Shown here piece by piece: positions 1 to 64,000 of a stretch of DNA of 64,000 bases. The DNA is from Acidobacteriota bacterium (lineage in GTDB: Bacteria; Acidobacteriota; Terriglobia; Terriglobales; SCQP01). Location: positions 62,001-126,000 of the forward strand of contig DAIDIE010000014.1 of the NCBI GenBank assembly GCA_027459505.1. Reading direction: 5' to 3'. The notes under the pieces are model-generated. The model had not been told where the DNA came from. It made no database searches and worked only from the letters and a program-made list of their open reading frames with translations. Position numbers and translations under genes: made by a program. Position 1 is the first letter of the stretch. The number at the start of each line of letters is the position of its first letter.

Positions 1-629
1 GTCCCCACCCCTTCAAAGACGCAGTACATGGCTTCGTTCAACATCGGCATCAACACGCGGTTGGAAACAAAGCCCGGATAATCCTGCACCTCGACCGGCG
101 TTTTACCCAGCGCCAGCGTCAGTTCCTTCACCCGGGCGCGGGTATCGTCACTGGTGGCAATGCCGCAGACGAGTTCCACCAGCGGCATGACCGGGGCGGG
201 ATTCATGAAATGCATGCCGATAAAGCGGTCCGGGCGCTCCGTGGCCGCCGCCAGGGAAGTAATCGAGATGGCGCTGGTGTTGCTGGCCAAAATGGCGCTG
301 GGCTGCAACAAGCGGTCGAGCTTTTGAAACAGCTCCTGCTTGAGTTGCGGGCGCTCCGGAATAGCCTCAATGACCAGCGCGGCCTTGGAGAGGCGTTCGA
401 GTTGCGTGGTCCCTTCAATGGAGTCCAGCGCGGCCGCTACCTGCTCGGGACTCAGCTTGCCCTTCTTCCGCTCGCGCTCCAGGTTGGCGGCGATGGTGGC
501 CAAGGCCTGCTCCAGCCGCTGATCATTGATTTCGCAGAGCTGAACGGCAAAACCCGCGCGCGCGGCGGTATGAGCGATGCCGTTGCCCATAGTGCCACCG
601 CCAACAACCGCGATTCTGATATCTGGCAA
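1..629 (-). CDS. hbd: 3-hydroxybutyryl-CoA / 3-hydroxyacyl-CoA dehydrogenase, C-terminus off the window
   Basis: NAD-dependent oxidoreductase acting on 3-hydroxyacyl-CoA in fatty-acid or butyrate-type metabolism. About 209 codons are visible of a usual 280-290; the C-terminal part lies beyond position 1. The N-terminal Rossmann motif GGGTMG is at residues 10-15. Later come the conserved ASNTSAIS segment, HFMNPAP with the catalytic His, and PGFVSNRV. The start is TTG at 629: it has AGGAGAAG a few bases upstream, an in-frame stop lies just above it, and no ATG or GTG lies between. It sits 86 bp behind the thiolase on the same strand, so the two probably form one operon acting on consecutive steps. 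Substrate chain length cannot be read from the sequence. Confidence 0.9.
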
Positions 630-689
630 AGGGTTCTTCTCCTCTTTTTCCGAGACATGGCCTCGTCACGTTCTCGCCGCCCGCTCCAA

Positions 690-713
690 GACTCGGTGGC
701 TTGCTCCTTAGGC
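690..713 (+). repeat. partial copy of a dispersed repeat
   Basis: A 24-bp stretch in the thiolase-hbd gap matches the 3' part of the repeat at 10647-10708 at 20 of 24 positions (shared core GACTCGGTGGCT). It has the same orientation as the other copies. The upstream half of the unit is not clearly recognisable here. Confidence 0.5.
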
Positions 714-715
714 GT

Positions 716-1900
716 TCAGCCCATGCGCTCGATCGCCATTCCCACCGCGTTGCCACCGCCCAGGCAGAGGGCGGCAATGCCGCGCCGCGAACCGCGCCGC
801 TCCATCTCATACATCAGTGTCACCAACACGCGGGCGCCGCTGGCGCCAATAGGATGTCCCAAAGCTACCGCGCCGCCGTTGACATTCACGCGATCCATGG
901 ATAGACCGAGTTCCCGCACCACCGCCATGGCTTGCACGGCGAAGGCTTCGTTGAGTTCATAAAGATCGACGTCGCCAGCCGTCCAACCGGTCTTGCTCCA
1001 CAACTTGCGCACCGCCTCCACGGGCGCCATCATCACCCATTTGGGCTCGATGCCGCTAGTGGCTTGGGCAGCGATTTTGAAGCGAGGTTTGATCCCAAGT
1101 TCCCGCGCCTTTCGTTCACTGGTGACCACGGTGGCGGCCGCTCCGTCGTTCACCCCCGGGGCATTGCCGGCAGTGACGGTGCCGTCCTTTTTGAACGCCG
1201 GCTTCAGCTTGCGGAGCGCCTCGGCGGAGGTGTCTTCGCGCGGCCCTTCATCGCGGCTGATCACCGTCACCTCACCCTTCTTGCCGGGTATCTCTACCGG
1301 CACAATCTCCTGCGAAAAGCGGCACTCCTTGATGGCCGCCACCGCGCGGCGATGACTCTCCAGGGCATAGGCGTCCTGCTCCTCGCGGCTGACGCGGTAC
1401 TTGTCGCTGACCAGTTCCGCCGTCTGCCCCATGTGGAAGTTTTCAAAGGCATCCCAAAGACCATCGTGCACCATGGAGTCAACCAGTTCGGCCGAACCCA
1501 ATTTGTAGCCCTGACGCGCGCCGGGCAGCAGGTAGGGACAGTTCGACATGGACTCCATTCCGCCGGCGACCACAATCTCCGAATCGCCCACCTGCACCGC
1601 CTGCGCGGCCAACGCGACCGCTTTGAGCCCCGAACCACAGACCTTGTTGACGGTGAGGGCGCCGACCTGCGGCTTCAGACCGCCGTGCAGAGCCGCTTGC
1701 CGGGCGGGATTTTGACCTAGCCCGGCCTGCACCACGTTGCCCATGATGCATTCGTCCACCAGCGCTGGGTCGATACTGGCGCGGCGCACCGCCTCGCGCA
1801 CCACAATCGCGCCTAACTTCGGCGCCGAAAGCGGTGACAGCCCGCCAAGAAAACGCCCTACCGGAGTGCGCACACCCGAGAGAATGACTGCCTCATCCAT
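716..1900 (-). CDS. acetyl-CoA acetyltransferase (thiolase)
   Basis: Condenses two acetyl-CoA to acetoacetyl-CoA, or runs in reverse in beta-oxidation; cytosolic. At 394 residues it has typical thiolase length. The active-site nucleophile is Cys88 in [10 protein letters not shown], His349 lies in [10 protein letters not shown], and Cys379 in CLGGGNAVG, so the catalytic set is complete. The ATG at 1900 has GGCGGAG about six bases upstream. A TATACT-like -10 box on the minus strand lies around 1951-1956, but no good -35 is seen. It is followed by a 3-hydroxyacyl-CoA dehydrogenase gene. Biosynthetic (AtoB/PhaA-like) and degradative (FadA-like) roles cannot be separated here. Confidence 0.95.
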
Positions 1901-2017
1901 AGAAGCTCCGCCGGAAGGAACGGTCCCCTCCGTTTCTGCCTTCTTGATTCAGTATAGGCAGGCTGGGAGCAGCGACTGAGACCGAACGGTCAGGGAGGAA
2001 AAGTGAAAGCGGATGGA

Positions 2018-2103
2018 TGGTGCGAGAGGGGGGACTCGAACCCCCACGCCTTTTGGGCACTAGATCCTAAGTCTAGGGCGTCTGCCAATTCCGCCACTCT
2101 CGC
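2018..2103 (-). tRNA. tRNA-Leu(UAG), CCA encoded
   Basis: The minus strand folds as a class II tRNA. A 7-bp acceptor GCGAGAG/CTCTCGC is followed by discriminator A and an encoded CCA. The anticodon stem CTAGA/TCTAG encloses loop CTTAGGA, giving anticodon TAG, which reads CUA leucine codons. A long variable arm and a T arm with loop GTTCGAGTC follow. The long variable arm fits leucine. Confidence 0.95.
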
Positions 2104-2209
2104 AAGCGCCTCGGGTGCCTCTATTGTAAGGGACTTCAGAGCGGACGCTGCGGCGGGAGCAAAGCTCAAGTACGAGGCGGCACAGCAGGATTTGCGGTAA
2201 ACGCGCGCT

Positions 2210-2644
2210 CTACTCCGGCGTGGGCACCACTTCAGGCGCTTCGCTGGTATCGCGGTAAACCTCTTCCCGGATGATCTTCCGCGTGACCTCGGCCAGATAG
2301 GTTCGTAATGTTTGATCCAGGTCCAGGAACTCGGGCCAGAAAACGCTATCTAGGAAGCTTTTGGGAATCCGCAACATGAGGCTGCTTCGATGTTGGCGCG
2401 GATAGCGAAAGGGCTGAAGCCCGTAGCGGCGGCTCAATGCCAGGAAAAGCTGACGGCTCCACGGGTCAGGCAAGGCGAAGCGCATCTCGACGGTATGCTC
2501 GGTACGCTCCAACTCCGCCAAGCGCTTGCGCACCCGCTCCAGCGCCGCCCCGGCCGCCGCCCTCTCTCCAGGCGTGGTGGCCCCGGCAAACAGGCTTTCG
2601 ATTTTCCTCAGCTTATCGCGCAGTTGGGCTTCTATTGACATCAT
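2210..2644 (-). CDS. conserved protein with DUF2786-like N-terminus
   Basis: A soluble protein of about 144 residues with no signal peptide. The first 45 residues (start MMSIEAQL, then a Lys/Arg-rich helical pair ending VRKRLAEL) resemble the short DUF2786 domain. The C-terminal part, containing FALPDPWSRQLFLALSRRYG and later WPEFLDLDQTLRTYL, looks like a conserved unknown domain. Two adjacent ATGs (2644 and 2641) are possible starts. The frame stays open far upstream to 3322, but that part lies antisense to the transglycosylase gene and reads as Arg-rich shadow, so it is excluded. It diverges from the transglycosylase gene. No function can be proposed. Confidence 0.7.
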   Translation of the reverse strand: MMSIEAQLRDKLRKIESLFAGATTPGERAAAGAALERVRKRLAELERTEHTVEMRFALPDPWSRQLFLALSRRYGLQPFRYPRQHRSSLMLRIPKSFLDSVFWPEFLDLDQTLRTYLAEVTRKIIREEVYRDTSEAPEVVPTPE

Positions 2645-2983
2645 TTTCTCTGCGGCGGCGCAGCAGCCGCGCCACTTTAGCGTGCGGCATCGGCTGCCGC
2701 TTCGGCAAGCGGCAACGCTCTTGCCGAGGCTCGCAGCGCCCCAAGGCCGCCAGAAAGCAAAAAAACATTCACGCCACCCTGAACGACCGTACAAGGTCAG
2801 CGTTCTCTGTTTACCGGACCGCCACCTCTTAGCAATTTCTGAGCGCCTTTGGCCAGAGTCTCTGGTTATAATCGCCTCCCGCGAGGTTTTGCCGTGCTCC
2901 CAACGCCCTTCACACGCACTTCGGTCCATCTGGCCGCGCGTCAGCGCGCTGTCGCCGGAATGGTCGACCGGACGGTGCCGCGG

Positions 2984-3811
2984 ATGAAATGGGGCACTTT
3001 TGCCGGAGCGCTGGCGGCCATAATTTTGGGTGCTGGGGCTTGCTGTGCCCAACAACCCGGATTGCCGGCGCGTGCGGGACACATTGTGGCGGTCCTGGAG
3101 CGCGGTCATTGGATTTACGTGAACCTGCCGGACACGAGCCTCCCCCCGCGCACGCGCCGCCACCCAGGCGCCGCTTTTCGCGAAACCGCCCTCCGGACCT
3201 CTCCCGCCAGCTTTTGGCGCCCGTCCAACAACCCGGCGCAAACCAGCCATATCCAAACCTTGTTGGCGAGCGCCGCCCAACGCTATCACGTCAGCCCACG
3301 ACTGGTCCGCGAAGTGGCGCACCTGGAATCAGACTTCGACCCCAACTCGGTATCCGACAAAGGCGCTTTAGGCGTCATGCAGCTCATGCCGGAAACGGCG
3401 CGAGACCTGGGTGTCAGCAATCCCTTTAATGCCGCCGCCAACATTGATGGAGGGGTTCGTTACTTGCGGGATCTGCTGCATCAGTTCAGAGGCAATGTGC
3501 CGCTCAGCCTGGCCGCCTATAACGCCGGACCAGCCGCGGTCACCCACTATGGTGGCGTGCCGCCCTACCCGGAGACGCAAGCCTATGTGCGGGTAATAAC
3601 GCACCGGCTGCGGCGCGCGGGTTGGCATGGGCAGAAAATCTCCAGCGTTCAGGTTAACTCCCAAGCGGCCTCACGGCACTTGGCCCGCACCGGAAGGCCG
3701 CCTCTTCGGCCCAGGCAGGCTGCCGTGCCGCGCGCCCAACTTGCCGCGGCGCATCCCATCGAGGTCAGCCGCGACCCGAGCGGCCATCTCGTCCTCAGCA
3801 ATCTGCCGTAG
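2984..3811 (+). CDS. secreted lytic transglycosylase (SLT domain)
   Basis: Cleaves the glycan strand of peptidoglycan in the periplasm. From the ATG at 2984 the protein has 275 residues and begins with a signal peptide ending near ACCAQQ. The SLT domain covers roughly residues 88-205, with catalytic Glu115 in HLESDFDP, then GALGVMQLMPETA, YLRDLL and LAAYNAGP. The C-terminal 70 residues are Arg/Pro-rich and likely disordered. In-frame upstream ATGs at 2960 and 2849 exist, but only the 2984 start puts the hydrophobic signal at the N-terminus. An AMIN-type amidase follows in the same direction, so the pair looks like a wall-remodelling unit. Confidence 0.9.
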   Translation: MKWGTFAGALAAIILGAGACCAQQPGLPARAGHIVAVLERGHWIYVNLPDTSLPPRTRRHPGAAFRETALRTSPASFWRPSNNPAQTSHIQTLLASAAQRYHVSPRLVREVAHLESDFDPNSVSDKGALGVMQLMPETARDLGVSNPFNAAANIDGGVRYLRDLLHQFRGNVPLSLAAYNAGPAAVTHYGGVPPYPETQAYVRVITHRLRRAGWHGQKISSVQVNSQAASRHLARTGRPPLRPRQAAVPRAQLAAAHPIEVSRDPSGHLVLSNLP

Positions 3812-3859
3812 CGTCAACTGCGTTACGCCAGACCGCGGGGTATTCAAAAAGGCACCCCC

Positions 3860-6058
3860 ATGCCACTGCCGGTTGTATCCACGCCCCCGCTCCGCTACAG
3901 TGAAGATGCTCTTGGATTTTCCGCAGTCATCGCGGTGACTGTAAAACGACATCTTCTCAGGATCCAGCGTCCACTCCGGCGCATCGCGCTCTGGAGCACT
4001 CCCCTGTTTTTGCTCTGCGGCCTGCACGCCCAGACACCGGGGGAAGCCGCCCTGTCGCGCGCGCACCGGCTCCACGAACGCTTACTCCGGCGACCCCTTT
4101 CCCAAAGAAAAGCAGGTGACTACACCGCCATCGTCGAGGTCCTGGCCCCCATCTGGCGTCATCACCCCGGCAGCTCCGCCGCCGAGACCGCGCTCTACGA
4201 CGCCGGCACGGTTGAAGTGGACCTGGCGCAGGACTTGCACCGCGACTCGGCCTGGAGCCGGGCGGCGCAGCTCTACAAATACCTGCTGCAAAAGCACCCC
4301 TATACGAAGTACCGCCGCAATGCGGAATGGGCACTCGGTCAGATTCAGTGGTATCACCTGGACGAGCGCGAGGCCGCCCGCCACTGGCTGCGCGATTTTG
4401 AAGAACACTACCCCGCCGACCCGCGCGCGGAACTGGTTCCGCTGCAACTGCGCCATCGCCTCAAGCACGCGCCGCCTGTCCTGGCAAGTGCGTCGCGTGA
4501 GGCGGCACGGGCCCGCCGCAGGCTGCGCTTGCGAGCGGAACAAGACAGACCCGCCGCATCCCATTTAGTCCGGACCGAGCGCAAGCCGAAAGCCCCGGCT
4601 CCACCGCAAGTCGGCGCCGCGCCTGGCGCGCCCTCCCCGGCCAGCGAACTCGTGGAAGTCCGCGGATTGCGGGCCTGGGCAACGCCGGTTTCAACCAGCG
4701 TTGTTGTCCGTCTGAGCGGTCCGGTCACTTTCCAGGAGGGAACCATTCCTGAAGCGCGCCGGGTGTACTTCGATCTTAAAGAGGCGGATTTAGGGAGTCC
4801 CGAACGCACGCTGAGTTTTACTCACGGCCTGATCCGCAGCGTCCGCATGGCGCAGAACCGCCCTGGAGTGGTGCGCCTGGTTCTCGATGAGGCCGCGCCG
4901 CATGAGAGCCTGACTGCCCTCTACTACCCCAACCCCGACCGTCTGGTGGTCGCTGCGGTCAATCCCGCCGCGGTCGCCGCGGAAGCGCGTTCGCTGCGGA
5001 TTCGGACGCCTCATGCTCGCCCGGAGCACGCCCGTCCGGAACGTCACCGTCCGCTAACCAGCGGCCCGGCAGAGATCTCTCACGTTGCGGCGGTGGTCGC
5101 AACTAGAACGACTGTTCATGGCCAGACCAGCGAAACCGATCTGGCGCCCACCTCGCCACTTAGGCCGCAAGTCCAAAGCGAGGCTCAACACGTTTCCCCA
5201 CCCGTGCTCGCCTCAAGCTCGCGGGCTGAAGCCATTCACCAATCGTCGCGGACCTCGAACCCAGTTCCCCTCCATCATGTCGCCCCGCGTGCGGAACTGG
5301 ATAACGCCAGGCTCCGGCTCGCGGATAATTCGCTGACCCGTGTGCTTGGACTGAAGGTTGGCCGCATCGTGCTCGACGCCGGCCACGGAGGCCATGATAC
5401 CGGCACCATCGGCCCTGGCGGCATTTACGAAAAGGATGTCGTGCTCGATGTGGTCCGCCGCCTGGGACGCAAGCTGCACGACCAACTCGGCGCGGATGTG
5501 ATCTATACCCGCAAGACCGACGTCTTTATTCCCTTGCAGGAGCGCACCGCCATCGCCAACCGCGCGCATGCGGACTTATTTATCTCCGTGCATGCCAATT
5601 CCAGTCCGGAACGCGGCGTTCGGGGTATCGAAACGTATTACCTCGATTTCACCCACAACCCACACGCCTTGCGGGTTGCGGCCCGCGAAAACGCCACCGG
5701 CGATCAATCGGAACACCAACTGCGCGGGCTTCTCACCAAAATCGCCCTGCAGGACAAAACCAAGGAATCACGCCTTCTTGGCGAAGACGTGGAAAACACC
5801 CTCGCGCGCCGCGTCCACGAAGACAACCGCGGCGTCCGTTCCGCTCCCTTTGTTGTCCTGATCGGCGCTCACATGCCGTCGATCCTGACCGAGATCACGT
5901 TCTTGAGCAATCCAACAGACGCGCGTCTGGTCCGCAGTGCGGCCTACCGGCAGAAGATCGCTGACGCATTGTACGCCGGGATCGTGAAGTACATTCAGTC
6001 GCTGGGTGGCGTGCAGGCGGCCAGCTCGGAACGCCCCTTACCGATGCACGGAGAATAA
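3860..6058 (+). CDS. N-acetylmuramoyl-L-alanine amidase, TPR-like + AMIN + Amidase_3
   Basis: Zinc amidase that cuts the bond between muramic acid and the stem peptide, probably in septum splitting. Counting from the ATG at 3860 there are 732 residues. A hydrophobic signal lies near 43-57, a TPR-like helical region at about 75-195, an AMIN domain at about 260-375, a Ser/Pro-rich linker, and Amidase_3 from about 500 to 715. Zinc and catalytic residues are visible: His509 (DAGHGGHD), Glu524 (YEKDVV), His578 (SVHANS) and Glu678 (LTEITFLSN). ATG 3860 has an AAGG upstream. A GTG at 3935 would place the signal peptide nearer the N-terminus and is a reasonable alternative. AMIN domains usually target the enzyme to the division site. 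Confidence 0.93.
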   Translation: MPLPVVSTPPLRYSEDALGFSAVIAVTVKRHLLRIQRPLRRIALWSTPLFLLCGLHAQTPGEAALSRAHRLHERLLRRPLSQRKAGDYTAIVEVLAPIWRHHPGSSAAETALYDAGTVEVDLAQDLHRDSAWSRAAQLYKYLLQKHPYTKYRRNAEWALGQIQWYHLDEREAARHWLRDFEEHYPADPRAELVPLQLRHRLKHAPPVLASASREAARARRRLRLRAEQDRPAASHLVRTERKPKAPAPPQVGAAPGAPSPASELVEVRGLRAWATPVSTSVVVRLSGPVTFQEGTIPEARRVYFDLKEADLGSPERTLSFTHGLIRSVRMAQNRPGVVRLVLDEAAPHESLTALYYPNPDRLVVAAVNPAAVAAEARSLRIRTPHARPEHARPERHRPLTSGPAEISHVAAVVATRTTVHGQTSETDLAPTSPLRPQVQSEAQHVSPPVLASSSRAEAIHQSSRTSNPVPLHHVAPRAELDNARLRLADNSLTRVLGLKVGRIVLDAGHGGHDTGTIGPGGIYEKDVVLDVVRRLGRKLHDQLGADVIYTRKTDVFIPLQERTAIANRAHADLFISVHANSSPERGVRGIETYYLDFTHNPHALRVAARENATGDQSEHQLRGLLTKIALQDKTKESRLLGEDVENTLARRVHEDNRGVRSAPFVVLIGAHMPSILTEITFLSNPTDARLVRSAAYRQKIADALYAGIVKYIQSLGGVQAASSERPLPMHGE

Positions 6059-6093
6059 CGGCGCCACTCCAGATGGCGTGACACAATAATTGT

Positions 6094-7305
6094 GTGACGC
6101 GCCTTCGTATTCTTCTGCCTCTCGCGGCCATGGTCCTGCTGCCCTCCGCCGCGCCGGCGCTGGGCAAACCTACAGCCGGAAAGCAGGCAGTTCTTACGAC
6201 TGCCCATGCGGGGATTGTTGCCCAGCCCTCCGCAACTTCCACTGCGGGTTTACCCGACTTTGCCGGCTGGCAAAAGATCCAAACCACAACAGAAAGCACC
6301 GCTCCCTGGGGCTTAAGTTCCAACCAGGCCGAGTTGCTGGGCGAGTGCCGCTTGGTCTCGGTGGAGCGCGCACGCTATCGGCGTGGGGTGCGTCTGATCG
6401 ACGTCAAAGGGTACCGCTTCCAGGACGCCAGCGGCGCCTACGGGGGCTACACCCTGCTCCGCCCGCCCACCTATCATCGCTTCACGACCGGGTCGCCAAC
6501 CGCCATCGGAGTCTCGGGCGATACGCACGTCGTCCTCATGCGAGGACCCTGGGTTATTTTGGTCAACCTGGACCAGCTCACGGCAATGACGGGCAGCGAG
6601 ATGCGCCAATTGCTGAAAGGCTTAAACGTTCCGCAAAGCCCCGCTAACCAGCCGCCGACTCTGCCGCTTTTCCTGCCCCCGGCCGGCCTCGTGCATCACT
6701 CCATGGTTTATGCCGGCGGTCCCACGTCGCTGGCGGCCGCGGCGCCCTGGTTTCCCGTTTCCGCTGCCGGGTTCGACAAGGGAGTGGAAATTGTTACCGG
6801 GCTTTATGACCTGAATGGGGCCAGCCGCGGCAAGCTGGACATCTGCGCGCAACCCACCACCCCGGCCAGCCTGGCGCCGAGCGCCGTGTGCGGCCAGGTG
6901 GTTCTGCTTTCCTATCCCACTCCCGATATTGCTCGCAACAAACTGGCGCAACTTCGGCAGCAGCTTGCCGGGGCGCGTTTGATCGATCCTTCACTGATCC
7001 GCCGCAGTGGCCCCTTCGTTTCGTTGTTTCACTTCGGCGCCCCCTCTGGTGACCGGGACGCGGCGCGCCAGGTACTTTCCAACATTAACTGGGACGCCAC
7101 CGTGACTTGGACGCGCCCCATGCCGATCGGCGCTGGCGCCGTGCCGCAGTTGCTCATCGGCATTTTTTTGCTGGTCGGGCTGCTGATTGCCGTGGCCGTG
7201 GTGGTGGGATTGCTAACCGGCGGATTGCGGGCTTTTCTGGCACGGCTCTTCCCCAAGCGCTTCGGAAAGAAGGATGAGGACAACATCATCCGGCTGGAAC
7301 TGTAA
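6094..7305 (+). CDS. secreted protein with C-terminal membrane anchor, DUF6599-like
   Basis: 403 residues from a GTG start. An N-terminal signal peptide ends near APALGK. A long extracytoplasmic region has no motif I recognise. A strongly hydrophobic segment at about 350-375 (start LLIGIFLLVGLLIAV) is followed by a positively charged tail. Overall layout and the repeated GPWVILVNLD and YDLNGASRG type segments recall DUF6599 proteins common in Acidobacteriota; that match is from memory, not a search. It lies 35 bp behind the amidase and may share its transcript. Function unknown. Confidence 0.75.
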   Translation: MTRLRILLPLAAMVLLPSAAPALGKPTAGKQAVLTTAHAGIVAQPSATSTAGLPDFAGWQKIQTTTESTAPWGLSSNQAELLGECRLVSVERARYRRGVRLIDVKGYRFQDASGAYGGYTLLRPPTYHRFTTGSPTAIGVSGDTHVVLMRGPWVILVNLDQLTAMTGSEMRQLLKGLNVPQSPANQPPTLPLFLPPAGLVHHSMVYAGGPTSLAAAAPWFPVSAAGFDKGVEIVTGLYDLNGASRGKLDICAQPTTPASLAPSAVCGQVVLLSYPTPDIARNKLAQLRQQLAGARLIDPSLIRRSGPFVSLFHFGAPSGDRDAARQVLSNINWDATVTWTRPMPIGAGAVPQLLIGIFLLVGLLIAVAVVVGLLTGGLRAFLARLFPKRFGKKDEDNIIRLEL

Positions 7306-7337
7306 TATAGCTGGCTAGCGGCGATGGTTCTGGTTCT

Positions 7338-8582
7338 CTAAACCGCCGGGCCACACGCCGGATTGGGACCGGCTGGCTGCCGCCCCGCCTGCAAGACACT
7401 ACCGACAAAGCGCACCAGCCCTAGTTCGTCCCGCCAGCGTTCTTTCCTGCTCATCTCCACATGGCTGAAAGCCGCCGTCACGAGAACCTGCCTGAGATCG
7501 CAGGCCGGGATGTCGCGGGCCAGCCAGGCGGCTTCTGTCGACGGAATGATGCTGTCTGTTTTGCCGTGCAGCACAAACACCGGAACCCGCAGCCGCTGCA
7601 AAACCTGATCTGGCGAGAGGGCGATCAATTCCGCCTGATCGCGCTGCCAGGCGCTGAGCAGTTGAGGCTGGATTTTTTGAAAGTCGTGCGCGAACAAAAT
7701 CGCCATGAGTTTCCGGCCTGCGAGACTCAATCTCTGGGCCGCGGCTCTTGCCGGCGCGGGATCTTCCCACAGCCAGTGCTGAAGCGCTTCATGGGCCGCC
7801 GGGAGGTCGCGTTCTGAAAAAAACCGATTCAGATGCGAATAGACAAACACCAATGCCCCATACTCATGCGCCCGGTAGGGAATCACTCTTCCATCCGGCA
7901 GTTCCGCGGTGCTGGTAATCAAAAAGTGGACTACCCGGGGAAGGTTGTCGTAACTACCCAGCACCACAACGGCACGCAGTTTGGGTGCAAGATCCGGGCG
8001 AGTCGCGGCAAGCAGCGACAACCCTCCGGCAAAGCTTAGACCGGTGAGCAGTACCGGCTGGTGCGTGCGCGAAGAGAGTTCGTCGACTGACGCGGCTATG
8101 GTGTCAATCGTTCTCCCATCCACGTGGTAGTCGGCTAACGAGCTCAGCTCTGGCGTCAGTACGTCCACACCAGTGGAGGCAATCGCGCGTGAAAACGCAA
8201 TCAAATGGGGCTCGTTGAAGCCAAGGTGATGGACGCCGTGCAGCAGAACCATTGCCGCCGGGTGCTTTACTCCGACCGGCATATACAAGCGCGCGGCAAT
8301 CGGCTTCCCCGCGGATTTGATCGTGATCGACTCCTCGCGAATGGGCCCAGTCTCATGCGTGATCAAAAAATCAGTCCGGTGAGGATTGGCGAAACGCGAG
8401 AGCAATGCGTATGCCTCGAGGTCATCCTGCAATCCCCGGAGAGGCACTGCAACGACGCTCAGCATCAGAACCGCGGCACCAAGAATCACCCAACGGCGCC
8501 GCCGCTTGAGGAGGGAGTGGTTCGCATGCGCGGATTCAGGGGAACGTCCGCTGCCGCGTATTGAGGGTGTCTCGATGAACAA
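7338..8582 (-). CDS. membrane-anchored alpha/beta hydrolase
   Basis: Probable esterase or peptidase-like hydrolase with an N-terminal membrane segment (around WVILGAAVLMLSVVAVP) that exports or anchors it. The catalytic triad is visible: Ser in GLSFAGG, Asp in LHGKTDSIIPS and His in FSHVEM. An oxyanion-type HG motif is seen in VLLHGVHHLG. I prefer the TTG start at 8582 because AGGAG lies five bases upstream; the ATG at 8636 is in frame but has no nearby ribosome-binding site. It converges with the preceding secreted protein. Substrate unknown. Confidence 0.8.
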   Translation of the reverse strand: MFIETPSIRGSGRSPESAHANHSLLKRRRRWVILGAAVLMLSVVAVPLRGLQDDLEAYALLSRFANPHRTDFLITHETGPIREESITIKSAGKPIAARLYMPVGVKHPAAMVLLHGVHHLGFNEPHLIAFSRAIASTGVDVLTPELSSLADYHVDGRTIDTIAASVDELSSRTHQPVLLTGLSFAGGLSLLAATRPDLAPKLRAVVVLGSYDNLPRVVHFLITSTAELPDGRVIPYRAHEYGALVFVYSHLNRFFSERDLPAAHEALQHWLWEDPAPARAAAQRLSLAGRKLMAILFAHDFQKIQPQLLSAWQRDQAELIALSPDQVLQRLRVPVFVLHGKTDSIIPSTEAAWLARDIPACDLRQVLVTAAFSHVEMSRKERWRDELGLVRFVGSVLQAGRQPAGPNPACGPAV

Positions 8583-8967
8583 TCGAACTCCTGGCCGGAG
8601 GCACGCTCTCGTCTCATTCAGGACGCCCGCTCCCATTGGTCGCTGGCACGTTCTCCAGCGAGTTCGCTCCAGTGAAGCGGAAGCATCGTGCGCCTCAATG
8701 CCACTCAGAGTCTACCAACGCCATTGCCGGTGAGCGCTAGAGATGAACATTTCTGGGCCCTGAAACGACAGTGCGCCCATTCCGCACCGCCCCCTTCTTA
8801 TTTGCTTGCAAGAAGCTTATTTTCAGCAGCTTGCCCTCTTCGGCGGCCTGCCAACCCTCCGTAGTGCCAAAATTTGGATGTTAACTATTTTAATTTCGGA
8901 ATTCTATGAAAATATGTAACTTGTTGAAAACAAAGTAGCGTTTTGTGCACTCAGAGGAAATTTCGCC
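8583..8967. other. intergenic, AT-rich toward 8960
   Basis: I see no gene here. The stretch 8870-8950 is markedly more AT-rich than its surroundings (runs such as TATTTTAATTT) and lies directly upstream of the promoter proposed for the small RNA at 9001, where it could act as an UP element. Confidence 0.5.
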
Positions 8968-8995
8968 TTGACACGCTTTCCTCCGGGGCTTTAAC
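8968..8995 (+). promoter_or_regulatory. sigma-70-type promoter for the candidate small RNA
   Basis: A perfect -35 TTGACA (8968-8973) is followed by a 16-bp spacer and TTTAAC (8990-8995; 4 of 6 match to the -10 consensus). AT-rich sequence lies upstream. It points at a region with no open reading frame but three or four hairpins and a terminator. Confidence 0.55.
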
Positions 8996-9000
8996 ATTCG

Positions 9001-9122
9001 GCCATTGAAGGTTTGGTGCGTCCCTGCTGGGACGGGATTCGCAGCCTTCCTCGATTCGAGGGCACCGAAGCTTTTCTCCAAGCGCGAAGGCCCACTTCTT
9101 CGGAAGTGGGCCTTCGTGTTTC
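9001..9122 (+). ncRNA. candidate structured small RNA with intrinsic terminator
   Basis: No coding frame of note. Consecutive hairpins are visible: CGTCCC/GGGACG at 9019-9034 (loop TGCT), CCTCG/CGAGG at 9049-9061, GCTT/AAGC at 9070-9083, and a 14-bp perfect stem closed by a UUCG tetraloop at 9085-9116, followed by TGTTT. A consensus -35 box sits at the right distance upstream. This arrangement fits a roughly 120-nt RNA. I cannot assign it to a family; lineage RNAs such as the Acido-1 motif are possible but unchecked. Confidence 0.55.
9085..9121 (+). terminator. strong intrinsic terminator
   Basis: A perfect inverted repeat, CGAAGGCCCACTTC against GAAGTGGGCCTTCG, with UUCG loop, then TGTTT. 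The T tract is short. It lies at the end of the candidate small RNA and 130 bp ahead of the MoxR gene. Confidence 0.75.
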
Positions 9123-9248
9123 CATCAAAGCCGAGTATCGGCAACATTCTGCACGCAATCGTTTCTTTTGCGATCACGTTCAGCAGTCCACCACTGTCGA
9201 ACTGTTACACTGCGAGGGAGTAGCCGATGTCGCAAGTGAGACCTGCAC

Positions 9249-10232
9249 ATGCGACGCGATCACGAGGATACCCACCCGTTGAGAGTTGAACCCCTTACCC
9301 TCACCCATCTGGTGCGGCTGGAGAACGAATTACGCCGCGTCATCCGTAGTTCCGATCAGGCCGTCCGCATGACGCTCACCGCGCTGCTCGCCGATGGGCA
9401 CGTCCTGATTGAAGATGTTCCTGGCGTTGGCAAGACCACCCTGGCGCATGCGGTGGCACGCACGCTGGATGGCAGCTTCCAGCGCATTCAGTTCACCAGC
9501 GATCTCTTGCCCAGCGACGTGGTGGGCACCAACATCTACAGCCAGCGCGCGGAGCGCTTCGAATTCAAGCACGGGCCGATCTTCGCCAATGTGGTTCTGG
9601 CTGACGAGATCAACCGCACCACGCCCAAAACGCAATCGGCGTTGCTGGAGGCGATGAACGAGCACCAGGTCACGGTGGATACCGAAAGCCATCCGCTGCC
9701 GCGCCCTTTTCTGGTCATTGCCACCCAGAATCCGAGCGAGCACCACGGGACGTTTCCCCTGCCCGAATCCCAACTGGACCGCTTCCTGGTGCGCATTCGC
9801 ATGGGCTACCCCCATCGCGAAGACGAACTGGCCATCTTGCGCGGGCAGGCCGGGGCGGAACAACTCTCCGGGCTGCAGCCCCTTCTCAGCACAGACAATG
9901 TGCTGGAATTGCAGCAGATGACCCGCGAGGTGCACGTGGACGATTCCCTGCTGGAATACGAACTGGCCCTGGCCGGCGCCACGCGTCACCATGACAGCCT
10001 GGCGATTGGCGTCAGCCCCCGCGGCACGCTGATGCTGCACCGGGCGGCGCAGGCGCGGGCGCTCCTGGAAGGGCGTACCTACTGCACCCCCAGCGACATC
10101 AAAGACATGGTCGTGCCGGTTTTCTCGCACCGTGTGCTGGTTCAGCCGCGGCTGGGAGCTGGCCTGCAGCGGCCGGAGCAGATCGAAGCACTGATTGCCG
10201 CCATTCGCGACACGGTTCCGGTTCCCGAATAG
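9249..10232 (+). CDS. MoxR-family AAA+ ATPase
   Basis: AAA+ chaperone-like ATPase of the MoxR group, which typically works with DUF58 or von Willebrand A proteins in cofactor insertion or envelope stress. It has 327 residues, Walker A in VPGVGKTT, Walker B in VVLADEINRTTP, a sensor-1 region around VIATQNPSEHHGTFPLPE, and the C-terminal lid domain. The ATG at 9249 is used; a TTG at 9279 is an alternative. Its usual DUF58 or VWA partners are absent, which is unusual: the next gene is a pterin carbinolamine dehydratase. Confidence 0.92.
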   Translation: MRRDHEDTHPLRVEPLTLTHLVRLENELRRVIRSSDQAVRMTLTALLADGHVLIEDVPGVGKTTLAHAVARTLDGSFQRIQFTSDLLPSDVVGTNIYSQRAERFEFKHGPIFANVVLADEINRTTPKTQSALLEAMNEHQVTVDTESHPLPRPFLVIATQNPSEHHGTFPLPESQLDRFLVRIRMGYPHREDELAILRGQAGAEQLSGLQPLLSTDNVLELQQMTREVHVDDSLLEYELALAGATRHHDSLAIGVSPRGTLMLHRAAQARALLEGRTYCTPSDIKDMVVPVFSHRVLVQPRLGAGLQRPEQIEALIAAIRDTVPVPE

Positions 10233-10259
10233 CACGAACCCGGAACAGGAAGGATCCAT

Positions 10260-10598
10260 ATGCCTGAACTAGCGGAAAAATCCTGCGTTCCCTGCCGGGG
10301 CGGTGTGCCGGCGCTGCAAGGGGAGGAATTGAAGCGCCTGGAGGCGCAAGTGCCGGGCTGGAGCGTGGTTGATGGACATCACCTGCAGCGCGAGTTCAAG
10401 TTCCCCGATTTCGTCAGCGCGTTGGAATTCGTCAACCAGGTGGGGCGGATTGCCGAGGCCGAAGGCCATCATCCCGACATTCTTCTGAGCTGGGGCAAAG
10501 CGGTGATCACTATTTATACCCACAAGGTGAACGGCCTCACGGAGAGCGACTTCATCCTGGCCGCCAAAATCAGCAAGGTGCCGCAAAGCCGGCAATAG
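10260..10598 (+). CDS. phhB: 4a-hydroxytetrahydrobiopterin dehydratase
   Basis: Small pterin-4a-carbinolamine dehydratase that regenerates the pterin cofactor of aromatic amino acid hydroxylases; it can also act as a transcription coactivator in some organisms. It has 112 residues. Conserved features are PGWSV, the EAEGHHPDI motif with active-site His pair, and TIYTHKVNGLTESD. An N-terminal CVPC motif precedes the domain, as is common in bacterial members. AAGGA lies seven bases before the ATG. No phenylalanine hydroxylase is in the window. Confidence 0.93.
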   Translation: MPELAEKSCVPCRGGVPALQGEELKRLEAQVPGWSVVDGHHLQREFKFPDFVSALEFVNQVGRIAEAEGHHPDILLSWGKAVITIYTHKVNGLTESDFILAAKISKVPQSRQ

Positions 10599-10646
10599 CG
10601 CGATAGCCCTGCGCGGGCCTGCAGGCGCGTGGAATGTCGCGCCCCC

Positions 10647-10708
10647 CACTAGCGATCTCCCCCGGCGATCTCTCCCAAGGGGAGGACTCGGTGGCTCACT
10701 CCTACGGC
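10647..10708 (+). repeat. full copy of a dispersed repeat
   Basis: A 62-bp unit in the convergent gap between phhB and the RND gene. Its first 41 bp match 29421-29461 at 33 of 41 positions (shared blocks GCGATCT, CCGGCGATCTCT and GAGGAC). Its last 24 bp match 690-713, and its core also aligns with 31072-31113. Confidence 0.6.
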
Positions 10709-10750
10709 TTAATGGGTGACCACATGGGTGACCACTTAATGGGTGACCAC
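10709..10750 (+). repeat. tandem 12-15-bp repeat across an RND stop codon
   Basis: Three head-to-tail copies of ATGGGTGACCAC, the first and third preceded by TTA (10709-10723, 10724-10735, 10736-10750). On the minus strand the unit encodes VVTH plus stop, so the gene's last four codons and stop have been duplicated downstream of the stop now in use. Confidence 0.8.
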
Positions 10751-13700
10751 GGGGACGTGCTGCGTCTGGCGGGCGCGACCGCTCATATAAACGTAGGCGA
10801 CCGGCGTAATCACCAGCGACAGCGCCATCGAGATCACCACGCCGCCGATGACGGCAATCGCCAAAGGCTGCAGCATCTGCGATCCGGCGCCAATACCAAA
10901 GGCCAGGGGCAACATGCCCGCCACGGTTGCCAGGGCGGTCATGACGATGGGCCGCAGCCGCCGCCGCCCCGCCTGCAACATGGCTTCCCGCCCGGAATAG
11001 CCCCAGTCGCGGAACTTCTGTTCGGCGTCCAGCAGCAGGATTCCGTTCTTGGCCACAATGCCCACCACCATAATCAGCCCCATGAAAGAGGCGATATTGA
11101 AGGTGGTGCCGGTCAGCAAGAGGGCCAACAGCACGCCCGAGGTCGACAACAGCGCCGAGGCGAGAATCGCCGCGGGAGCGGAAAACGACCCAAACTCAAA
11201 CAGCAGCACCGCGAATACCAGCACAATCGCCAGCAGCAGGACCAGCAGCAGATCCTTGAACGACTTCTGCTGCTGTTGGTAACCACCACCATAGACCACG
11301 CGAATGCCCGCGGGCAGATGCAAACCCGCGACTGCGCTCTTCACCCCGGCTATCGCATGGCCCAGATCGGTGTTTTCCAGACGGGCGGAAACAATCACAT
11401 CGCGCTGCAAGTTTTCTTCCAGAATTTCCGTTTGCCCCGGCACCACACGCAGTTCGGCCAGGGCCCCCAATGTAGCGGTGTGTCCGGATGCGCTGGTCAA
11501 CACGGTATTGCGCATGGCGTCCACCGTCGCCCGGTCCGCGCCGGGAAAGCGCACGCGGATGTTGTAGGCGCGCGCGTTCTTAATCACCGGCTGCTCGGCC
11601 TTCACGCCCTGCAACAGCGCCTGCGCATCTTGCGCCACCTCCTCGGGGGTAAAGCCGGCTCGCGCCGCCGCCGCCGCGTTGACGTGGAACGACAATGCCG
11701 GGCCGCTGATGGTGTCGTCAATGCCGTTCATAACGTCGACAATGCCGGGAACCTTGCCAATGGCATCTCCCACCCTCGGCGCCCACTGCCGCAGCAGCGC
11801 CGCGTTTTCAGAAAAAAGCTTCACCTCCACCGGTTCAGGAGCGTTGGTGAGGTCCCCAATCATGTCCTGCAGCATGTTGGCGAACTCAATGTCGGGCACT
11901 GGCTCCTTTTCGGCAATCTCGTGGCGCAACACCGCCTCCACCTCCGCGGTCGAGTGTTGGCGGTTGGGCTTCAGCTTCACCGAGATGTCGCCGGTATTGG
12001 CTTCTGTCACCGCCGCCAGTCCGAGTTGCAGACCAGTACGGCGGGAAATGCCCTGCACGTCGGGGTTGGCGGTAATGATGTGTTCGATGTGACTAATGAC
12101 GCGGTTGGTCTCTTGCAGTGAACTGCCGGCCGGCATGACGTAATCGACGACAAAGCCTCCCTCGTCCATCTGCGGCAACAAGTCGCTTCCCAGCAGGCGG
12201 TAGCTGCCATACGAGACCACAATCAAAACCGCGCTGCCAATCAGCAGCCAGCCGGGACGGTCGAAAGCTGTTTGCAGGGCGCGCTCATAGCCGCGCAAAA
12301 TCCGGCGGAACAAAGGTCCCACGCTGGCTTCTTCGGCCTGCAGCAGACGGCGCTGTTCTTCCCCGGGGGGAATATCGTGCAAACCTCCGGGCCCCTTGTC
12401 CTTAATAAGGTATTGACTGAGCGCCGGTGTCCAGGTGAGGGCCAGCGCGAGTGAGGTGACCAGCGCCGCGCTCACCGTAATTGCCAGGGCGCGGAAGAAG
12501 ACTCCCGTGACCCCGGTGATTGAAATCAACGGCAGGAAGACCACGATGGGGGTAAAAGTTGAGCCCAGCAGAGGAATCGTGATCTCGCGCAGGCCGCTGC
12601 GAATGGCGAAGATGAGGCTCTGTCCGGCGTCGCGGTGCAGAACAATGTTTTCCACCACCACAATCGCGTCATCGATCACCAGGCCAACAGCGGCCGCCAA
12701 CCCGCCCAGGGTCATCAAGTTGAAGCTTTGCCCCAGCATCTTCAGGATGATGAAGGTCACCATCACCGTAACGGGAATCACCAGGCCGGCAACCACCGAC
12801 GTTCCCCAGTCACGCAGGAAGACGACCAGGATGATCGAGGCCAGAATCATGCCGAGCAGGATGGCGTCTCGCACGCTCTTGATCGAAGCCCCGACAATAT
12901 CCGACTGGTCATAAAAAGGCTGCAGATGAATACCGGGAGGCAGGCTCTGCCGCAGGCTCTCGATTTCGCGGTGCACTTCACTGGCCACCAACATGGTGTT
13001 GCTGCCCGGCTGGCGGTTGATGTTGAGCAAGACCGCGGGCTGGCCGTTGGCGCTGACAATGGTGTAGACGGGCCGCACCGACTCTCGCACCGCCGCCACA
13101 TCGCCCACCCGGACCGGCGTCCCTTGTGGCGAGAGCTTGACCACCAGCCCGGAAATCTGTTGGGGCGTACGCACCTGACCGCTGACCAATGTCAGGTAAA
13201 GCTGGTGGCCGCTGTTGATCAGGCCTGGGGAGTGCACAACATTGCCGCGATTGACGGCGGCCAGAATGTCAGCCACGGTCACGCCCGCGCGCTGCAACTC
13301 CGCCGGCTCCGGGATGATGTGGAACTCCGGCTCGCGCCCGCCCTGCACCACCACCGTAGAAACGCCTGCCAGCCGGTTCAGGCGCGGCTTGATGTCAAAC
13401 TGCGCCATCTGCCAGAGCTGCGTCTGCGGCACGGTCCTGGAGGTCAAGCTGTAGCCCAGCACGGGAAAGCTGGAAAAGGTCAAGCGATGCGCCGAGAGCG
13501 CGGTGTTTGGCGGCAACTCGCCACGAATGCCGGCCAGCGCCGCATTGACGCGCGCCAGCGTCTGGAACATATCCACGTTCCAGTCGAAGGAGAGATCGAT
13601 TTCGGCCGAGCCGCGGCTGGTAATGGAGTAGACGCCACGCAGTCCCCGCACGCTGTTGACGGCATTCTCCAGCGGCCGCGTCACCGTGACCAGCATCTGG

Positions 13701-13852
13701 TCAATCGGAGTGACGCCGGCATCGGCGCCAATCACGATACGAGGAAAGTTCGTGGACGGAAAAACCGCGATGGGCACACTGAGGCTTAAATACGCGCCCA
13801 CCACCGCGAGCACGATCATCACGAACAAAATCGGTTTGCCGAACCGCTGCAT
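10736..13852 (-). CDS. RND-family efflux transporter, inner-membrane pump
   Basis: Proton-driven export pump of the AcrB/MdtC/CzcA superfamily, 1038 residues, which is full length. Visible signatures are VPIAVFPSTNFP after the first membrane helix, the TM4 motif around AAVGLVIDDAIVVVEN with paired Asp for proton relay, and a second hydrophobic block in the C-terminal half (ILLLDAEQKFR, then GMLPLAFGIG). It is the last gene of a three-gene operon after the TolC-like and adaptor genes (18-bp gap from the adaptor). The stop codon lies inside a small tandem repeat. Drug and metal substrates cannot be told apart; I see no clear CzcA metal-site motif. Confidence 0.93.
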   Translation of the reverse strand: MQRFGKPILFVMIVLAVVGAYLSLSVPIAVFPSTNFPRIVIGADAGVTPIDQMLVTVTRPLENAVNSVRGLRGVYSITSRGSAEIDLSFDWNVDMFQTLARVNAALAGIRGELPPNTALSAHRLTFSSFPVLGYSLTSRTVPQTQLWQMAQFDIKPRLNRLAGVSTVVVQGGREPEFHIIPEPAELQRAGVTVADILAAVNRGNVVHSPGLINSGHQLYLTLVSGQVRTPQQISGLVVKLSPQGTPVRVGDVAAVRESVRPVYTIVSANGQPAVLLNINRQPGSNTMLVASEVHREIESLRQSLPPGIHLQPFYDQSDIVGASIKSVRDAILLGMILASIILVVFLRDWGTSVVAGLVIPVTVMVTFIILKMLGQSFNLMTLGGLAAAVGLVIDDAIVVVENIVLHRDAGQSLIFAIRSGLREITIPLLGSTFTPIVVFLPLISITGVTGVFFRALAITVSAALVTSLALALTWTPALSQYLIKDKGPGGLHDIPPGEEQRRLLQAEEASVGPLFRRILRGYERALQTAFDRPGWLLIGSAVLIVVSYGSYRLLGSDLLPQMDEGGFVVDYVMPAGSSLQETNRVISHIEHIITANPDVQGISRRTGLQLGLAAVTEANTGDISVKLKPNRQHSTAEVEAVLRHEIAEKEPVPDIEFANMLQDMIGDLTNAPEPVEVKLFSENAALLRQWAPRVGDAIGKVPGIVDVMNGIDDTISGPALSFHVNAAAAARAGFTPEEVAQDAQALLQGVKAEQPVIKNARAYNIRVRFPGADRATVDAMRNTVLTSASGHTATLGALAELRVVPGQTEILEENLQRDVIVSARLENTDLGHAIAGVKSAVAGLHLPAGIRVVYGGGYQQQQKSFKDLLLVLLLAIVLVFAVLLFEFGSFSAPAAILASALLSTSGVLLALLLTGTTFNIASFMGLIMVVGIVAKNGILLLDAEQKFRDWGYSGREAMLQAGRRRLRPIVMTALATVAGMLPLAFGIGAGSQMLQPLAIAVIGGVVISMALSLVITPVAYVYMSGRARQTQHVPVVTH

Positions 13853-13870
13853 GGACCTCTCTTGACGAAG

Positions 13871-15112
13871 CTATTTGGCGGATGCCACTTTCACGCGTGT
13901 TCCGTCATCCAGGCCGAAGCTGCCTTGCGTGATGACCATTTCCCCCGGGTGCACCCCGCTGAGCAACTCCGCCTCGCCGGCGGTGCGCACACCTACGGTC
14001 ACCGGGCGCAGGTGCGCCCTGCCGTCCGGGCCGGCCACCATGATCGAGGTTTGCCCGTTGCCGGCGGTCAAAAGCGCGCTCGCCGGGACCACCAGCGCCT
14101 GAGGAACGTTCCTGACGTCGATGGTGAGTGTAGCTGCCGCCCCGGGGCGCAAGCGCAAGTCGGCATGCTGGGTCTCCGCCCAAACCTCGACGGTCGTGCT
14201 GTTGGGATCCAAGGCCGAGTTCACCAGAGTCACGCGCGCCGGCACGGTCGTGCCATCCACGGATATTGCCGCCGTCTGTCCCAGCTTCACCAGGGCCGCC
14301 TGCTGTTCGGGGATATGGGCTCGCGCCACCATGCGGCTGGTATTCATCACCGTAACCAGAGGCGTTCCCGCACTGGCGATCTGCCCCGGATATAACGAAC
14401 GGGCGGTCACCACGCCATTAATGGGGCTGCGCACCTGCGAGTAATCCAACAGGGCGCGCGCCGCGTTCTTGCGACCCGCCGCGGCCGTGAGCTGCCCTTG
14501 CGCCGACTGCCGGATGGTCCCCCTCTGGACGGCCCGCAATTTCCGCAGCCGCTGCTGCGCCAGCAGCAGCGCGTTGCGCGCATTCACCAACGCTACCTCG
14601 CTATCATCCAACTGATTGCGGGAAATAGCGCCCTGGGCAAATAAATGTCTGCGGTCCTGATAGATGCGTTGCTGGTTCCGCAACGATTGCTGCGCCGAAT
14701 TGACCGTGAGCTGTGCCTGGTTGAGCTGCTCGGGAAGCGTGCCGGAGGTTATCGAGCGGTAGTTCGCCTGGGCCTGCTCGTACTCCCCCTGCGCCTGTTG
14801 ATAGTTGCCGCTGAGCTCGGCGTCTTGCAATACCGCCAAAAGCTGTCCTTTATGCACACGGCTGCCGAGGTTGACGTAAAAGCGCTTAACCGGCGCGCTG
14901 ACTGGTGGCGTGAGCTCCGCTTCCTGTAGTGGGTACAGGACCGCGTCCGCGCTGACCACCTCCTGCAAGGGCTTGAGGCGGGCCGCTTGTGCCTGCACGG
15001 TGACCACCGGCGAAACCGGCTTGCGCTTGTGGGTGCCGCAGCCGCTCAACACCAAAAATGCCAGCGTGGCGCTGGCGGCTTCGAGTTTTCGCAAGGGCGG
15101 AAAAATGCTCAC
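13871..15112 (-). CDS. RND efflux periplasmic adaptor, lipoprotein
   Basis: Membrane-fusion protein that links the RND pump to the outer-membrane channel. It has 413 residues. The N-terminus carries a lipobox (LVLSGC), so it is predicted to be a lipoprotein anchored at the inner membrane. A biotinyl-lipoyl-like half (GSRVHKGQLLAVLQDAEL), a long coiled-coil hairpin with Gln-rich heptads (about 110-210), a second lipoyl half (SPINGVVTARSLYPGQIAS) and beta-barrel domains follow. Its first four bases overlap the end of the TolC-like gene, indicating translational coupling. Confidence 0.93.
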   Translation of the reverse strand: MSIFPPLRKLEAASATLAFLVLSGCGTHKRKPVSPVVTVQAQAARLKPLQEVVSADAVLYPLQEAELTPPVSAPVKRFYVNLGSRVHKGQLLAVLQDAELSGNYQQAQGEYEQAQANYRSITSGTLPEQLNQAQLTVNSAQQSLRNQQRIYQDRRHLFAQGAISRNQLDDSEVALVNARNALLLAQQRLRKLRAVQRGTIRQSAQGQLTAAAGRKNAARALLDYSQVRSPINGVVTARSLYPGQIASAGTPLVTVMNTSRMVARAHIPEQQAALVKLGQTAAISVDGTTVPARVTLVNSALDPNSTTVEVWAETQHADLRLRPGAAATLTIDVRNVPQALVVPASALLTAGNGQTSIMVAGPDGRAHLRPVTVGVRTAGEAELLSGVHPGEMVITQGSFGLDDGTRVKVASAK

Positions 15113-16551
15113 GGCTGTTGCGCTCCAGGCACCGGTTGCAGATGACCACCGGTAAGGATGTTTAAGGTGGCCAAAGCGACGCGATAGCGCGCCTGGCCGG
15201 CGGTTTCGGCCGCACGCGCCTGCGCCAGCAGCGACTCGGCGTCCACCAACGCCAGAATGGTGTCATCTCCGGAACGATAGCGCAACGACGCCAGGTGCAG
15301 GTTTCTTGCCGCCAGTTGCGAAGTCTGATGCAACCGGGCCAAAGCGGCACGCGCGGCGCGCGCTTGGTCGTAGCTGGTTTGCAGATTGGCCAGCGCTTGC
15401 CGCTGCGCAAAGGCGAGTTCGACCCTGGCCTGGTGGCGGCGCAGTTTGGCTTGCCGCACTTGACTGGCCGTCGCTCCCCAATTCCAGATCGGGATGTTCA
15501 GCGTGGCCGCCGCCGCCGAGCCCAGGTTGGGAATGGGACCATTGCGGGTGGCGAAATGTGTGGCGTCGATGCCATACCAGTAATCAAGGCTCAGCGCAGG
15601 CAAAAAGGCGTCGCGAGCCAGACTGACGCCTGCATTCGCCGTCCTTAGCGACGCCAGGGCGGCCCGCAACTCCGGATTATGGAGAGCGGCTAGTCTCGCC
15701 AGTGTTTGGAAACCGGGCAAAGGAGGCGGCGCCGCCAGATCATTGACCAAACGGAACGCTTGCCGCGGGTTGGGAAACAACAAAACCGCCAGGCTAAAGC
15801 GCGCCCGCTCCAGGGCAAGCTGATCATCTTCCACCGTCTGTTCGGCCTGGTTATTTTGGATTTGCGCGCGAATCACGTCCGCCTGGGCCACCTCGCCGCC
15901 GCGCTGCAGTTGCTGACTTACGCGCCAATAGCGCTGGGCGGCGGTCAGGTTGTCGCGCGCCCCGCGCAGATTTTGCTCTGCTACCAGCACCCCGTAATAG
16001 TCGGCAACCACGGTGCGGTCCAGGCCCCGCGCGGCAATATCGCGCTGCGCCTGCGCCAGCGCGCGGCGCGCCGCCGCCTGATGCATTGCGTTTAGCCCGG
16101 CGGGAAACGGAACCACCTCATGCACCTGCCCCTGACTGAGGTACTCGTGCACCGCGTTGTTGGCAATGAAGCGTCCGGAAGGGGTATTGTTGCCCTCCGT
16201 GTAGAGATACTGATTGTTGTAGGTAACGCTCGGCAGCAGGCCGGCTCGGGCTTGTACGAGGTTTTCGCGGGCCAAACCCGCCTGCGTCACCGCGGCATTG
16301 AATTGTGGACTGTAGCGCCGCGCCAACAACAGGGCCTGCTGGAGGGTGAGCCGGGGCGCGCGAACCAGCGGCTGCGCGGCGGCTACCCCCGCGGTGTTAG
16401 CTGAGGCGCTCTGGGCAAGAGCCGGCGCTCCGCACAACCCGCAGAAAGCGAGGGCGCAGAAAGCCAGACACTCAAACGTGAGGGCGAGCAGAACCGCCGA
16501 CCTTCGCTTCAACTCTGGGCATCGCAGTTTGGAGGACGTCGGCATCCGCAT
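15109..16551 (-). CDS. TolC-family outer-membrane efflux channel
   Basis: Outer-membrane channel of the tripartite pump. From ATG 16551 (MRMPTSSK) it has 480 residues with a signal peptide ending near PALAQS. Two OEP repeats are visible, each starting with a helical stretch such as LTLQQALLLARRYSPQ and later ELRAALASLRTANAGVSLAR, with Ala/Gln-rich coiled coils typical of TolC. The frame is open to 16647, but the signal peptide fits the 16551 start. First gene of the efflux operon. Confidence 0.9.
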   Translation of the reverse strand: MRMPTSSKLRCPELKRRSAVLLALTFECLAFCALAFCGLCGAPALAQSASANTAGVAAAQPLVRAPRLTLQQALLLARRYSPQFNAAVTQAGLARENLVQARAGLLPSVTYNNQYLYTEGNNTPSGRFIANNAVHEYLSQGQVHEVVPFPAGLNAMHQAAARRALAQAQRDIAARGLDRTVVADYYGVLVAEQNLRGARDNLTAAQRYWRVSQQLQRGGEVAQADVIRAQIQNNQAEQTVEDDQLALERARFSLAVLLFPNPRQAFRLVNDLAAPPPLPGFQTLARLAALHNPELRAALASLRTANAGVSLARDAFLPALSLDYWYGIDATHFATRNGPIPNLGSAAAATLNIPIWNWGATASQVRQAKLRRHQARVELAFAQRQALANLQTSYDQARAARAALARLHQTSQLAARNLHLASLRYRSGDDTILALVDAESLLAQARAAETAGQARYRVALATLNILTGGHLQPVPGAQQP

Positions 16552-16827
16552 GAAAAAGGTTCTGAGGCGAACGGCACAGCCGCTTTTGTTCCACCCGCTT
16601 CTTGGACTCCCCGTTAGACTGCAGCCATGAACTGCAAATCCGCGCATGGACCTTCCGACCCACCAAGGTCACTTGCTTCAGGATACCCCTTCTCATCCGG
16701 GAAAGCGGTCTTATCCCAGCGCCACGCCTCCGGACGAGAGGCAAAACCTCCGCGAACTCAGGACGGCTTCAGCCCAGCCCTAGCCGGTGGCGGCGCTCTT
16801 TTAGTGACGGTTTCGCGAGCGCGCTCG

Positions 16828-16894
16828 TTACCTGGATCGTTACGCGAGCGGGATCGTTACGTGGATCTTTACCTGGATCGTTACGCGAGCGGGA
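16828..16894 (+). repeat. 26-bp direct repeat, two copies, plus fragments
   Basis: TTACCTGGATCGTTACGCGA followed by GCGGGA occurs at 16828-16853 and again at 16869-16894. Between the copies lie partial units (TCGTTACGTGGATCTT). The sub-units CGTTAC and GGATC recur, giving a degenerate array with a 41-bp period. Confidence 0.75.
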
Positions 16895-16950
16895 CGCTGC
16901 TTACCCGTTTAGACACAGCGGGGGGGGAGAGGAGTTGAATGCTTAGCGTT

Positions 16951-16989
16951 GGCGCGGAACCCGCATGCAACGCGGGTTCCGCGCCTTTA
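16951..16989 (-). terminator. terminator of acs
   Basis: A perfect 14-bp inverted repeat, GGCGCGGAACCCGC against GCGGGTTCCGCGCC, with a 7-base loop. It lies directly after the acs stop codon on the minus strand. A short T/A stretch (TTTAA) is on the plus-strand side, so the hairpin may work in both directions. Confidence 0.75.
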
Positions 16990-16999
16990 ACGAGGTACT

Positions 17000-18994
17000 T
17001 CAGGAACCCTTCTTCTCGCTCAGGATCTCTTCTTCCTCTTTGCCCTCGCTGCTGAGCTTGAGAATCACGGAATAGTCCTCGAGCGTCGTGGTGTCGCCGC
17101 TGACCTTATCGCTGACTACCAGTTCCCGCAACAAGCGGCGCATGATCTTGCCACTCCGCGTCTTGGGCAGCGCTTCGACCAGTCGCACTTCGTCGGGCCG
17201 CGCGAAGCTGCCAATCTCGCTGGCGATCCAGTCGCGCAGCTCTTCGGAGAGTTCCGGAGAGCGCTGCCGCCCGGATTTCACCGTGGCAAACACCACCAGC
17301 GCCTGTCCCTTGAGTTCATGCGGCTTGCCCACCGCGGCGGCCTCGGCGACGGCGGGATGGCGGACCATTGCCGATTCGGCTTCCATCGTGCTGAGGCGAT
17401 GGCCGCTGACGTTGATCACGTCATCCACCCGGCCCAGCACCCAGAAGTAGCCGTCCGCGTCACGCCGCGCCGCGTCACCGGTGAAGTAAATGCCGGGGAA
17501 ACGCGACCAGTACACCTCTTTGTAGCGCGCGTCGTCGCGGTAGAGAGTGCGGAACATCGAGGGCCAGGGATGGCGGATGACCAGGTAGCCCTGCTGCCCG
17601 GGACCCACCGGCGCGCCATGGCTGTCGATGATATCCGCCTGCACGCCGGGCAGCGGCAAGGTTGCCGAACCGGGCTTGGTTGCCACCGCTCCGGGGACCG
17701 GCGCGATCATGATGCTGCCCGTCTCGGTCTGCCACCAGGTGTCGACGATGGGGCAGCGCTCGCCCCCGATGACCTTGTGGTACCAGCGCCAGGCGGCGGG
17801 GTTGATCGGCTCCCCCACCGAGCCCAGCAGCCGCAGGCTGCTCAGGTCATGCTTTTGGGGCCACTCGTCACCCGTCTTGATGAAGCTGCGAATCGCGGTG
17901 GGCGAGGTGTAAAAGACCGATACGCGGTACTTTTCAATTACGCGCCAGAAGCGGTCGGGCTGGGGAAAATCGGGTGCGCCTTCGTACATCAACGTGGTCG
18001 CGCCCATCGACAGCGGACCATAGACGATATAGGAGTGGCCCGTCACCCATCCCACGTCGGCGGTACACCAGTAGGTGTCCTCTTCATGCAGGTCAAAGAC
18101 CCACTGCATGGTCATGTGGCATTGCAGCAGGTAGCCCGCGGTGGTGTGCACCACGCCCTTGGGCTTGCCGGTGGTGCCGCTCGTGTAGAGCACGTAGAGC
18201 GGGTGCTCGCTGTCGAGCGGCTCGGCGGCGCATTGCTCGCTCTGCCCGGACACCAGTTCGTGCCACCAGAGATCGCGGGTGGCCTGCATGGCGCCAATCG
18301 CCGCGCCTTGCGCATCGCGCGCCCCGCGATGGTGCAGCACCACGCAGTGGCGTACCCCGGGACAATCCCGCAGCGCCTGGTCCATATTGCGCTTCAGCGG
18401 CACTTCGCGCCCGCGACGCACGCCGGCATCGGCGGTGATGGCCAGGTTGGCTTCCAAATCGTCAACGCGCGTTTTGATCGCCTCCGGCGAAAAGCCCCCG
18501 AAAACTACGGAATGAATGATGCCCAGGCGCGCACACGCCAACATCGCAATCGCCGCTTCGGGAACCATGGGCATGTAAATGATGGCGCGGTCTCCCTTGC
18601 CGTAGCCCAACGACTTCAAGCCATTCGCGAAGCGCGCCACTTCACGATACAGTTCCTGGAAGGTCAGGATGCGCTGCTCGCCGTTTTCGCCTTCCCAGAC
18701 GATGGCGGCCTTGTTGCGGCGCCAGCTGGCGAGGTGGCGGTCAATGCAGTTGTAGGCGACATTGGTGCGTCCGCCCACGAACCAGCGCGCAAACGGCGCT
18801 TCCCACTGCAGCACCCGCTGGAATGGCTCAAACCAATGCAGTTCCTGGCGGGCCAGTTCGCCCCAGAATTCCTCAGGTTCGCGAGCGGCGCGTTCGCAAA
18901 GCGCGTTCAAATCGTTGCGGCTGCGAATTAAAGCGTGCGCGGAAAACTCCGCGGAGGGCGCAAAACGCTCGTCGGCATGATCGGCTGCGGACAT
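17000..18994 (-). CDS. acs: acetyl-CoA synthetase (AMP-forming)
   Basis: Activates acetate to acetyl-CoA through acetyl-AMP in the cytosol. It has 664 residues from the ATG at 18994, which has AAGGGAG eight bases upstream; an extra 24 codons to 19066 lack a better ribosome site. The AMP-binding signature [16 protein letters not shown], the aromatic [11 protein letters not shown] segment, the [18 protein letters not shown] hinge, and the acetylatable Lys in [10 protein letters not shown] are all present. It is followed by a strong hairpin terminator. Confidence 0.96.
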
Positions 18995-19242
18995 AGTGCT
19001 ACTCCCTTCAAAATGAGCCATGGCGTACTGCGCGGCGCCGCTCCGTGAGCTCCGGCCGGAGATCAATGCGGATGGATGAAAAGCGGCCGTGCCGCACTGC
19101 CGGGAAAAATGATAGCGGAAACTGAAAAATATGTCGCTTCCCGGGTTGGCGGCGCGGCGGAAAAGCCGTGCGCTTGAGGGCCAAACTTCGCCATTTCACG
19201 CTGGTGTCGCGGGAGAAGACTTTAGAAAAGGCGGCGCCCGAT

Positions 19243-19545
19243 CTACATCATGCCGGGCAGCGGCAGGCCGGGCATGGCCCCCAACTCGTTGCGCAGCTCC
19301 TGCTCAACCTTCTGCCCGGCATCATTGACCGCGCCACGAATCAGGTCGGGCAGCATGTCGGGATCGTTCTTGATGACCTCGGGATCGATTTTCACCTCCA
19401 GCAGGGTCTTATCGCCCCGCATGCGCACGGTAACCATGCCGGCGCCCGCTGATCCCTCCACAACGAGGGCGGCGACCTTCTTTTGGAAGTTCTCGTAGTG
19501 CTGCCGGGCCTGCGCCATCAGGTTTTGCATTTCTCCGAAGTTCAT
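19243..19545 (-). CDS. ybaB: YbaB/EbfC nucleoid-associated protein
   Basis: Small DNA-binding dimer that covers the nucleoid; 100 residues, the usual length. It begins with a helical segment (MQNLMAQARQHYENFQKKVA), followed by the conserved core with GMVTVRMRGDK and VKIDPEVI, then a helical C-terminus. It lies 15 bp downstream of dnaX on the same strand, the standard dnaX-ybaB arrangement, but the usual third gene recR does not follow; acs does. Confidence 0.95.
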   Translation of the reverse strand: MNFGEMQNLMAQARQHYENFQKKVAALVVEGSAGAGMVTVRMRGDKTLLEVKIDPEVIKNDPDMLPDLIRGAVNDAGQKVEQELRNELGAMPGLPLPGMM

Positions 19546-19560
19546 GCCGTTGGAGCCTCC

Positions 19561-21555
19561 TCAATCGTGGTCGGTCTGATAGGGCACGGTGCGCAGCACC
19601 TGGCAGGGTATGCGTTCCTTGAAGCGCTGCAGCGTGGGATGCGAAGCGGCCCGTGCTTCCAGTTCGGCGGCCGCCAGCGGTTGGCGTTTGGGTTTGGCGG
19701 CCACCGCTTCCGCACGACGCTCAATGGAGATCTCGGGAACGTGCCCCAGAACCTGCCGGCAGGCGTCACGGAGGCTTTTCCGCACTTGATCATTATCGGC
19801 AAGACCGGCCAGCGGCGCCGATTCTCCCGCAAAAACCAGGCAAAGGTCGTTCCCCTTCCATTGCCAGACGGCTTTGTCGACGATGCTGAGCAGAGAAGAT
19901 TTTTTCTGCTGCTCCAGCAATTGCAGCACCTGCTCCGTACGGCCTTCCGGATCTTCCGGCAAAGGCGCCGCGGGAGACGGGCTCACCTCAGCGGTAAACG
20001 CGGCCACCTCGCCGGCGGCTTCCGAAAACGCGGCCGATGCCGCAGCGGCCATTTCAGAAGCAACGCTTATCGCAGCCGCTGGCTTGGAATCCACGACCAT
20101 ACTGGCGCCCGCCTGCGGCGCGAAGGAAGGTGGGGGAACCTCGCGGGCGGACTTCGTCGCAGCCGTCTCCGAGCCGCTGCTGCCAGCGCGGCTCAAAAAG
20201 CTCGCACCGGCCGGAGAAGATGCGGCTTTGGCGCCTGCGCCTGGCGCCGCCGCCTCAGACCCAGGTGAAGGCGGCGGAGCCGCCGCGACTCTCGCCGCAA
20301 ACGGCGAGGCGGGGGCGGTTGCGGGCGCCGGGGCGGGATTTGCCGCGGCGAACTTGCCTTCCACAGGCTCTTTTAGCGCCCCGGCAGGTTCACTGAAGTT
20401 TTTTTTTTGCTCGCCGGCGTCGCCGGTCGAGAGCGCTCCCAGCAGGTCTTCCACTCTGCTCAGGCGGCGGGCCTGGGTCATCTTGACCAGGCCGAGTTCC
20501 AAGTGGAAACGTTCTTCGTGTCCAAAGCGCAGATCGCCATTGGTGCGCAGCAGAATCTGCAGAAAGCGCGCCAGGTCCTCTTCGCTGAAAAGCCTCGCGA
20601 TTTCAGCAATGGCTTCACGCTGTTGGTCGGTGGTTTCCAGCAGCTTGCTGTCAGCCCCCGCCGCTTGGGCAACCAGGCAGTTGCGCACAAACCCTACCAG
20701 TTGGCGGCACAACTGCGTCGCACTCACGCCCGTGCCCAGCAGCAGATCAAGATTTTCCAGCACGGCGCGCGTATCGGAGGCGGCGATCGCCTGCAGTAGT
20801 TGCGCGATCTGGCGGTGAGAGACGCGCCCCAGCAACTGCCGCACGCCATCCGCCTTCAGCCCGTCGCCGCTGTAGGAGATGGCCTGATCCAGCAGCGACA
20901 GCGCGTCGCGCAGCGAACCCTCCCCCGCTTCCGCCAGCAATCCCAGAGCTTCCGGTTCGGCCGCAATGTTTTCTCGCTGGCAGATATCTTCCAAGCGCGC
21001 GTAAATCAGCGTGAAGGGCACGGCGCGGAACGAGAACTGCTGGCAACGTGACCGTATGGTGGCGGGCAGCGCCTCGGGTTCGGTGGTGGCCAGCACGAAC
21101 ACGGCCCAGTCGGGTGGCTCTTCCAGCGTCTTCAACAGCGCGTTAAAGGCGTCTTCCGTAAGCTGATGGGCTTCGTCGAGGATGTAGAACTTGTAACGGT
21201 CACGGGCGGGACGGTAACGCACGCTATCGCGTAGGCTGCGGATTTCGTCAATGCCGCGGTTGGAAGCGGCGTCGATTTCAATCACGTCGACCGCATTGCC
21301 ATCGCGAATTTCGGTGCAGGCGACGCACTGCCCACAGGGATCCGTGGTCGCCCCCTGGCTGGACTGGCAATTCAGGGCCTTGGCCAGGATGCGAGCGACA
21401 GTAGTCTTGCCGATGCCGCGGTGTCCGGAGAAGATGAAGCCGTGCGCCACGCGGCCGCTGGCGATGGCATTGCGCAGCGTCTGGATGACCGGACCTTGTC
21501 CAATCACGTCTTCAAACGTCTGCGGCCGGTAGCGGCGCGCGAGAACCTGACTCAT
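19561..21555 (-). CDS. dnaX: DNA polymerase III subunits gamma/tau, clamp loader
   Basis: ATPase core of the sliding-clamp loader. It has 664 residues. Walker A GHRGIGKTT is at 44-52, the zinc module Cys63/74/77/80 follows, and the DEAH box is at 127-130. Clamp-loader domain III ends near residue 370. Residues about 390-520 form an Ala/Pro/Ser-rich linker, and the tau C-terminal domain follows. The coding strand has a run of ten A at 20399-20408 (codons 383-386). Slipping by one base in either direction reaches a stop within 4-10 codons, so a short gamma form of about 388-393 residues is likely produced. The SRP RNA lies upstream and ybaB downstream. Confidence 0.96.
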   Translation of the reverse strand: MSQVLARRYRPQTFEDVIGQGPVIQTLRNAIASGRVAHGFIFSGHRGIGKTTVARILAKALNCQSSQGATTDPCGQCVACTEIRDGNAVDVIEIDAASNRGIDEIRSLRDSVRYRPARDRYKFYILDEAHQLTEDAFNALLKTLEEPPDWAVFVLATTEPEALPATIRSRCQQFSFRAVPFTLIYARLEDICQRENIAAEPEALGLLAEAGEGSLRDALSLLDQAISYSGDGLKADGVRQLLGRVSHRQIAQLLQAIAASDTRAVLENLDLLLGTGVSATQLCRQLVGFVRNCLVAQAAGADSKLLETTDQQREAIAEIARLFSEEDLARFLQILLRTNGDLRFGHEERFHLELGLVKMTQARRLSRVEDLLGALSTGDAGEQKKNFSEPAGALKEPVEGKFAAANPAPAPATAPASPFAARVAAAPPPSPGSEAAAPGAGAKAASSPAGASFLSRAGSSGSETAATKSAREVPPPSFAPQAGASMVVDSKPAAAISVASEMAAAASAAFSEAAGEVAAFTAEVSPSPAAPLPEDPEGRTEQVLQLLEQQKKSSLLSIVDKAVWQWKGNDLCLVFAGESAPLAGLADNDQVRKSLRDACRQVLGHVPEISIERRAEAVAAKPKRQPLAAAELEARAASHPTLQRFKERIPCQVLRTVPYQTDHD
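20399..20408 (-). promoter_or_regulatory. A10 slippery run in dnaX
   Basis: On the coding strand ten A follow C (codons CAA AAA AAA AAC). One extra A, or a -1 ribosomal shift, gives three Lys, Leu, Gln and a TGA. Loss of one A gives a TAA after about ten codons. The run sits just after clamp-loader domain III, where gamma ends in other bacteria. Thermus dnaX uses a similar A run for transcriptional slippage (established knowledge). Confidence 0.6.
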
Positions 21556-21601
21556 AAGCGTTTCCGGTGGGTTGACCAGGCTGCCTGGCCATAGAAAACA
21601 T

Positions 21602-21704
21602 CAGACTTCGGGAACTTCGCTGCACAGTTCCAATTCCACTACCGTTGCTTCCTTCCGGACCTGGCGGGGTTTGTGGACGGATCTTGCGCGAGACCCGAAG
21701 CCTG
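21602..21704 (-). ncRNA. ffs: signal recognition particle RNA, small bacterial type
   Basis: The minus strand carries the diagnostic domain IV sequence CAGGTCCGGAAGGAAGCA with the GGAA tetraloop and asymmetric loop. The ends pair as CAGGCTTCGGG against CCCGAAGTCTG (11 bp, one G-U), closing a hairpin of about 103 nt, the size of 4.5S RNA. It lies 47 bp upstream of dnaX, a common location. Confidence 0.93.
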
Positions 21705-21915
21705 ACCCCTTGATGTTATCAGAAGCAGCCGCCCGCGGGATGGCTCATCGACCGCGAAATGAGGGCAGTTGGACCCGGCAGCGGCGCTGCCGCGAGGGCT
21801 TCGCGATACAATCGTCACTTCACGGTAGTGCGCTGGGTGGAGTTGGCGGGGTGCTGAGTCACCCTGGCCTGCCGGACTCTACCATCAGCGCCGCCGTCGA
21901 ACGCCGAAACCTCCA

Positions 21916-22929
21916 ATGACTGCCTCACTGTCTACTCGCGCGCCCCGGGTGAAGATCTCCGCACTGGGCACTTTTGTTCCCTCCCGCGTCCTGACCAATC
22001 AGGATCTGGAACGCATGGTGGAGACTTCCGACGAGTGGATCCGCACTCGCACCGGCATCACCCAACGCCATATCGTCGAACCCGGCATGGCCACCAGCGA
22101 CATGGCTGTCAAAGCCGCCGAACGCTGTCTGCAAGAGGCTGGCGTGGACCGGCAAACGGTCGAGCTGGTCATTGTCGCCACCGTCACGCCCGACATGCTG
22201 TTTCCGGCAACCGCCTGCCTGGTGCAGGAAAAACTCGGCATTCAGAACTGCTGGGGTTTCGACGTCTCGGCCGCCTGCAGCGGCTTTCTGTTCGCGCTTG
22301 CCACGGGTGCGCAATTCGTGGCTTCAGGTACACACCGCAGGGTGCTGGTCATTGGCGCCGATACGATGTCCAGCATTATCGATTACAAGGACCGCTCCAC
22401 TTGCGTGCTGTTCGGCGACGGCGCCGGAGCGGTGCTGCTGGAAGCCGCCAATGATAACGATGGGCTGCTGGACTTCACCCATCAGATCGAAGGCGTTGGA
22501 GGCACTAGCTTGTATATGCCCGCCGGAGGCAGCCGCCGCCCCGCCAGTTGCGAGACCGTCGAGCAGCGCATGCATTACGTACACCAGGAAGGGCAAATCG
22601 TCTTCAAATACGCAGTGCGCAAGATGTACGAGATCTGCCAACTCATCCTGGAGCGCAATGGCCTCGCCGTCAAAGACCTCGACTGTTTTGTGCCGCACCA
22701 GGCCAACCGCCGGCTGATTGAAGCGGCAACCGAACGCCTGGGCCTGGATCCGGCACGCGTGCTGATCAATATCGATCAAAAGGGCAACACCACGGCGGCG
22801 ACCATCCCATTGGCGCTGCAGGACGCACGTCAGCGCGGTCTATTGAAAAAGGGCAGCCTGACCCTGATGGCCGCGGTGGGCGCCGGCTACACCTCCGGCG
22901 CCAGCCTCATGCGCTGGGCCATCGATTAG
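21916..22929 (+). CDS. fabH: 3-oxoacyl-ACP synthase III
   Basis: Starts fatty-acid synthesis by condensing acyl-CoA with malonyl-ACP. It has 337 residues. The full triad is visible: Cys121 in SAACSGF, His261 in VPHQANRR and Asn291 in GNTTAAT. The N-terminal DEWIRTRTGI motif and GDGAGAVLLE are also present. No other fab gene is adjacent. It transcribes away from the SRP RNA and dnaX and ends at a bidirectional terminator. Confidence 0.96.
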   Translation: MTASLSTRAPRVKISALGTFVPSRVLTNQDLERMVETSDEWIRTRTGITQRHIVEPGMATSDMAVKAAERCLQEAGVDRQTVELVIVATVTPDMLFPATACLVQEKLGIQNCWGFDVSAACSGFLFALATGAQFVASGTHRRVLVIGADTMSSIIDYKDRSTCVLFGDGAGAVLLEAANDNDGLLDFTHQIEGVGGTSLYMPAGGSRRPASCETVEQRMHYVHQEGQIVFKYAVRKMYEICQLILERNGLAVKDLDCFVPHQANRRLIEAATERLGLDPARVLINIDQKGNTTAATIPLALQDARQRGLLKKGSLTLMAAVGAGYTSGASLMRWAID

Positions 22930-23017
22930 TTCAATCGATTCGTTCAGAGGACGAGCGCCCCGATTACCGGTTGTAGGCTACGCCTCCGCCGTGAAGGACA
23001 GCCGGATCATCAAGTGG

Positions 23018-23051
23018 TTGGGCGGTTCGAGTCCCGAGACGAACCGCCCAA
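23018..23051. terminator. bidirectional terminator between convergent genes
   Basis: A perfect 12-bp inverted repeat, TTGGGCGGTTCG against CGAACCGCCCAA, with a 10-base loop, placed between the 3' ends of fabH (plus) and the HPF-sigma gene (minus). No strong T tract. Confidence 0.7.
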
Positions 23052-23071
23052 CGTGCACTGTTGCTAGTCTT

Positions 23072-24157
23072 TTACGCGGCGCTCTCGGTGAGCCGCTGCG
23101 CGGTCCGCTCCACCAACATGCGGCGTAACTCCGGAGGCACTTCGTTCTGCCGCGCCAACTCCTCCTGAGCACTACGCAGGGCGGAGATGACCTGCTCTGG
23201 CGAACGCCCTGATATCATCGCCAATTCGCGCGGCGTGAATCCCTCGATAGTGAACAACACCAGATCGTCGCGCTCCTGCCGCGGCAGCCGCCCCAGCGCC
23301 TTGTCCAGCAATTCCATCATTTCGTTGCTGTAAGCAATTTGCTCGGGTGTGGCCGCGCTTTCATCGACCATCAGGTCCTCCACCCGGAATTCGTCGGCCG
23401 GGCTCACGAACTCATACTGCTCGGCACGCTGCAGTTCCCGCCCATTCGCGTCACGATCCAAAGAGATGGTCTCGACCCCAGCGGTCTCGCCCGCGCTCGA
23501 TAGCTTGCGAATGGCATTCGCCGCCAGCAGGTAAAACCAGCGCTCGCGTTGCCGCGCGCTTTGCGCGGCGAGCATGCCGTGTCCATTTTCTTCCGTGAGA
23601 GCCTGCGCAATCACTTCATCGAGGACCTCGCGGCCATCAATCATGCCTGGCTCAATCTCTCCCAGGCGCTGCCGCAGACGCAGTTGGCGCTCGACGAACA
23701 GCATCAACTGATCCAGGTTCGCGGTGATATAGCGCGCCAGATTCTCTTGTCCGGCGGCGGCTGGGGCTGCTTCCGCCTGGCCTGGCGTACTCCAGTCCGG
23801 CTCCAGCGCGTAGGCGCCATTTTTCTCCTCAACCGTACTGCGTTTGTCCCAGCTCTGGCCCTTGCGCAGCTTCTCCTTGTGCTTTTTGACCTGCTTGACC
23901 AACTCGTCGGCGGCCGCCCGCAGGGCTTTTTGCGCGCTGTCGCCAGTCTCTTCAGCGGCCATTTGCCCGGTAGGCAAATTGATATCCAGCGAGCAGCACA
24001 CTCCCTCGCGCGCCGAATGCCGGACCAGCCGTCCGTGAAACTGCACTAGTTCCGGCTGAAAGGCCACCAGCAGCCTCTCCAGTTTGCCGCGTACTTGCTG
24101 GATCAGTTCCTCCAGCTCTGGAGTCTTGGGCACTTGTACGGTGAATTGAACGTTCAT
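23072..24157 (-). CDS. HPF/S30AE ribosome-hibernation domain fused to a sigma-factor-like module
   Basis: 361 residues. Residues 1 to about 105 read as an S30AE/HPF domain (ribosome hibernation factor): MNVQFTVQVPKTPELEELI, a basic strand segment, DINLPTG, and the Lys-rich helix VKQVKKHKEKLRK. After a linker rich in Ala and Glu, residues about 140-225 resemble sigma region 2, and about 275-345 resemble sigma region 4 (LPRQERDDLVLFTIEGFTPR followed by a helix-turn-helix). The ATG at 24157 has AAGGAGG six bases upstream; an in-frame TTG at 24163 overlaps that site and is rejected. A single reading frame covers both parts without interruption. It may couple ribosome state to transcription; that is inference. 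Confidence 0.8.
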   Translation of the reverse strand: MNVQFTVQVPKTPELEELIQQVRGKLERLLVAFQPELVQFHGRLVRHSAREGVCCSLDINLPTGQMAAEETGDSAQKALRAAADELVKQVKKHKEKLRKGQSWDKRSTVEEKNGAYALEPDWSTPGQAEAAPAAAGQENLARYITANLDQLMLFVERQLRLRQRLGEIEPGMIDGREVLDEVIAQALTEENGHGMLAAQSARQRERWFYLLAANAIRKLSSAGETAGVETISLDRDANGRELQRAEQYEFVSPADEFRVEDLMVDESAATPEQIAYSNEMMELLDKALGRLPRQERDDLVLFTIEGFTPRELAMISGRSPEQVISALRSAQEELARQNEVPPELRRMLVERTAQRLTESAA

Positions 24158-24394
24158 CAGCAACCTCCTTGAGCCGCCATAAGCGGTCAGGTTTCACAAT
24201 GCAGCGAACGCGTGAGCACACTCCCGCTTCTGGGCCGCACCAGTGCCTTGCGGCGCTTGGCGTCGTGAAAACCAGCTTGTTTTCGAAGCGGTTAAGCTGC
24301 GCATGGTTATTCAGTGTGGTGTTCGAACCGTGTCGCCAATCTCATCTCCTACATCGGCACGAATGCAGTGACCATCAGTCCACCAACCGGCCCC

Positions 24395-25228
24395 CTAAGA
24401 TGCATGAATGGTGATTTGACGGACCGACGCCGACGGCGTCTGCACCGAACGCGCCTGGTATCGCAGCAGCGCCTGACCCGCCGCTATCGTCCCGGTATAC
24501 GCAATTCCCGCCTTGGCCACCAGGCCGACTCCGCCGGGAACCAAGCTGACCAGTTCCCGGGCCAGAGCCCTCCAGCCAAACGCCAATCCGAGCAGCGACA
24601 CTAATTGAAATGGCTGTGAAGTCCAGCCCACCTCGTCCCCGTGCAGCGCCGCCAATTGAAATGCAAGCCGGATCTGGTTTCCGGTCAAAACCACAGTGTC
24701 GGAAGCGAACTCGCCCACCGCCCAAGCCAGGCTAATGGGGGAGGGAACCAGTTCGGGGATGGCGCTCAAGCCCGCAAAGGTGGCGTTTCGCATGGCCGTC
24801 GCCTGAATGAGGTGCACAGCGACGGCATCACGAAGAACTGGGAAGGTTCGCCCCAGGGCCAAACGGAACTGTGGATAGAGCTTGAGAAGCTCCTGGATCC
24901 CGGTCTTCGGCTCCATGGGGTTCAAGCTGACTGCGGACCCATGCTTGCCCATGTAGACTCCGGCCACCCAGGGGGTGACCAGTACCAGATCGTGCTCGTG
25001 GGAGTGCCGAGCCAGGTCTCCACCAGGCAGGTCGGAGTTGAGCATGGAAAGCGCCCGGTTGCGCTCGCGGTATTCCATGCTGTCGGGCAGCAGGAAGCGC
25101 AACAGGCTGGCGCGGTCCGCCTCCGACTCGCCGATGACCAGCATGGAAAAAGGCTGACGAGCCTGCTTCTTGATGTCGCTGGCGTTAATCTTGCGGGCTT
25201 GCTTAACTCCCTGCTTGAGCGCCCCCAT
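24395..25228 (-). CDS. DUF697-like membrane protein with degenerate P-loop region
   Basis: 277 residues. The N-terminal part has a Rossmann-like start (FSMLVIGESEADRASLLRFL) where a GTPase P-loop would sit, but the GKS/T is missing. The C-terminal half has hydrophobic helices and the segment AIPELVPSPISLAWAVGEFA, with VLTGNQIRLAFQLAA and GFGWRALARE-type motifs seen in DUF697 proteins linked to small GTPases. No signal peptide. It lies 240 bp upstream of the HPF-sigma gene on the same strand. Function unknown; a membrane stress protein is one guess. Confidence 0.7.
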   Translation of the reverse strand: MGALKQGVKQARKINASDIKKQARQPFSMLVIGESEADRASLLRFLLPDSMEYRERNRALSMLNSDLPGGDLARHSHEHDLVLVTPWVAGVYMGKHGSAVSLNPMEPKTGIQELLKLYPQFRLALGRTFPVLRDAVAVHLIQATAMRNATFAGLSAIPELVPSPISLAWAVGEFASDTVVLTGNQIRLAFQLAALHGDEVGWTSQPFQLVSLLGLAFGWRALARELVSLVPGGVGLVAKAGIAYTGTIAAGQALLRYQARSVQTPSASVRQITIHAS

Positions 25229-25362
25229 GGCTTAGTCTCCTCCTGTTTCGTTAGAGGCCACAAGAGGCGGTGGGGTAACAAGCGCTGGAGTGCTTTTTTG
25301 CAGGCATGGGAAAGGGCGGGGACGCGCTACAATTCCACTTTTGACCTCTACGTCGCAAAAAC

Positions 25363-25653
25363 ATGGAAGCGGTTCGCTACATCGTGCATGGACGCGTGCA
25401 AGGAGTGGGGTTCCGCTTCTTCGTGCAACAGCGCGCACAGGCGCTCCAGGTCCGCGGCTGGGTACGTAACCGGCATGATGGATCAGTTGAGGTGCTGGCG
25501 ATTGCGCCGCCATCCGTTCACCAGGACCTGCAGCGCGAGCTGCGCAAGGGACCGCCCGCCAGCCGGGTGGAATCTGTGCAGATTGCGCCCTTGGAAATGA
25601 GCCGCGAGGAACAAAAACGTTTCCGCGGCTTCTCGGTGGAAGCCAGCGCCTGA
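25363..25653 (+). CDS. acyP: acylphosphatase
   Basis: Small hydrolase of carboxyl-phosphate bonds such as acetyl phosphate or 1,3-bisphosphoglycerate. It has 96 residues. The signature GRVQGVGFR is at 10-18, with catalytic Arg18, and Asn36 lies in GWVRNRHDG. The fold and length are typical. Divergent from the DUF697-like gene and followed by apt after 69 bp. Confidence 0.94.
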   Translation: MEAVRYIVHGRVQGVGFRFFVQQRAQALQVRGWVRNRHDGSVEVLAIAPPSVHQDLQRELRKGPPASRVESVQIAPLEMSREEQKRFRGFSVEASA

Positions 25654-25722
25654 AATTTCTACGTGAGATGGCATTCCGTTGCTGTCCCGCGGTTTGGCAA
25701 TCGAAGTTCAAGGAGAGAGTTC

Positions 25723-26277
25723 ATGTCCGCTCAAAGTCCCCTGTTGTCTTCCGAGCGCGCCGAATTGAAGCGCCACATCCGGGAGGTTCCCGACTGGCCC
25801 AAGCCAGGCATCCTCTTTTATGACATCACCACCCTGCTGCAAAATGCTGGCGCCTTCGCGCGCCTCATTGATCTGCTGAGCGAGCGCTATGTGGGGCAGC
25901 AAATCGACGTGGTGGCCGGAATTGAGGCCCGCGGTTTCATTTTCGGACCGGCGCTTGCGTATCGACTCAATGCGGGCTTCGTTCCCATTCGCAAGCCCCG
26001 CAAGCTGCCCTCCAAAACGATCTCCATTCAGTACGCGCTGGAATACGGGCAGGACACGCTGGAAATGCATGCCGACGCCGTCCGCCCCGGCCAGCGAGTG
26101 CTGATCGTCGATGACCTCATTGCCACCGGAGGCACCGCCCTGGCGGCCGCGCAGCTCATCGAGAAAACCGGTGGCACGGTCGCCGAAATGGCATTTATCG
26201 TCGAGCTCACGTTTCTGCAGGGACGGGAGAAGATGAATCCCTACCCGGTGTTCTCGCTTTTGCAGTACGACAAATAG
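25723..26277 (+). CDS. apt: adenine phosphoribosyltransferase
   Basis: Salvages adenine to AMP using PRPP. It has 184 residues from the ATG at 25723, which has AAGGAGAG upstream; an extension to 25663 is not supported. Conserved parts are [28 protein letters not shown], and the PRPP loop [14 protein letters not shown] at 126-139. The methyltransferase gene follows after 4 bp. Confidence 0.96.
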
Positions 26278-26281
26278 CGCT

Positions 26282-27184
26282 ATGTCTGCGAAACGATCAG
26301 GCCGTGAAGGTCTTCCGCCCTCGAGCACGCGTCGACGCCAGCATCGGGATGAGGAAAAGGAACGGCGCCACAGGCCAACTGCGGCGCCTTCCTTCGACCA
26401 GCTGCCGCCCCAGAAGGCCCAGCGTTCCGATCAGGTCTCCGGCATTCATTCCGTCCGCGAGATCCTGCGGGCCGGGCAGCGGCCACTGCAATACCTGGTG
26501 GTGAGCCGCGAACGCCAGGATGCCCGCATTCATGAACTGATCGCCTTGGCGCGCAACTCCGGAGTGCCGATTCGCTTGGAACCGGCGGCACGCCTGGATC
26601 AGCTTGCCGGTTCGGAGCGTCACCAGGGAGTCGTGGCGGTCGTCGCGGCCAAAGCGGTTGTTGATCTGGAGGACCTGCTACAGCAGCCGCGTGCTCACTC
26701 CCCGCTTTTTCTGCTTCTCGATGGCATCGAGGATCCCCACAACCTGGGCGCCATTATTCGCAGCGCCTGTGCCGCCGGCGTTGACGCGGTCGTGCTCCCG
26801 GAGCGGCGCTCCGTCGGACTGACCGAAACCGTGGTGCGCGTCTCGGCCGGAGCCCTCGAGTACGTGCCCGTGGCGCGCGTTACCAACATGAGCCGCGCCC
26901 TCGAACAGCTCAAGAGCGCCGGTTTCTGGATCGCCGGACTGGACGAACAGGGACAAAAAACCCTGTGGCAGCAAGACTTAACGGGCCCCTTGGGATTGGT
27001 GATTGGTGCGGAAGGGGCGGGGCTGCACGAGCTGGTTCGCAAGCATTGTGATTATTTGCTGTCCATCCCCATGGCGCCGGGCGTAGCCTCATTGAACGCC
27101 TCAGTCGCCTGCGGCGTCGTCCTGTTCGAGGCTGTGCGCCAGCGCACTGCGTCGGCCGCCTCCACCCGCTCCAGCCCAAAATAA
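26282..27184 (+). CDS. rlmB: 23S rRNA 2'-O-ribose methyltransferase, TrmH/SpoU family
   Basis: S-adenosylmethionine-dependent SPOUT methyltransferase, most like RlmB, which methylates G2251 of 23S rRNA. It has 300 residues. A basic N-terminal stretch of about 55 residues precedes the SpoU substrate-binding domain (GIHSVREILRAG to HQGVVAVVA), then the knotted domain with motif 1 (EDPHNLGAIIRSA), motif 2 (GLVIGAEGAGL) and motif 3 (IPMAPGVASLNASVA). Closely coupled to apt. Other TrmH-family targets cannot be excluded. Confidence 0.9.
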   Translation: MSAKRSGREGLPPSSTRRRQHRDEEKERRHRPTAAPSFDQLPPQKAQRSDQVSGIHSVREILRAGQRPLQYLVVSRERQDARIHELIALARNSGVPIRLEPAARLDQLAGSERHQGVVAVVAAKAVVDLEDLLQQPRAHSPLFLLLDGIEDPHNLGAIIRSACAAGVDAVVLPERRSVGLTETVVRVSAGALEYVPVARVTNMSRALEQLKSAGFWIAGLDEQGQKTLWQQDLTGPLGLVIGAEGAGLHELVRKHCDYLLSIPMAPGVASLNASVACGVVLFEAVRQRTASAASTRSSPK

Positions 27185-27341
27185 AAATTTTGTGTTCTTT
27201 TGCCGGACTTGTGCTATTGTGGATACTGCATTTGAGTGTCCGCTTGTCAGCCTGGACCCGCCCGGTTCTTCTTTGACCGTCCTGCCCTAGCCGAGATCGA
27301 GCCCACAGTCAAATAGCTCTCCCATTTGGATAGGTACGAAA

Positions 27342-27650
27342 GTGAAAAATATCTTCGTTGGAAACTTGGCTTTTAGCACGTCGGAAAGCGAACTGCGTAA
27401 CGCATTTGAACCCTATGGAACGGTCGACCGCGTCAGCATCATCACTGACCGCGACACTGGCCGCTCACGCGGTTTCGCCTTTGTGGAAATGTCGGATGAC
27501 AGTCAGGGCGACAAGGCAATTGCCGCTCTCAACGGCGCCGACATGGGCGGCCGTACGCTCAATGTGAACGAAGCGCGTCCCAAGACCGAGAACCGTCCCC
27601 GCAACGGGGGTGGGTTCGGTGGTGGTCGCAACCGCGAACCCCGCTGGTAA
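27342..27650 (+). CDS. RRM-domain RNA-binding protein
   Basis: A single RNA recognition motif protein of 102 residues from a GTG start. RNP2 (IFVGNL) is at 4-9 and RNP1 (RGFAFVEM) at 43-50. The tail is Gly/Arg/Asn-rich. Such small RRM proteins are common in Acidobacteriota and cyanobacteria, where some are cold-induced. A 157-bp upstream gap gives it a long leader and probably its own promoter; a TATTGT-like -10 near 27225 is weak. It ends at a strong terminator. Confidence 0.92.
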   Translation: MKNIFVGNLAFSTSESELRNAFEPYGTVDRVSIITDRDTGRSRGFAFVEMSDDSQGDKAIAALNGADMGGRTLNVNEARPKTENRPRNGGGFGGGRNREPRW

Positions 27651-27670
27651 GGTCCGCACAGCAGAAATCT

Positions 27671-27712
27671 AAAACGGCTGGCCATGCTGCAAGGCAGGGC
27701 CAGCCGTTTTTT
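27671..27712 (+). terminator. intrinsic terminator of the RRM gene
   Basis: AAAACGGCTGGC pairs with GCCAGCCGTTTT across a 16-base loop, followed by six T in total. A classical rho-independent terminator. Confidence 0.9.
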
Positions 27713-27843
27713 CTGGGGAAAGCCATTGCTCAACGCCGAAGCCGGACGCGTAGACAGTACTGGCCGCCGCGCGATTTTTTGGCAGCCGGCAACTCTCCTC
27801 ACGGCCACACGGTCCTCGCCCCTGACGCCACCTGCAGCCGTTC

Positions 27844-29658
27844 TCAATGCCAGGTCTGCCCGCCATCGGAGGTATGCCACGTCGTTCCGTCGCTGGTCAA
27901 AACCGTTCCGTGGCGCGGGTTGCTGAAGTCGATGGAGTCAATGCCACTGCTGCCCAGTTGCGCCAGAGGACTCCAACTGCGCCCTCCATCGCGCGAGATC
28001 TGGAGCTTGCCGTCGGCAGTCCCCATCCAGATAACCGGGCCAATGTGCGCAACAGAAGTGATATCCATGCCGTCAGGCGTAGTCGCTGCCCTCCAGCGCC
28101 CATCGCCAGTGGACCACTGCAATTGCCCATCGTGGACACGCCAGTGCCGTGCCCCTGGATCTACGTTCTCAGCCTCCGACGCTGGATGCCCGCTGGCCGA
28201 AGCTTCTTGCCGTGGCCGGTTATCGCTAAGCGCTGAGCCAACTTCCCGGCCGGAAACTGAGGGCCCTGTGTTGCCGCCGGACTGCGGTTCGGAAACCGCA
28301 TTGGGTTCCGTCACTCCGGCCTGCTGATTCGCCGCGTTTCCGCTTTGATCGTTGGCTCCCACCGCCCAGTTCCAGGCATGCGCAAAACCGCTCTGCAGGC
28401 GCTGGGAAGCTTGCGAGAACTGAAGCTTGGCGGTTTGCCAGGGTTGTGGTGCAACATGCGCCTCGTCCGCGATGCTGAGCGCCAGAGCACCCACCACAAT
28501 TGCGACCGCGATGCCGACCAGCATGCCGCTCCAGAAGCTGCGCCGTGGCGCCGGTTCGGCGTACAACATCGGCGCGCTCGCTGGAACCGCTGTTATCGAG
28601 GGAATGCGCGCGCTGCTCCGGGCCGGACCAACCCAGCCTGTCGCATGCGCTTCCCGCGAATAGGCCGGTCCTCTTGCCCCCGGAGGCTGACCTGAAAGCA
28701 AACCGCTTGCCTCAGAGAGCGTTCCGGCTGCCGGCATTGGGGCGCTGGACGGAGGGGCACTGGACGGTGGAGCGACGGACGGTGGAGCGACGGACGGACG
28801 CGGCCGGCTTCTGCTGCGCGGCTGGTTCTCCGTAAAGCCCGGACGCGGCCACGATACCCCGGGTACGCTGGACAGAGTTGATTCCGCCGGAGTTGATGCC
28901 CTATGCGTTTCCATCCCCGGTTGCACTCCAGCCGGCGGAATTATCGGCGCGCCCAACTCCTCCGGATGCGCGATCATCGAACACGGCCGGCAGCGCTGCA
29001 AATGCTCCTCAACCAGCGCGCGCTCCTGCGACGACAGTGTTCCCGCAATGTAGGCGTCCAGCAATTCCAGGCTGGGATGCAGGTCCGCTACCAGCGCTTC
29101 CCGATGCTCGAGGCGAATACCTTCCCATTCGCCGTGATTCGTTTCCATCGCTCCTGAACTCGCAGCATTCTCCGACCCGCTTTGAATAGCGTCAGGAGCT
29201 TTTGCAGACTCCGGCTGTATAGGCTTTTGAACAGGCACGGCCTGGTTTTCTGAGCCGCCCGCCGGCACTGCTCCGTGTGGGGCCGCTGGCATGTTCTCCC
29301 GTGAGACCCTGAAGTCGCCGATGCCGGTCTCCTCTCCCCCGCGAGCCACCCCATGTGGCCCAACCCCGGCCTCGCGGGGATCCTGCTGAGAGACCCGCGC
29401 TCCGGAATTTTGCAGCCCTCCACTGGCGATCTGTTCCGGCGATCTCTTCCATTGCGAGGACGGGGTGGTTCGCTCCTCCGCAACGGAAGCGGCCGGCTTG
29501 CCGCTCGCGGCTTTGCCCGCGGCGCCCGGGTTTGGCCGCGTGAGGTCCACGCCCCACTCGGCGGTGGGGGTGACTTCCGGCAGACTCAGCTCCTTCGCTG
29601 AGCCCGGATTGATGGAGAGCGCTCCCCAGCGTTTGGATCGATGCAGAAACTCTGCCAT
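27844..29658 (-). CDS. putative membrane anti-sigma-like protein with zinc motif and BNR-type C-terminus
   Basis: 604 residues from the ATG at 29658 (AAGG four bases before it). The first 170 residues are low-complexity and include a copy of the dispersed repeat. A zf-HC2/ZAS-like motif then follows: LHPSLELLDAYIAG and an HxxxCxxC site (HLQRCRPC). Next come a Pro/Ser-rich stretch with repeated PSVAPPS-type units, one transmembrane segment (start SFWSGMLVGIAVAIVVG), and a C-terminal domain of about 100 residues with Trp-rich BNR/Ycf48-like repeats (DGGRSWSP, SDGGQTWH). An ATG at 29148 with AGGAG just before it would start directly at the zinc domain and may be the true start. No sigma factor is adjacent. 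Confidence 0.65.
   Translation of the reverse strand: MAEFLHRSKRWGALSINPGSAKELSLPEVTPTAEWGVDLTRPNPGAAGKAASGKPAASVAEERTTPSSQWKRSPEQIASGGLQNSGARVSQQDPREAGVGPHGVARGGEETGIGDFRVSRENMPAAPHGAVPAGGSENQAVPVQKPIQPESAKAPDAIQSGSENAASSGAMETNHGEWEGIRLEHREALVADLHPSLELLDAYIAGTLSSQERALVEEHLQRCRPCSMIAHPEELGAPIIPPAGVQPGMETHRASTPAESTLSSVPGVSWPRPGFTENQPRSRSRPRPSVAPPSVAPPSSAPPSSAPMPAAGTLSEASGLLSGQPPGARGPAYSREAHATGWVGPARSSARIPSITAVPASAPMLYAEPAPRRSFWSGMLVGIAVAIVVGALALSIADEAHVAPQPWQTAKLQFSQASQRLQSGFAHAWNWAVGANDQSGNAANQQAGVTEPNAVSEPQSGGNTGPSVSGREVGSALSDNRPRQEASASGHPASEAENVDPGARHWRVHDGQLQWSTGDGRWRAATTPDGMDITSVAHIGPVIWMGTADGKLQISRDGGRSWSPLAQLGSSGIDSIDFSNPRHGTVLTSDGTTWHTSDGGQTWH
29421..29481 (+). repeat. copy of the dispersed repeat inside a gene
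   Basis: Matches 10647-10708 (33 of 41 in the first part, weaker in the last 20). It lies antisense within the low-complexity 5' part of the anti-sigma-like gene, which suggests either insertion into the gene or that this part is not translated. Confidence 0.55.
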
Positions 29659-29831
29659 AAAACCTTGCTGTTCTTGACCGGGAATCGGAGGAAGAGAGAA
29701 TGTGCGAGGGCAAACAGGCGAGGACAGCCGTAGGTCCACCTGCCCACATCCCCGGGCACACCGCTTCCTCAGCCTCGCCTTGGTTAGAAGCGGGAGAGCG
29801 GCCGGGGGGTTAGCTATCAGCAGCCGTGGCG

Positions 29832-30911
29832 CTAGAAGATTTTCAAATGGATGGTCAGGTATCTCTTGGGATTCCGCTTGATCGCCGCCAGCAGTTGTTG
29901 CAACTGCGTCATGGTCAGGTTGGCGTTGTTGTAGAGCGTGGGATCTTTAAAGAATTTCCCCGCGCTGCCCTGGCCCTGTTGCAATCCCGTCACCAAGGCG
30001 TCAACCCGGTTGGTGGTGTCGCGCAATTTGCTCGCCAAGGCCGGATCGTTGATCAACATCCCAATGGTCCCGCGCGTCGAATTCAGCGCCTGCGCCGTCT
30101 GCTGCAAACTGGCAATCAGTTGGTTGGCGCGGTTATACAGTTGCGGATCGTTGATGATCTTCGCCAGGCTGCCATTGCCCGTCTGAACCTTGTTCAGCAG
30201 GGCATTGACCCCGTCGAGGGTGGAATCCAGCTTGCGGTAGAGTGTGTCGTCGGTGGTAAGCCGGCCAATTGTGCCGCGCCCGTTTTTGACGTCGGCGGTG
30301 ATTTGTTGGACGTTGGCGGTGACCGCATTGAGCCGGTTATAAAGTTCGTCGGAATACAGCAGCTTGCCCACGCTGCCCTTGCCGCTCTGGATCTGGTCCA
30401 GCAGCGAGCCCACGCGCGTCACAATGTCGTTGGCGTTCTGCAGCATGGTGTGCGTGGACACCAGCAATTCGGAAATGCTGGTCGCCGACTGCGAGTTCAA
30501 AACCGCCCCATCATGTACCGGCGGGGAGCTGGGACTTCCACGATTGATGTTGACCAGCATGTCTCCCAGGGGACTTTCGGATCGCAACTCGACCATGGAG
30601 TTCATGCGCAACCAGCGCAAGTGCTTGGCCTGCACACGCATGTCGATGCGCACCGGCAATTGCACATTGGGAGGGTTGGTCGCCAGCCCCACATGAGTCA
30701 CGTTGCCCACCAGAACACCCTGCAACTCCACCGGGGCGCCCGTGCGCAGACCGGCGGCATCACTAACATACGTAGTCAGTCGCAGTTTCTTCTGGAATAG
30801 GCCGGAGCGGCCGGTCATCAGAAAAATGATTACCAGCAAAACGGCCGCGGACAGGGCAACGACAATGCCCACCTTGAGTTCTGACCAGCTCAAATCGGCG
30901 CGCGATGGCAA
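29832..30911 (-). CDS. MCE/MlaD-family lipid-transport protein
   Basis: Periplasmic substrate-binding subunit type of MCE lipid transporters. It has about 359 residues from a TTG at 30911, which has GGGAGG seven bases upstream; the frame continues to 30995. One N-terminal membrane helix (VGIVVALSAAVLLVIIFLM) is followed by the MCE domain (VSDAAGLRTGAPVELQGVLV, then SPLGDMLVNI). The C-terminal half consists of five similar repeats of about 38 residues with the pattern G-x-G-x-L-x-x-D-x-x-LY. No MlaE permease or MlaF ATPase gene is nearby, so partners must be elsewhere. Confidence 0.9.
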   Translation of the reverse strand: MPSRADLSWSELKVGIVVALSAAVLLVIIFLMTGRSGLFQKKLRLTTYVSDAAGLRTGAPVELQGVLVGNVTHVGLATNPPNVQLPVRIDMRVQAKHLRWLRMNSMVELRSESPLGDMLVNINRGSPSSPPVHDGAVLNSQSATSISELLVSTHTMLQNANDIVTRVGSLLDQIQSGKGSVGKLLYSDELYNRLNAVTANVQQITADVKNGRGTIGRLTTDDTLYRKLDSTLDGVNALLNKVQTGNGSLAKIINDPQLYNRANQLIASLQQTAQALNSTRGTIGMLINDPALASKLRDTTNRVDALVTGLQQGQGSAGKFFKDPTLYNNANLTMTQLQQLLAAIKRNPKRYLTIHLKIF

Positions 30912-31071
30912 AACCCAACCTCCCGTGCTGCAGACAACCCTGATTGCCGCCCCGAGTGCCGCAATCAGGCCTTGCCACATGCTACAACGATCCATCCTCG
31001 TTCAGGGAATAAGATGCTCCTGGCATTCCCCGGCCTGGCATTCCGGCCCCGCTCCAGCCTGAGAGATGCAA

Positions 31072-31113
31072 CGATCTTTTCCTCGGGGAGGGCTCTGTGT
31101 CTCGCTCCTGTTG
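31072..31113 (+). repeat. diverged copy of the dispersed repeat
   Basis: 42 bp align with the core of 10647-10708 at about 31 positions (CGATCT, GGGGAGG and CTCCT blocks retained). It lies between the MCE gene and the spermidine-synthase-like gene. Confidence 0.4.
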
Positions 31114-31127
31114 TGTGCGACACACCT

Positions 31128-33584
31128 CTAACCACGCACGGTCAACGGCTCATCCGGTCGGATGCGTAAGGAGAGCAGCAGTGCTGCCAGGTAGCAGGCG
31201 CCCCCGGTCAGCAACGCCGCCGTCATTCCTGCGTGGATGGCGATAAAAATGGCCATCACCGAGCCGAGCACACTTGCGCCGGCGTTGAGCGACCAGGCCC
31301 ATTCGATGGTTCCGGCAGGGATGGCCTGCGACTCTGATTGCCCGGCATCCGCCAACTTGGACAGCTTCCGGCTGAGCCAATCCAACCCCGCCGGGAATGG
31401 CATTCCCATCAGGAAGCCCATGGGCGACAGCAAAACCAGGCTGACGGCGAATTTTGCCAAGAGCGGCAAACCCATCAGCATTCGGAAAATCGGACCCAAC
31501 GCCCAAGAGTACAGCAGGACAAAACCGATAATACCCACCATGGCCCAGAGTGTGGCGCTGCCCAGCCGCCAGCGCCTCCCGCTCCAGCTTCCCAGGCTGC
31601 TGGCCGCTAACATAAGAAACACCACCACTGTCAATGCGTAGGTCGGGTGCCCCAGAAACAACACGTACCGCTGAATGAAGGCCACTTCAATGAGAATGTA
31701 GCCCAGCCCCAGCGCAACAAAATACAGCAGGTTGACGCTCGTGCCCGGCGCAAAGCGCACACCGGCAATCAACAACGGCAGCACCAGAAAAAGCCCTACC
31801 GCCAACGCGGACAGCAGCAATAAAGACAGCAGCAGAAACAACGCCAGATTAGTCTTCCAATCCATGGCGTGACGCCCACGCGCCTCCGCCAGTCCCAGGG
31901 CGGCCGCGGTCTTGAGGGTGTAAAAGAAAAACGGGCGGTTATCCGTCGACGCCGTCACGTTGTAGGGGTAGCTCCGCGTAAACACCGCCGGGTCCCCACT
32001 GGCCAGGAGCGCCGCATACGCATTGTGCATGGTGGATCCGGGATAGTACTGAAACTGCAGTGGCGGGTGGGCGGCCACGAATGCCTGCAGATGCGCCAAC
32101 TCCGGCGCACTGAACCGGCTGCGGCTGACCAGGGTGGTCACCGTTACGCCAAAGTTGTTGAGTGGGCCGTCGGAGACCAGCACCAGATGCCGCTCCGGCC
32201 GCCGTACTCCCAGTTCGCGCAGCGCCACCATGGCCAGCGACACCACGCGCAACGCCTCGCGCGGCTGCTTGAACTCCCACCGCGTCATTGACACCATGCC
32301 GCTGGGCGTCAGGTGGCGCAAGTACTCCCGGAAAGCCTGCACCGTGTAAAGGTTGCTCTCTGACAGCGCCAACGCACCGGCTGCCGTCGAGGCCCAAGTG
32401 TCGACCATGGTGGCCTGAATCACGTCAAATTTTTGCCGGCTGCGGCGCACGTAGCTTCGCCCTTCGCCGATGACTGGGTGCACCTCGGGACGCCGGTACA
32501 GGCCGTGACTCCAGGCCAGATAGCGGCCCAGCATGATGTCGTCAACAATGATGGGATTGATCTCCACCGCCGTCACGTCATGGGATCCGCCCAGCAGCGC
32601 ACGCATCACATCCGATCCACCTCCCGGACCAATGATCAGCGCCTTGGCCCCGGGATGGGCAATGTAGGCCAACGCGGCGCTGTAGCGCATGTAGTTGGAC
32701 CACAGTTGCGGGTTCCCCTCCGCCTCGTGCACACCCGCGCCCACGATGGCGGTGTCAGCGTCGGAGTCGATCAATATGTCTTTGTACGCGCCGCCATGCA
32801 CTTCAATGCGCGAAAAGCTGTTCCACTTCTTGAATTCGATGTTTTCGCGCCGCATTCCCTTCGCGTAGGTAATGTCAAACCAGCGCCCCTGGATATCCAG
32901 GAAAGCCACCAGCACCAGCGCGGCAACAGCCCCCCAACGCCACGCCGCTTTCGCCTCCGTGCCGGTTGCCAGACTCAGGCTGGCCAGCATTGCTACCCCC
33001 GCCGCCACCAACACCGTGCTGGGTCCGCCCACGGAGTTCATCAGCGCTACCAGCGCCAGACATGCCGCCGCCGCGCCTCCCAGGTCGGCGAAGTACACCT
33101 GGTGCACGTGCTCGCGGTAGTCCGCCAGCACGGTGGCGAGCGCGCTTCCCATGAAAAAGAAGGGTGTCGCCGCGGTCAGATAGATCAGGCTCAGGCGCAG
33201 AAAATTGGTCAGCGTGATTTCCAGCGACACCGCCGAATGCAGCACCACCAGCAGCGCCACTACCATGCTCATTGCCGCCCAGGCGCATTGCCGGCTGGGA
33301 AAGCCCTGGCCCAGCGCGGCCGGCGCCCCGCCCCCCTGCCGCTGGTAGCGCAAGCGGCGCAGGGAAGTTGCGAGCCCTCCCGTCCCCAGCCCCAGCAGCG
33401 CCACCGAAATCGCCAGGAACGCAAAGTGATAGAACAGCACCACCGAAAATAGCCGCGTCAATGCCAGTTCCAGCAGCAATGACGATAAGCTGAGCAGAAA
33501 CACACCCCACAAGGTGGCGCGGGGCGGCCGCGCGGAGATTCGGTCAGTGCTGCCACTGGCACTGAGCGGCGTTGTGGTTGACAT
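31128..33584 (-). CDS. membrane protein with spermidine-synthase-like domain
   Basis: 818 residues from the ATG at 33584. About six to eight hydrophobic helices occur at the N-terminus (from GVFLLSLSSLLLELALTRLF), then a Rossmann methyltransferase/polyamine-synthase-like domain: ALIIGPGGGSDVMRALLG, VTAVEINPIIVDD, and DVIQATMVDTWAS. A second membrane block fills the C-terminal 250 residues. Proteins of this layout are annotated as fused-MFS spermidine synthase, but their reaction is not established. A GTG at 33611 is an alternative start. Confidence 0.8.
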   Translation of the reverse strand: MSTTTPLSASGSTDRISARPPRATLWGVFLLSLSSLLLELALTRLFSVVLFYHFAFLAISVALLGLGTGGLATSLRRLRYQRQGGGAPAALGQGFPSRQCAWAAMSMVVALLVVLHSAVSLEITLTNFLRLSLIYLTAATPFFFMGSALATVLADYREHVHQVYFADLGGAAAACLALVALMNSVGGPSTVLVAAGVAMLASLSLATGTEAKAAWRWGAVAALVLVAFLDIQGRWFDITYAKGMRRENIEFKKWNSFSRIEVHGGAYKDILIDSDADTAIVGAGVHEAEGNPQLWSNYMRYSAALAYIAHPGAKALIIGPGGGSDVMRALLGGSHDVTAVEINPIIVDDIMLGRYLAWSHGLYRRPEVHPVIGEGRSYVRRSRQKFDVIQATMVDTWASTAAGALALSESNLYTVQAFREYLRHLTPSGMVSMTRWEFKQPREALRVVSLAMVALRELGVRRPERHLVLVSDGPLNNFGVTVTTLVSRSRFSAPELAHLQAFVAAHPPLQFQYYPGSTMHNAYAALLASGDPAVFTRSYPYNVTASTDNRPFFFYTLKTAAALGLAEARGRHAMDWKTNLALFLLLSLLLLSALAVGLFLVLPLLIAGVRFAPGTSVNLLYFVALGLGYILIEVAFIQRYVLFLGHPTYALTVVVFLMLAASSLGSWSGRRWRLGSATLWAMVGIIGFVLLYSWALGPIFRMLMGLPLLAKFAVSLVLLSPMGFLMGMPFPAGLDWLSRKLSKLADAGQSESQAIPAGTIEWAWSLNAGASVLGSVMAIFIAIHAGMTAALLTGGACYLAALLLSLRIRPDEPLTVRG

Positions 33585-34152
33585 AGGGTGACCTGGCGCC
33601 CGGCTTTGCACCTGGGCGGATCGTCCACCGCGCGGGAATCAGGGCCCCGCTGCGCTGGACAGGGAGACGGGGATGGGTCCCCCGGCACCCCGCGGAACTC
33701 GTGTCCCCATCTTATCCGTAAACTGCCTGCACCGCCTGCGCGAGGAGGCCGGGATAACCCTACACAACGTGAGCGCAATCACGCCGCGCGGACCTCACGC
33801 TCTTCCCGGACATCCGCCAGCCGCGTTGCCCCAACTCCCGCAGCTTGTCGTTCACCGGCTGCGGGCGCGCAGGTCGTCTTTGAACACGCGGAGAACCTCT
33901 TCGGCGCTGCCATAGTTACGCTAGCGCTACTGCTCTGAACGCGTGCGTGCACGTACTTCAGGTCATCCCGCTGTTTGCCGTGGTCGCCTCCGGCGTCAGC
34001 GTGCAGGGATCGGGTAAACAACGCGCTCGCCAAGAAAGCGCACCTGGTCGTCTTTGGAAGCCATCGCTCCCCTCTTTTGATCTGCAGGCTTCAAATGACT
34101 TTTCTCTGCCGGAACGTTTGCCGGGGAGCGCATCAGGCATAAAATCTCGACC
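33585..34152. other. intergenic, possible decayed short genes
   Basis: No intact gene is supported. On the plus strand a short frame around 33720-33775 reads LHRLREEAGITLHNVSAI, reminiscent of the start of a helix-turn-helix repressor, but it loses sense afterwards. On the minus strand three short pieces in different frames (34061-33996 starting MASKDDQVRFLGERVVYP; then a piece with RDDLKYVHARVQ; then SAEEVLRVFKDDLRARS ending near 33860) could be one frameshifted small gene. This is a weak reading. Confidence 0.3.
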
Positions 34153-35529
34153 ATGTCAATGCACGGCGAGCTTACGCGCCGCGGGCGGATTCCCTTCGCC
34201 ACCTTGTTCGCGGTGCTGGCCATTACGAGAGCCGTTGCCGCAACGAGTGACATTCAGCCAGCCAACCTGCCCACGGATCCGCTGGTAAAGGCCACTTACG
34301 CGACAGTAGTCAACGTCGAGCCGCTGGCCGCGACGTGGCAGGCCCAATGGAATTACACGACTCCGAAGAGCCAAGTGGCCGCCAAGCTGGCGGCCGCAGT
34401 GCGCCGGCTGCAATCTTCGGCGCAGAAATATCCGCACAATGAAGAGCTGCAGTTGCTGATCGGCGTCGCTGGAACCCTGGGCCACAACGTCGACGTTCCA
34501 GGTTCATTCGAGGCTGCCACCGCGGCATTCCACCGGGCAAGTCAGCTCGATCCAAACGACCTTCGTCCTGTGGCACTACTCGGTGCGCTGGACTGCTCGG
34601 CGCCAGAAACGATCGTTGCCGGCATGCGGCTTCTTCTCGGTTTGGAATCGAGCCGAGCGCCCGCCGATCTTCCCTCCGCGTTCTGGTACACCTACATGGT
34701 ATGTGCCGGGATGACCAACATGCCCGCCCATGAGCTGCGTGCCGCGAGCTACATGCAAGCGCGTGGCCAGCTTACGGACGAGGTTAAGTTCCTGGCCGAC
34801 ACAGCCAGACACCGCTTTTCACCAACGAGCCCCAGCAAGACGTATGATCCGAAAGATATTTGGACGGCCCGGCGGCATGGCAAGGAAGTTCACTTCTTCA
34901 GTACAACCTGCGGCTTCGGCTTCCTCATGCCGGCGGATTGGCGAATTAAGCTGCCGAAGCTTCAGCACGGAACCTGTGTCGCCATTCTTTATGCTGGCCC
35001 TTTTTTAGCGAAAAACCAGCCGATCACTCCCGAAATCCTGGTACTGGCCCGCGCGCCCAAACCCGGCGAGAGCCTGAGTCAATTCGCCCAGAATTTCCCC
35101 ATTGGACCCGCAATAAAGCCGTCCGTGTGCCCGGCGCAAAAGTGTCTTACCTTTGAAAACCAACACCACGACCCGGACCCGCCCTACAATGGCCTCGCTA
35201 TCACTCTAACCACGGTTTTCGGGGGAACTGAACCGGAATTCCCGGGCTTGATCTTTGAATCGCCCCAACCGGTCCCGGCGTTTAAGGACAACGGCACGGC
35301 CACCTTTTTCAGGCCAGATCAAATTCAGCAGCGCCTCGCGCCGTCCATCTACTACCTGGTCATGCTGGACACAGCCGGCTCCGTTCAGGAACCCGCGATG
35401 CGCGCCTATCGCCATTTTCTATCGGGGTTTGTGCTGGACGCTGGAGATGGGAGTCAGGTGGCTGTTCCGCCAGTCGCCACTCAAGCCACCTCGCCGGCCA
35501 CGCAGCGGCGAGCCGCCTCATCGCAGTGA
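34153..35529 (+). CDS. secreted protein of unknown function with TPR-like region
   Basis: 458 residues with a signal peptide ending near AVAATS. Residues about 70-150 have TPR-like spacing ([36 protein letters not shown]). The rest has a few Cys ([23 protein letters not shown]) that could form disulfides in the periplasm. The end overlaps the convergent dehydratase gene by 12 bp. I do not recognise the family. Confidence 0.7.
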
Positions 35530-37503
35530 ACGGTTAGGCGTGGGCTTGAGCTTGCCAATAATCGCCTCCGCGTCATAGACACAGCCGCCCCAGACACCGC
35601 CGCTGGCATTGACCAGCGCCGCCCAGAGCCGGGTGTCCTCCGGCAGTTGAGCATCGGGCGCCAGATCGGGACGGCTGTCGCGCCCCGCCAGCAGCTTTGC
35701 GCCTTCCTCGGCGCTGAACCGTTTCTCCCCCGCGCCCACCAGATCAATCCGCGCTTCCAGCCGCTGCTGGTCAATGCTGATTGCGATGACGTCGTCGTCG
35801 ATCAGCTTGCCAACCGGGCCGCCCGCCAGCGCTTCCGGCGAAACGTGCCCAATGCAGGCGCCTGTGGAAAATCCACTGAAGCGCGCGTCGGTAATCACCG
35901 CTACGTGTTTCCCAAAAGGCAGGTTCTTGAGTGCGGAGGTCACCTGCGCCGTCTCCTGCATGCCCGCACCGGCCGGGCCGCCACAGATAATCACCATGAT
36001 GTCGCCGGCGGCAATCGCACCGCTTTTAATGGCCGCCATCGCCGCGACCTCCGTGGTGAAGACGCGCGCCGGACCCGTCTTCCGGTAGACCCCATCCGGC
36101 TCCACCACCGTAGCATCAATGGCGGTGCTCTTGACCACCGAGCCATCCGGCGCGAGATTCCCCACCGGAAAACAAATGGTGGATGTCAGGCCGCGCTCGC
36201 GCGCTCGCCCAGGATTCATAATCACGTCATCCGCATCAACGCCGTCCAAGTCGCGCAGCCGTTGCTGTAAAGCGCGGCGCCGTTCGCTCTGCTCCCACCA
36301 GCGCAGGTTTTCTTCCAGCGTGGCCCCCGAGGCGGTCAGAACATTCAACTGCAGAAGGCCCGCGTCGCGCAGGTGCAGCATCACTTCCGGGACTCCGCCC
36401 GCCAGAAACGCCTGCACCGTGGCGTGGTAACGCGGACCGTTGGGCAGCACGTCCACCAAACGCGGGACCTGGCGATTGACCTTGGTCCAGTCCTCCACCG
36501 TTGGCCGCCGCAAGCCCGCATGAAAGGCGATTGCGGGCAGGTGCAGTAGAAGGTTGGTCGATCCGCCAAAGGCCGCATGCACCACCATCGCGTTTTCCAC
36601 GGCGGCCGGGGTGAGGTAATCGGGCGTCGTTTTGCCCAACTGCAGCAGGCGCAACAGGGCGCGCGCCGAGCGCTCGGCGGCATCGCTCCAGATCGGCTGC
36701 CCGGAGGGCGCCAGCGCGGTGTGGGGCAGCGACAGCCCCAAGGCCTCGCCCACCACTTGCGAGGTCGCGGCGGTGCCCAGGAACTGGCAGCCCCCTCCCG
36801 GAGAGGCGCAGGTGCGGCAACCGGCCTCGGCGGCGTATTGCAGGCTGATTCGCCCATGCGCATAACGGGCGCCAATGGTCTGCACCGTGCCCGAGTCCTC
36901 GCCCTCGCGGGGCAGCAGCGAGACCCCGCCTGGCACCAGCACCGCCGGAAACTCGCGTGCCGAAGCCAGCGCCATCATCATCGCCGGCAGGCCCTTGTCG
37001 CAGGTGGCCACACCGATAACCCCTCGGCGCGTAGGCAATGATCGTATCAGCCGCCGCAATACCAGCGCCGCATCGTTGCGGAAGGGCAGCGAGTCGAACA
37101 TCGCCACTGTTCCCTGGCTGCGTCCATCGCACGGGTCGGTACAGTAGCCGGCAAAGGGGACGGCGCCGCCGCGCTTCAACTCGCGAGCCGCCGCCGCCAC
37201 CAACAGCCCAACCTCCCAGTGCCCGGTATGGAAGCCCAGCGCCACGGGAGTGCCATCCTCGGCCCGCACCCCGCCGTGCGTGCTCAGCAGCAGAACCTCC
37301 GGCCCCAGCAGTTCGCCTGGCGACCAGCCCATGCCCACGTTCTGGCTCAACCCAAACAGGTTTCCCGAGGGCCACTGCAGCAGCATCTCGGCCGTCAGCG
37401 GCAACGCGCCGCCCGGCCCCGCCGCATGCGTGGACACTTCGTAGAGGGCACTGCCCGCACCCTCCAACACCGAAAGCAGGCTTACATCTGGGGAGGACTG
37501 CAT
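35518..37503 (-). CDS. yjhG: D-xylonate dehydratase, YjhG/YagF type (IlvD/Edd family)
   Basis: Fe-S dehydratase of sugar acids, giving 2-keto-3-deoxy acids; cytosolic. It has 661 residues, near E. coli YjhG (655), and follows that protein closely from start to end as I recall it: [35 protein letters not shown]-type site ([11 protein letters not shown]), [42 protein letters not shown] and [15 protein letters not shown]. The Cys for the cluster are in the DPCDGR, TCDKG and GGGCQF segments. No xylose or aldonic-acid transporter or regulator is next to it. 6-phosphogluconate dehydratase or dihydroxy-acid dehydratase activity is less likely. Confidence 0.88.
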
Positions 37504-37654
37504 GTTTCCAGACTAGCGCGTTGCCTCGCAGGCAAGTCAACGGCGAAGGTCAACGTATCCCGCCCGCCTCCGCCGTTCCGCCCATTGTCTGGCGGCAGCG
37601 AGGCCTCAAACGCCGGCCACGCTCACGCGAAACCGGCAAATGTTCACCGGCAAG

Positions 37655-38581
37655 CTAGTCTTGAAACCATTGTGTGGGTCGTAAGCGCCGCGGCAGCAGC
37701 AGCCAGGAGGCAAACACCGCCATCGTGAAGCATTCCAGCGCAAAGGGCGGAAAGCCGAAAAATCCCGGAAATGGCATCGCGAAAATGCGCGCATGCGGCA
37801 GGATGGGAAACACATACCACCAGCGGTCCCCCGCCCAGTAGTTCCAGAACTCCCAGAAAAACCCACAAAATCCACCTGCCAGCAACAGCGACCAGAAACG
37901 GCCCGGCAAACCCTGCTCCAGATCGCGCAGCAGCGAAGGCCAGTCCAGCGCGTAGCAAATCGGGTCCACCAGGAAGATGAACCCAAGCCACACCGCCGCT
38001 CCCATGTAAGGATCCCAACTTTCCGGGCAAAACAGCGGCAGCAGGCAGAGAAACGCCCCCAGCGCCGTCCAGAGGATGCGTCCCCGGCGGCTGTACAAAA
38101 TGGGCCGGCAGCGCATGTTCTTCCAGCCACCCTGGAAAATAATTTCCGCCGTGACAAAAATGCCGGGATAAATGGCGCCGATGGCCCACATGCCGCCCAA
38201 CAGGTACTCCCAGAAGTGCCGCGTCACCCCGGTATAGATCCAGTTTTTAATGGCGAAATTGTAGGCTTCAAAGGTCAGCCAGCCGGGAATTGACAGCAGC
38301 CAAAGGCTCCAGAAGCGCAGCTTCTCGCCCGCCGGTGAGCGTCCGGTGAGCCGCACTACGGCCCCGTCGGCGGCCATGATGTAGACCGTCCATATCACCG
38401 GGGTAAAAAACGTCGTTAGAACCGGGGTGCGCCGCCACAACAGAATCTCCGCCGCGGCCACTCCCACCAGCCCCAGCCAGCCATGCAGCGGAAAACGCGC
38501 GCGCGCCGGGGCGCGCAGCGTAAAGCGCGCCAGCAGCGCGGCGCTGGAAAGCACCAACAGGATTCCCACCCAGACCAGCAT
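37655..38581 (-). CDS. polytopic membrane protein of unknown function
   Basis: 308 residues with about nine hydrophobic helices and many aromatic residues (for example WEFWNYWAGDRWWYVFPILP and FWEYLLGGMWAIGAIYPGIF). It starts with MLVWVGILLVLSSAALLARF. No catalytic motif is evident. It lies between the TonB receptor and the dehydratase, all on the minus strand, with 150-bp gaps on both sides, so operon membership is uncertain. Confidence 0.7.
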   Translation of the reverse strand: MLVWVGILLVLSSAALLARFTLRAPARARFPLHGWLGLVGVAAAEILLWRRTPVLTTFFTPVIWTVYIMAADGAVVRLTGRSPAGEKLRFWSLWLLSIPGWLTFEAYNFAIKNWIYTGVTRHFWEYLLGGMWAIGAIYPGIFVTAEIIFQGGWKNMRCRPILYSRRGRILWTALGAFLCLLPLFCPESWDPYMGAAVWLGFIFLVDPICYALDWPSLLRDLEQGLPGRFWSLLLAGGFCGFFWEFWNYWAGDRWWYVFPILPHARIFAMPFPGFFGFPPFALECFTMAVFASWLLLPRRLRPTQWFQD

Positions 38582-38599
38582 CTACTCAGTAAAGCACAG

Positions 38600-38621
38600 G
38601 AGCGCTCCCCGGCGAGCGCTC
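38600..38621 (-). terminator. hairpin after the TonB receptor gene
   Basis: GAGCGCTC, loop CCCGGC, GAGCGCTC. The stem is 8 bp. It lies 36 bp past the receptor stop on the minus strand. There is no T tract, so termination is uncertain. Confidence 0.4.
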
Positions 38622-38656
38622 ACGCGCGGCAATTGCGCCGCCGGCCGGGCCCGTTT

Positions 38657-40909
38657 CTAGTAATGAAAACGGTACCGCACCTGCACCAGCACCTGCCGCG
38701 GATCGTAATAATGCGTTCCGCCGAAGGAGTTGGATTCATCCAGCAAAAAGCGGTTATTCCCCACGTTGAGCGCGGTGAGCTGAACGTGCCAGCGCTCCCC
38801 GAAATCCTTACCCAGGCCCAGGTCGACGCTGGTGTGCGCCGGCAGGTGCGCCGGTCCGTCTCCCTGCAGAAAGCCGGAACCGTAATTCACGTTCACACTG
38901 GCCAGCACGGCGGCGGGCAGCAGCGCAAATGCTCCGGCGGAGACGGTGTTGCGCTGGTCATGATCCAGGAAGTAGTAGGCAAACTCCGGCGGCGTGAAAT
39001 CGGTCAGCCCTCCCGTCACACCTCCCCAGCCCTGCACGTACTGGTGGGAAAAGGCGGCGTGCAGGCGCACGCGATGCAACAGGTCGGGGGAGCGCAGGGT
39101 TCCGTCCCAGCCGTGGATGCGCGCCCGGTTCAACGTGAGCGGCAGAAAAATATTCGAGTTGCCGATCGCATCGTGATCGAAGAAGTTATAAGCCTGCTGC
39201 CGGAAGTTGTCCACATTGAACAACCAGCCACCCACCGGCGCGCTGATGCCCACGTCGTACTGCTCGTCGCGCTCCCCGTGCAAGGGCAGAAATGCAAAGC
39301 TTCCCGCGGTTGCTCCTCCCAGTGTCGTGGCCTGGATCGTGTCCAGCGGGGGCTCCTGATAAAAGCGCCCATAGAAACCATGCAGCACCCACTTCAGCCG
39401 GGGCAGTATGAGGTCGGCGCCAAGCCGCGGACTGAGAGCGTTTTCCGTCACCAAACCCACAAAGCGCGTTCCCCGCAAGCCGCCATTGAGCGTCAGCCAG
39501 GGCGTGACCTGATACTGATCGGAGGCAAATGCCGCGGTGCTGCCGCCACTGACGTTCGTGGCGGAGCTGAGCGGGTTGCCGGCCGCCGGCAGGCCGATGA
39601 AATTGTGTGCCCCTTCCCCAAACACGTCCAGGCCACCGCTAACCGTGTGCTTCCCGCGCAGCCAGCGCAGAGTGGTCTGCACACCGGCGTAGTTCATGCG
39701 CAACTGATCGCTCGAAAGCGCGCTTGCGCCAGCGCCAGCGCTCCAATAATGCACCGCGTTGCTATGCACAAATGGCGCCACGTTCAGCAACAGATTCGCG
39801 CTGAAGGTGTGCGTCCAGTTGAGGTCCGCGAATCCATCCCCTTCCCGGTCTATATCGGCGCTTCCCGCCGCCTGCTGGGCTGGGGTGTTCGGGACCTGGT
39901 ACTGATCCCGGCGCAGCGAGGCGGTCGCCTCGATCTGGTCGAGCGGCCCCGCGTTCCAGGTCACGGTTGCGAGCCCGCCGCCTCCCCAGTCGGCGTCATG
40001 CAGAATGGCGGGGGTGGGTGTCTCCAATCCATAGTTCCCGCGGTTTGCTTCCAGGCTGGCGAAGTAGGCGAAGCGCGTGGTGTGGCCGCCAAGGTTGAGT
40101 GTGTCGTCGGTCTGTTGATAGCTGCCGTAGCTGGCCACCAGTTCGGCGTCGTTGTTGTGGTTGAAACCGGAGTGCGTAGTGGCGTTGAGCACGCCGTACG
40201 TGCGGTCTCCGAATTGCGCCGAAGCCCCTCCTCGCTCCACCTGCAGGCTGGAAATGCTTTCCGGCGCCAGTTGTGGTCCCAGATTGCTGGCAATCGCCGT
40301 ATTGGGAATATCCACGCCGTTGATAATCCAGCTCACCTGATGGCCGCCGCGGATATGGAGTTGGTTGTGCACGATGTAGGCGCCCGGCACGTAATCAGTA
40401 ATCATCGCCAGGCTGTTCGTCCGTAGTGCTCCCGGTGTTTCGGCGATCTCAGCGTGGTTGACCACGGTGGCCGCCGCCGCCGAATGCGGATGCACCTGCT
40501 CAGGACGGCCTATGACCTGGATGACCGTGGAACTGGGCAGCACCTGCAATGGGAAATGCAGGACAGGACTGATCCCCGCCCGCAGATCGACCCGCCTCTG
40601 CAAGGGCCGGAAGCCTTTTGCTTGAATGCTGATGGCGTACCTTCCGGGCGCGGGCGCCCGCCATTGAAAACGCCCCTGGCCATCACTGGCCATATGGAAA
40701 CTGGTACCCCGCGGCGCCGTGAACGTAACCTGCGCGCCGGCAATCGGGCGATGCATCGGATCATGCACAATGCCCCGCACGATTACCTTTACGGCCGCCA
40801 CTGGCCGGTTTTGGCCCAACAAAGGAGAGCCGCCGGCCATGAACCAAACGGAAAACGCGATGAGAAAAGTCCTGAATGGGGAACGTGATAAAAACACCGA
40901 AAGCCTCAT
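38657..40909 (-). CDS. TonB-dependent outer-membrane receptor with carboxypeptidase-regulatory N-domain
   Basis: Outer-membrane importer driven by TonB. About 750 residues from the ATG at 40909 (MRLSVFLSRS), with a signal peptide ending near PLLGQ. A CarboxypepD-reg/Ig-like domain (VRGIVHDPMHRPIAGAQVTF) is at about 45-120. The plug follows (VVNHAEIAETPGALRTNS, INGVDIPNTAI, VERGGASAQFGDRTYGV). The C-terminal beta-barrel ends with VLVQVRYRFHY, a typical terminal aromatic strand. The open frame continues to 40999 but without signal features. A small Cys-rich secreted protein is encoded just upstream on the same strand, which hints at a metal or chelate substrate. That is inference only. Confidence 0.9.
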   Translation of the reverse strand: MRLSVFLSRSPFRTFLIAFSVWFMAGGSPLLGQNRPVAAVKVIVRGIVHDPMHRPIAGAQVTFTAPRGTSFHMASDGQGRFQWRAPAPGRYAISIQAKGFRPLQRRVDLRAGISPVLHFPLQVLPSSTVIQVIGRPEQVHPHSAAAATVVNHAEIAETPGALRTNSLAMITDYVPGAYIVHNQLHIRGGHQVSWIINGVDIPNTAIASNLGPQLAPESISSLQVERGGASAQFGDRTYGVLNATTHSGFNHNNDAELVASYGSYQQTDDTLNLGGHTTRFAYFASLEANRGNYGLETPTPAILHDADWGGGGLATVTWNAGPLDQIEATASLRRDQYQVPNTPAQQAAGSADIDREGDGFADLNWTHTFSANLLLNVAPFVHSNAVHYWSAGAGASALSSDQLRMNYAGVQTTLRWLRGKHTVSGGLDVFGEGAHNFIGLPAAGNPLSSATNVSGGSTAAFASDQYQVTPWLTLNGGLRGTRFVGLVTENALSPRLGADLILPRLKWVLHGFYGRFYQEPPLDTIQATTLGGATAGSFAFLPLHGERDEQYDVGISAPVGGWLFNVDNFRQQAYNFFDHDAIGNSNIFLPLTLNRARIHGWDGTLRSPDLLHRVRLHAAFSHQYVQGWGGVTGGLTDFTPPEFAYYFLDHDQRNTVSAGAFALLPAAVLASVNVNYGSGFLQGDGPAHLPAHTSVDLGLGKDFGERWHVQLTALNVGNNRFLLDESNSFGGTHYYDPRQVLVQVRYRFHY

Positions 40910-41044
40910 CTGAAAGCGCGACCGCAACAAGCGGCGCGGCAACTCAGGGCAGCCGTCGCGCAACGGGCGGGCGATGCAATGCCGTTCCGATGGAAGCATT
41001 GCCTGGCCGCGACTGACTACGCTGAAAAAAAACCGGAATTGGGC

Positions 41045-41392
41045 TTAAACGGAAAGTGCGGCGTTCGGCGGGTGGAATATAGCCCGCGTGAAACCGGCGG
41101 CGGTTGTGGCTGCTCCCAGGATGGTTCGACGGCGATGGGAAAACAATGGCAGTTGGCCCGCACTGCCGCCGGCCAGACGGGCCGGCGCGCTTGCGCGAAG
41201 CGCCGGAGCCGCCGCCAGATGCAGGTTGCTTTGCATGCAGATCGCGTGCGAACCCATCGGGCAAGCCCCATGCCGGCAACAGGCGGGCAGTTCGTGGCCG
41301 GTGAACACCAAGCGCAGAACGGGCGAGGGCGCCGCCAGTCCCAACAGCAGACTGAACGCGAGCAATGCCCGTTTTACGCAAGAAAATGACAT
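41045..41392 (-). CDS. small secreted Cys/His/Met-rich protein
   Basis: 115 residues with a signal peptide (start MSFSCVKRALLAFSLLLGLA). The mature start holds HELPACCRHGACPM and then HAICMQ, a cluster of Cys, His and Met that could bind metal. The remainder is Ala/Arg-rich without clear structure. It precedes the TonB receptor by 135 bp on the same strand. Short length and composition leave some doubt that it is real. Confidence 0.5.
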   Translation of the reverse strand: MSFSCVKRALLAFSLLLGLAAPSPVLRLVFTGHELPACCRHGACPMGSHAICMQSNLHLAAAPALRASAPARLAGGSAGQLPLFSHRRRTILGAATTAAGFTRAIFHPPNAALSV

Positions 41393-41476
41393 CGGCTTAT
41401 TAGCAAAGAATCGTAGTGGCCGGCAAAGGTTGCAATTTCAGTGTAAACCGCGCGCTCGCTGAGGAACTTGCAAGAT

Positions 41477-41505
41477 TAAACATCACGCCGCAAACACACG
41501 ATGTT
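41477..41505. promoter_or_regulatory. inverted repeat, possible operator
   Basis: AAACATC and GATGTTT (7 bp, perfect) flank a 15-base spacer in the 146-bp gap between the divergent small secreted protein and the first sensor kinase. Position and size fit a dimeric regulator site, but no regulator is seen nearby. Confidence 0.35.
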
Positions 41506-41538
41506 TGATGTAGAGTTGTCGCCGCCTCGGCTGCCCCT

Positions 41539-43305
41539 GTGGAGCCGGCATGGCAATGCCGCACTATGGCTGGTCGAACTACATTCCCGCGCTGGTTGGG
41601 TGCGCTCTTTGCGCTCAGCTTCTGTTTCGTGATCGCGCTCGCACTCTCGGCGGTCAATGCGAGCGTGCGCTTGCAACGCGCGGGGCAACGCGTTTCCACT
41701 CTCAGCCGGATCCAGGGTCTTCTTCAGGACCTCGATGGGCAATATGGCTGGGCTGACTGGCTGACTGACCATTATTGCCACGGCGCAAGCACCGGGGACG
41801 CCGGCTATGTTCCGTCCCTGGTCTTGGCGGTGGAAGGCCACAACGACGCGCGCCTGAAGGCGTTGCTGCAGCTCAGCGCGACGGAACCGGCGGAACTGCG
41901 CCAGATGCGGCGGCTCAGCGCCGACGTGCGCAACAGCGTGTCGGTTCTGAACCGGAGCATAGCGCTCCAACAGGCCGGGCAACCCACCGCGGCCGGCGCC
42001 GCCTATCAACGCTCTCAACTGACAAATCATCTCTTTTACAAGCATTACGGCGAAGCGCAGGCGCAAATGGTGGCCGATCAGGCGGCGCTGGCTGGCCGCC
42101 TGCGTGGCGCCGCCCGGAAAGCCAAGCTGTTTGCCTGGAGCGCCAGCTCGCTGGCCTTGCTGCTGCTGGGTGTCTATGCGGCTTTGCTGTTGCGTGACGT
42201 GCGCCAACGGAACGAGGCCGTGCGGGCGCTTACCACCTCGGAGCGGCGCTACCGCAGCCTTTTTGAAAACGCCAGTGACGCGGTCTTACTCTTGCAACCC
42301 AACGGACTCGTGGTCGCCGCCAACAGTCAGTGGACCCGCCTCACCGGCTATGATCCAGCGTTGGAAACGCTCTCGATTCTGAGCCTGGTTACCGCCCGCA
42401 GCCGGCCGGCGCTGTTGAATTTCCTCGCCGGCCACTTCGGCGATGCCGCCCAAATTGAGCTGCTCAGCAAAGACTCAAGCCTGGTGGTCCTGGAAATGAG
42501 TGCCGGCAGCCGCGAAGGCGCCGGGCTCATCGAAGCCATCGGACGCGACGTCAGCAAGCGTGCGGAAACCGAGCGTTTACAGTCGGAGTTTATCGCCAAC
42601 GTCAGTCATGAGCTCCGTACTCCACTCACCTCCATGCGCGGTTCGCTGGGCCTGCTCGCTTCTGGGCGGCTGGGAACCCTGCCCGGCCACGGTCAAAGGA
42701 TGCTGGAACTGGCCCACGGCAACACCGAGCGGCTGGTGAAACTCGTCAACGACATCCTCGATTACGAACGTCTCAACTCCGGCAAGTTGCGCGTCGAGCT
42801 TTCCGACTGCGATGCTCGCGCCCTGGTGCAGTCAGCCATTGAAAGCATGGCTGGCTTGGCGCAAAAGCAGCGGGTGCGCCTCGTCTCCGAAGCGGTCTCG
42901 TTTCGCCTGGTGGTTGACCCCGATCGCATGCAGCAAGTGCTCCGCAACCTGATCAGCAACGCGGTGAAGTTCTCGCCCGCGGGCGCGGTGGTCACCATCC
43001 GCACCGCCCAGTCGTCCTCGGAAGCTGAGTTCGCGGTAATCGACCAGGGGCGCGGCATCCCCTCCGGATTGCTGGAGGCGGTCTTCGAGCGCTTCCGCCA
43101 AGTCGACAGCAGCGACTCCCGCGACAAAGGCGGTACCGGCCTCGGCCTGCCCATTTGCCGCGCCATCGTAACCCAGCATGGCGGCCGCATCTGGGCGGAA
43201 AGCACGCCCGGCAAGGGCAGCCGCTTTGTCATTCGCCTGCCCTTGGAGCGGGTCCGGACAGCCGCCGGCCCAGTTACCGCCCTCAGTGCCGATGCCGTCC
43301 GTTGA
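41539..43305 (+). CDS. membrane sensor histidine kinase with PAS domain (first of a tandem pair)
   Basis: Two-component sensor, 588 residues from a GTG; an ATG at 41566 is also possible. TM1 is around residues 18-40, a helical periplasmic sensor of about 150 residues (CHASE3-like) follows, then TM2 near 195-215. A PAS domain starts at ERRYRSLFENASDAVLLL. The HisKA site is His357 in NVSHELRTPLTS. The ATPase domain has N box NLISNAVKFSP, G1 DQGRGIP, F box FERFRQV and G2 GGTGLGLPICR. All kinase residues are present. No response regulator is next to it. The second kinase starts 48 bp later. Confidence 0.93.
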   Translation: MEPAWQCRTMAGRTTFPRWLGALFALSFCFVIALALSAVNASVRLQRAGQRVSTLSRIQGLLQDLDGQYGWADWLTDHYCHGASTGDAGYVPSLVLAVEGHNDARLKALLQLSATEPAELRQMRRLSADVRNSVSVLNRSIALQQAGQPTAAGAAYQRSQLTNHLFYKHYGEAQAQMVADQAALAGRLRGAARKAKLFAWSASSLALLLLGVYAALLLRDVRQRNEAVRALTTSERRYRSLFENASDAVLLLQPNGLVVAANSQWTRLTGYDPALETLSILSLVTARSRPALLNFLAGHFGDAAQIELLSKDSSLVVLEMSAGSREGAGLIEAIGRDVSKRAETERLQSEFIANVSHELRTPLTSMRGSLGLLASGRLGTLPGHGQRMLELAHGNTERLVKLVNDILDYERLNSGKLRVELSDCDARALVQSAIESMAGLAQKQRVRLVSEAVSFRLVVDPDRMQQVLRNLISNAVKFSPAGAVVTIRTAQSSSEAEFAVIDQGRGIPSGLLEAVFERFRQVDSSDSRDKGGTGLGLPICRAIVTQHGGRIWAESTPGKGSRFVIRLPLERVRTAAGPVTALSADAVR

Positions 43306-43353
43306 TTAATCTTTGTCGCGCTCCATGCCGATCATTCAGATGGGGACCCTACT

Positions 43354-45099
43354 TTGGAACGTAAGTCTGTGATCGGGAATTCGGCGGTACCAAGATGGCT
43401 GTGGGCCATGCTCGCCTTTTTCGTGCTCGGGCGGGCACTGGTTGGTCTGGGCGCCGTCCATTTCAGTATCGGCTTGCGGCAGTTAGCCGCCGCGGGCGTA
43501 CAGCTCGACCAAGTCGAAAGGCTTGATGCCGCGCTTGGTGAGCAGTACCGTCTCGCCCAGACGTCTTTTGCCATCGCGCGCGACCCCAGCCGCTCCGAGG
43601 CGCAACGCCGCCAGGCGCAAGCAAAGATGAACGGCTCCATGGCCGCCGCGGATAACCTGGCGCGCCAGTTGCGCGCCCAGCAACTCGATTCCAGGCTTAC
43701 CGCCGCGCTGGCGAGGGTGGAGGCCGACCGCGCGGCCAGCTTCGCCGCATGGCGCGCGGCCCTGCCGTCCTCCGCTCCGAATCACCAGGCTTCTGTTCTA
43801 TCGCATTCTCCTCTCAGCGACCCCGCCCGTTTCTACGCGGACCAAACGGCGTCGCTGCAGCTGCTGGCACAGGCACAGAGCCGTTCCGCCGACGCCATTA
43901 CCCGTTGGGCTGATCACGCCCATCTGGCCGACTGGGTCACGTCCGTTCTTGCCCTCATGGTGCTCTCCGCTTTCGGCTGGCTCGTGATCCGGCATGCGCA
44001 CCAACGTCAGGCCGCTTTTGCCGCTCTGCGCATTTCTGAGGAGCGCCATCGCAGTCTGTTTGAAAACGCCAGCGACCCCGTTTTCATCGCTGATCGCGAA
44101 GGCAAACTGCTGGCCGCCAATCCGCAATGGAACCGGCTGACCGGTTTCGACCCCGGGGAAGCCGGCGTTAACCTTTTGGATTTGGCTCTTCCTGGCAGCC
44201 GCGCCGCTCTCGGCGACTTGCTGCGGGATCGTTCGCCACAGCAGCGCGTGATTGAAATGCGCAGCCGCACCGGTGATGTCCTCGCCCTTGAGCTCAGTTG
44301 CGGCGCGCTGGACGATGAAGTCGAAGTGATCGCCAGGGATGCCACCCAGCGCACCGCCGCCGACCGGCTGAAAGCCGAACTCATCGGCCACGTCAGCCAC
44401 GAACTGCGCACGCCATTGACCTCGCTGCGTGGTTCGCTGGGTCTGTTGACGTCGGGCATGATGGGGGACATTCCTTCCCAGGCGCAAAGCGTTTTGCAGA
44501 TGGCCGATCGCAACGCCGACCGCCTGGTGCGCCTGGTCAACGACATCCTTGAATACGAGCGGCTGCAGTCCGGCGCTGTGCAAATTCGCCGCGAAACCTG
44601 CGACGCGCGTGCCTTGGTGTTGCAGGCGCTGGACGGCATGGCCGGTCTGGCCTCGAGCGCAGGCGTGGAGTTGCGCGCCGAGGCGCAGTCTTTTCTATTG
44701 CCGGCCGATCCCGACCGCCTCCAGCAGGTTCTCGGCAACCTCATCAGCAACGCCATTAAGTTCGCTCCAGCGAACTCGCCAGTGCGCGTGCAGGCGCAAT
44801 TGCAGGATGGGGAAGCGGAGTTCCGCGTCATTGACCAGGGGCGAGGCATTCCCGCCGCCATGCTGGATTCCATCTTCGAGCGCTTCCGCCAGGTACAGAA
44901 CGGCGACGCCATCGAAAAAGGGGGAACCGGCCTCGGACTCCCCATCTGTCGCGGCATCGTCCACCAGCATGGCGGACGAATTTGGGCGGAGAGTGAGCCC
45001 GGCGCCGGCAGCACCTTCGTTGTGCGTCTGCCCCTCGTTACCCGCGCCGAGGAGCCCTCCCCGGCATCATTGCGCGCCGAGGCGGCGTTATCGTTGTAG
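43354..45099 (+). CDS. membrane sensor histidine kinase with PAS domain (second of a tandem pair)
   Basis: 581 residues from a TTG at 43354. Same layout as the kinase before it: TM1, periplasmic helical sensor, TM2 near 190-210, PAS (EERHRSLFENASDPVFIA), HisKA with His349 in HVSHELRTPLTS, and an intact ATPase domain (NLISNAIKFAP, DQGRGIP, GGTGLGLPICR). The kinase cores are clearly paralogous, while the periplasmic parts are not similar by eye. The 3' end overlaps the convergent ThyX-like gene by 12 bp. No partner regulator is nearby. Confidence 0.93.
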   Translation: MERKSVIGNSAVPRWLWAMLAFFVLGRALVGLGAVHFSIGLRQLAAAGVQLDQVERLDAALGEQYRLAQTSFAIARDPSRSEAQRRQAQAKMNGSMAAADNLARQLRAQQLDSRLTAALARVEADRAASFAAWRAALPSSAPNHQASVLSHSPLSDPARFYADQTASLQLLAQAQSRSADAITRWADHAHLADWVTSVLALMVLSAFGWLVIRHAHQRQAAFAALRISEERHRSLFENASDPVFIADREGKLLAANPQWNRLTGFDPGEAGVNLLDLALPGSRAALGDLLRDRSPQQRVIEMRSRTGDVLALELSCGALDDEVEVIARDATQRTAADRLKAELIGHVSHELRTPLTSLRGSLGLLTSGMMGDIPSQAQSVLQMADRNADRLVRLVNDILEYERLQSGAVQIRRETCDARALVLQALDGMAGLASSAGVELRAEAQSFLLPADPDRLQQVLGNLISNAIKFAPANSPVRVQAQLQDGEAEFRVIDQGRGIPAAMLDSIFERFRQVQNGDAIEKGGTGLGLPICRGIVHQHGGRIWAESEPGAGSTFVVRLPLVTRAEEPSPASLRAEAALSL

Positions 45100-46662
45100 C
45101 GGATCCACCGGCTGGCGTGGGTCGGAGACGCGCACAAAGCGCGCTGCCGCTGGATGCTCCCGGCGCAGCGCCTCATACATCTCCCAGGCCGCCTCGCGGT
45201 AGGAAAAGTGTCCCGCCGGAGTACTGCGCGTCTCTATGATGTAGATGACCTGCGCTAAATCCATTTTGAATAGGCTGCGCCGGCGAAACGCCAGCGGCAT
45301 CAGGTACGGCGCCGCGTCCTTGGGCAGGGCCGCAGCCGCGCTTCTTGCCTCCCTCATCGCCTGCTCGTAGCGCGGCAGCAGCCCACACGCGCCCAGCATC
45401 TCCGGCGCCTCCGGCCCGTGCTCGAAGGTGTAGGCCTGATGCAGTTGCACGCAGCGGCGGTGGCGATGCAAGTCCCGGAAGCCCCCGATGTCCATGAGGA
45501 TGTCGAACTGGAACGGCTGCCCCGCCTGGAATTCCCGCAGCAGTTCGTCGTGCCGTCCTCGCCGCCGCAGGCCCATTTCAACCAGTTCGGTAACCCGCGC
45601 CGCCGGAAGGCCGCTCAGAACCTCGCCAATTTGCCGGTAGGAGTGGTGACACAGCGGATAGAGTAGGGATGCGGCTACTTCACAGTCCAGTGGCACGGGA
45701 GGCGTCAGGTCCACTCGCGTGTGGTTGGCCGGCGTGATCTCCTTGAGCAGTTCCTCTGCCGCCTGTCGCAACTCCGCCCTCGTCTCCGCCGCGTACGCAT
45801 TGGGCTCGGTGTACTTCACCAGGGTAGGGGCGACGCGAACCGGTTGTGCCAGTGCCTGCGCGTCGGCGAGCACCGCCGCGGAAACTTCCGGACTATGCTC
45901 TAACGCCCGCAGCACCCGCTCGGCCCGCTCCTGTTGCAAGTTATGCGCCGGCTCGCTGGCGGCCCGCCGCAGCGCCTCTCCCACCCCTCGCACCTCTTCG
46001 TAAGGCGACGCGACCAGCCGCACGATCTGTTGCTCCAGCGTCCGTGCGCTGACAATCTGCCCCAGGCTGGTGGCGGTTGCCAGGGGCAACAAGTACCGGC
46101 TGACGTCAAAGGCGCGCGCCCGTAATGTGCGCTCGTAGGCATCGGTCGCCATATCCGCCGGACAGGGCACCTGTGTCTTCAGGTAATCGAGCAGTTGCGT
46201 CGTAAAGCCGGTGTACTCCTCAAACAAACGCCCTGCCGCCCGCTCGAACTGCTGCCGCAACTCACCCTTGAGAGACGCGGGCGTGATCCACCCAGTCTTC
46301 TTAAACGGCTGGTAACGGGTGGAGCGCTCCTGCCCATCCCACTTGCTCTCGTCGGCCACCTCGATCGCGGCCAGAATCGACAGCCGTTCCACGGCAAAGC
46401 TGATGTGCGCCAGATCGGCGATCGAGCGATGCCCGTACTGGAAGTAAAACGTGTTGAGGAACTTCTCCGCCTTCTGCCCGTCCATTTCGCGCAGGCTCTC
46501 GCGCATGGAGAGCGCCGAGCGGCTGTACTTGGCCATCGCGTAGGCGTTGATCTCGGGCTCGACGCCCACTACCGCGTAGATCTCAGTGGGGGATTGGGAA
46601 CTGGTGGCGGACTCGCTTCGTTTTGGGGAGGAGACGGCGGATTTGGCGGGAGCGTCGCTCAT
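45088..46662 (-). CDS. tandem-domain ThyX-like protein (FAD-dependent thymidylate synthase family)
   Basis: 524 residues from the ATG at 46662 (GGAAG six bases before it); normal ThyX is about 220-250. Two ThyX-like halves are visible. The N-terminal half has YGHRSIADLAHISFAVERLS and ends its signature as QERSTRYQ, but has no RHR. The C-terminal half has a partial signature, HRHRRCVQLHQAY, lacking the usual Ser positions, and again a DLAQVIYIIETR/HFSYREAAWE-type ending. So RHR and the S-x-R part are in different halves. Catalytic competence is uncertain; it could be a real synthase working as an intramolecular pair, or have another role. Confidence 0.75.
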   Translation of the reverse strand: MSDAPAKSAVSSPKRSESATSSQSPTEIYAVVGVEPEINAYAMAKYSRSALSMRESLREMDGQKAEKFLNTFYFQYGHRSIADLAHISFAVERLSILAAIEVADESKWDGQERSTRYQPFKKTGWITPASLKGELRQQFERAAGRLFEEYTGFTTQLLDYLKTQVPCPADMATDAYERTLRARAFDVSRYLLPLATATSLGQIVSARTLEQQIVRLVASPYEEVRGVGEALRRAASEPAHNLQQERAERVLRALEHSPEVSAAVLADAQALAQPVRVAPTLVKYTEPNAYAAETRAELRQAAEELLKEITPANHTRVDLTPPVPLDCEVAASLLYPLCHHSYRQIGEVLSGLPAARVTELVEMGLRRRGRHDELLREFQAGQPFQFDILMDIGGFRDLHRHRRCVQLHQAYTFEHGPEAPEMLGACGLLPRYEQAMREARSAAAALPKDAAPYLMPLAFRRRSLFKMDLAQVIYIIETRSTPAGHFSYREAAWEMYEALRREHPAAARFVRVSDPRQPVDPLQR

Positions 46663-46852
46663 GGCGGCTTCCATGTTAGCCCGAAAGCCGTGCCCCGGGC
46701 GCGAGCCCGCGCAATCCACCTAACGCTCTAGCGGCAAGGACCACGCTTCCACGATTTCAGTCCTCCCCTCGCCGCCCGCGCCCGCCAGCCACCGGCCCGC
46801 CACGGGCGGCGCTGCGGGTGAACTCTAGCCCGCTCCTGCGCTATGCTGACCC

Positions 46853-47950
46853 GTGCAGCTTCTGGCCCATGTTCCCCTCGCCCCGCTGACCAGCTTCGGC
46901 ATCGGCGGTCCCGCTCAGTACCTGGTGCGGGCCGAGAGCGAGTCAGACATTGAGGACGCCCTCGAATGGGCGCGCAGCCGCTCGCTCGCGGTCTTCGTCT
47001 TGGGCGGAGGCAGCAACCTGCTGATTTCCGACGAGGGCTTCCCCGGCCTCGTCCTCCAACCTCTCCTGCGCGGAATCGAGCGGCAAGATATCTCGTCCGG
47101 CAGCGACGCTGGCGCTGACTTGGTGGAGTTGCGCGCCGCCGCCGGTGAGGACTGGGACGCCTTTGTCGCCTACTGTGTCGAAAATGGCCTCGCCGGCCTG
47201 GAGTGCCTCAGCGGCATCCCCGGATGGGTGGGTGGCACCCCCGTTCAGAACGTCGGCGCCTATGGACAGGAAGTGGACCAGTGCATCGCCTCCGTGCGCG
47301 CCTGGGATCGCCAGGAGCACCGCTGGGTTGAGCTGCCACGCGAGCAGTGCGGGTTCACCTATCGCGCCAGCATCTTCAACACCAGCGCCCGTGAGCGCTA
47401 TGTGGTTACCGAGGTCCGCTTTCGCCTTCGTCTTCATGCGCCGCCCAGTGTTCGCTACGCCGAACTTGCCAACCTCCTGCGCGATGCTGGCGCCTCCCTT
47501 CCCACTCTGCGCCAGGTGCGTGCCGCGGTGCGCGACCTGCGGCGCGGCAAAGCCATGCTGATTGATCCTGGCCTGCCCGAATCGCGCAGCGCCGGCTCAT
47601 TTTTCAAAAATCCGATCGTCAGCGAGGCCGAGGCGGACCGCATTGCGGTGATCGCCGGCAAGCGGCCTCCGCAGTTTCCCGTACCGGGAGCGCCGCAAAT
47701 GGCAAAATTGGCAGCCGCTTGGTTGATCGAGCAGGCCGGCTTGTCCAAGGGTTACCGCCCACAGCGCAACGGAGTCCCCGGCCCGGTCGGCATCTCCTCC
47801 CGTCACGCCCTGGCGCTGGTCAACTACGGAGGCGCCAGTGCTGCCGATGTGCTGGCATTGAAAGAAGAAGTCCAGCGCCGTGTGCTCGACCGCTTCGGAA
47901 TCCATCTGCAGCCCGAGCCCGTCATGGTCGGCTTTGAAAAACAACCATAG
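46853..47950 (+). CDS. murB: UDP-N-acetylenolpyruvoylglucosamine reductase
   Basis: FAD enzyme that reduces UDP-GlcNAc-enolpyruvate to UDP-MurNAc in peptidoglycan synthesis. It has 365 residues, type I (E. coli-like) by the C-terminal extension with HALALVNYGGASAADVLAL. FAD-binding segments are TSFGIGGPAQYLV, GGGSNLLISDEGF and GIPGWVGGTPVQNVGAYGQE. The catalytic Ser region is AGSFFKNP. A GTG start at 46853 fits; no ATG lies before the conserved PLAPLTSFGIGG. It stands alone, not in a mur operon. Confidence 0.95.
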   Translation: MQLLAHVPLAPLTSFGIGGPAQYLVRAESESDIEDALEWARSRSLAVFVLGGGSNLLISDEGFPGLVLQPLLRGIERQDISSGSDAGADLVELRAAAGEDWDAFVAYCVENGLAGLECLSGIPGWVGGTPVQNVGAYGQEVDQCIASVRAWDRQEHRWVELPREQCGFTYRASIFNTSARERYVVTEVRFRLRLHAPPSVRYAELANLLRDAGASLPTLRQVRAAVRDLRRGKAMLIDPGLPESRSAGSFFKNPIVSEAEADRIAVIAGKRPPQFPVPGAPQMAKLAAAWLIEQAGLSKGYRPQRNGVPGPVGISSRHALALVNYGGASAADVLALKEEVQRRVLDRFGIHLQPEPVMVGFEKQP

Positions 47951-48054
47951 CGCGCCGGGCGCGGCGCATCTCAATTGCGCCTGCTGCCTGCTTGGAATGT
48001 CACCAGCGCTTCCGCTCCGGTCAAGGGACAACTGACAACGCCAGCTCCCCCCGT

Positions 48055-48792
48055 CTACCGCAACTCCCGCCATCGTCCGGCGCGCCACACCTGCACCCGC
48101 GTGATGGGGTGAATTTCCCACACCCCGCCGCGCGTCTTGCCGATCTGGTCGCGATGCCCTTGATCCAGCATCAGCCAGCCGCTTACGCGTACCTTGACCT
48201 GCTCGTGTTCCAGTTTTTCGAAGACCTTCCGGCGCCACTGCTTGCGCACACCTTGCCAGCGCGGCGTGGCTTCCACGATCAGGGCAGTGGCTTCGGATTG
48301 ACCAGGGCGGTTGCCCATCCAAAGGTGCAGATCGTGCAAGTCCGGCCGATAGCAATTGCCCGCTTCAAAACGCTCCTGGTTGACTCCGGTGATATACCCC
48401 TCGACCACCGCTCCCCGCCGCTCGGTGCGTGCAACCTGCCTGGCCTCCCCCGCCGACCAGCGCCGGCGCTGGTTGGGCAGCCCCGCGGGCATCTGTAGCT
48501 GATTGATCTGATCGATACTCATTGCGGTATACCGCGCCGGCAGGGACGCCCGGTTCTTCAACCGGTTCAGAATGCCATCCGGCCCATAGCCCGCCTTGCG
48601 GCACGCTCGATACATATGTCGCGCCGGCATGCGCTCGAGAACTGCCGGCGCTGGCAGGCTCGCAGCGCTGCCTTTCGCCCGTGCCGCTGGCTTCGCTGCC
48701 AGCGCCAAGCTGGGGTACGCCAGCGCAGTCCATGCCAGACCGGCTACCAGCATGATTTTGAGCCACAGAGAAGCGCGAAAGGGTCGAGCCAT
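48055..48792 (-). CDS. secreted basic protein of unknown function
   Basis: 245 residues with a signal peptide ending near SLALAAKP. The mature part is basic. The C-terminal half has VEGYITGVNQERFEAGNC, DLHDLHLWMGN, VKVRVSGWLMLDQGH and WEIHPITRVQVW, which reads like an OB-fold-type domain seen in unnamed proteins of acidobacterial genomes. Single gene, convergent with murB. Function unknown. Confidence 0.7.
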   Translation of the reverse strand: MARPFRASLWLKIMLVAGLAWTALAYPSLALAAKPAARAKGSAASLPAPAVLERMPARHMYRACRKAGYGPDGILNRLKNRASLPARYTAMSIDQINQLQMPAGLPNQRRRWSAGEARQVARTERRGAVVEGYITGVNQERFEAGNCYRPDLHDLHLWMGNRPGQSEATALIVEATPRWQGVRKQWRRKVFEKLEHEQVKVRVSGWLMLDQGHRDQIGKTRGGVWEIHPITRVQVWRAGRWRELR

Positions 48793-49218
48793 ACCGTCAG
48801 CATGGCCAGCTCCCGCGGCGGCGGCTCCCCGCTCTAGACCTTAGTTCTTTGTCCTCAATTACTTAATGCGTGGTGCACTAGAGGCGGGCAAGGGAATGGG
48901 AATCCCTCTGGGACGTGCGCCAGCCTTCTTTGGTTGCTCAATTTCCGCTCCCCTCTTCACGAAACATGCCATTCACAGCTACACTAGTGGTTCGGCTGGA
49001 GTGGCCGGGGATCGCCGTGGAGTACACCCACGCGGCGGCCTCCCCGGAGGTGTGTCTGCGGGTCAACCAGGCGTGTCGCGGAGCATTGCCCGCAGTACCA
49101 AGAGGGCAAGCGGCCACAACACGCACGCACCGTCCCATCCCAAACTGACGAGCCGATAACGAACGAAATTCGCGGTACAGGCGGAGCTCGCCATCGCCTC
49201 CCGCAAAAAGACATTTGC
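48793..49218. other. intergenic upstream of the ATP synthase operon
   Basis: No gene is supported and no atpB or atpE lies here. A possible promoter for the operon is TTCACG (48956-48961), 18-bp spacer, TACACT (48980-48985), which would give a leader of about 225 nt. Small inverted repeats such as AGGGA/TCCCT near 48892 and CCTCC/GGAGG near 49038 are present, without clear meaning. Confidence 0.45.
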
Positions 49219-49695
49219 ATGGATCAGTTGTCGCGACAACTTGGCGCTCTGTTCATCGGGAGTGTGCCCACCATCCTGATTTTCATCGTGCTGCACTTCT
49301 ACTTGCGCGGCGTCCTCTATCGCCCGCTGCAGCGCGTCTTGCGCGAGCGCAAGACGCGTACGGAGGGCGAACTGGAGATTGCGCGGCAGAAGATGAGCCT
49401 GGCGGAACAAAAACTGCGGGAATACGAGGCCGCCATTCAGGCGACCCGTGAAGCCAACTACCAGTTGCTGACCGAGCGCCGTCAGCAAGCGCTGCATCAG
49501 GGACAGCAGACCCTGGCCGAAGCGCGTCAGCAGGCGGAGACCGCACTGCAAGCCGCCCGCCAGCAAGTCGCCGAGCAGGTCACCAGCGCCCGCCAACAGC
49601 TCAACAACGAAGCGCGCCAGCTTTCGACTCAGGTCATCAACGCAGTGCTGGAAACTGGCGCCGCAAGCGCCGTCAACCCGGGAGTAGGCGCATGA
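49219..49695 (+). CDS. atpF: ATP synthase subunit b (first of two)
   Basis: Peripheral stalk subunit of F0. It has 158 residues with one N-terminal membrane helix (FIGSVPTILIFIVLHFYL), then an uninterrupted Ala/Glu/Gln-rich coiled coil (ELEIARQKMSLAEQKLREYE and onward). Shorter than its neighbour and with no signal peptide; it corresponds to b or b'. The last four bases overlap the start of the second b gene (ATGA), which indicates translational coupling. Confidence 0.93.
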   Translation: MDQLSRQLGALFIGSVPTILIFIVLHFYLRGVLYRPLQRVLRERKTRTEGELEIARQKMSLAEQKLREYEAAIQATREANYQLLTERRQQALHQGQQTLAEARQQAETALQAARQQVAEQVTSARQQLNNEARQLSTQVINAVLETGAASAVNPGVGA

Positions 49696-50453
49696 AGCAG
49701 CCGGGTTCCCTCGTCCTGAAGTTCCTTGTTCTCGCCGCTCTGATGGCGCCGGTCGGCTTGTGCGCGCAGGCCGCGCCCACCGCCTCTTCTCCCGCGCCCG
49801 CCGCCATAAAGCATCAGCCGGTAACCGTCCGCAATCATCCTGGCCAGCAACCCGGCGCCGTTCCCAGCAATGCCGCCAAGCAGGCGGGGGGCGACGATGA
49901 CGACGTTCGCAACATCAGCACCTGGCTCGACGGCCTTTCCCGCAAGACCGGCATCCCAAAAAACACGCTTTGGACCGGCGTGGTTGTCATCAACCTCCTG
50001 ATCCTGCTCTGGATTCTGTATACCGTCCTGTTCCGCGGCAAAGCCTGGTCGCTGCCACAGCATCTGCGCGCGCGCAGCGGCGAAATTCGCGACTCCCTGC
50101 GGCAGGCCGCGCAGGCCCGCAAAGATTCCGAACAGCGGCTGCTGGATGTGGAAGACCGGCTGGCGCGGCTGGGCCAGGAAATTGAGTCCATGCGCACCCA
50201 GGCCGCGGCGGAAGCCGAAGCCGAGTTTCGTGAGCTGCTCGAGCAGGCCGCCAAAGAGGCCGGCAACATCGCCCGGCGCAACGCCCTGGAAATTGAAGCC
50301 GCCACCAAGGCCGCCCGGCAACAACTCCGCGAGTACACCGCCGATCTCGCCGTGCAGTTGGCGGAAGAGCATCTGCGCCACGCCCTGACCCCCGAGAAGG
50401 ATCGCGCCGTGGTCCAGCAATCAGCCCAGGCGCTCGGTAAAGGCCGCGCCTGA
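49692..50453 (+). CDS. atpF: ATP synthase subunit b (second), with signal peptide and extra N-domain
   Basis: 253 residues, about 90 longer than a usual b subunit. An N-terminal signal-peptide-like segment ends near LCAQAAP. A Pro/Ala-rich stretch with four Asp (GGDDDDVRN) follows, then the membrane helix (TGVVVINLLILLWILYTVLF), and the coiled coil with QLAEEHLRHALTPEKD near the end, which is typical of b C-termini. Presence of two non-identical b genes suggests a b/b' heterodimer stalk. Confidence 0.9.
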   Translation: MKQPGSLVLKFLVLAALMAPVGLCAQAAPTASSPAPAAIKHQPVTVRNHPGQQPGAVPSNAAKQAGGDDDDVRNISTWLDGLSRKTGIPKNTLWTGVVVINLLILLWILYTVLFRGKAWSLPQHLRARSGEIRDSLRQAAQARKDSEQRLLDVEDRLARLGQEIESMRTQAAAEAEAEFRELLEQAAKEAGNIARRNALEIEAATKAARQQLREYTADLAVQLAEEHLRHALTPEKDRAVVQQSAQALGKGRA

Positions 50454-50457
50454 AACC

Positions 50458-50538
50458 ATGAACGCAACGATAGACGCAACCATGGACGCAAGGCCTAAAG
50501 CAGCTAGAGAGGCAAGGCCGCTGAATTTATGTCAGTAA
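50458..50538 (+). CDS. possible 26-residue leader peptide before atpH
   Basis: ATG at 50458 opens a 26-codon frame reading MNATIDATMDARPKAAREAR and ending at TAA 50536-50538, inside the atpH start region. The first 36 bases are three 12-bp repeats sharing ACGCAA. atpH itself has no good ribosome site close to its ATG. Translation of this peptide could couple atpF' to atpH. Whether it is translated is unknown. Confidence 0.3.
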   Translation: MNATIDATMDARPKAAREARPLNLCQ

Positions 50539-51071
50539 TCGATCAACGATACGCCCATGCCCTGGCCGACCTGGTGGAAGCCGGGCGCGCCAACCCCGAG
50601 TTGTTGGGGCGCGAATTGGGCGACCTCGCGCAGATGCTGCACGAGTCCCCCGAGCTGCGCCAGATACTCGGCAGTCCCGCCATTCCGGTGCGGAACAAGC
50701 GCGGCTTGCTGCAGACCATTGTCACCCGCGCCGGCCTGTCGCCGCTCACCCGCAATCTGCTGCTGGTGCTCAATGACCGCGGCCGCCTCACCGCCCTGCC
50801 CGCCATCGCCAACGACTTCCAGGAAATTCTCCTGCAGCGCCGCGGCGTCCACCGGGCGGAGGTGGTCAGTGCCCGTGTCCTTGACCAGGAAGAGCAGCGC
50901 GGTCTTGAGCAGCGGCTGGCGGCCGTGGTGGGTGGCAGCGTGCAAGCCACTTATCGCCAGGATCCCAGCGTGATCGGTGGTTTTCTGGCCCGCGTTGGCG
51001 ACACCGTTTTTGACGGCAGCTTGCGTGGACGCCTCGAGCGCATGCGGCAGCGCCTCGTCGCGGGAGCGTAG
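50529..51071 (+). CDS. atpH: ATP synthase subunit delta
   Basis: OSCP-type subunit that joins the stalk to the top of F1. It has 180 residues. Conserved features are RYAHALADLV at the start, LTRNLLLVLNDRGRLTALP in the middle, and VIGGFLARVGDTVFDGSLRG at the C-terminus. It lies in the usual place before atpA. Confidence 0.94.
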   Translation: MSVIDQRYAHALADLVEAGRANPELLGRELGDLAQMLHESPELRQILGSPAIPVRNKRGLLQTIVTRAGLSPLTRNLLLVLNDRGRLTALPAIANDFQEILLQRRGVHRAEVVSARVLDQEEQRGLEQRLAAVVGGSVQATYRQDPSVIGGFLARVGDTVFDGSLRGRLERMRQRLVAGA

Positions 51072-51112
51072 CATCAGGTTTTTGAACGGGCCCTGTTGCC
51101 CGGCAGGTTTAT

Positions 51113-52651
<1,539 letters not shown>

Positions 52652-52728
52652 AGGCTGGCGCCGGCGCCATTAGTTGACCCGGGGAGGCGTGCCACGCGGG
52701 CCGCCGCCGCAAACGTTTTAGTAAGCTC

Positions 52729-55160
<2,432 letters not shown>

Positions 55161-55170
55161 ATGGCTTCGC

Positions 55171-55198
55171 GAGAAGGCGCCGCCTGCGACGCCTTCTC
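55171..55198 (+). promoter_or_regulatory. stem-loop between atpD and atpC
   Basis: GAGAAGGCG pairs with CGCCTTCTC (9 bp, perfect) over a 10-base loop, ten bases after the atpD stop. There is no T tract. It may stabilise the upstream message or reduce atpC expression. Confidence 0.5.
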
Positions 55199-55223
55199 TA
55201 TTCACAACTGATCATCAATCGCC

Positions 55224-55625
55224 ATGAGCTCATTCGACCTGGAAGTTGCCACCCCGGAAAAGCTGGTCCTGCGCCGCACCGTCACCAGTGCGCAAATCCC
55301 CGCCGAAAGCGGCTATATCGGGGTTCTGCCCGGACACGCTCCGCTGATCGGCCGCCTGGGGGCGGGCGAGTTGTCGTTTGAAAGCGAGCAGGGCGGCGAA
55401 CGCCTGTTCGTGGGCGGCGGGTTCCTGCAGGTACTTCCTGGCCGCGCTGTCCTGCTGGCCGATATCGCCGAGTTCCCGAACGAAATCAACGTTGAGCAGG
55501 CACAGCGCGATCTCGACGCGGCGCAAGCATTGGAACGCAGCCACGACCCCAACACCGATTTCACCGCCGCTGTGCGCGCTGCCCGCTTCGCCCAGGCCCG
55601 CCTTGACGTGGCTGCCAGGAAGTAG
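55224..55625 (+). CDS. atpC: ATP synthase subunit epsilon
   Basis: F1 stalk subunit that also inhibits ATP hydrolysis. It has 133 residues. The N-terminal beta-sandwich shows LEVATPEKLVLRRTVTSAQI and ESGYIGVLPGHAPLI; two short C-terminal helices (EQAQRDLDAAQALE and onward) follow. Last gene of the operon and convergent with the formate dehydrogenase genes. Confidence 0.95.
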   Translation: MSSFDLEVATPEKLVLRRTVTSAQIPAESGYIGVLPGHAPLIGRLGAGELSFESEQGGERLFVGGGFLQVLPGRAVLLADIAEFPNEINVEQAQRDLDAAQALERSHDPNTDFTAAVRAARFAQARLDVAARK

Positions 55626-55671
55626 CTCCTCCTTACAATTGACCCGCGCTCAACGTCTTTACTGACGGCCT

Positions 55672-56757
55672 TTACTGCGCACCCACCCCGCCCCATCCTG
55701 GAGCCGCGTGGCTGGGACGGGAGGCGGCATGGCTGGCGGCAATGTCTTCAATGGCATCACCGCCGGCGTGCACCAGTGTCCAGCGCAACAGCCAGGCGGC
55801 CCCCAGAGCGAGCAGCGCCCCGGCAATACGGCCCGCGCGGATGCGCTCTGGCGCTTGCCGCGATTGCTTCGCGGGCAACAGGCGCTGCAGACGGCCGGGC
55901 CCAAGCTCGGAAGCTACCGTCGCTGCCAGCGCCCCCAAAAGCATGAGTCCGCGCCTTCTCCGCCACAACGGCCGTCCCGCCCGGCCGCTGCGCTTCAGAT
56001 GTAGCCCCAGAAAAAGTAACTCCAGAAGTTTGCTACCACGTTCCACCGGGTCGAGCAGGCCGCTCCAGGCACTGTTGTGCTGGTTGCGCAGCGCCAACTC
56101 CAGCTTGAGTTCGCTGGCGCCACTGCCAAATGCTCCGCTCACAAAGACGGCGCTCAACCAGGGACTCTGATTCCAGATCGGCACGCTGGTTCCGGCCAGT
56201 AACGCGCCAGCGTATCCGGTCATCCCCAACGCAAAGGGAACGCCGGCCAGTTCCAGCGCAGCGACCGGCAGACGGCTCAAGGGCCGCGAAAGAGGGCCGA
56301 GCTTGCCATCTTCGCCGGCTGCCTGCAAAAACGTGATGCCGGCGAAGCCGCCAAAGCCGGAGAGCACCCACGAGCCCAGGTTCATCGGCGAGCCCGGCTT
56401 GAAGACGCGCAGCATATGGTAGAAACGCTCCGGGCGGCCCAGATCCTTGATCAGTAAAATGGGGCAGGGTAGAAAGGCGAGAAACGCCATTTCATGCGCC
56501 ACATTGCGCAGGTGCCGCATGCGGCTCCCGCCCAGGCGGCCAGCCAGCGTTCCCAGAAGATAGCAGCCGGAAGCAACGCCTTCCAGGAAAAAGTACCAGG
56601 CGATTTCCCATTTCCAGGTGGGATGTTTGAGAAACGGAATGTTGTAGTAATTGAGCTCCGTGGGAGGCGCCGCGGTTGGCACGCGCAATGGATGCGCCGT
56701 GAGTTCGCTCACCCCCAAACTCGCTTGCCCGCTCACAGCCGGTTGCGACGCCATCAT
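55672..56757 (-). CDS. NrfD/polysulfide-reductase-type membrane subunit of formate dehydrogenase
   Basis: Quinone-interacting integral membrane protein. It has 361 residues with about eight helices. The NrfD pattern is seen from WEIAWYFFLEGVASGCYLLG, with PILLIKDLGRPERFYHMLR and FALGMTGYAGALLAGTSVP. It overlaps the beta-subunit gene by four bases. This replaces the cytochrome b gamma subunit (FdnI) of E. coli, so electrons enter the quinone pool without haem in this subunit. The C-terminal 25 residues are Ala/His-rich and probably disordered. Confidence 0.88.
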   Translation of the reverse strand: MMASQPAVSGQASLGVSELTAHPLRVPTAAPPTELNYYNIPFLKHPTWKWEIAWYFFLEGVASGCYLLGTLAGRLGGSRMRHLRNVAHEMAFLAFLPCPILLIKDLGRPERFYHMLRVFKPGSPMNLGSWVLSGFGGFAGITFLQAAGEDGKLGPLSRPLSRLPVAALELAGVPFALGMTGYAGALLAGTSVPIWNQSPWLSAVFVSGAFGSGASELKLELALRNQHNSAWSGLLDPVERGSKLLELLFLGLHLKRSGRAGRPLWRRRRGLMLLGALAATVASELGPGRLQRLLPAKQSRQAPERIRAGRIAGALLALGAAWLLRWTLVHAGGDAIEDIAASHAASRPSHAAPGWGGVGAQ

Positions 56758-57713
56758 GCGGCCTCCTGATTTCCGGAGTTTCCCTTACCCGCGCTCCACG
56801 CCGAAAACGCCAACAGCGCCAGCCCGGTGAGCGCGCCAAACAGGTAGTTGGCCCCGAGACTGGCGCGAGGACGGCGCGGCGCCGCCGGCAGGTTGTAAGC
56901 TTCAGGGCGCTCTGTCAGCAGAAAAAAGGCATTCAGGGCGGAGTATTCGCCCGCCGCCTGGTCACCGTAAAGGTAGGCGCGCTGTTCGCCACGCCCTTGC
57001 AGTTCGCCAACCCGCCGGCGCGCCCGCTGCCGGAGTTCGTCGACCGGGCCAAATTGAATGCTCGCTGTGGGGCAGGCTTTGGCGCACGCGGGCGTCAGAC
57101 CATCGCGCTGGCGGTCGTAGCACAGCGTGCACTTGTGCGCCCGTCCGTCGCTTTCGGTGCGGCTCAACACCCCGAACGGGCAGGCGGAAACGCAATAGCC
57201 GCAGCCATTGCAAATATCCTGCTGCACGTAAACGTTGTGAAACTCGTTGTAGAGGATGGCGCCGGTGGGGCAGGCCTCCTCGCAAGGCGCCTGTTCACAG
57301 TGCTTGCACACATCGCTCATCATGAGCCAGCGCGCCACCTGACCGGCAGCGCCCGAGGCACTCGCATCGGTGAGATGGGTGACGCCCTGGTACGGAGCGC
57401 CTGCCGTGTAATCACCAGAACCATTGCTGGCCAAATCGCCTGGCGACCCCGCGCCAGAGGTGGAGTGACCACCGTTGAGATTTGCCGCGGGCATCTGCTC
57501 CACAAACGCGACGTGGCGCCACGTCGAGCCGGAGAGGCAATGCGTGTTGTCGTAACTGGTCGCCGCCCAGTCAAAGCCGTCCGCCGGAAGCTGGTTCCAT
57601 TGTTTGCAGGCGACTTCACAGGCTTTGCAGCCGATGCACAAGGTGGTATCGGTGAAAAAGCCGGTGGCGGGCTGAGGCGCGGGGGCTTCCGCGGACTTGA
57701 AAAAGGTCAACAT
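56754..57713 (-). CDS. formate dehydrogenase iron-sulfur (beta) subunit
   Basis: Electron-transfer subunit with four 4Fe-4S clusters. It has 319 residues. Four Cys groups are visible: CIGCKACEVAC, CKHCEQAPCEEAC, CNGCGYCVSAC and CTLCYDRQ with CAKAC. One C-terminal membrane helix (YLFGALTGLALLAFSAW) anchors it, as in FdnH. About 45 residues of Gly/Ser/Ala insertion (105-150 of the protein) separate the first and second Cys groups. Confidence 0.93.
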   Translation of the reverse strand: MLTFFKSAEAPAPQPATGFFTDTTLCIGCKACEVACKQWNQLPADGFDWAATSYDNTHCLSGSTWRHVAFVEQMPAANLNGGHSTSGAGSPGDLASNGSGDYTAGAPYQGVTHLTDASASGAAGQVARWLMMSDVCKHCEQAPCEEACPTGAILYNEFHNVYVQQDICNGCGYCVSACPFGVLSRTESDGRAHKCTLCYDRQRDGLTPACAKACPTASIQFGPVDELRQRARRRVGELQGRGEQRAYLYGDQAAGEYSALNAFFLLTERPEAYNLPAAPRRPRASLGANYLFGALTGLALLAFSAWSAGKGNSGNQEAA

Positions 57714-57724
57714 ACTTCGCTACC

Positions 57725-60700
57725 TCAGGGCCGCCGGTGTGCCGGAGCTCCCGTGCGCGCATTGGATTCCGGCCGGCTCTCCAATTTTGGTGCATCGTCA
57801 GGACGCAGGGCATGTCCTTCGGGCTGGGCCGCCGGCGGAGTATCCGGGATCTCGCTTTGATTACGCCAGGGCTGGAACGGCAGAGGCGCAATCACCCTAC
57901 GTTTGGAGTGCTTACCTTTGCGGATATTGCAGACAAACGCCTTGGCCTCGTGCATGGAAACGTTCGGGTCGGTCAGCAACGACGTCAGGTCGTTGGCAAT
58001 CGCCCCGACTCGCTCGCCGGCATAACCCCAGTGGAAGGGCACACAGATCTGGTGCAGCTGCCGCCCTTCGACGAAAAGAGGGCGGATGCGCGGCGTTACC
58101 AGCGCCCGGACATCAATCGCTGTACGCTCGTTCCAAACGGTGATCCAGTCGCCGTTTGCTATACCCTTTTCGGCCGCCAGTTCCGGGCTGAGCTCAGCAA
58201 ACATTTCGGGCTGCAGCTCGTTCAGCCAGCTATTGAATCGGCTCATTGGGCCGCTGAGGTAATGCTCGGTGAGACGATACGTGGTCGCAACAATTGGGAA
58301 ATGTGGATCAGCGGGCCTGGACAGGCGGTTCAGCTTTGATGGGTACTCCTTGACGGCAGGATCACTCTGCTGCCGGTAGAGCAGGTTGCCGACCGGCGAT
58401 TCGAAGGGCTCATAGTGCGCCGGCAACGGGCCATCCTTGACGCCCGCCGGGGCAAACAGCCAGATACGGCCATCCGGCTTGAGGATAAAGGGCGCGTCGC
58501 CGGCGATCGCTTCCATGCCATGCGAGTGGCTGGTGGGGCGGTAGGAGGGCTTTTTACTGGTCGGAAAATCCGGGGTGTCGCTTCCCGTCCAGGCGCCTTT
58601 TTCCTCGTCCCACCAGACGTACTTCTTGCGCTCCGACCAGGGCTTGCCCTCAGGATCGGCCGAGGCGCGGTTGTAGAGCATGCGAATGTTCTTCGGCCAC
58701 GCCCAGGCCCATTTGGGATCGACGTAATTCCCTGCCGTCCGTTCCCGCGAACGGGCATGGTTAAAGTCTTTGCTGGGAAAAACGCCGGAGTAGATCCAGC
58801 AGCCGCAGGCGGTGCTTCCGTCGGCCTTGAGCTCGTCGTAACCGGTGAGCTGCTCACGGCTGTCGACGTGGTAGCCATTGATCTCGCGCAGCACTTTGCT
58901 GACGTCCGGCTCTCCCTCAATCCGGCTGTTGGAGCCATCGGGAAGGGTTGCGGCGCCGTCGCGGCCGTAGTCCCAGGTGAGGTTCAATAAGCCCTGGTCG
59001 CGGGCCGCCCGGGAACCGGCATACAGGGCTTTCAGCCGCACGCCAAGCTGGTAGACGAACCAGCTATCGGAGCGGCAATCGTCCGGAGGATCGAGCGCCT
59101 TGTCATGCCATTGCACCAGGCGTTGCGTGTTGGTGAAGCTGCCTTCTTTCTCAGCCACAATGGCCGCGGGGAAAAAGAAGATCTCCGTTTTTACCTTTTT
59201 GGGGTCGATGCCGTCCGGGTCCTTGTACCAGTAGCTGGCGGTCTCGGTTTCAAACCAGTCCATCATCACCAGCCAGTCGAGCTCGCGCAGCGCTTTGCGC
59301 GCCAGCCGGGCGTTGGGATTTCCCCCCGCCGGATTCTGCCCGAGGATGAAGTAACCGGTAACCTCTCCCTGCGCCATCTTGTGCACATAGGGAAGCTGGG
59401 AGTAGTTGTCGTCGATTTTCGGCAGCCAGTTGAAACCGAAACCGTTTTGCTTGGTTGCGGCTTCCCCGTACCAGGCCTTCAGCAGGCTGATCATGTACGT
59501 GGGAAACTTCGCCCAGACGCCGTTTTCGACCTTTTCCTGCTCCAAATAGTCCTTCAGGGTTTCATGGCGGCGCACGGTAGCGGGCTGCGGAATGTAACCC
59601 GGCAGCAGGTTGTAGAGGGTGGGAATATCCGTCGAGCCCTGGATGCTGGCATGGCCGCGCATGGCCATGATCCCGCCACCCGGCCGGCCCATGTTCCCCA
59701 ACAGCCCCTGCAGTATGCCCGCGGCCCGGATGATCTGCACTCCAATGGTGTGCTGCGTCCAGCCCACCGCGTACACAATCGCCGAGGTGCGCTCCGGGCC
59801 GGAATTCTGGCAAAGGGTTTCCGCAACCTGAATCACCGCATCCGGCGAGCAGCCGCAGATCTCAGCGACTTTCTCCGGCGTATAACGCGAATAGTGTTTT
59901 TTCAGGATCTGGAACACACACCGCGGATGCTGCAGCGTCGGGTCGCTGGGTGGCGTCGGATTGTCCATGTTGGCCAGACGCTCGCTCCACGACTCGGCGC
60001 CAATCGAGGCGGGCGTGTTGGTGCGGTTCGATCCCGGTTCACCCTGGTAATGCCAGGCCTTGGTCCCCGCCTCGTAATGGTGGCTGCTTTCTTTGTAGCC
60101 GTCGAACAGACCACGGAAGTTGTCCTCTTCCGTGTCGCGGAATTTTGCGCCTACCAACGTTGCCGCATTGGTGTAATGCAGCACGTACTCCTTAAACCAG
60201 CGTTCGTTCTCGATCACGTAGCGAATTACCCCGCCGAGAAATGCAATATCGGTGCCGGCGCGGATGGGCACATAGAGATTGCACATCGCCGAGGTGCGGC
60301 TGAAGTGCGGATCGACGTGAATGAGCGTGCCACCCTTTTCCCTGGCCTTCATCGGAAAGCGGAAGCCGACCGGATGGGCTTCCGCCATGTTGGAACCCAT
60401 AATGAGGACGCAATCGCTATTGGCCAGGTCCTGCTGAAACGAGGTGGCCGCGCCGCGGCCGAAAGTGACGCCCAGACCGGGCACCGAAGCGCTGTGTCAT
60501 ATTCGCGCCTGGTTTTCGATCGACACCATCCCCAGGCCGCCGCCGAATAGCTTCTTCATCAGGTAGTTCTCTTCGTTGTCCAGGGTGGCGCCGCCCAGGC
60601 AGCCGACGCTGGTCAGCGCGTTAATGACTTCGCCCTTCTTGTTCTTTTCGCGGTACTCGCGATCCCTGGTCTGCTTGAGGCGGCGGGCCACACGGTCCAG

Positions 60701-60997
60701 CGCCCATTCCAGAGGTTTCTCCTCCCAGTGGTCGCTGTAAGGGGCGCGGTAGCGCACCCGCGTGATGCGGTGAGGGTTGGCGGCGAGTTGAAAGGTGTTG
60801 GCGCCTTTAGGGCAGAGGGTTCCCTCATTGATGGGGCTTTCCGCATTGCCCTCAATGTCGATGATCTTGCCGCCTTTCACGTAGACCTTCTGGGAGCAGC
60901 CCACGGCGCAGTAGGGACAAATGCTGTCCACTGCAACCGCACCGCGCAAGCGGGAGTGCTTGGCAGCCGACTGTGGGCTGAAAGGGGCCTGGGACAT
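57725..60997 (-). CDS. formate dehydrogenase alpha subunit, selenocysteine- and molybdopterin-containing
   Basis: Catalytic subunit oxidising formate to CO2. One gene of 1091 codons, with UGA at 60499-60497 read as selenocysteine 167. Flanking residues VSIENQARI and HSASVPGLGVTFGRG align around the Sec of E. coli FdnG/FdoG (NQAR-x-U-HG). A 4Fe-4S site (CPYCAVGC, then TLCPKG) is at the N-terminus, and molybdopterin-binding segments include NMAEAHPVGFRFPMK and GNMGRPGGGIMAMRGHA. The ATG at 60997 (MSQAPFSPQ) is preferred; the frame is open to 61081. No twin-arginine signal is seen, unlike FdnG. The C-terminal 60 residues are extra and Pro/Arg-rich. Part of a minus-strand operon with the Fe-S and NrfD genes; diverges from the Mrp genes. 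Confidence 0.93.
60467..60499 (-). promoter_or_regulatory. Sec UGA codon and SECIS-like hairpin
   Basis: UGA at 60499-60497. Exactly 18 bases later on the coding strand a loop GGTCT (60478-60474) is closed by GGTGCCC/GGGCGTC (7 bp, two G-U). E. coli fdhF has the same GGUCU loop after 18 bases, which SelB binds (established knowledge). Confidence 0.85.
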
Positions 60998-61127
60998 GGA
61001 ACACCTCGCTTGCCCAGATTCGCCCGCCAGCCGGGCAGGTTGTCTAGTGGCACCTCGTGCAACCCTCCTGGGAAGAACCATCTCTGTTCAGGGTTGGGGC
61101 AGGTCCAGCGCCCTGGGAGGCCAGCAT

Positions 61128-61667
61128 ATGCAAGAGGATGTGCGTGAGCAACTGCGCCAACTGCGACGCTTGCTGTTGCGCCCTCGCGCCCTTGTGCTGT
61201 CCCTACTGTTTTTGGCCTTGTGGCTGCTGTTTACCCATAGCCTCCTCTGGCAGGAGCTGCTGCTGGGGCTGGGCATGGCGGTGCTGGCCACGGTCGCAAC
61301 CATTTTGGCGGGGTGGGGCGCAGGCATCAAGCTGGCGCCGCGCTGGACCTGGCTGCTGCTAATCCCTGCCCTCGTTACTAGCGTCCTCCGGGAAACGGCC
61401 ATGATCTTTGCCGTGCTTTTGCAGCGCCTCGCCGGCAAGCGCCTGCGCTCCCGGCTCGCAACCGCGCCGTTTCATTTCGGGAGCGATACTCCGCGCGATA
61501 AGGCCCGCCGCGCCGCCGCTTTACTGCTGAGCACCGTCTCACCCAACTTTATCGCCCTGGATCTGGATAAGGAAACCAACGTCCTGCTCTATCACCAGCT
61601 CATCCCAGCGCCCCCCTCACCTGTGGTTGTGCGGCTCTCGGGCAAGCAGGGAAAGGAGCGCCCTTGA
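61128..61667 (+). CDS. mrpE: Na+/H+ antiporter subunit E (MrpE/MnhE, MbhA-like)
   Basis: Membrane subunit of a Mrp-type cation/proton antiporter. It has 179 residues from the ATG at 61128 (GGGAGG eight bases before it); longer forms from 60921 are not supported. Helices are at about 25-45, 48-66 and 73-95, followed by a cytoplasmic domain with LLLSTVSPNFIALDLDKE, which matches the MnhE signature. First gene of the operon. Confidence 0.9.
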   Translation: MQEDVREQLRQLRRLLLRPRALVLSLLFLALWLLFTHSLLWQELLLGLGMAVLATVATILAGWGAGIKLAPRWTWLLLIPALVTSVLRETAMIFAVLLQRLAGKRLRSRLATAPFHFGSDTPRDKARRAAALLLSTVSPNFIALDLDKETNVLLYHQLIPAPPSPVVVRLSGKQGKERP

Positions 61668-61915
61668 ATCTCTGGCTTTGGGCTGCCGCTGGCATGATGA
61701 TCGCGCTGCTGCCCTGCCTGCTGGCCGCATGGCGCGGCTCGGCAATGCAGCGCCTGCCCGCGCTGATTGCCGCTGGCAACGTGGTGATGTTTATCCTGGC
61801 GCTGCTGGCGGAAGCGGAGCACCGTCCGCCCATGTTTGACGTCGCCCTGGCGGCGGCGTTGCTGGCCTTTTCCGCTGGCCTGGTCTTTGCGCGCTTCCTG
61901 CAGCGCTGGCTTTAA
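61664..61915 (+). CDS. mrpF: Na+/H+ antiporter subunit F (MrpF/MnhF, MbhB-like)
   Basis: 83 residues, three hydrophobic helices, from a TTG that overlaps the mrpE stop by four bases. The middle-helix Asp expected in MrpF is seen in FDVALAAALLAF. Position and size decide the call; sequence similarity alone is modest. Confidence 0.85.
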   Translation: MNLWLWAAAGMMIALLPCLLAAWRGSAMQRLPALIAAGNVVMFILALLAEAEHRPPMFDVALAAALLAFSAGLVFARFLQRWL

Positions 61916-61924
61916 GAGAACCCC

Positions 61925-62278
61925 ATGCACGTCCTCATCGCAGTGCTGCTGGCGATTGCTGTGCTGGTTACCCTCATCAGCGCTTGCGGCGTGTTGGTGA
62001 TGGACAGCTTCTACGACCGGCTGCACTATCTGGCGCCGATTTCCACTATCGCCACGGTTTGTTTGTTTGCCGCCATTTTCCTGCGTGAACTGCTTTCCCA
62101 GGCCGGCGTCAAATCGCTGCTCATCGCCGCAGTGATCCTGTTCATGAGCCCGGCGCTCAGCCAGTCCATCGCCCGGGCGGGGCGCATCCGTGAATTTGGC
62201 GGCTGGAATCCCGACCCGCAGGCGCATCCCGGCGGCCAAGAGCATCCGCGCCAACACCCCAGGCGGGGGCAGTCGTGA
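61925..62278 (+). CDS. mrpG: Na+/H+ antiporter subunit G (MrpG/MnhG, MbhC-like)
   Basis: 117 residues with three helices. GVLVMDSFYDRLHYLAPIST is the MnhG hallmark (the RLH segment after the first helix). The C-terminus is hydrophilic and His/Pro-rich. The next gene starts within its stop codon. Confidence 0.9.
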   Translation: MHVLIAVLLAIAVLVTLISACGVLVMDSFYDRLHYLAPISTIATVCLFAAIFLRELLSQAGVKSLLIAAVILFMSPALSQSIARAGRIREFGGWNPDPQAHPGGQEHPRQHPRRGQS

Positions 62279-62601
62279 TGCTCGTACTGCAGGTCGCAAG
62301 CCTGGTGCTCGTGGCGATGGGCGCTACCGCGGTGATCCTCACGCGCAACCCGTTGCGCCAGTCGCTGAGCATGAGCCTCTACGGCTTGCTGCTGACGCTG
62401 ATGTTTTTCCTGTTCCAGGCGCCCGACGTGGCGCTGGCCCAAATCGCTGTGGGCGCGGTGGCGCTCCCGCTCATGATTTTGCTGGCTCTCAGCAAGGTGA
62501 AACAAAACGAGCGCGACGCCGCTTACGCGCGGCAACGCGATGAAAAGGCCAGCCAGGGTGAGCGGCGGGACAAGCCCTCGTCGCGAAAGGGGCAAGAATG
62601 A
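62275..62601 (+). CDS. DUF4040/MbhD-like antiporter subunit
   Basis: 108 residues. Three helices with NPLRQSLSMSLYGLLLTLMF and APDVALAQIAVGAVALPLMI match the MbhD/DUF4040 domain, which in many MrpA proteins is fused to the large subunit. Here it stands alone. The C-terminal tail is highly charged. GTG or the next codon ATG may start it. Confidence 0.85.
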   Translation: MMLVLQVASLVLVAMGATAVILTRNPLRQSLSMSLYGLLLTLMFFLFQAPDVALAQIAVGAVALPLMILLALSKVKQNERDAAYARQRDEKASQGERRDKPSSRKGQE

Positions 62602-63350
62602 ACGCGCGCGCGCGTCTGCTGGTATTCGCTTTGGGAGCGCTGCTGCTGGGCGGCGCCTACATGGCAGCCTTGTCGCAATTGGCGCCGCTGGGTCGAGGGG
62701 CCAGCGCCTATGCCGATATTCTCAACCGCGTCTGCGTCAGAGAGCGCCACATCACTGACGTGGTCACTGCCGTGAACTTCGACTACCGCGGCTTCGACAC
62801 CCTGGGCGAGGAATTCATCATGTTCACCGCGGTGATGGGAGCGGTATTGCTTTTGCGCCGCGGTAAAGATGAGGTCCAGGCGCCCCAGGAAGACGAGCTC
62901 ACCAGCCGCCGCGGCCGCAGGCGCAGCGACGCGGTGGCCCTGGCGGGCGTGGTTTTTACCGCGGTTTTGCTGCTGTTCGGCAGCTACGTCATCACCCACG
63001 GACAGCTCACACCGGGGGGCGGTTTTCAAGGCGGCGTGATTGCCTCCACGGCGCTATGGCTGGTTTACCTCAGCGGCAGTTACAAAGTCATGCGGCAGGT
63101 TGGCCCCAAGCCGCTGGTGGAAGCGGCCGAAGCGCTGGGAGCCGCCGGTTACGCCCTGGTGGGCCTGATCGGCCTTTTTCAAGGCGCGGCTTTCCTGCAA
63201 AACACCCTGCCGCCCGGCTCCATCGGCAGCCCGTTTTCGGGCGGCACGGTGCCCTTGATCGACATCGCTGTCGGCCTGGAAGTCAGTGGAGGATTCGTCC
63301 TGCTGCTGCTGACGTTTATGGAGGAAGTGCTGGAAATCCGCTTGCACTGA
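62598..63350 (+). CDS. MbhE-MnhB fusion subunit of the antiporter
   Basis: 250 residues. The N-terminal 90 residues carry ERHITDVVTAVNFDYRGFDT and EEFIMFTAVMGAVLLL, matching MbhE; the C-terminal 150 residues are MnhB (SYVITHGQLTPGGGFQGGVI). In Pyrococcus Mbh these are two separate genes, mbhE and mbhF. Overlaps the previous gene by four bases. Confidence 0.85.
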   Translation: MNARARLLVFALGALLLGGAYMAALSQLAPLGRGASAYADILNRVCVRERHITDVVTAVNFDYRGFDTLGEEFIMFTAVMGAVLLLRRGKDEVQAPQEDELTSRRGRRRSDAVALAGVVFTAVLLLFGSYVITHGQLTPGGGFQGGVIASTALWLVYLSGSYKVMRQVGPKPLVEAAEALGAAGYALVGLIGLFQGAAFLQNTLPPGSIGSPFSGGTVPLIDIAVGLEVSGGFVLLLLTFMEEVLEIRLH

Positions 63351-63356
63351 AACACT

Positions 63357-63704
63357 ATGCTCAACATTTTCTGCTACAGCATTGCCGCCTGGGTCCTGTT
63401 GATCGGACTCTACGGCGTGGTGACCAGCCGCAACTTGATTCATCTGGTGCTGTGCCTTTCCGTGATGGAAACCTCCACCTATGTGCTGCTCACCCTCATT
63501 GGCTACCGCGTCGGAGGGACCGCTCCGGTATTTGCCGACATCCCGGTGGGCACCAAGGCCGTCGATCCGGTCGTCCAGGCCTTGATGTTGACGGACGTTG
63601 TCGTGGAGGCCACCGTTATGGCGCTCCTGCTGGCACTGGCCGTCCAGGCACATAAGCGCACCGGCTCGCTGGACCCACACGATCTGCGCGCCCTGCAGGG
63701 CTAA
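63357..63704 (+). CDS. mrpC: Na+/H+ antiporter subunit C (MrpC/MnhC, NuoK-like)
   Basis: 115 residues with three helices. LIHLVLCLSVMETSTYVLLT carries the buried Glu of NuoK/MrpC. TDVVVEATVMALLLALAVQA gives the third helix. Follows the MbhE-MnhB gene by 6 bp. Confidence 0.9.
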   Translation: MLNIFCYSIAAWVLLIGLYGVVTSRNLIHLVLCLSVMETSTYVLLTLIGYRVGGTAPVFADIPVGTKAVDPVVQALMLTDVVVEATVMALLLALAVQAHKRTGSLDPHDLRALQG

Positions 63705-63716
63705 AGGCAAACCCTT

Positions 63717-64000
63717 ATGTGGATCATTCCACTCACGGTTGTTCTTCCCCTGCTGGGAGCTGCGGCGCTGGCGGTCGCGGGCTCAATCACACCCCGCCGC
63801 TGGGGTGACGCGGTTGCGCTTTTGATGGCCGCGCTGTGCTGCGGTTTTTGCCTTTACCTGTGCCGCGCTTCGGCCGGACACGAGCTGACTTACTGGTTTG
63901 GCGGGTGGCGGCCACGCCACTTTCCCACCACCGGCCTCGTTCCCACCCATCTGCAGGCGATTGGCATCGCCTTCGACGTCGACCCCATCGGCGCCGCGCT
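63717..64000 (+). CDS. mrpD: Na+/H+ antiporter subunit D (MrpD/NuoL family), truncated by window end
   Basis: Only the first 94 residues are present. Two hydrophobic helices and the sequence GIAFDVDPIGAA match the start of the MrpD/NuoN/NuoL antiporter family. ATG at 63717. Order E-F-G-D'-E'B-C-D follows mbhABCDEFGH of Pyrococcus. What follows decides whether this is an antiporter or part of a larger redox complex. Confidence 0.85.
   Translation, partial: MWIIPLTVVLPLLGAAALAVAGSITPRRWGDAVALLMAALCCGFCLYLCRASAGHELTYWFGGWRPRHFPTTGLVPTHLQAIGIAFDVDPIGAA

Follow-up and report, generated by a model that had tools for sequence, protein, structure and literature searches.

The gene P0001, located in a window of 64,000 nucleotides of acidobacterial DNA (the whole stretch analyzed), encodes a protein in which a ribosome hibernation domain of the S30AE (HPF/RaiA) type is joined to a domain with the fold of an ECF sigma factor. 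The gene fusion is real, and both halves are present. It is conserved over its full length and is under purifying selection, its sigma-like half has lost promoter-contact residues while keeping the fold, and in a sister family of genomes it is linked to a Balon-like gene. According to the reading that we prefer, to which we assign a probability of about 0.5, the protein is a hibernation factor equipped with a promoter-blind sigma-mimic or adaptor domain. In the following, f1 denotes the family to which the window belongs and f2 its sister family, and fusions found elsewhere in the phylum sample are called distant.

The gene starts with an ATG at 24157 and ends with a TAA at 23074..23072 on the minus strand (Table 1). 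The initial annotation had reported a single uninterrupted gene with a good ribosome site in this interval, and both statements hold, AAGGAGG being found 6 bases 5' of the ATG, provided that the minus strand is read; a plus-strand reading of 23072-24157 is ruled out, stops interrupting the frame.

Table 1. Position of the fusion gene, of the segments of its product and of flanking elements in the window (residue numbers refer to P0001)
Feature	Position	Strand	Basis or remarks
S30AE-sigma fusion gene P0001	23072..24157	-	361 aa plus stop; open frame, full-length relatives
Ribosome binding site AAGGAGG	24164..24170	-	6 bases before ATG; read from sequence
S30AE (HPF/RaiA) domain, residues 8-98	23864..24136	-	PF02482, genome scan, Foldseek HPF matches
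Flexible linker, residues 102-135	23753..23854	-	pLDDT < 50 in model; joins the two halves
Sigma2-like helical domain, residues 135-225	23483..23755	-	hhalign to ECF sigmas, models, VIA-align
Region 2.2-like helix, residues 174-188	23594..23638	-	V-L/V-D-E core; D180 in 34/36, E181 in 30/36
Inter-domain linker, residues 226-270	23348..23482	-	alignment, motif counts, low pLDDT
Sigma4-like helix-turn-helix domain, residues 271-337	23147..23347	-	PF22233, PF08281, gapless ECF region 4 alignment
Former -35 recognition helix, residues 319-331 (SPEQVISALRSAQ)	23165..23203	-	0/4 basic ECF positions kept
P0002, 277 aa, upstream gene	24395..25228	-	237 bp between it and the fusion

The S30AE-like N-terminus that had been noticed in the translation is a bona fide Pfam domain. 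PF02482 (Ribosomal_S30AE) matches residues 8-98 with E 3.3e-9 and 37.8 bits, above the cut-off of 23.7, the NCBIfam yfiA model with E 1.8e-6, below its cut-off. The top Foldseek matches of the P0001 model are HPF chains, and the family profile matches the solved HPF 5njt in the PDB (E 5.5e-8). The C-terminal dimerisation domain of long HPF, which we take to be PF16321, is absent among the 7 Pfam families matched by P0001 at E <= 10. Basic residues were compared between the fusions and 30 canonical HPF rows from f2, one of which (L032) is a misread, RpoN-like frame. With this misread row included, positions 92 and 94 are basic in 29/30 and 27/30 canonical rows, respectively. Both correspond to lysines of the C-terminal S30AE helix, which are kept in all f1 (13/13 each) and f2 (6/6 each) fusions, and in 14/16 and 13/16 of the distant ones. 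The 13 f1 fusions all retain the canonical basic positions 25, 50, 92, 94 and 96, and all lack those at 8, 16 and 48. Because several basic residues of canonical HPF are gone, ribosome binding may be altered in f1; by homology to HPF, binding of P0001 to the ribosome is nevertheless likely.

The C-terminal half had been described as resembling sigma regions 2 and 4. The best Pfam match of this part is PF22233 (PhyR_sigma-like), which scores 26.5 bits on the whole of P0001, against a cut-off of 27, and 27.6 bits, above the same cut-off, on residues 135-361 alone. PF08281 (Sigma70_r4_2, region 4) matches P0001 below its cut-off (E 0.0074, 16.4 bits vs. 25.7), as does the NCBIfam sigma70-ECF model TIGR02937 over residues 206-336 (E 6.7e-7). 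PF04542 (region 2) has 20 matches at E <= 10 in the genome of the window, and the fusion is not among them. When 31 aligned family members were searched at E <= 1, PF08281 was matched by 31/31, PF22233 by 28/31, PF04542 by 2/31. When this family was aligned by hhalign to 13 ECF sigmas from the genome of the window, the probability was 98.9 % and E 3.6e-17, the 173 aligned columns extending from region 2 through region 4. In the PDB the family profile matches solved ECF sigmas, among them SigG1 (E 7.4e-14) and sigma-E (E 4.1e-13). Judged by the family Pfam counts and by hhalign, region 4 is unambiguous, and region 2 is genuine though diverged. The original description of both regions is upheld; the Pfam model of region 2 has no match in P0001.

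Structure prediction agrees with the profiles. An AlphaFold model of the C-terminal 227 residues built on 31 sequences has a mean pLDDT of 84.7, and supersedes for the sigma part an earlier P0001 model based on 18 sequences (pTM 0.48). A Foldseek search with the model returned zero matches at E <= 0.001, the top 50 rows being all sigma chains; only sigma chains from these rows were re-aligned by VIA-align. The best match is 5uxx_C, from an ECF sigma/NepR complex (Z 11.9, rmsd 4.5, 154 residues aligned); the matches also include CnrH/CnrY (4cxf_A; Z 10.3, rmsd 4.2, 146 aligned), SigG1 (7qh5_A; Z 10.2, rmsd 3.5, 126 aligned) and PhyR-SL/NepR (Z 10.0, rmsd 4.3, 139 aligned). The predicted C-terminal fold is that of an ECF sigma, in line with the first description. 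Single-sequence Pfam searches detect the sigma part weakly; profile-profile comparison and the model establish it firmly.

Full-length fusions are widespread. With P0001 as query, the protein was found at full length in 12 of the 13 nearest relatives, all f1 genomes, at 42-52 % identity (one of the 12, G013, holds the fusion in pieces), and in six f2 genomes at 32-36 % identity. A profile search detected the fusion in 111/298 genomes and 45/70 genera of the order sample, corresponding to 13/14 f1 and 98/284 f2 genomes, and in 23/396 genomes and 18/211 genera of the phylum sample, nine families outside the order being among those represented. An S30AE-like N-terminus is present in 16/17 distant members, the remaining one (L084) being cut by a contig end. 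In all of five close pairs analyzed dN/dS is low, ranging from 0.08 to 0.36 in the S30AE part and from 0.09 to 0.19 in the sigma part, and hence neither half is decaying. A scan of contigs from named genomes with a single sequence as query hit two Bacteroidetes loci in the S30AE part only, one of which (L062) encodes a stand-alone HPF of 104 aa.

The number of additional S30AE genes varies among the genomes. The genome of the window, 96.85 % complete, has a single PF02482 match, at the fusion. Similarly, PF02482 is matched solely at the fusion in 12 of the 13 f1 relatives (two copies in G013), and not at all in the 13th, which is 82 % complete. The six f2 fusion genomes each carry also a canonical HPF elsewhere, and 7 of 16 distant fusion genomes show no S30AE domain beyond the fusion. 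Several genomes of the genus g9 (e.g. G021:C1:3936970-3937239) have one to three extra short S30AE proteins, about 110-190 aa long, beside the canonical one. Stand-alone sigma-like relatives lacking S30AE were noticed in three f2 genomes (L184, 1977-2801, plus strand; L183, 481-1575, minus strand; L185, 965-1756, minus strand), and may represent a second sigma-mimic family. The gene in L184 follows, by our reading, a DnaK gene.

The gene upstream of the fusion, P0002, has homologues at the same place in 8 of 12 f1 loci. It had been labeled as a DUF697-like membrane protein, possibly part of the same stress response as the fusion. The order of the two genes is as described, and they are 237 bp apart; the DUF697 label was dropped, neither P0002 nor any of the four homologues scanned having a significant Pfam match. 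A link to the stress and hibernation response finds stronger support than first claimed, from the other side of the gene. In f2 the gene immediately following the fusion in the same orientation is baeRF_family10-like in 21 of 23 loci (six of the first set and 17 more, out of the 98 f2 genomes with a fusion), this assignment being made by Pfam for two f2 loci and for the distant locus L106, which also has such a gene downstream, and by a four-locus profile for the rest. The distance from the stop of the fusion to the first aligned codon of the Balon-like gene is 27-88 bp. A profile of 11 of the downstream f2 proteins matches Balon MSMEG_1130 (8v9j) nearly over its full length, with E 2.6e-18. 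PF18854 (baeRF10/Balon-like) has no match in the genome of the window, and the operon argument therefore comes from relatives. Balon genes are described as most often adjoining RaiA, and alternative sigma70 factors are also mentioned in Balon operons (Helena-Bueno et al., PMC10901736).

Other neighbors are diverse. In 11/12 f1 loci the gene after the fusion encodes a LysM lytic transglycosylase (e.g. L089, 8058-9884, plus strand). The window is the exception, a FabH-like gene (by our reading) following on the opposite strand. Metabolic genes lie downstream at the other distant loci. Farther away in the window, positions 27342-27650 of the plus strand encode an RRM-type RNA-binding protein of 102 aa, as read from the translation. 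No cognate anti-sigma gene recurs in the neighbor clusters of the fusion loci examined. STAS-domain genes reside directly downstream of the fusion in family f62 (L118, 5396-5734, and L121, 5599-5997, both on the minus strand) and, at a distance of a few genes, at three f1 loci; the L118 gene product matches PF01740, of the anti-sigma antagonist type. As an anti-sigma link, STAS genes near the fusion are suggestive only.

Several of these observations could be accommodated by assuming that the sigma fold has been reused for hibernation alone and plays no part in transcription. It might, for instance, mediate dimerisation or contact the 50S subunit in place of the C-terminal domain of long HPF. 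In f1, where no S30AE protein besides the fusion was found, and in P0001, the Pfam matches of which include no long-HPF C-terminal domain, such a replacement would make sense. It is not needed in f2, because f2 fusion genomes also keep a canonical HPF, though the Balon-like operon partner found there fits a protein devoted to hibernation. That a further module in contact with the ribosome can be added to an HPF domain is illustrated by archaeal HibA (PMC13324472). A sigma fold and a region 2.2 core recognizable across the phylum speak against a purely ribosomal use, and we consider this explanation rather unlikely, albeit the best of the alternatives.

Sigma region 4.2 makes promoter contacts. 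Region 4 of 36 fusions was compared with that of 14 ECF sigmas from the genome of the window, the sequences being aligned without internal gaps. In the fusions the helix-turn-helix retains its hydrophobic frame. In the recognition helix, position 326 is basic in 0/36 fusions vs. 9/14 ECFs, and position 329 in 4/36 vs. 14/14. The mean net charge of the helix is -0.58 in the fusions and +3.29 in the ECFs (Mann-Whitney p 1.8e-7, a value which is descriptive only because the sequences are related). In 17 extra f2 sequences, positions 326 and 329 are all non-basic, 324 and 331 basic in most; since these latter two of the four basic positions are mostly retained, the loss is partial in f2, and f2 fusions may have residual DNA binding.

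Changes are also found in region 2. Sigma regions 2.2 and 2.4 are reported to mediate polymerase and promoter contacts (PMC4598750). The region 2.4 arginine occurs in 14/14 ECFs and is kept in a minority of fusions. The region 2.2 helix features D-E in most fusions (see Table 1) vs. Q-E in the ECFs (Q in 12/14), a substitution which may weaken polymerase binding. The linker between the two sigma-like domains varies among families: the motif QPD[ED] was found in 6/6 f2, 16/17 distant and 0/13 f1 members of the first set, and in 15/17 of the extra f2 sequences.

With basic residues for the promoter lost, the sigma module is closer to PhyR, a sigma mimic, than to a functional sigma factor. The initial annotation had proposed that the protein could act in transcription. 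The ECF fold is indeed kept; the proposal needs modification, given the loss of basic residues at 326 and 329, and an ordinary sigma factor was rejected as first choice on account of the promoter-contact residues lost. A variant of this idea is that of a working, unusual ECF sigma having the S30AE domain as a regulatory N-terminal extension, which would be silent when ribosome-bound and direct transcription once freed. A fold spanning region 2 to region 4, a conserved region 2.2 helix and the two of four basic recognition-helix positions retained by f2 members are what one would expect of such a factor, and ECF sigmas bearing regulatory extensions have been described (PMC8103513). The arginines of the recognition helix and of region 2.4 are lost family-wide, however, the Pfam region 2 domain is not found in P0001 and its sigma part scores best in Pfam with the domain of the PhyR mimic, so that we judge a working sigma to be improbable, and more so than a purely hibernation-related module. 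A chance or decaying fusion, or an assembly artefact, for which only the weak single-sequence sigma matches might be quoted, is refuted by full-length relatives in 111/298 and 23/396 genomes, and by dN/dS values well below 1 for both halves in 5/5 pairs.

The preferred reading, a hibernation factor with a promoter-blind sigma-mimic or adaptor domain, can be expanded into a working scheme. The S30AE domain would sit in the mRNA/tRNA channel of idle 30S or 70S ribosomes, like other HPFs, and the tethered sigma-like domain would hold a protein that normally recognizes sigma factors. The candidates for this partner are an anti-sigma factor and core RNA polymerase, the latter being held via the surfaces of regions 2.2 and 4.1. 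The amount of free polymerase, or of free alternative sigma factor, would then depend on the level of idle ribosomes, and one polypeptide would adjust translation shut-down and transcription together. This bridge in one protein, with S30AE on idle ribosomes, the sigma domain capturing polymerase or anti-sigma factors, and a Balon operon partner in f2, is put forward tentatively, the odds being somewhat against it. The tuning of transcription to idle ribosomes in starvation is usually attributed to small molecules of the ppGpp type and separate factors. If the bridge exists, idle ribosomes would directly sequester polymerase or change which sigma factor is used. A widespread chain made up of a hibernation domain and a sigma mimic, encoded beside a Balon-like gene, would make such a direct physical link testable.

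Parts of this architecture recall known systems. The fusion shares with HPF/RaiA (YfiA) proteins, both short and long, the S30AE domain and a partly conserved basic C-terminal helix. It features a sigma fold where long HPF carries the dimerisation domain, and in f1 misses several basic residues of canonical HPF. The Balon-like protein, encoded by a conserved operon neighbor of the fusion in f2, is a separate protein, and the genome of the window has no match for its Pfam family.

HibA is an archaeal hibernation factor made up by a CBS module and an HPF/RaiA domain (PMC13324472); its extra module is N-terminal and of the CBS type, not a sigma fold. The same study sought domains fused to HPF/RaiA in 1067 bacterial genomes, and its section 12 makes no mention of a sigma domain among them (PMC13324472). 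Fusion of HPF to another module is already known from HibA; for the S30AE-sigma fusion no published description was found in the literature searched, which was mainly outside the subscription journals. ECF sigmas that carry a fused regulatory domain, such as ECF41, likewise combine an ECF fold and an extra domain in one polypeptide, but the fusion has lost promoter-contact residues; the parts of two ECF reviews covered here do not name an S30AE or ribosome extension among ECF-fused domains.

A close parallel for the sigma-like half is PhyR, of the alphaproteobacterial general stress response, described as having the ECF fold but degenerate contacts to promoter and polymerase, and as titrating an anti-sigma factor (PMC8103513). 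A sigma-like domain with degenerate promoter contacts is common to both, and the best Pfam match of the sigma part of P0001 is PF22233, with scores just below or just above the cut-off (see above). Unlike PhyR, the fusion carries an S30AE domain and no C-terminal receiver domain in its Pfam matches, and no NepR or EcfG genes were found among the fusion neighbors examined. The notion that transcription and translation are silenced jointly is shared with E. coli Rsd acting along with RMF/HPF (PMC6904343), with the difference that these are described as separate proteins coordinated by expression, and not as a fusion.

Follow-up and report, generated by a model that had tools for sequence, protein, structure and literature searches.

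FdhA has been described as the bacterial selenoprotein family with the widest distribution (PMC13188914). The selenoproteins of Acidobacteria were counted in 2006, and changes from selenocysteine (Sec) to Cys in FdhA have been recorded (PMC1794560); in the formate dehydrogenases of Geodermatophilaceae, selenocysteine is decoded from UAG with a CUA tRNA-Sec (PMC5330540). Because FdhA selenoproteins, the acidobacterial counts and the UAG variants are all published, the gene described below is an ordinary finding: it is of a well-known type, a textbook selenocysteine FdhA.

The E. coli K-12 fdhF and fdnG sequences were read directly from NC_000913. Both resemble the present locus in having Sec at the aligned position and a loop 18 nt after the UGA; the fdnG loop is AGUCU, whereas that of fdhF is GGUCU, as found here. 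The best-scoring solved relative is 1h0h, the W-dependent formate dehydrogenase of Desulfovibrio gigas, which is not known to have an NrfD-like membrane partner. In the present locus, unlike in 1h0h, a third gene, for a membrane protein, follows fdhA; this gene is NrfD-like, as opposed to the FdnI type of the E. coli FdnG system.

The locus lies in the window (the whole stretch of DNA analysed, 64,000 nucleotides), which is part of an acidobacterial genome of 4.06 Mb (G000; 96.85% complete, 0% contamination). Positions 57725–60997 are almost certainly one gene, fdhA, in which the UGA at codon 167 is predicted to be decoded as selenocysteine by SelB, tRNA-Sec and a hairpin, and whose product would be followed in the enzyme by a 4Fe-4S protein and then an NrfD-like subunit. 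The features are as follows:

57725–60997, minus strand: fdhA, catalytic (alpha) subunit of a predicted Sec-containing Mo/W-pterin formate dehydrogenase, 1090 amino acids (translation, NF041513/TIGR01553, structure alignment)
60497–60499, minus strand: in-frame UGA, codon 167, predicted to be read as selenocysteine (it falls on the Sec residues of 1h0h_A and 1kqf_A)
60467–60485, minus strand: putative SECIS apical hairpin, arms GGUGCCC (60485–60479) and GGGCGUC (60473–60467), loop GGUCU (60478–60474)
56754–57713, minus strand: fdhB, 4Fe-4S electron-transfer subunit (TIGR01582 159.6 bits, below the cut-off of 334.7; Fer4_11)
55672–56757, minus strand: NrfD-like membrane subunit (weak NrfD/TtrC matches; conserved gene order)
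49692–55625 and 60921–63710, plus strand: flanking ATP synthase and Mrp/Mnh genes

One reading frame across codon 167

Translation of 57725–60997 (minus strand) with TGA read through gave 1090 residues and a single internal TGA, at codon 167, which splits the catalytic subunit just as an earlier, sequence-only reading of this DNA had described; the terminal stop is TGA too. A ribosome-binding-like GAGGTG lies directly 5' of the ATG at 60997. That ordinary gene callers would split the gene was also anticipated, and standard ORF calling indeed yielded 60497–61081 (194 amino acids) and 57725–60484 (919 amino acids). This outcome is exactly what two genes would give, i.e., an Fe-S protein of 166 residues and a 919 amino acid oxidoreductase with its own start, but the second ORF starts only 12 bases past the UGA, within the conserved active-site segment, and homologues with solved structures run through this junction as one chain. 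Two genes are thus judged extremely improbable. The proposal of one selenoprotein gene rather than two ORFs is borne out by the single frame, the position of the UGA at the Sec of solved enzymes, the hairpin and the machinery. For annotation, fdhA and its relatives should each be entered as a single selenoprotein gene, since split entries cause a formate dehydrogenase to be overlooked or taken for a broken one.

FdhA matched NCBIfam NF041513 (formate_DH_Act) nearly end to end with 1434.6 bits (cut-off 1400), and TIGR01553 with 994 bits (cut-off 814). The N-terminal 4Fe-4S cysteines (CxxCxxxC...C) are present as CPYCAVGC...LCPKG, both in the translation and in the alignment to solved enzymes. 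Residues 22–1027 aligned with 1h0h across the selenocysteine, and codon 167 fell on the selenocysteine (printed X) of 1h0h and of 1kqf; the latter is E. coli FdnG, to which an alignment across the UGA had been suggested. A His directly follows the UGA (RI-UGA-H). The context NQARI-UGA-His had been said to equal the E. coli FdnG/FdoG site; the Sec position does agree, but the context is near-identical rather than equal because FdnG reads NQARV-UGA-H (FdhF reads CCARV-UGA-H). By inspection, no RR leader of the twin-arginine type was seen at the FdhA N-terminus (MSQAPFSPQSAAKHSRLRGAVAVDSICPYC), and the protein was therefore filed with the NF041513 kind and not with the periplasmic FdnG/FdoG. The curated models and the Sec-aligned UGA together identify FdhA as the alpha subunit of a selenocysteine-containing formate dehydrogenase, its activity being predicted.

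The hairpin downstream of the UGA

Exactly 18 nt separate the UGA from the GGUCU loop, which sits on a stem of seven pairs, two of them G-U; loop, stem and spacing had all been noted from the letters and are directly readable. The further assertion that distance and loop match those of the fdhF SECIS holds for E. coli MG1655 fdhF (18 nt, GGUCU). The stems differ, however, as E. coli fdhF has a bulged U, which is absent here; the seven-pair stem, like that of nearly all relatives, is uninterrupted. SECIS elements of bacteria are highly variable, and many are unlike those of E. coli (PMC13188914), so the missing bulge weakens only the description of this hairpin as an fdhF-type SECIS in every detail.

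As a check on chance, every TGA triplet of the window was considered, 1643 in all when the two strands are counted together. At the same offset, two are followed by a stem of at least seven pairs with a 5-nt loop, and only four by a loop of the [AG]GT[CT]T type; codon 167 of fdhA is the sole triplet with both the 7-bp stem and the loop type. Thermodynamic folding of the 45–60 nt after the UGA did not favour the hairpin (z-scores of 0.46 and 0.78), and, since free-energy folding gave no support, support was taken from comparative evidence. The energy of the isolated hairpin is -7.4 kcal/mol here versus -13.4 kcal/mol in relatives, the weaker value being due to the two G-U pairs. At gathering thresholds, Rfam returned no SECIS family in the window, only tRNA and SRP RNA.

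Relatives: stop codon, stem and gene order

Relatives were drawn from named genomes of Chloroflexi, Actinobacteria, Myxococcota, Eremiobacterota and Acidobacteriota (e.g., Bryobacterales, Terriglobia) and, as a second source, from the phylum to which the window belongs (396 genomes). The window's FdhA is about 48–57% identical to most of the named relatives and about 73% to those of its own family. The NF041513 homologues (Actinobacteria, Chloroflexi, Myxococcota, Eremiobacterota, Acidobacteriota) have the stop codon, the hairpin and the fdhA-fdhB-nrfD order as here.

A stop codon occupies the Sec site in all 110 homologous loci, a count that includes the window's own copy (L103): UGA in 90 and UAG in 20, with neither Cys nor a frameshift at the site in any of them. 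A split ORF is of course also what a pseudogene would show, whether from a nonsense mutation or from a sequencing error at codon 167. A stop at the same position in 110/110 loci argues against this, as do the Sec machinery, the hairpin and a dN/dS of about 0.17 downstream of the stop; we regard a pseudogene as a negligible prospect. Measured against same-family relatives, dN/dS is equally low on the two sides of the UGA (about 0.2 before, about 0.17 after). Two of these relatives (G399 and G400), ~73% identical, keep the UGA and the hairpin and have no frameshift at the site; a frameshift in sister species in place of Cys or Sec had been named as evidence that would tell against a selenoprotein, and none was found. 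Conservation, the Sec machinery and the selection seen downstream of the UGA led us to reject a frameshift reading of fdhA.

In one same-family relative (G400, contig C57; L144, ~9944–9977), the fdhA match is interrupted near residue 832, which leaves it in two pieces; candidate causes are an assembly error, an insertion and a real lesion.

With about 110 loci in many phyla carrying UGA or UAG and never Cys, this FdhA subfamily is conceivably locked to selenocysteine, although we consider that rather unlikely. If it were so locked, the enzyme would be lost or moved along with the Sec machinery, not adapted.

The twenty relatives with UAG before the same hairpin (L053, L059–L061, L066, L067, L073, L074, L076–L078, L080, L083–L088, L090, L091) belong to Geodermatophilus, Blastococcus and Goekera, plus one Bacillus sp. 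AZ43 record (UNVERIFIED), which looks misnamed. They match the published UAG-selenocysteine of Geodermatophilaceae: protein family and hairpin are as here, but the codon is UAG in these 20 loci, and the reported tRNA-Sec is CUA (PMC5330540), as against UGA and a UCA anticodon in the window's genome.

Comparison of 100 distinct sequences showed the six inner stem pairs to be standard in 92–99%, a pattern that is lost on shifting either arm against the other by a single base. The bottom pair is G-C in the window's fdhA and C-G in G399 and G400. The stem also co-varies synonymously, through the third bases of two codons, one for Val (left arm) and one for Gly (right arm): GTG occurs with GGC or GGT, GTC with GGG, GTT with GGA, and GTA with GGT. 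These third positions are Watson-Crick paired in 81% of 81 sequences, compared with a shuffled mean of 30%, a level reached by 0 of 20,000 shuffles, which ignore relatedness; the main pair types recur across different phyla. Such co-variation, the strongest point of the comparison, indicates that the hairpin is under selection beyond coding constraint, and this acidobacterial genome adds a clear case of a SECIS stem that co-varies at synonymous positions.

Gene order is conserved as well. Directly downstream of fdhA, fdhB was found in 80/80 related loci, and the NrfD-like gene was third in 74 of the 80, the sequence of the other six ending earlier. The product of 55672–56757 is probably the membrane anchor and quinone-linked subunit. 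The fdh genes are flanked on one side by a gene cluster for an F-type ATP synthase (b, delta, alpha, gamma, beta, epsilon) and on the other by a divergent cluster for a Na+/H+ antiporter of the Mrp/Mnh type. Neither ATP synthase nor Mrp antiporter genes lie beside the enzyme in any of the relatives examined, many of whose flanks are short, and this neighbourhood is therefore probably incidental.

Selenocysteine machinery

Each family of the machinery was searched for separately in the window's genome. The sequence-only reading had proposed looking there for selA, selB, selC and selD, and had named the absence of selA, selB or selC as counting against it; all four genes are present. The selA match scored 543 bits and lies on the window's own contig, selB is full-length (677 amino acid frame, 325 bits, cut-off 242), and tRNA-Sec (selC) scored 79.7 bits with anticodon tca. 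The selD match (351 bits) is also on the window's own contig:

G000, contig C24, 313736–314662 (L019:1477–2571): selD, likewise a selenoprotein gene, interrupted in frame by a UGA at AAG-U-AGK

Arms GGTCCA/TGGACC, with a different loop, follow the selD UGA.

Cys is the usual substitute for Sec in related oxidoreductases, and read-through of codon 167 as Cys, or else as Trp, might be proposed on that ground. That the genome encodes tRNA-Sec (UCA), SelA, SelB and SelD, that the hairpin belongs to the type bound by SelB, and that solved homologues have Sec at the position of codon 167 make such a reading most implausible.

With codon 167 read as selenocysteine, and by analogy with the known families, SelB carrying Sec-tRNA-Sec (anticodon UCA) would bind the GGUCU hairpin 18 nt downstream of the UGA and, competing with release factor 2, bring selenocysteine to the ribosome. 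Selenocysteine 167 would then be a ligand of Mo/W in the bis-pterin cofactor and participate in the oxidation of formate, the presumed substrate, to CO2. Electrons would pass from FdhA to the 4Fe-4S protein (56754–57713), on to the NrfD-like membrane subunit (55672–56757) and to quinone; we infer that the catalytic subunit is likely cytoplasmic and supplies electrons to a quinone-linked subunit in the membrane.

A survey of 60 further genomes from the phylum detected selA in 38 of the 40 that have this enzyme and in 1 of the 20 that lack it, but the 20 enzyme-less genomes are not independent because they come mostly from one family and genus. The two homologue-bearing genomes in which selA was not found are G261 and G341, perhaps owing to incomplete assemblies. 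Within the window's family (relatives G396–G408 plus the window's own genome), 12 of 14 genomes have selA and only three have the formate dehydrogenase, and 4 of the 12 selD genes lack the UGA; other selenoproteins thus probably keep the Sec machinery in these genomes.
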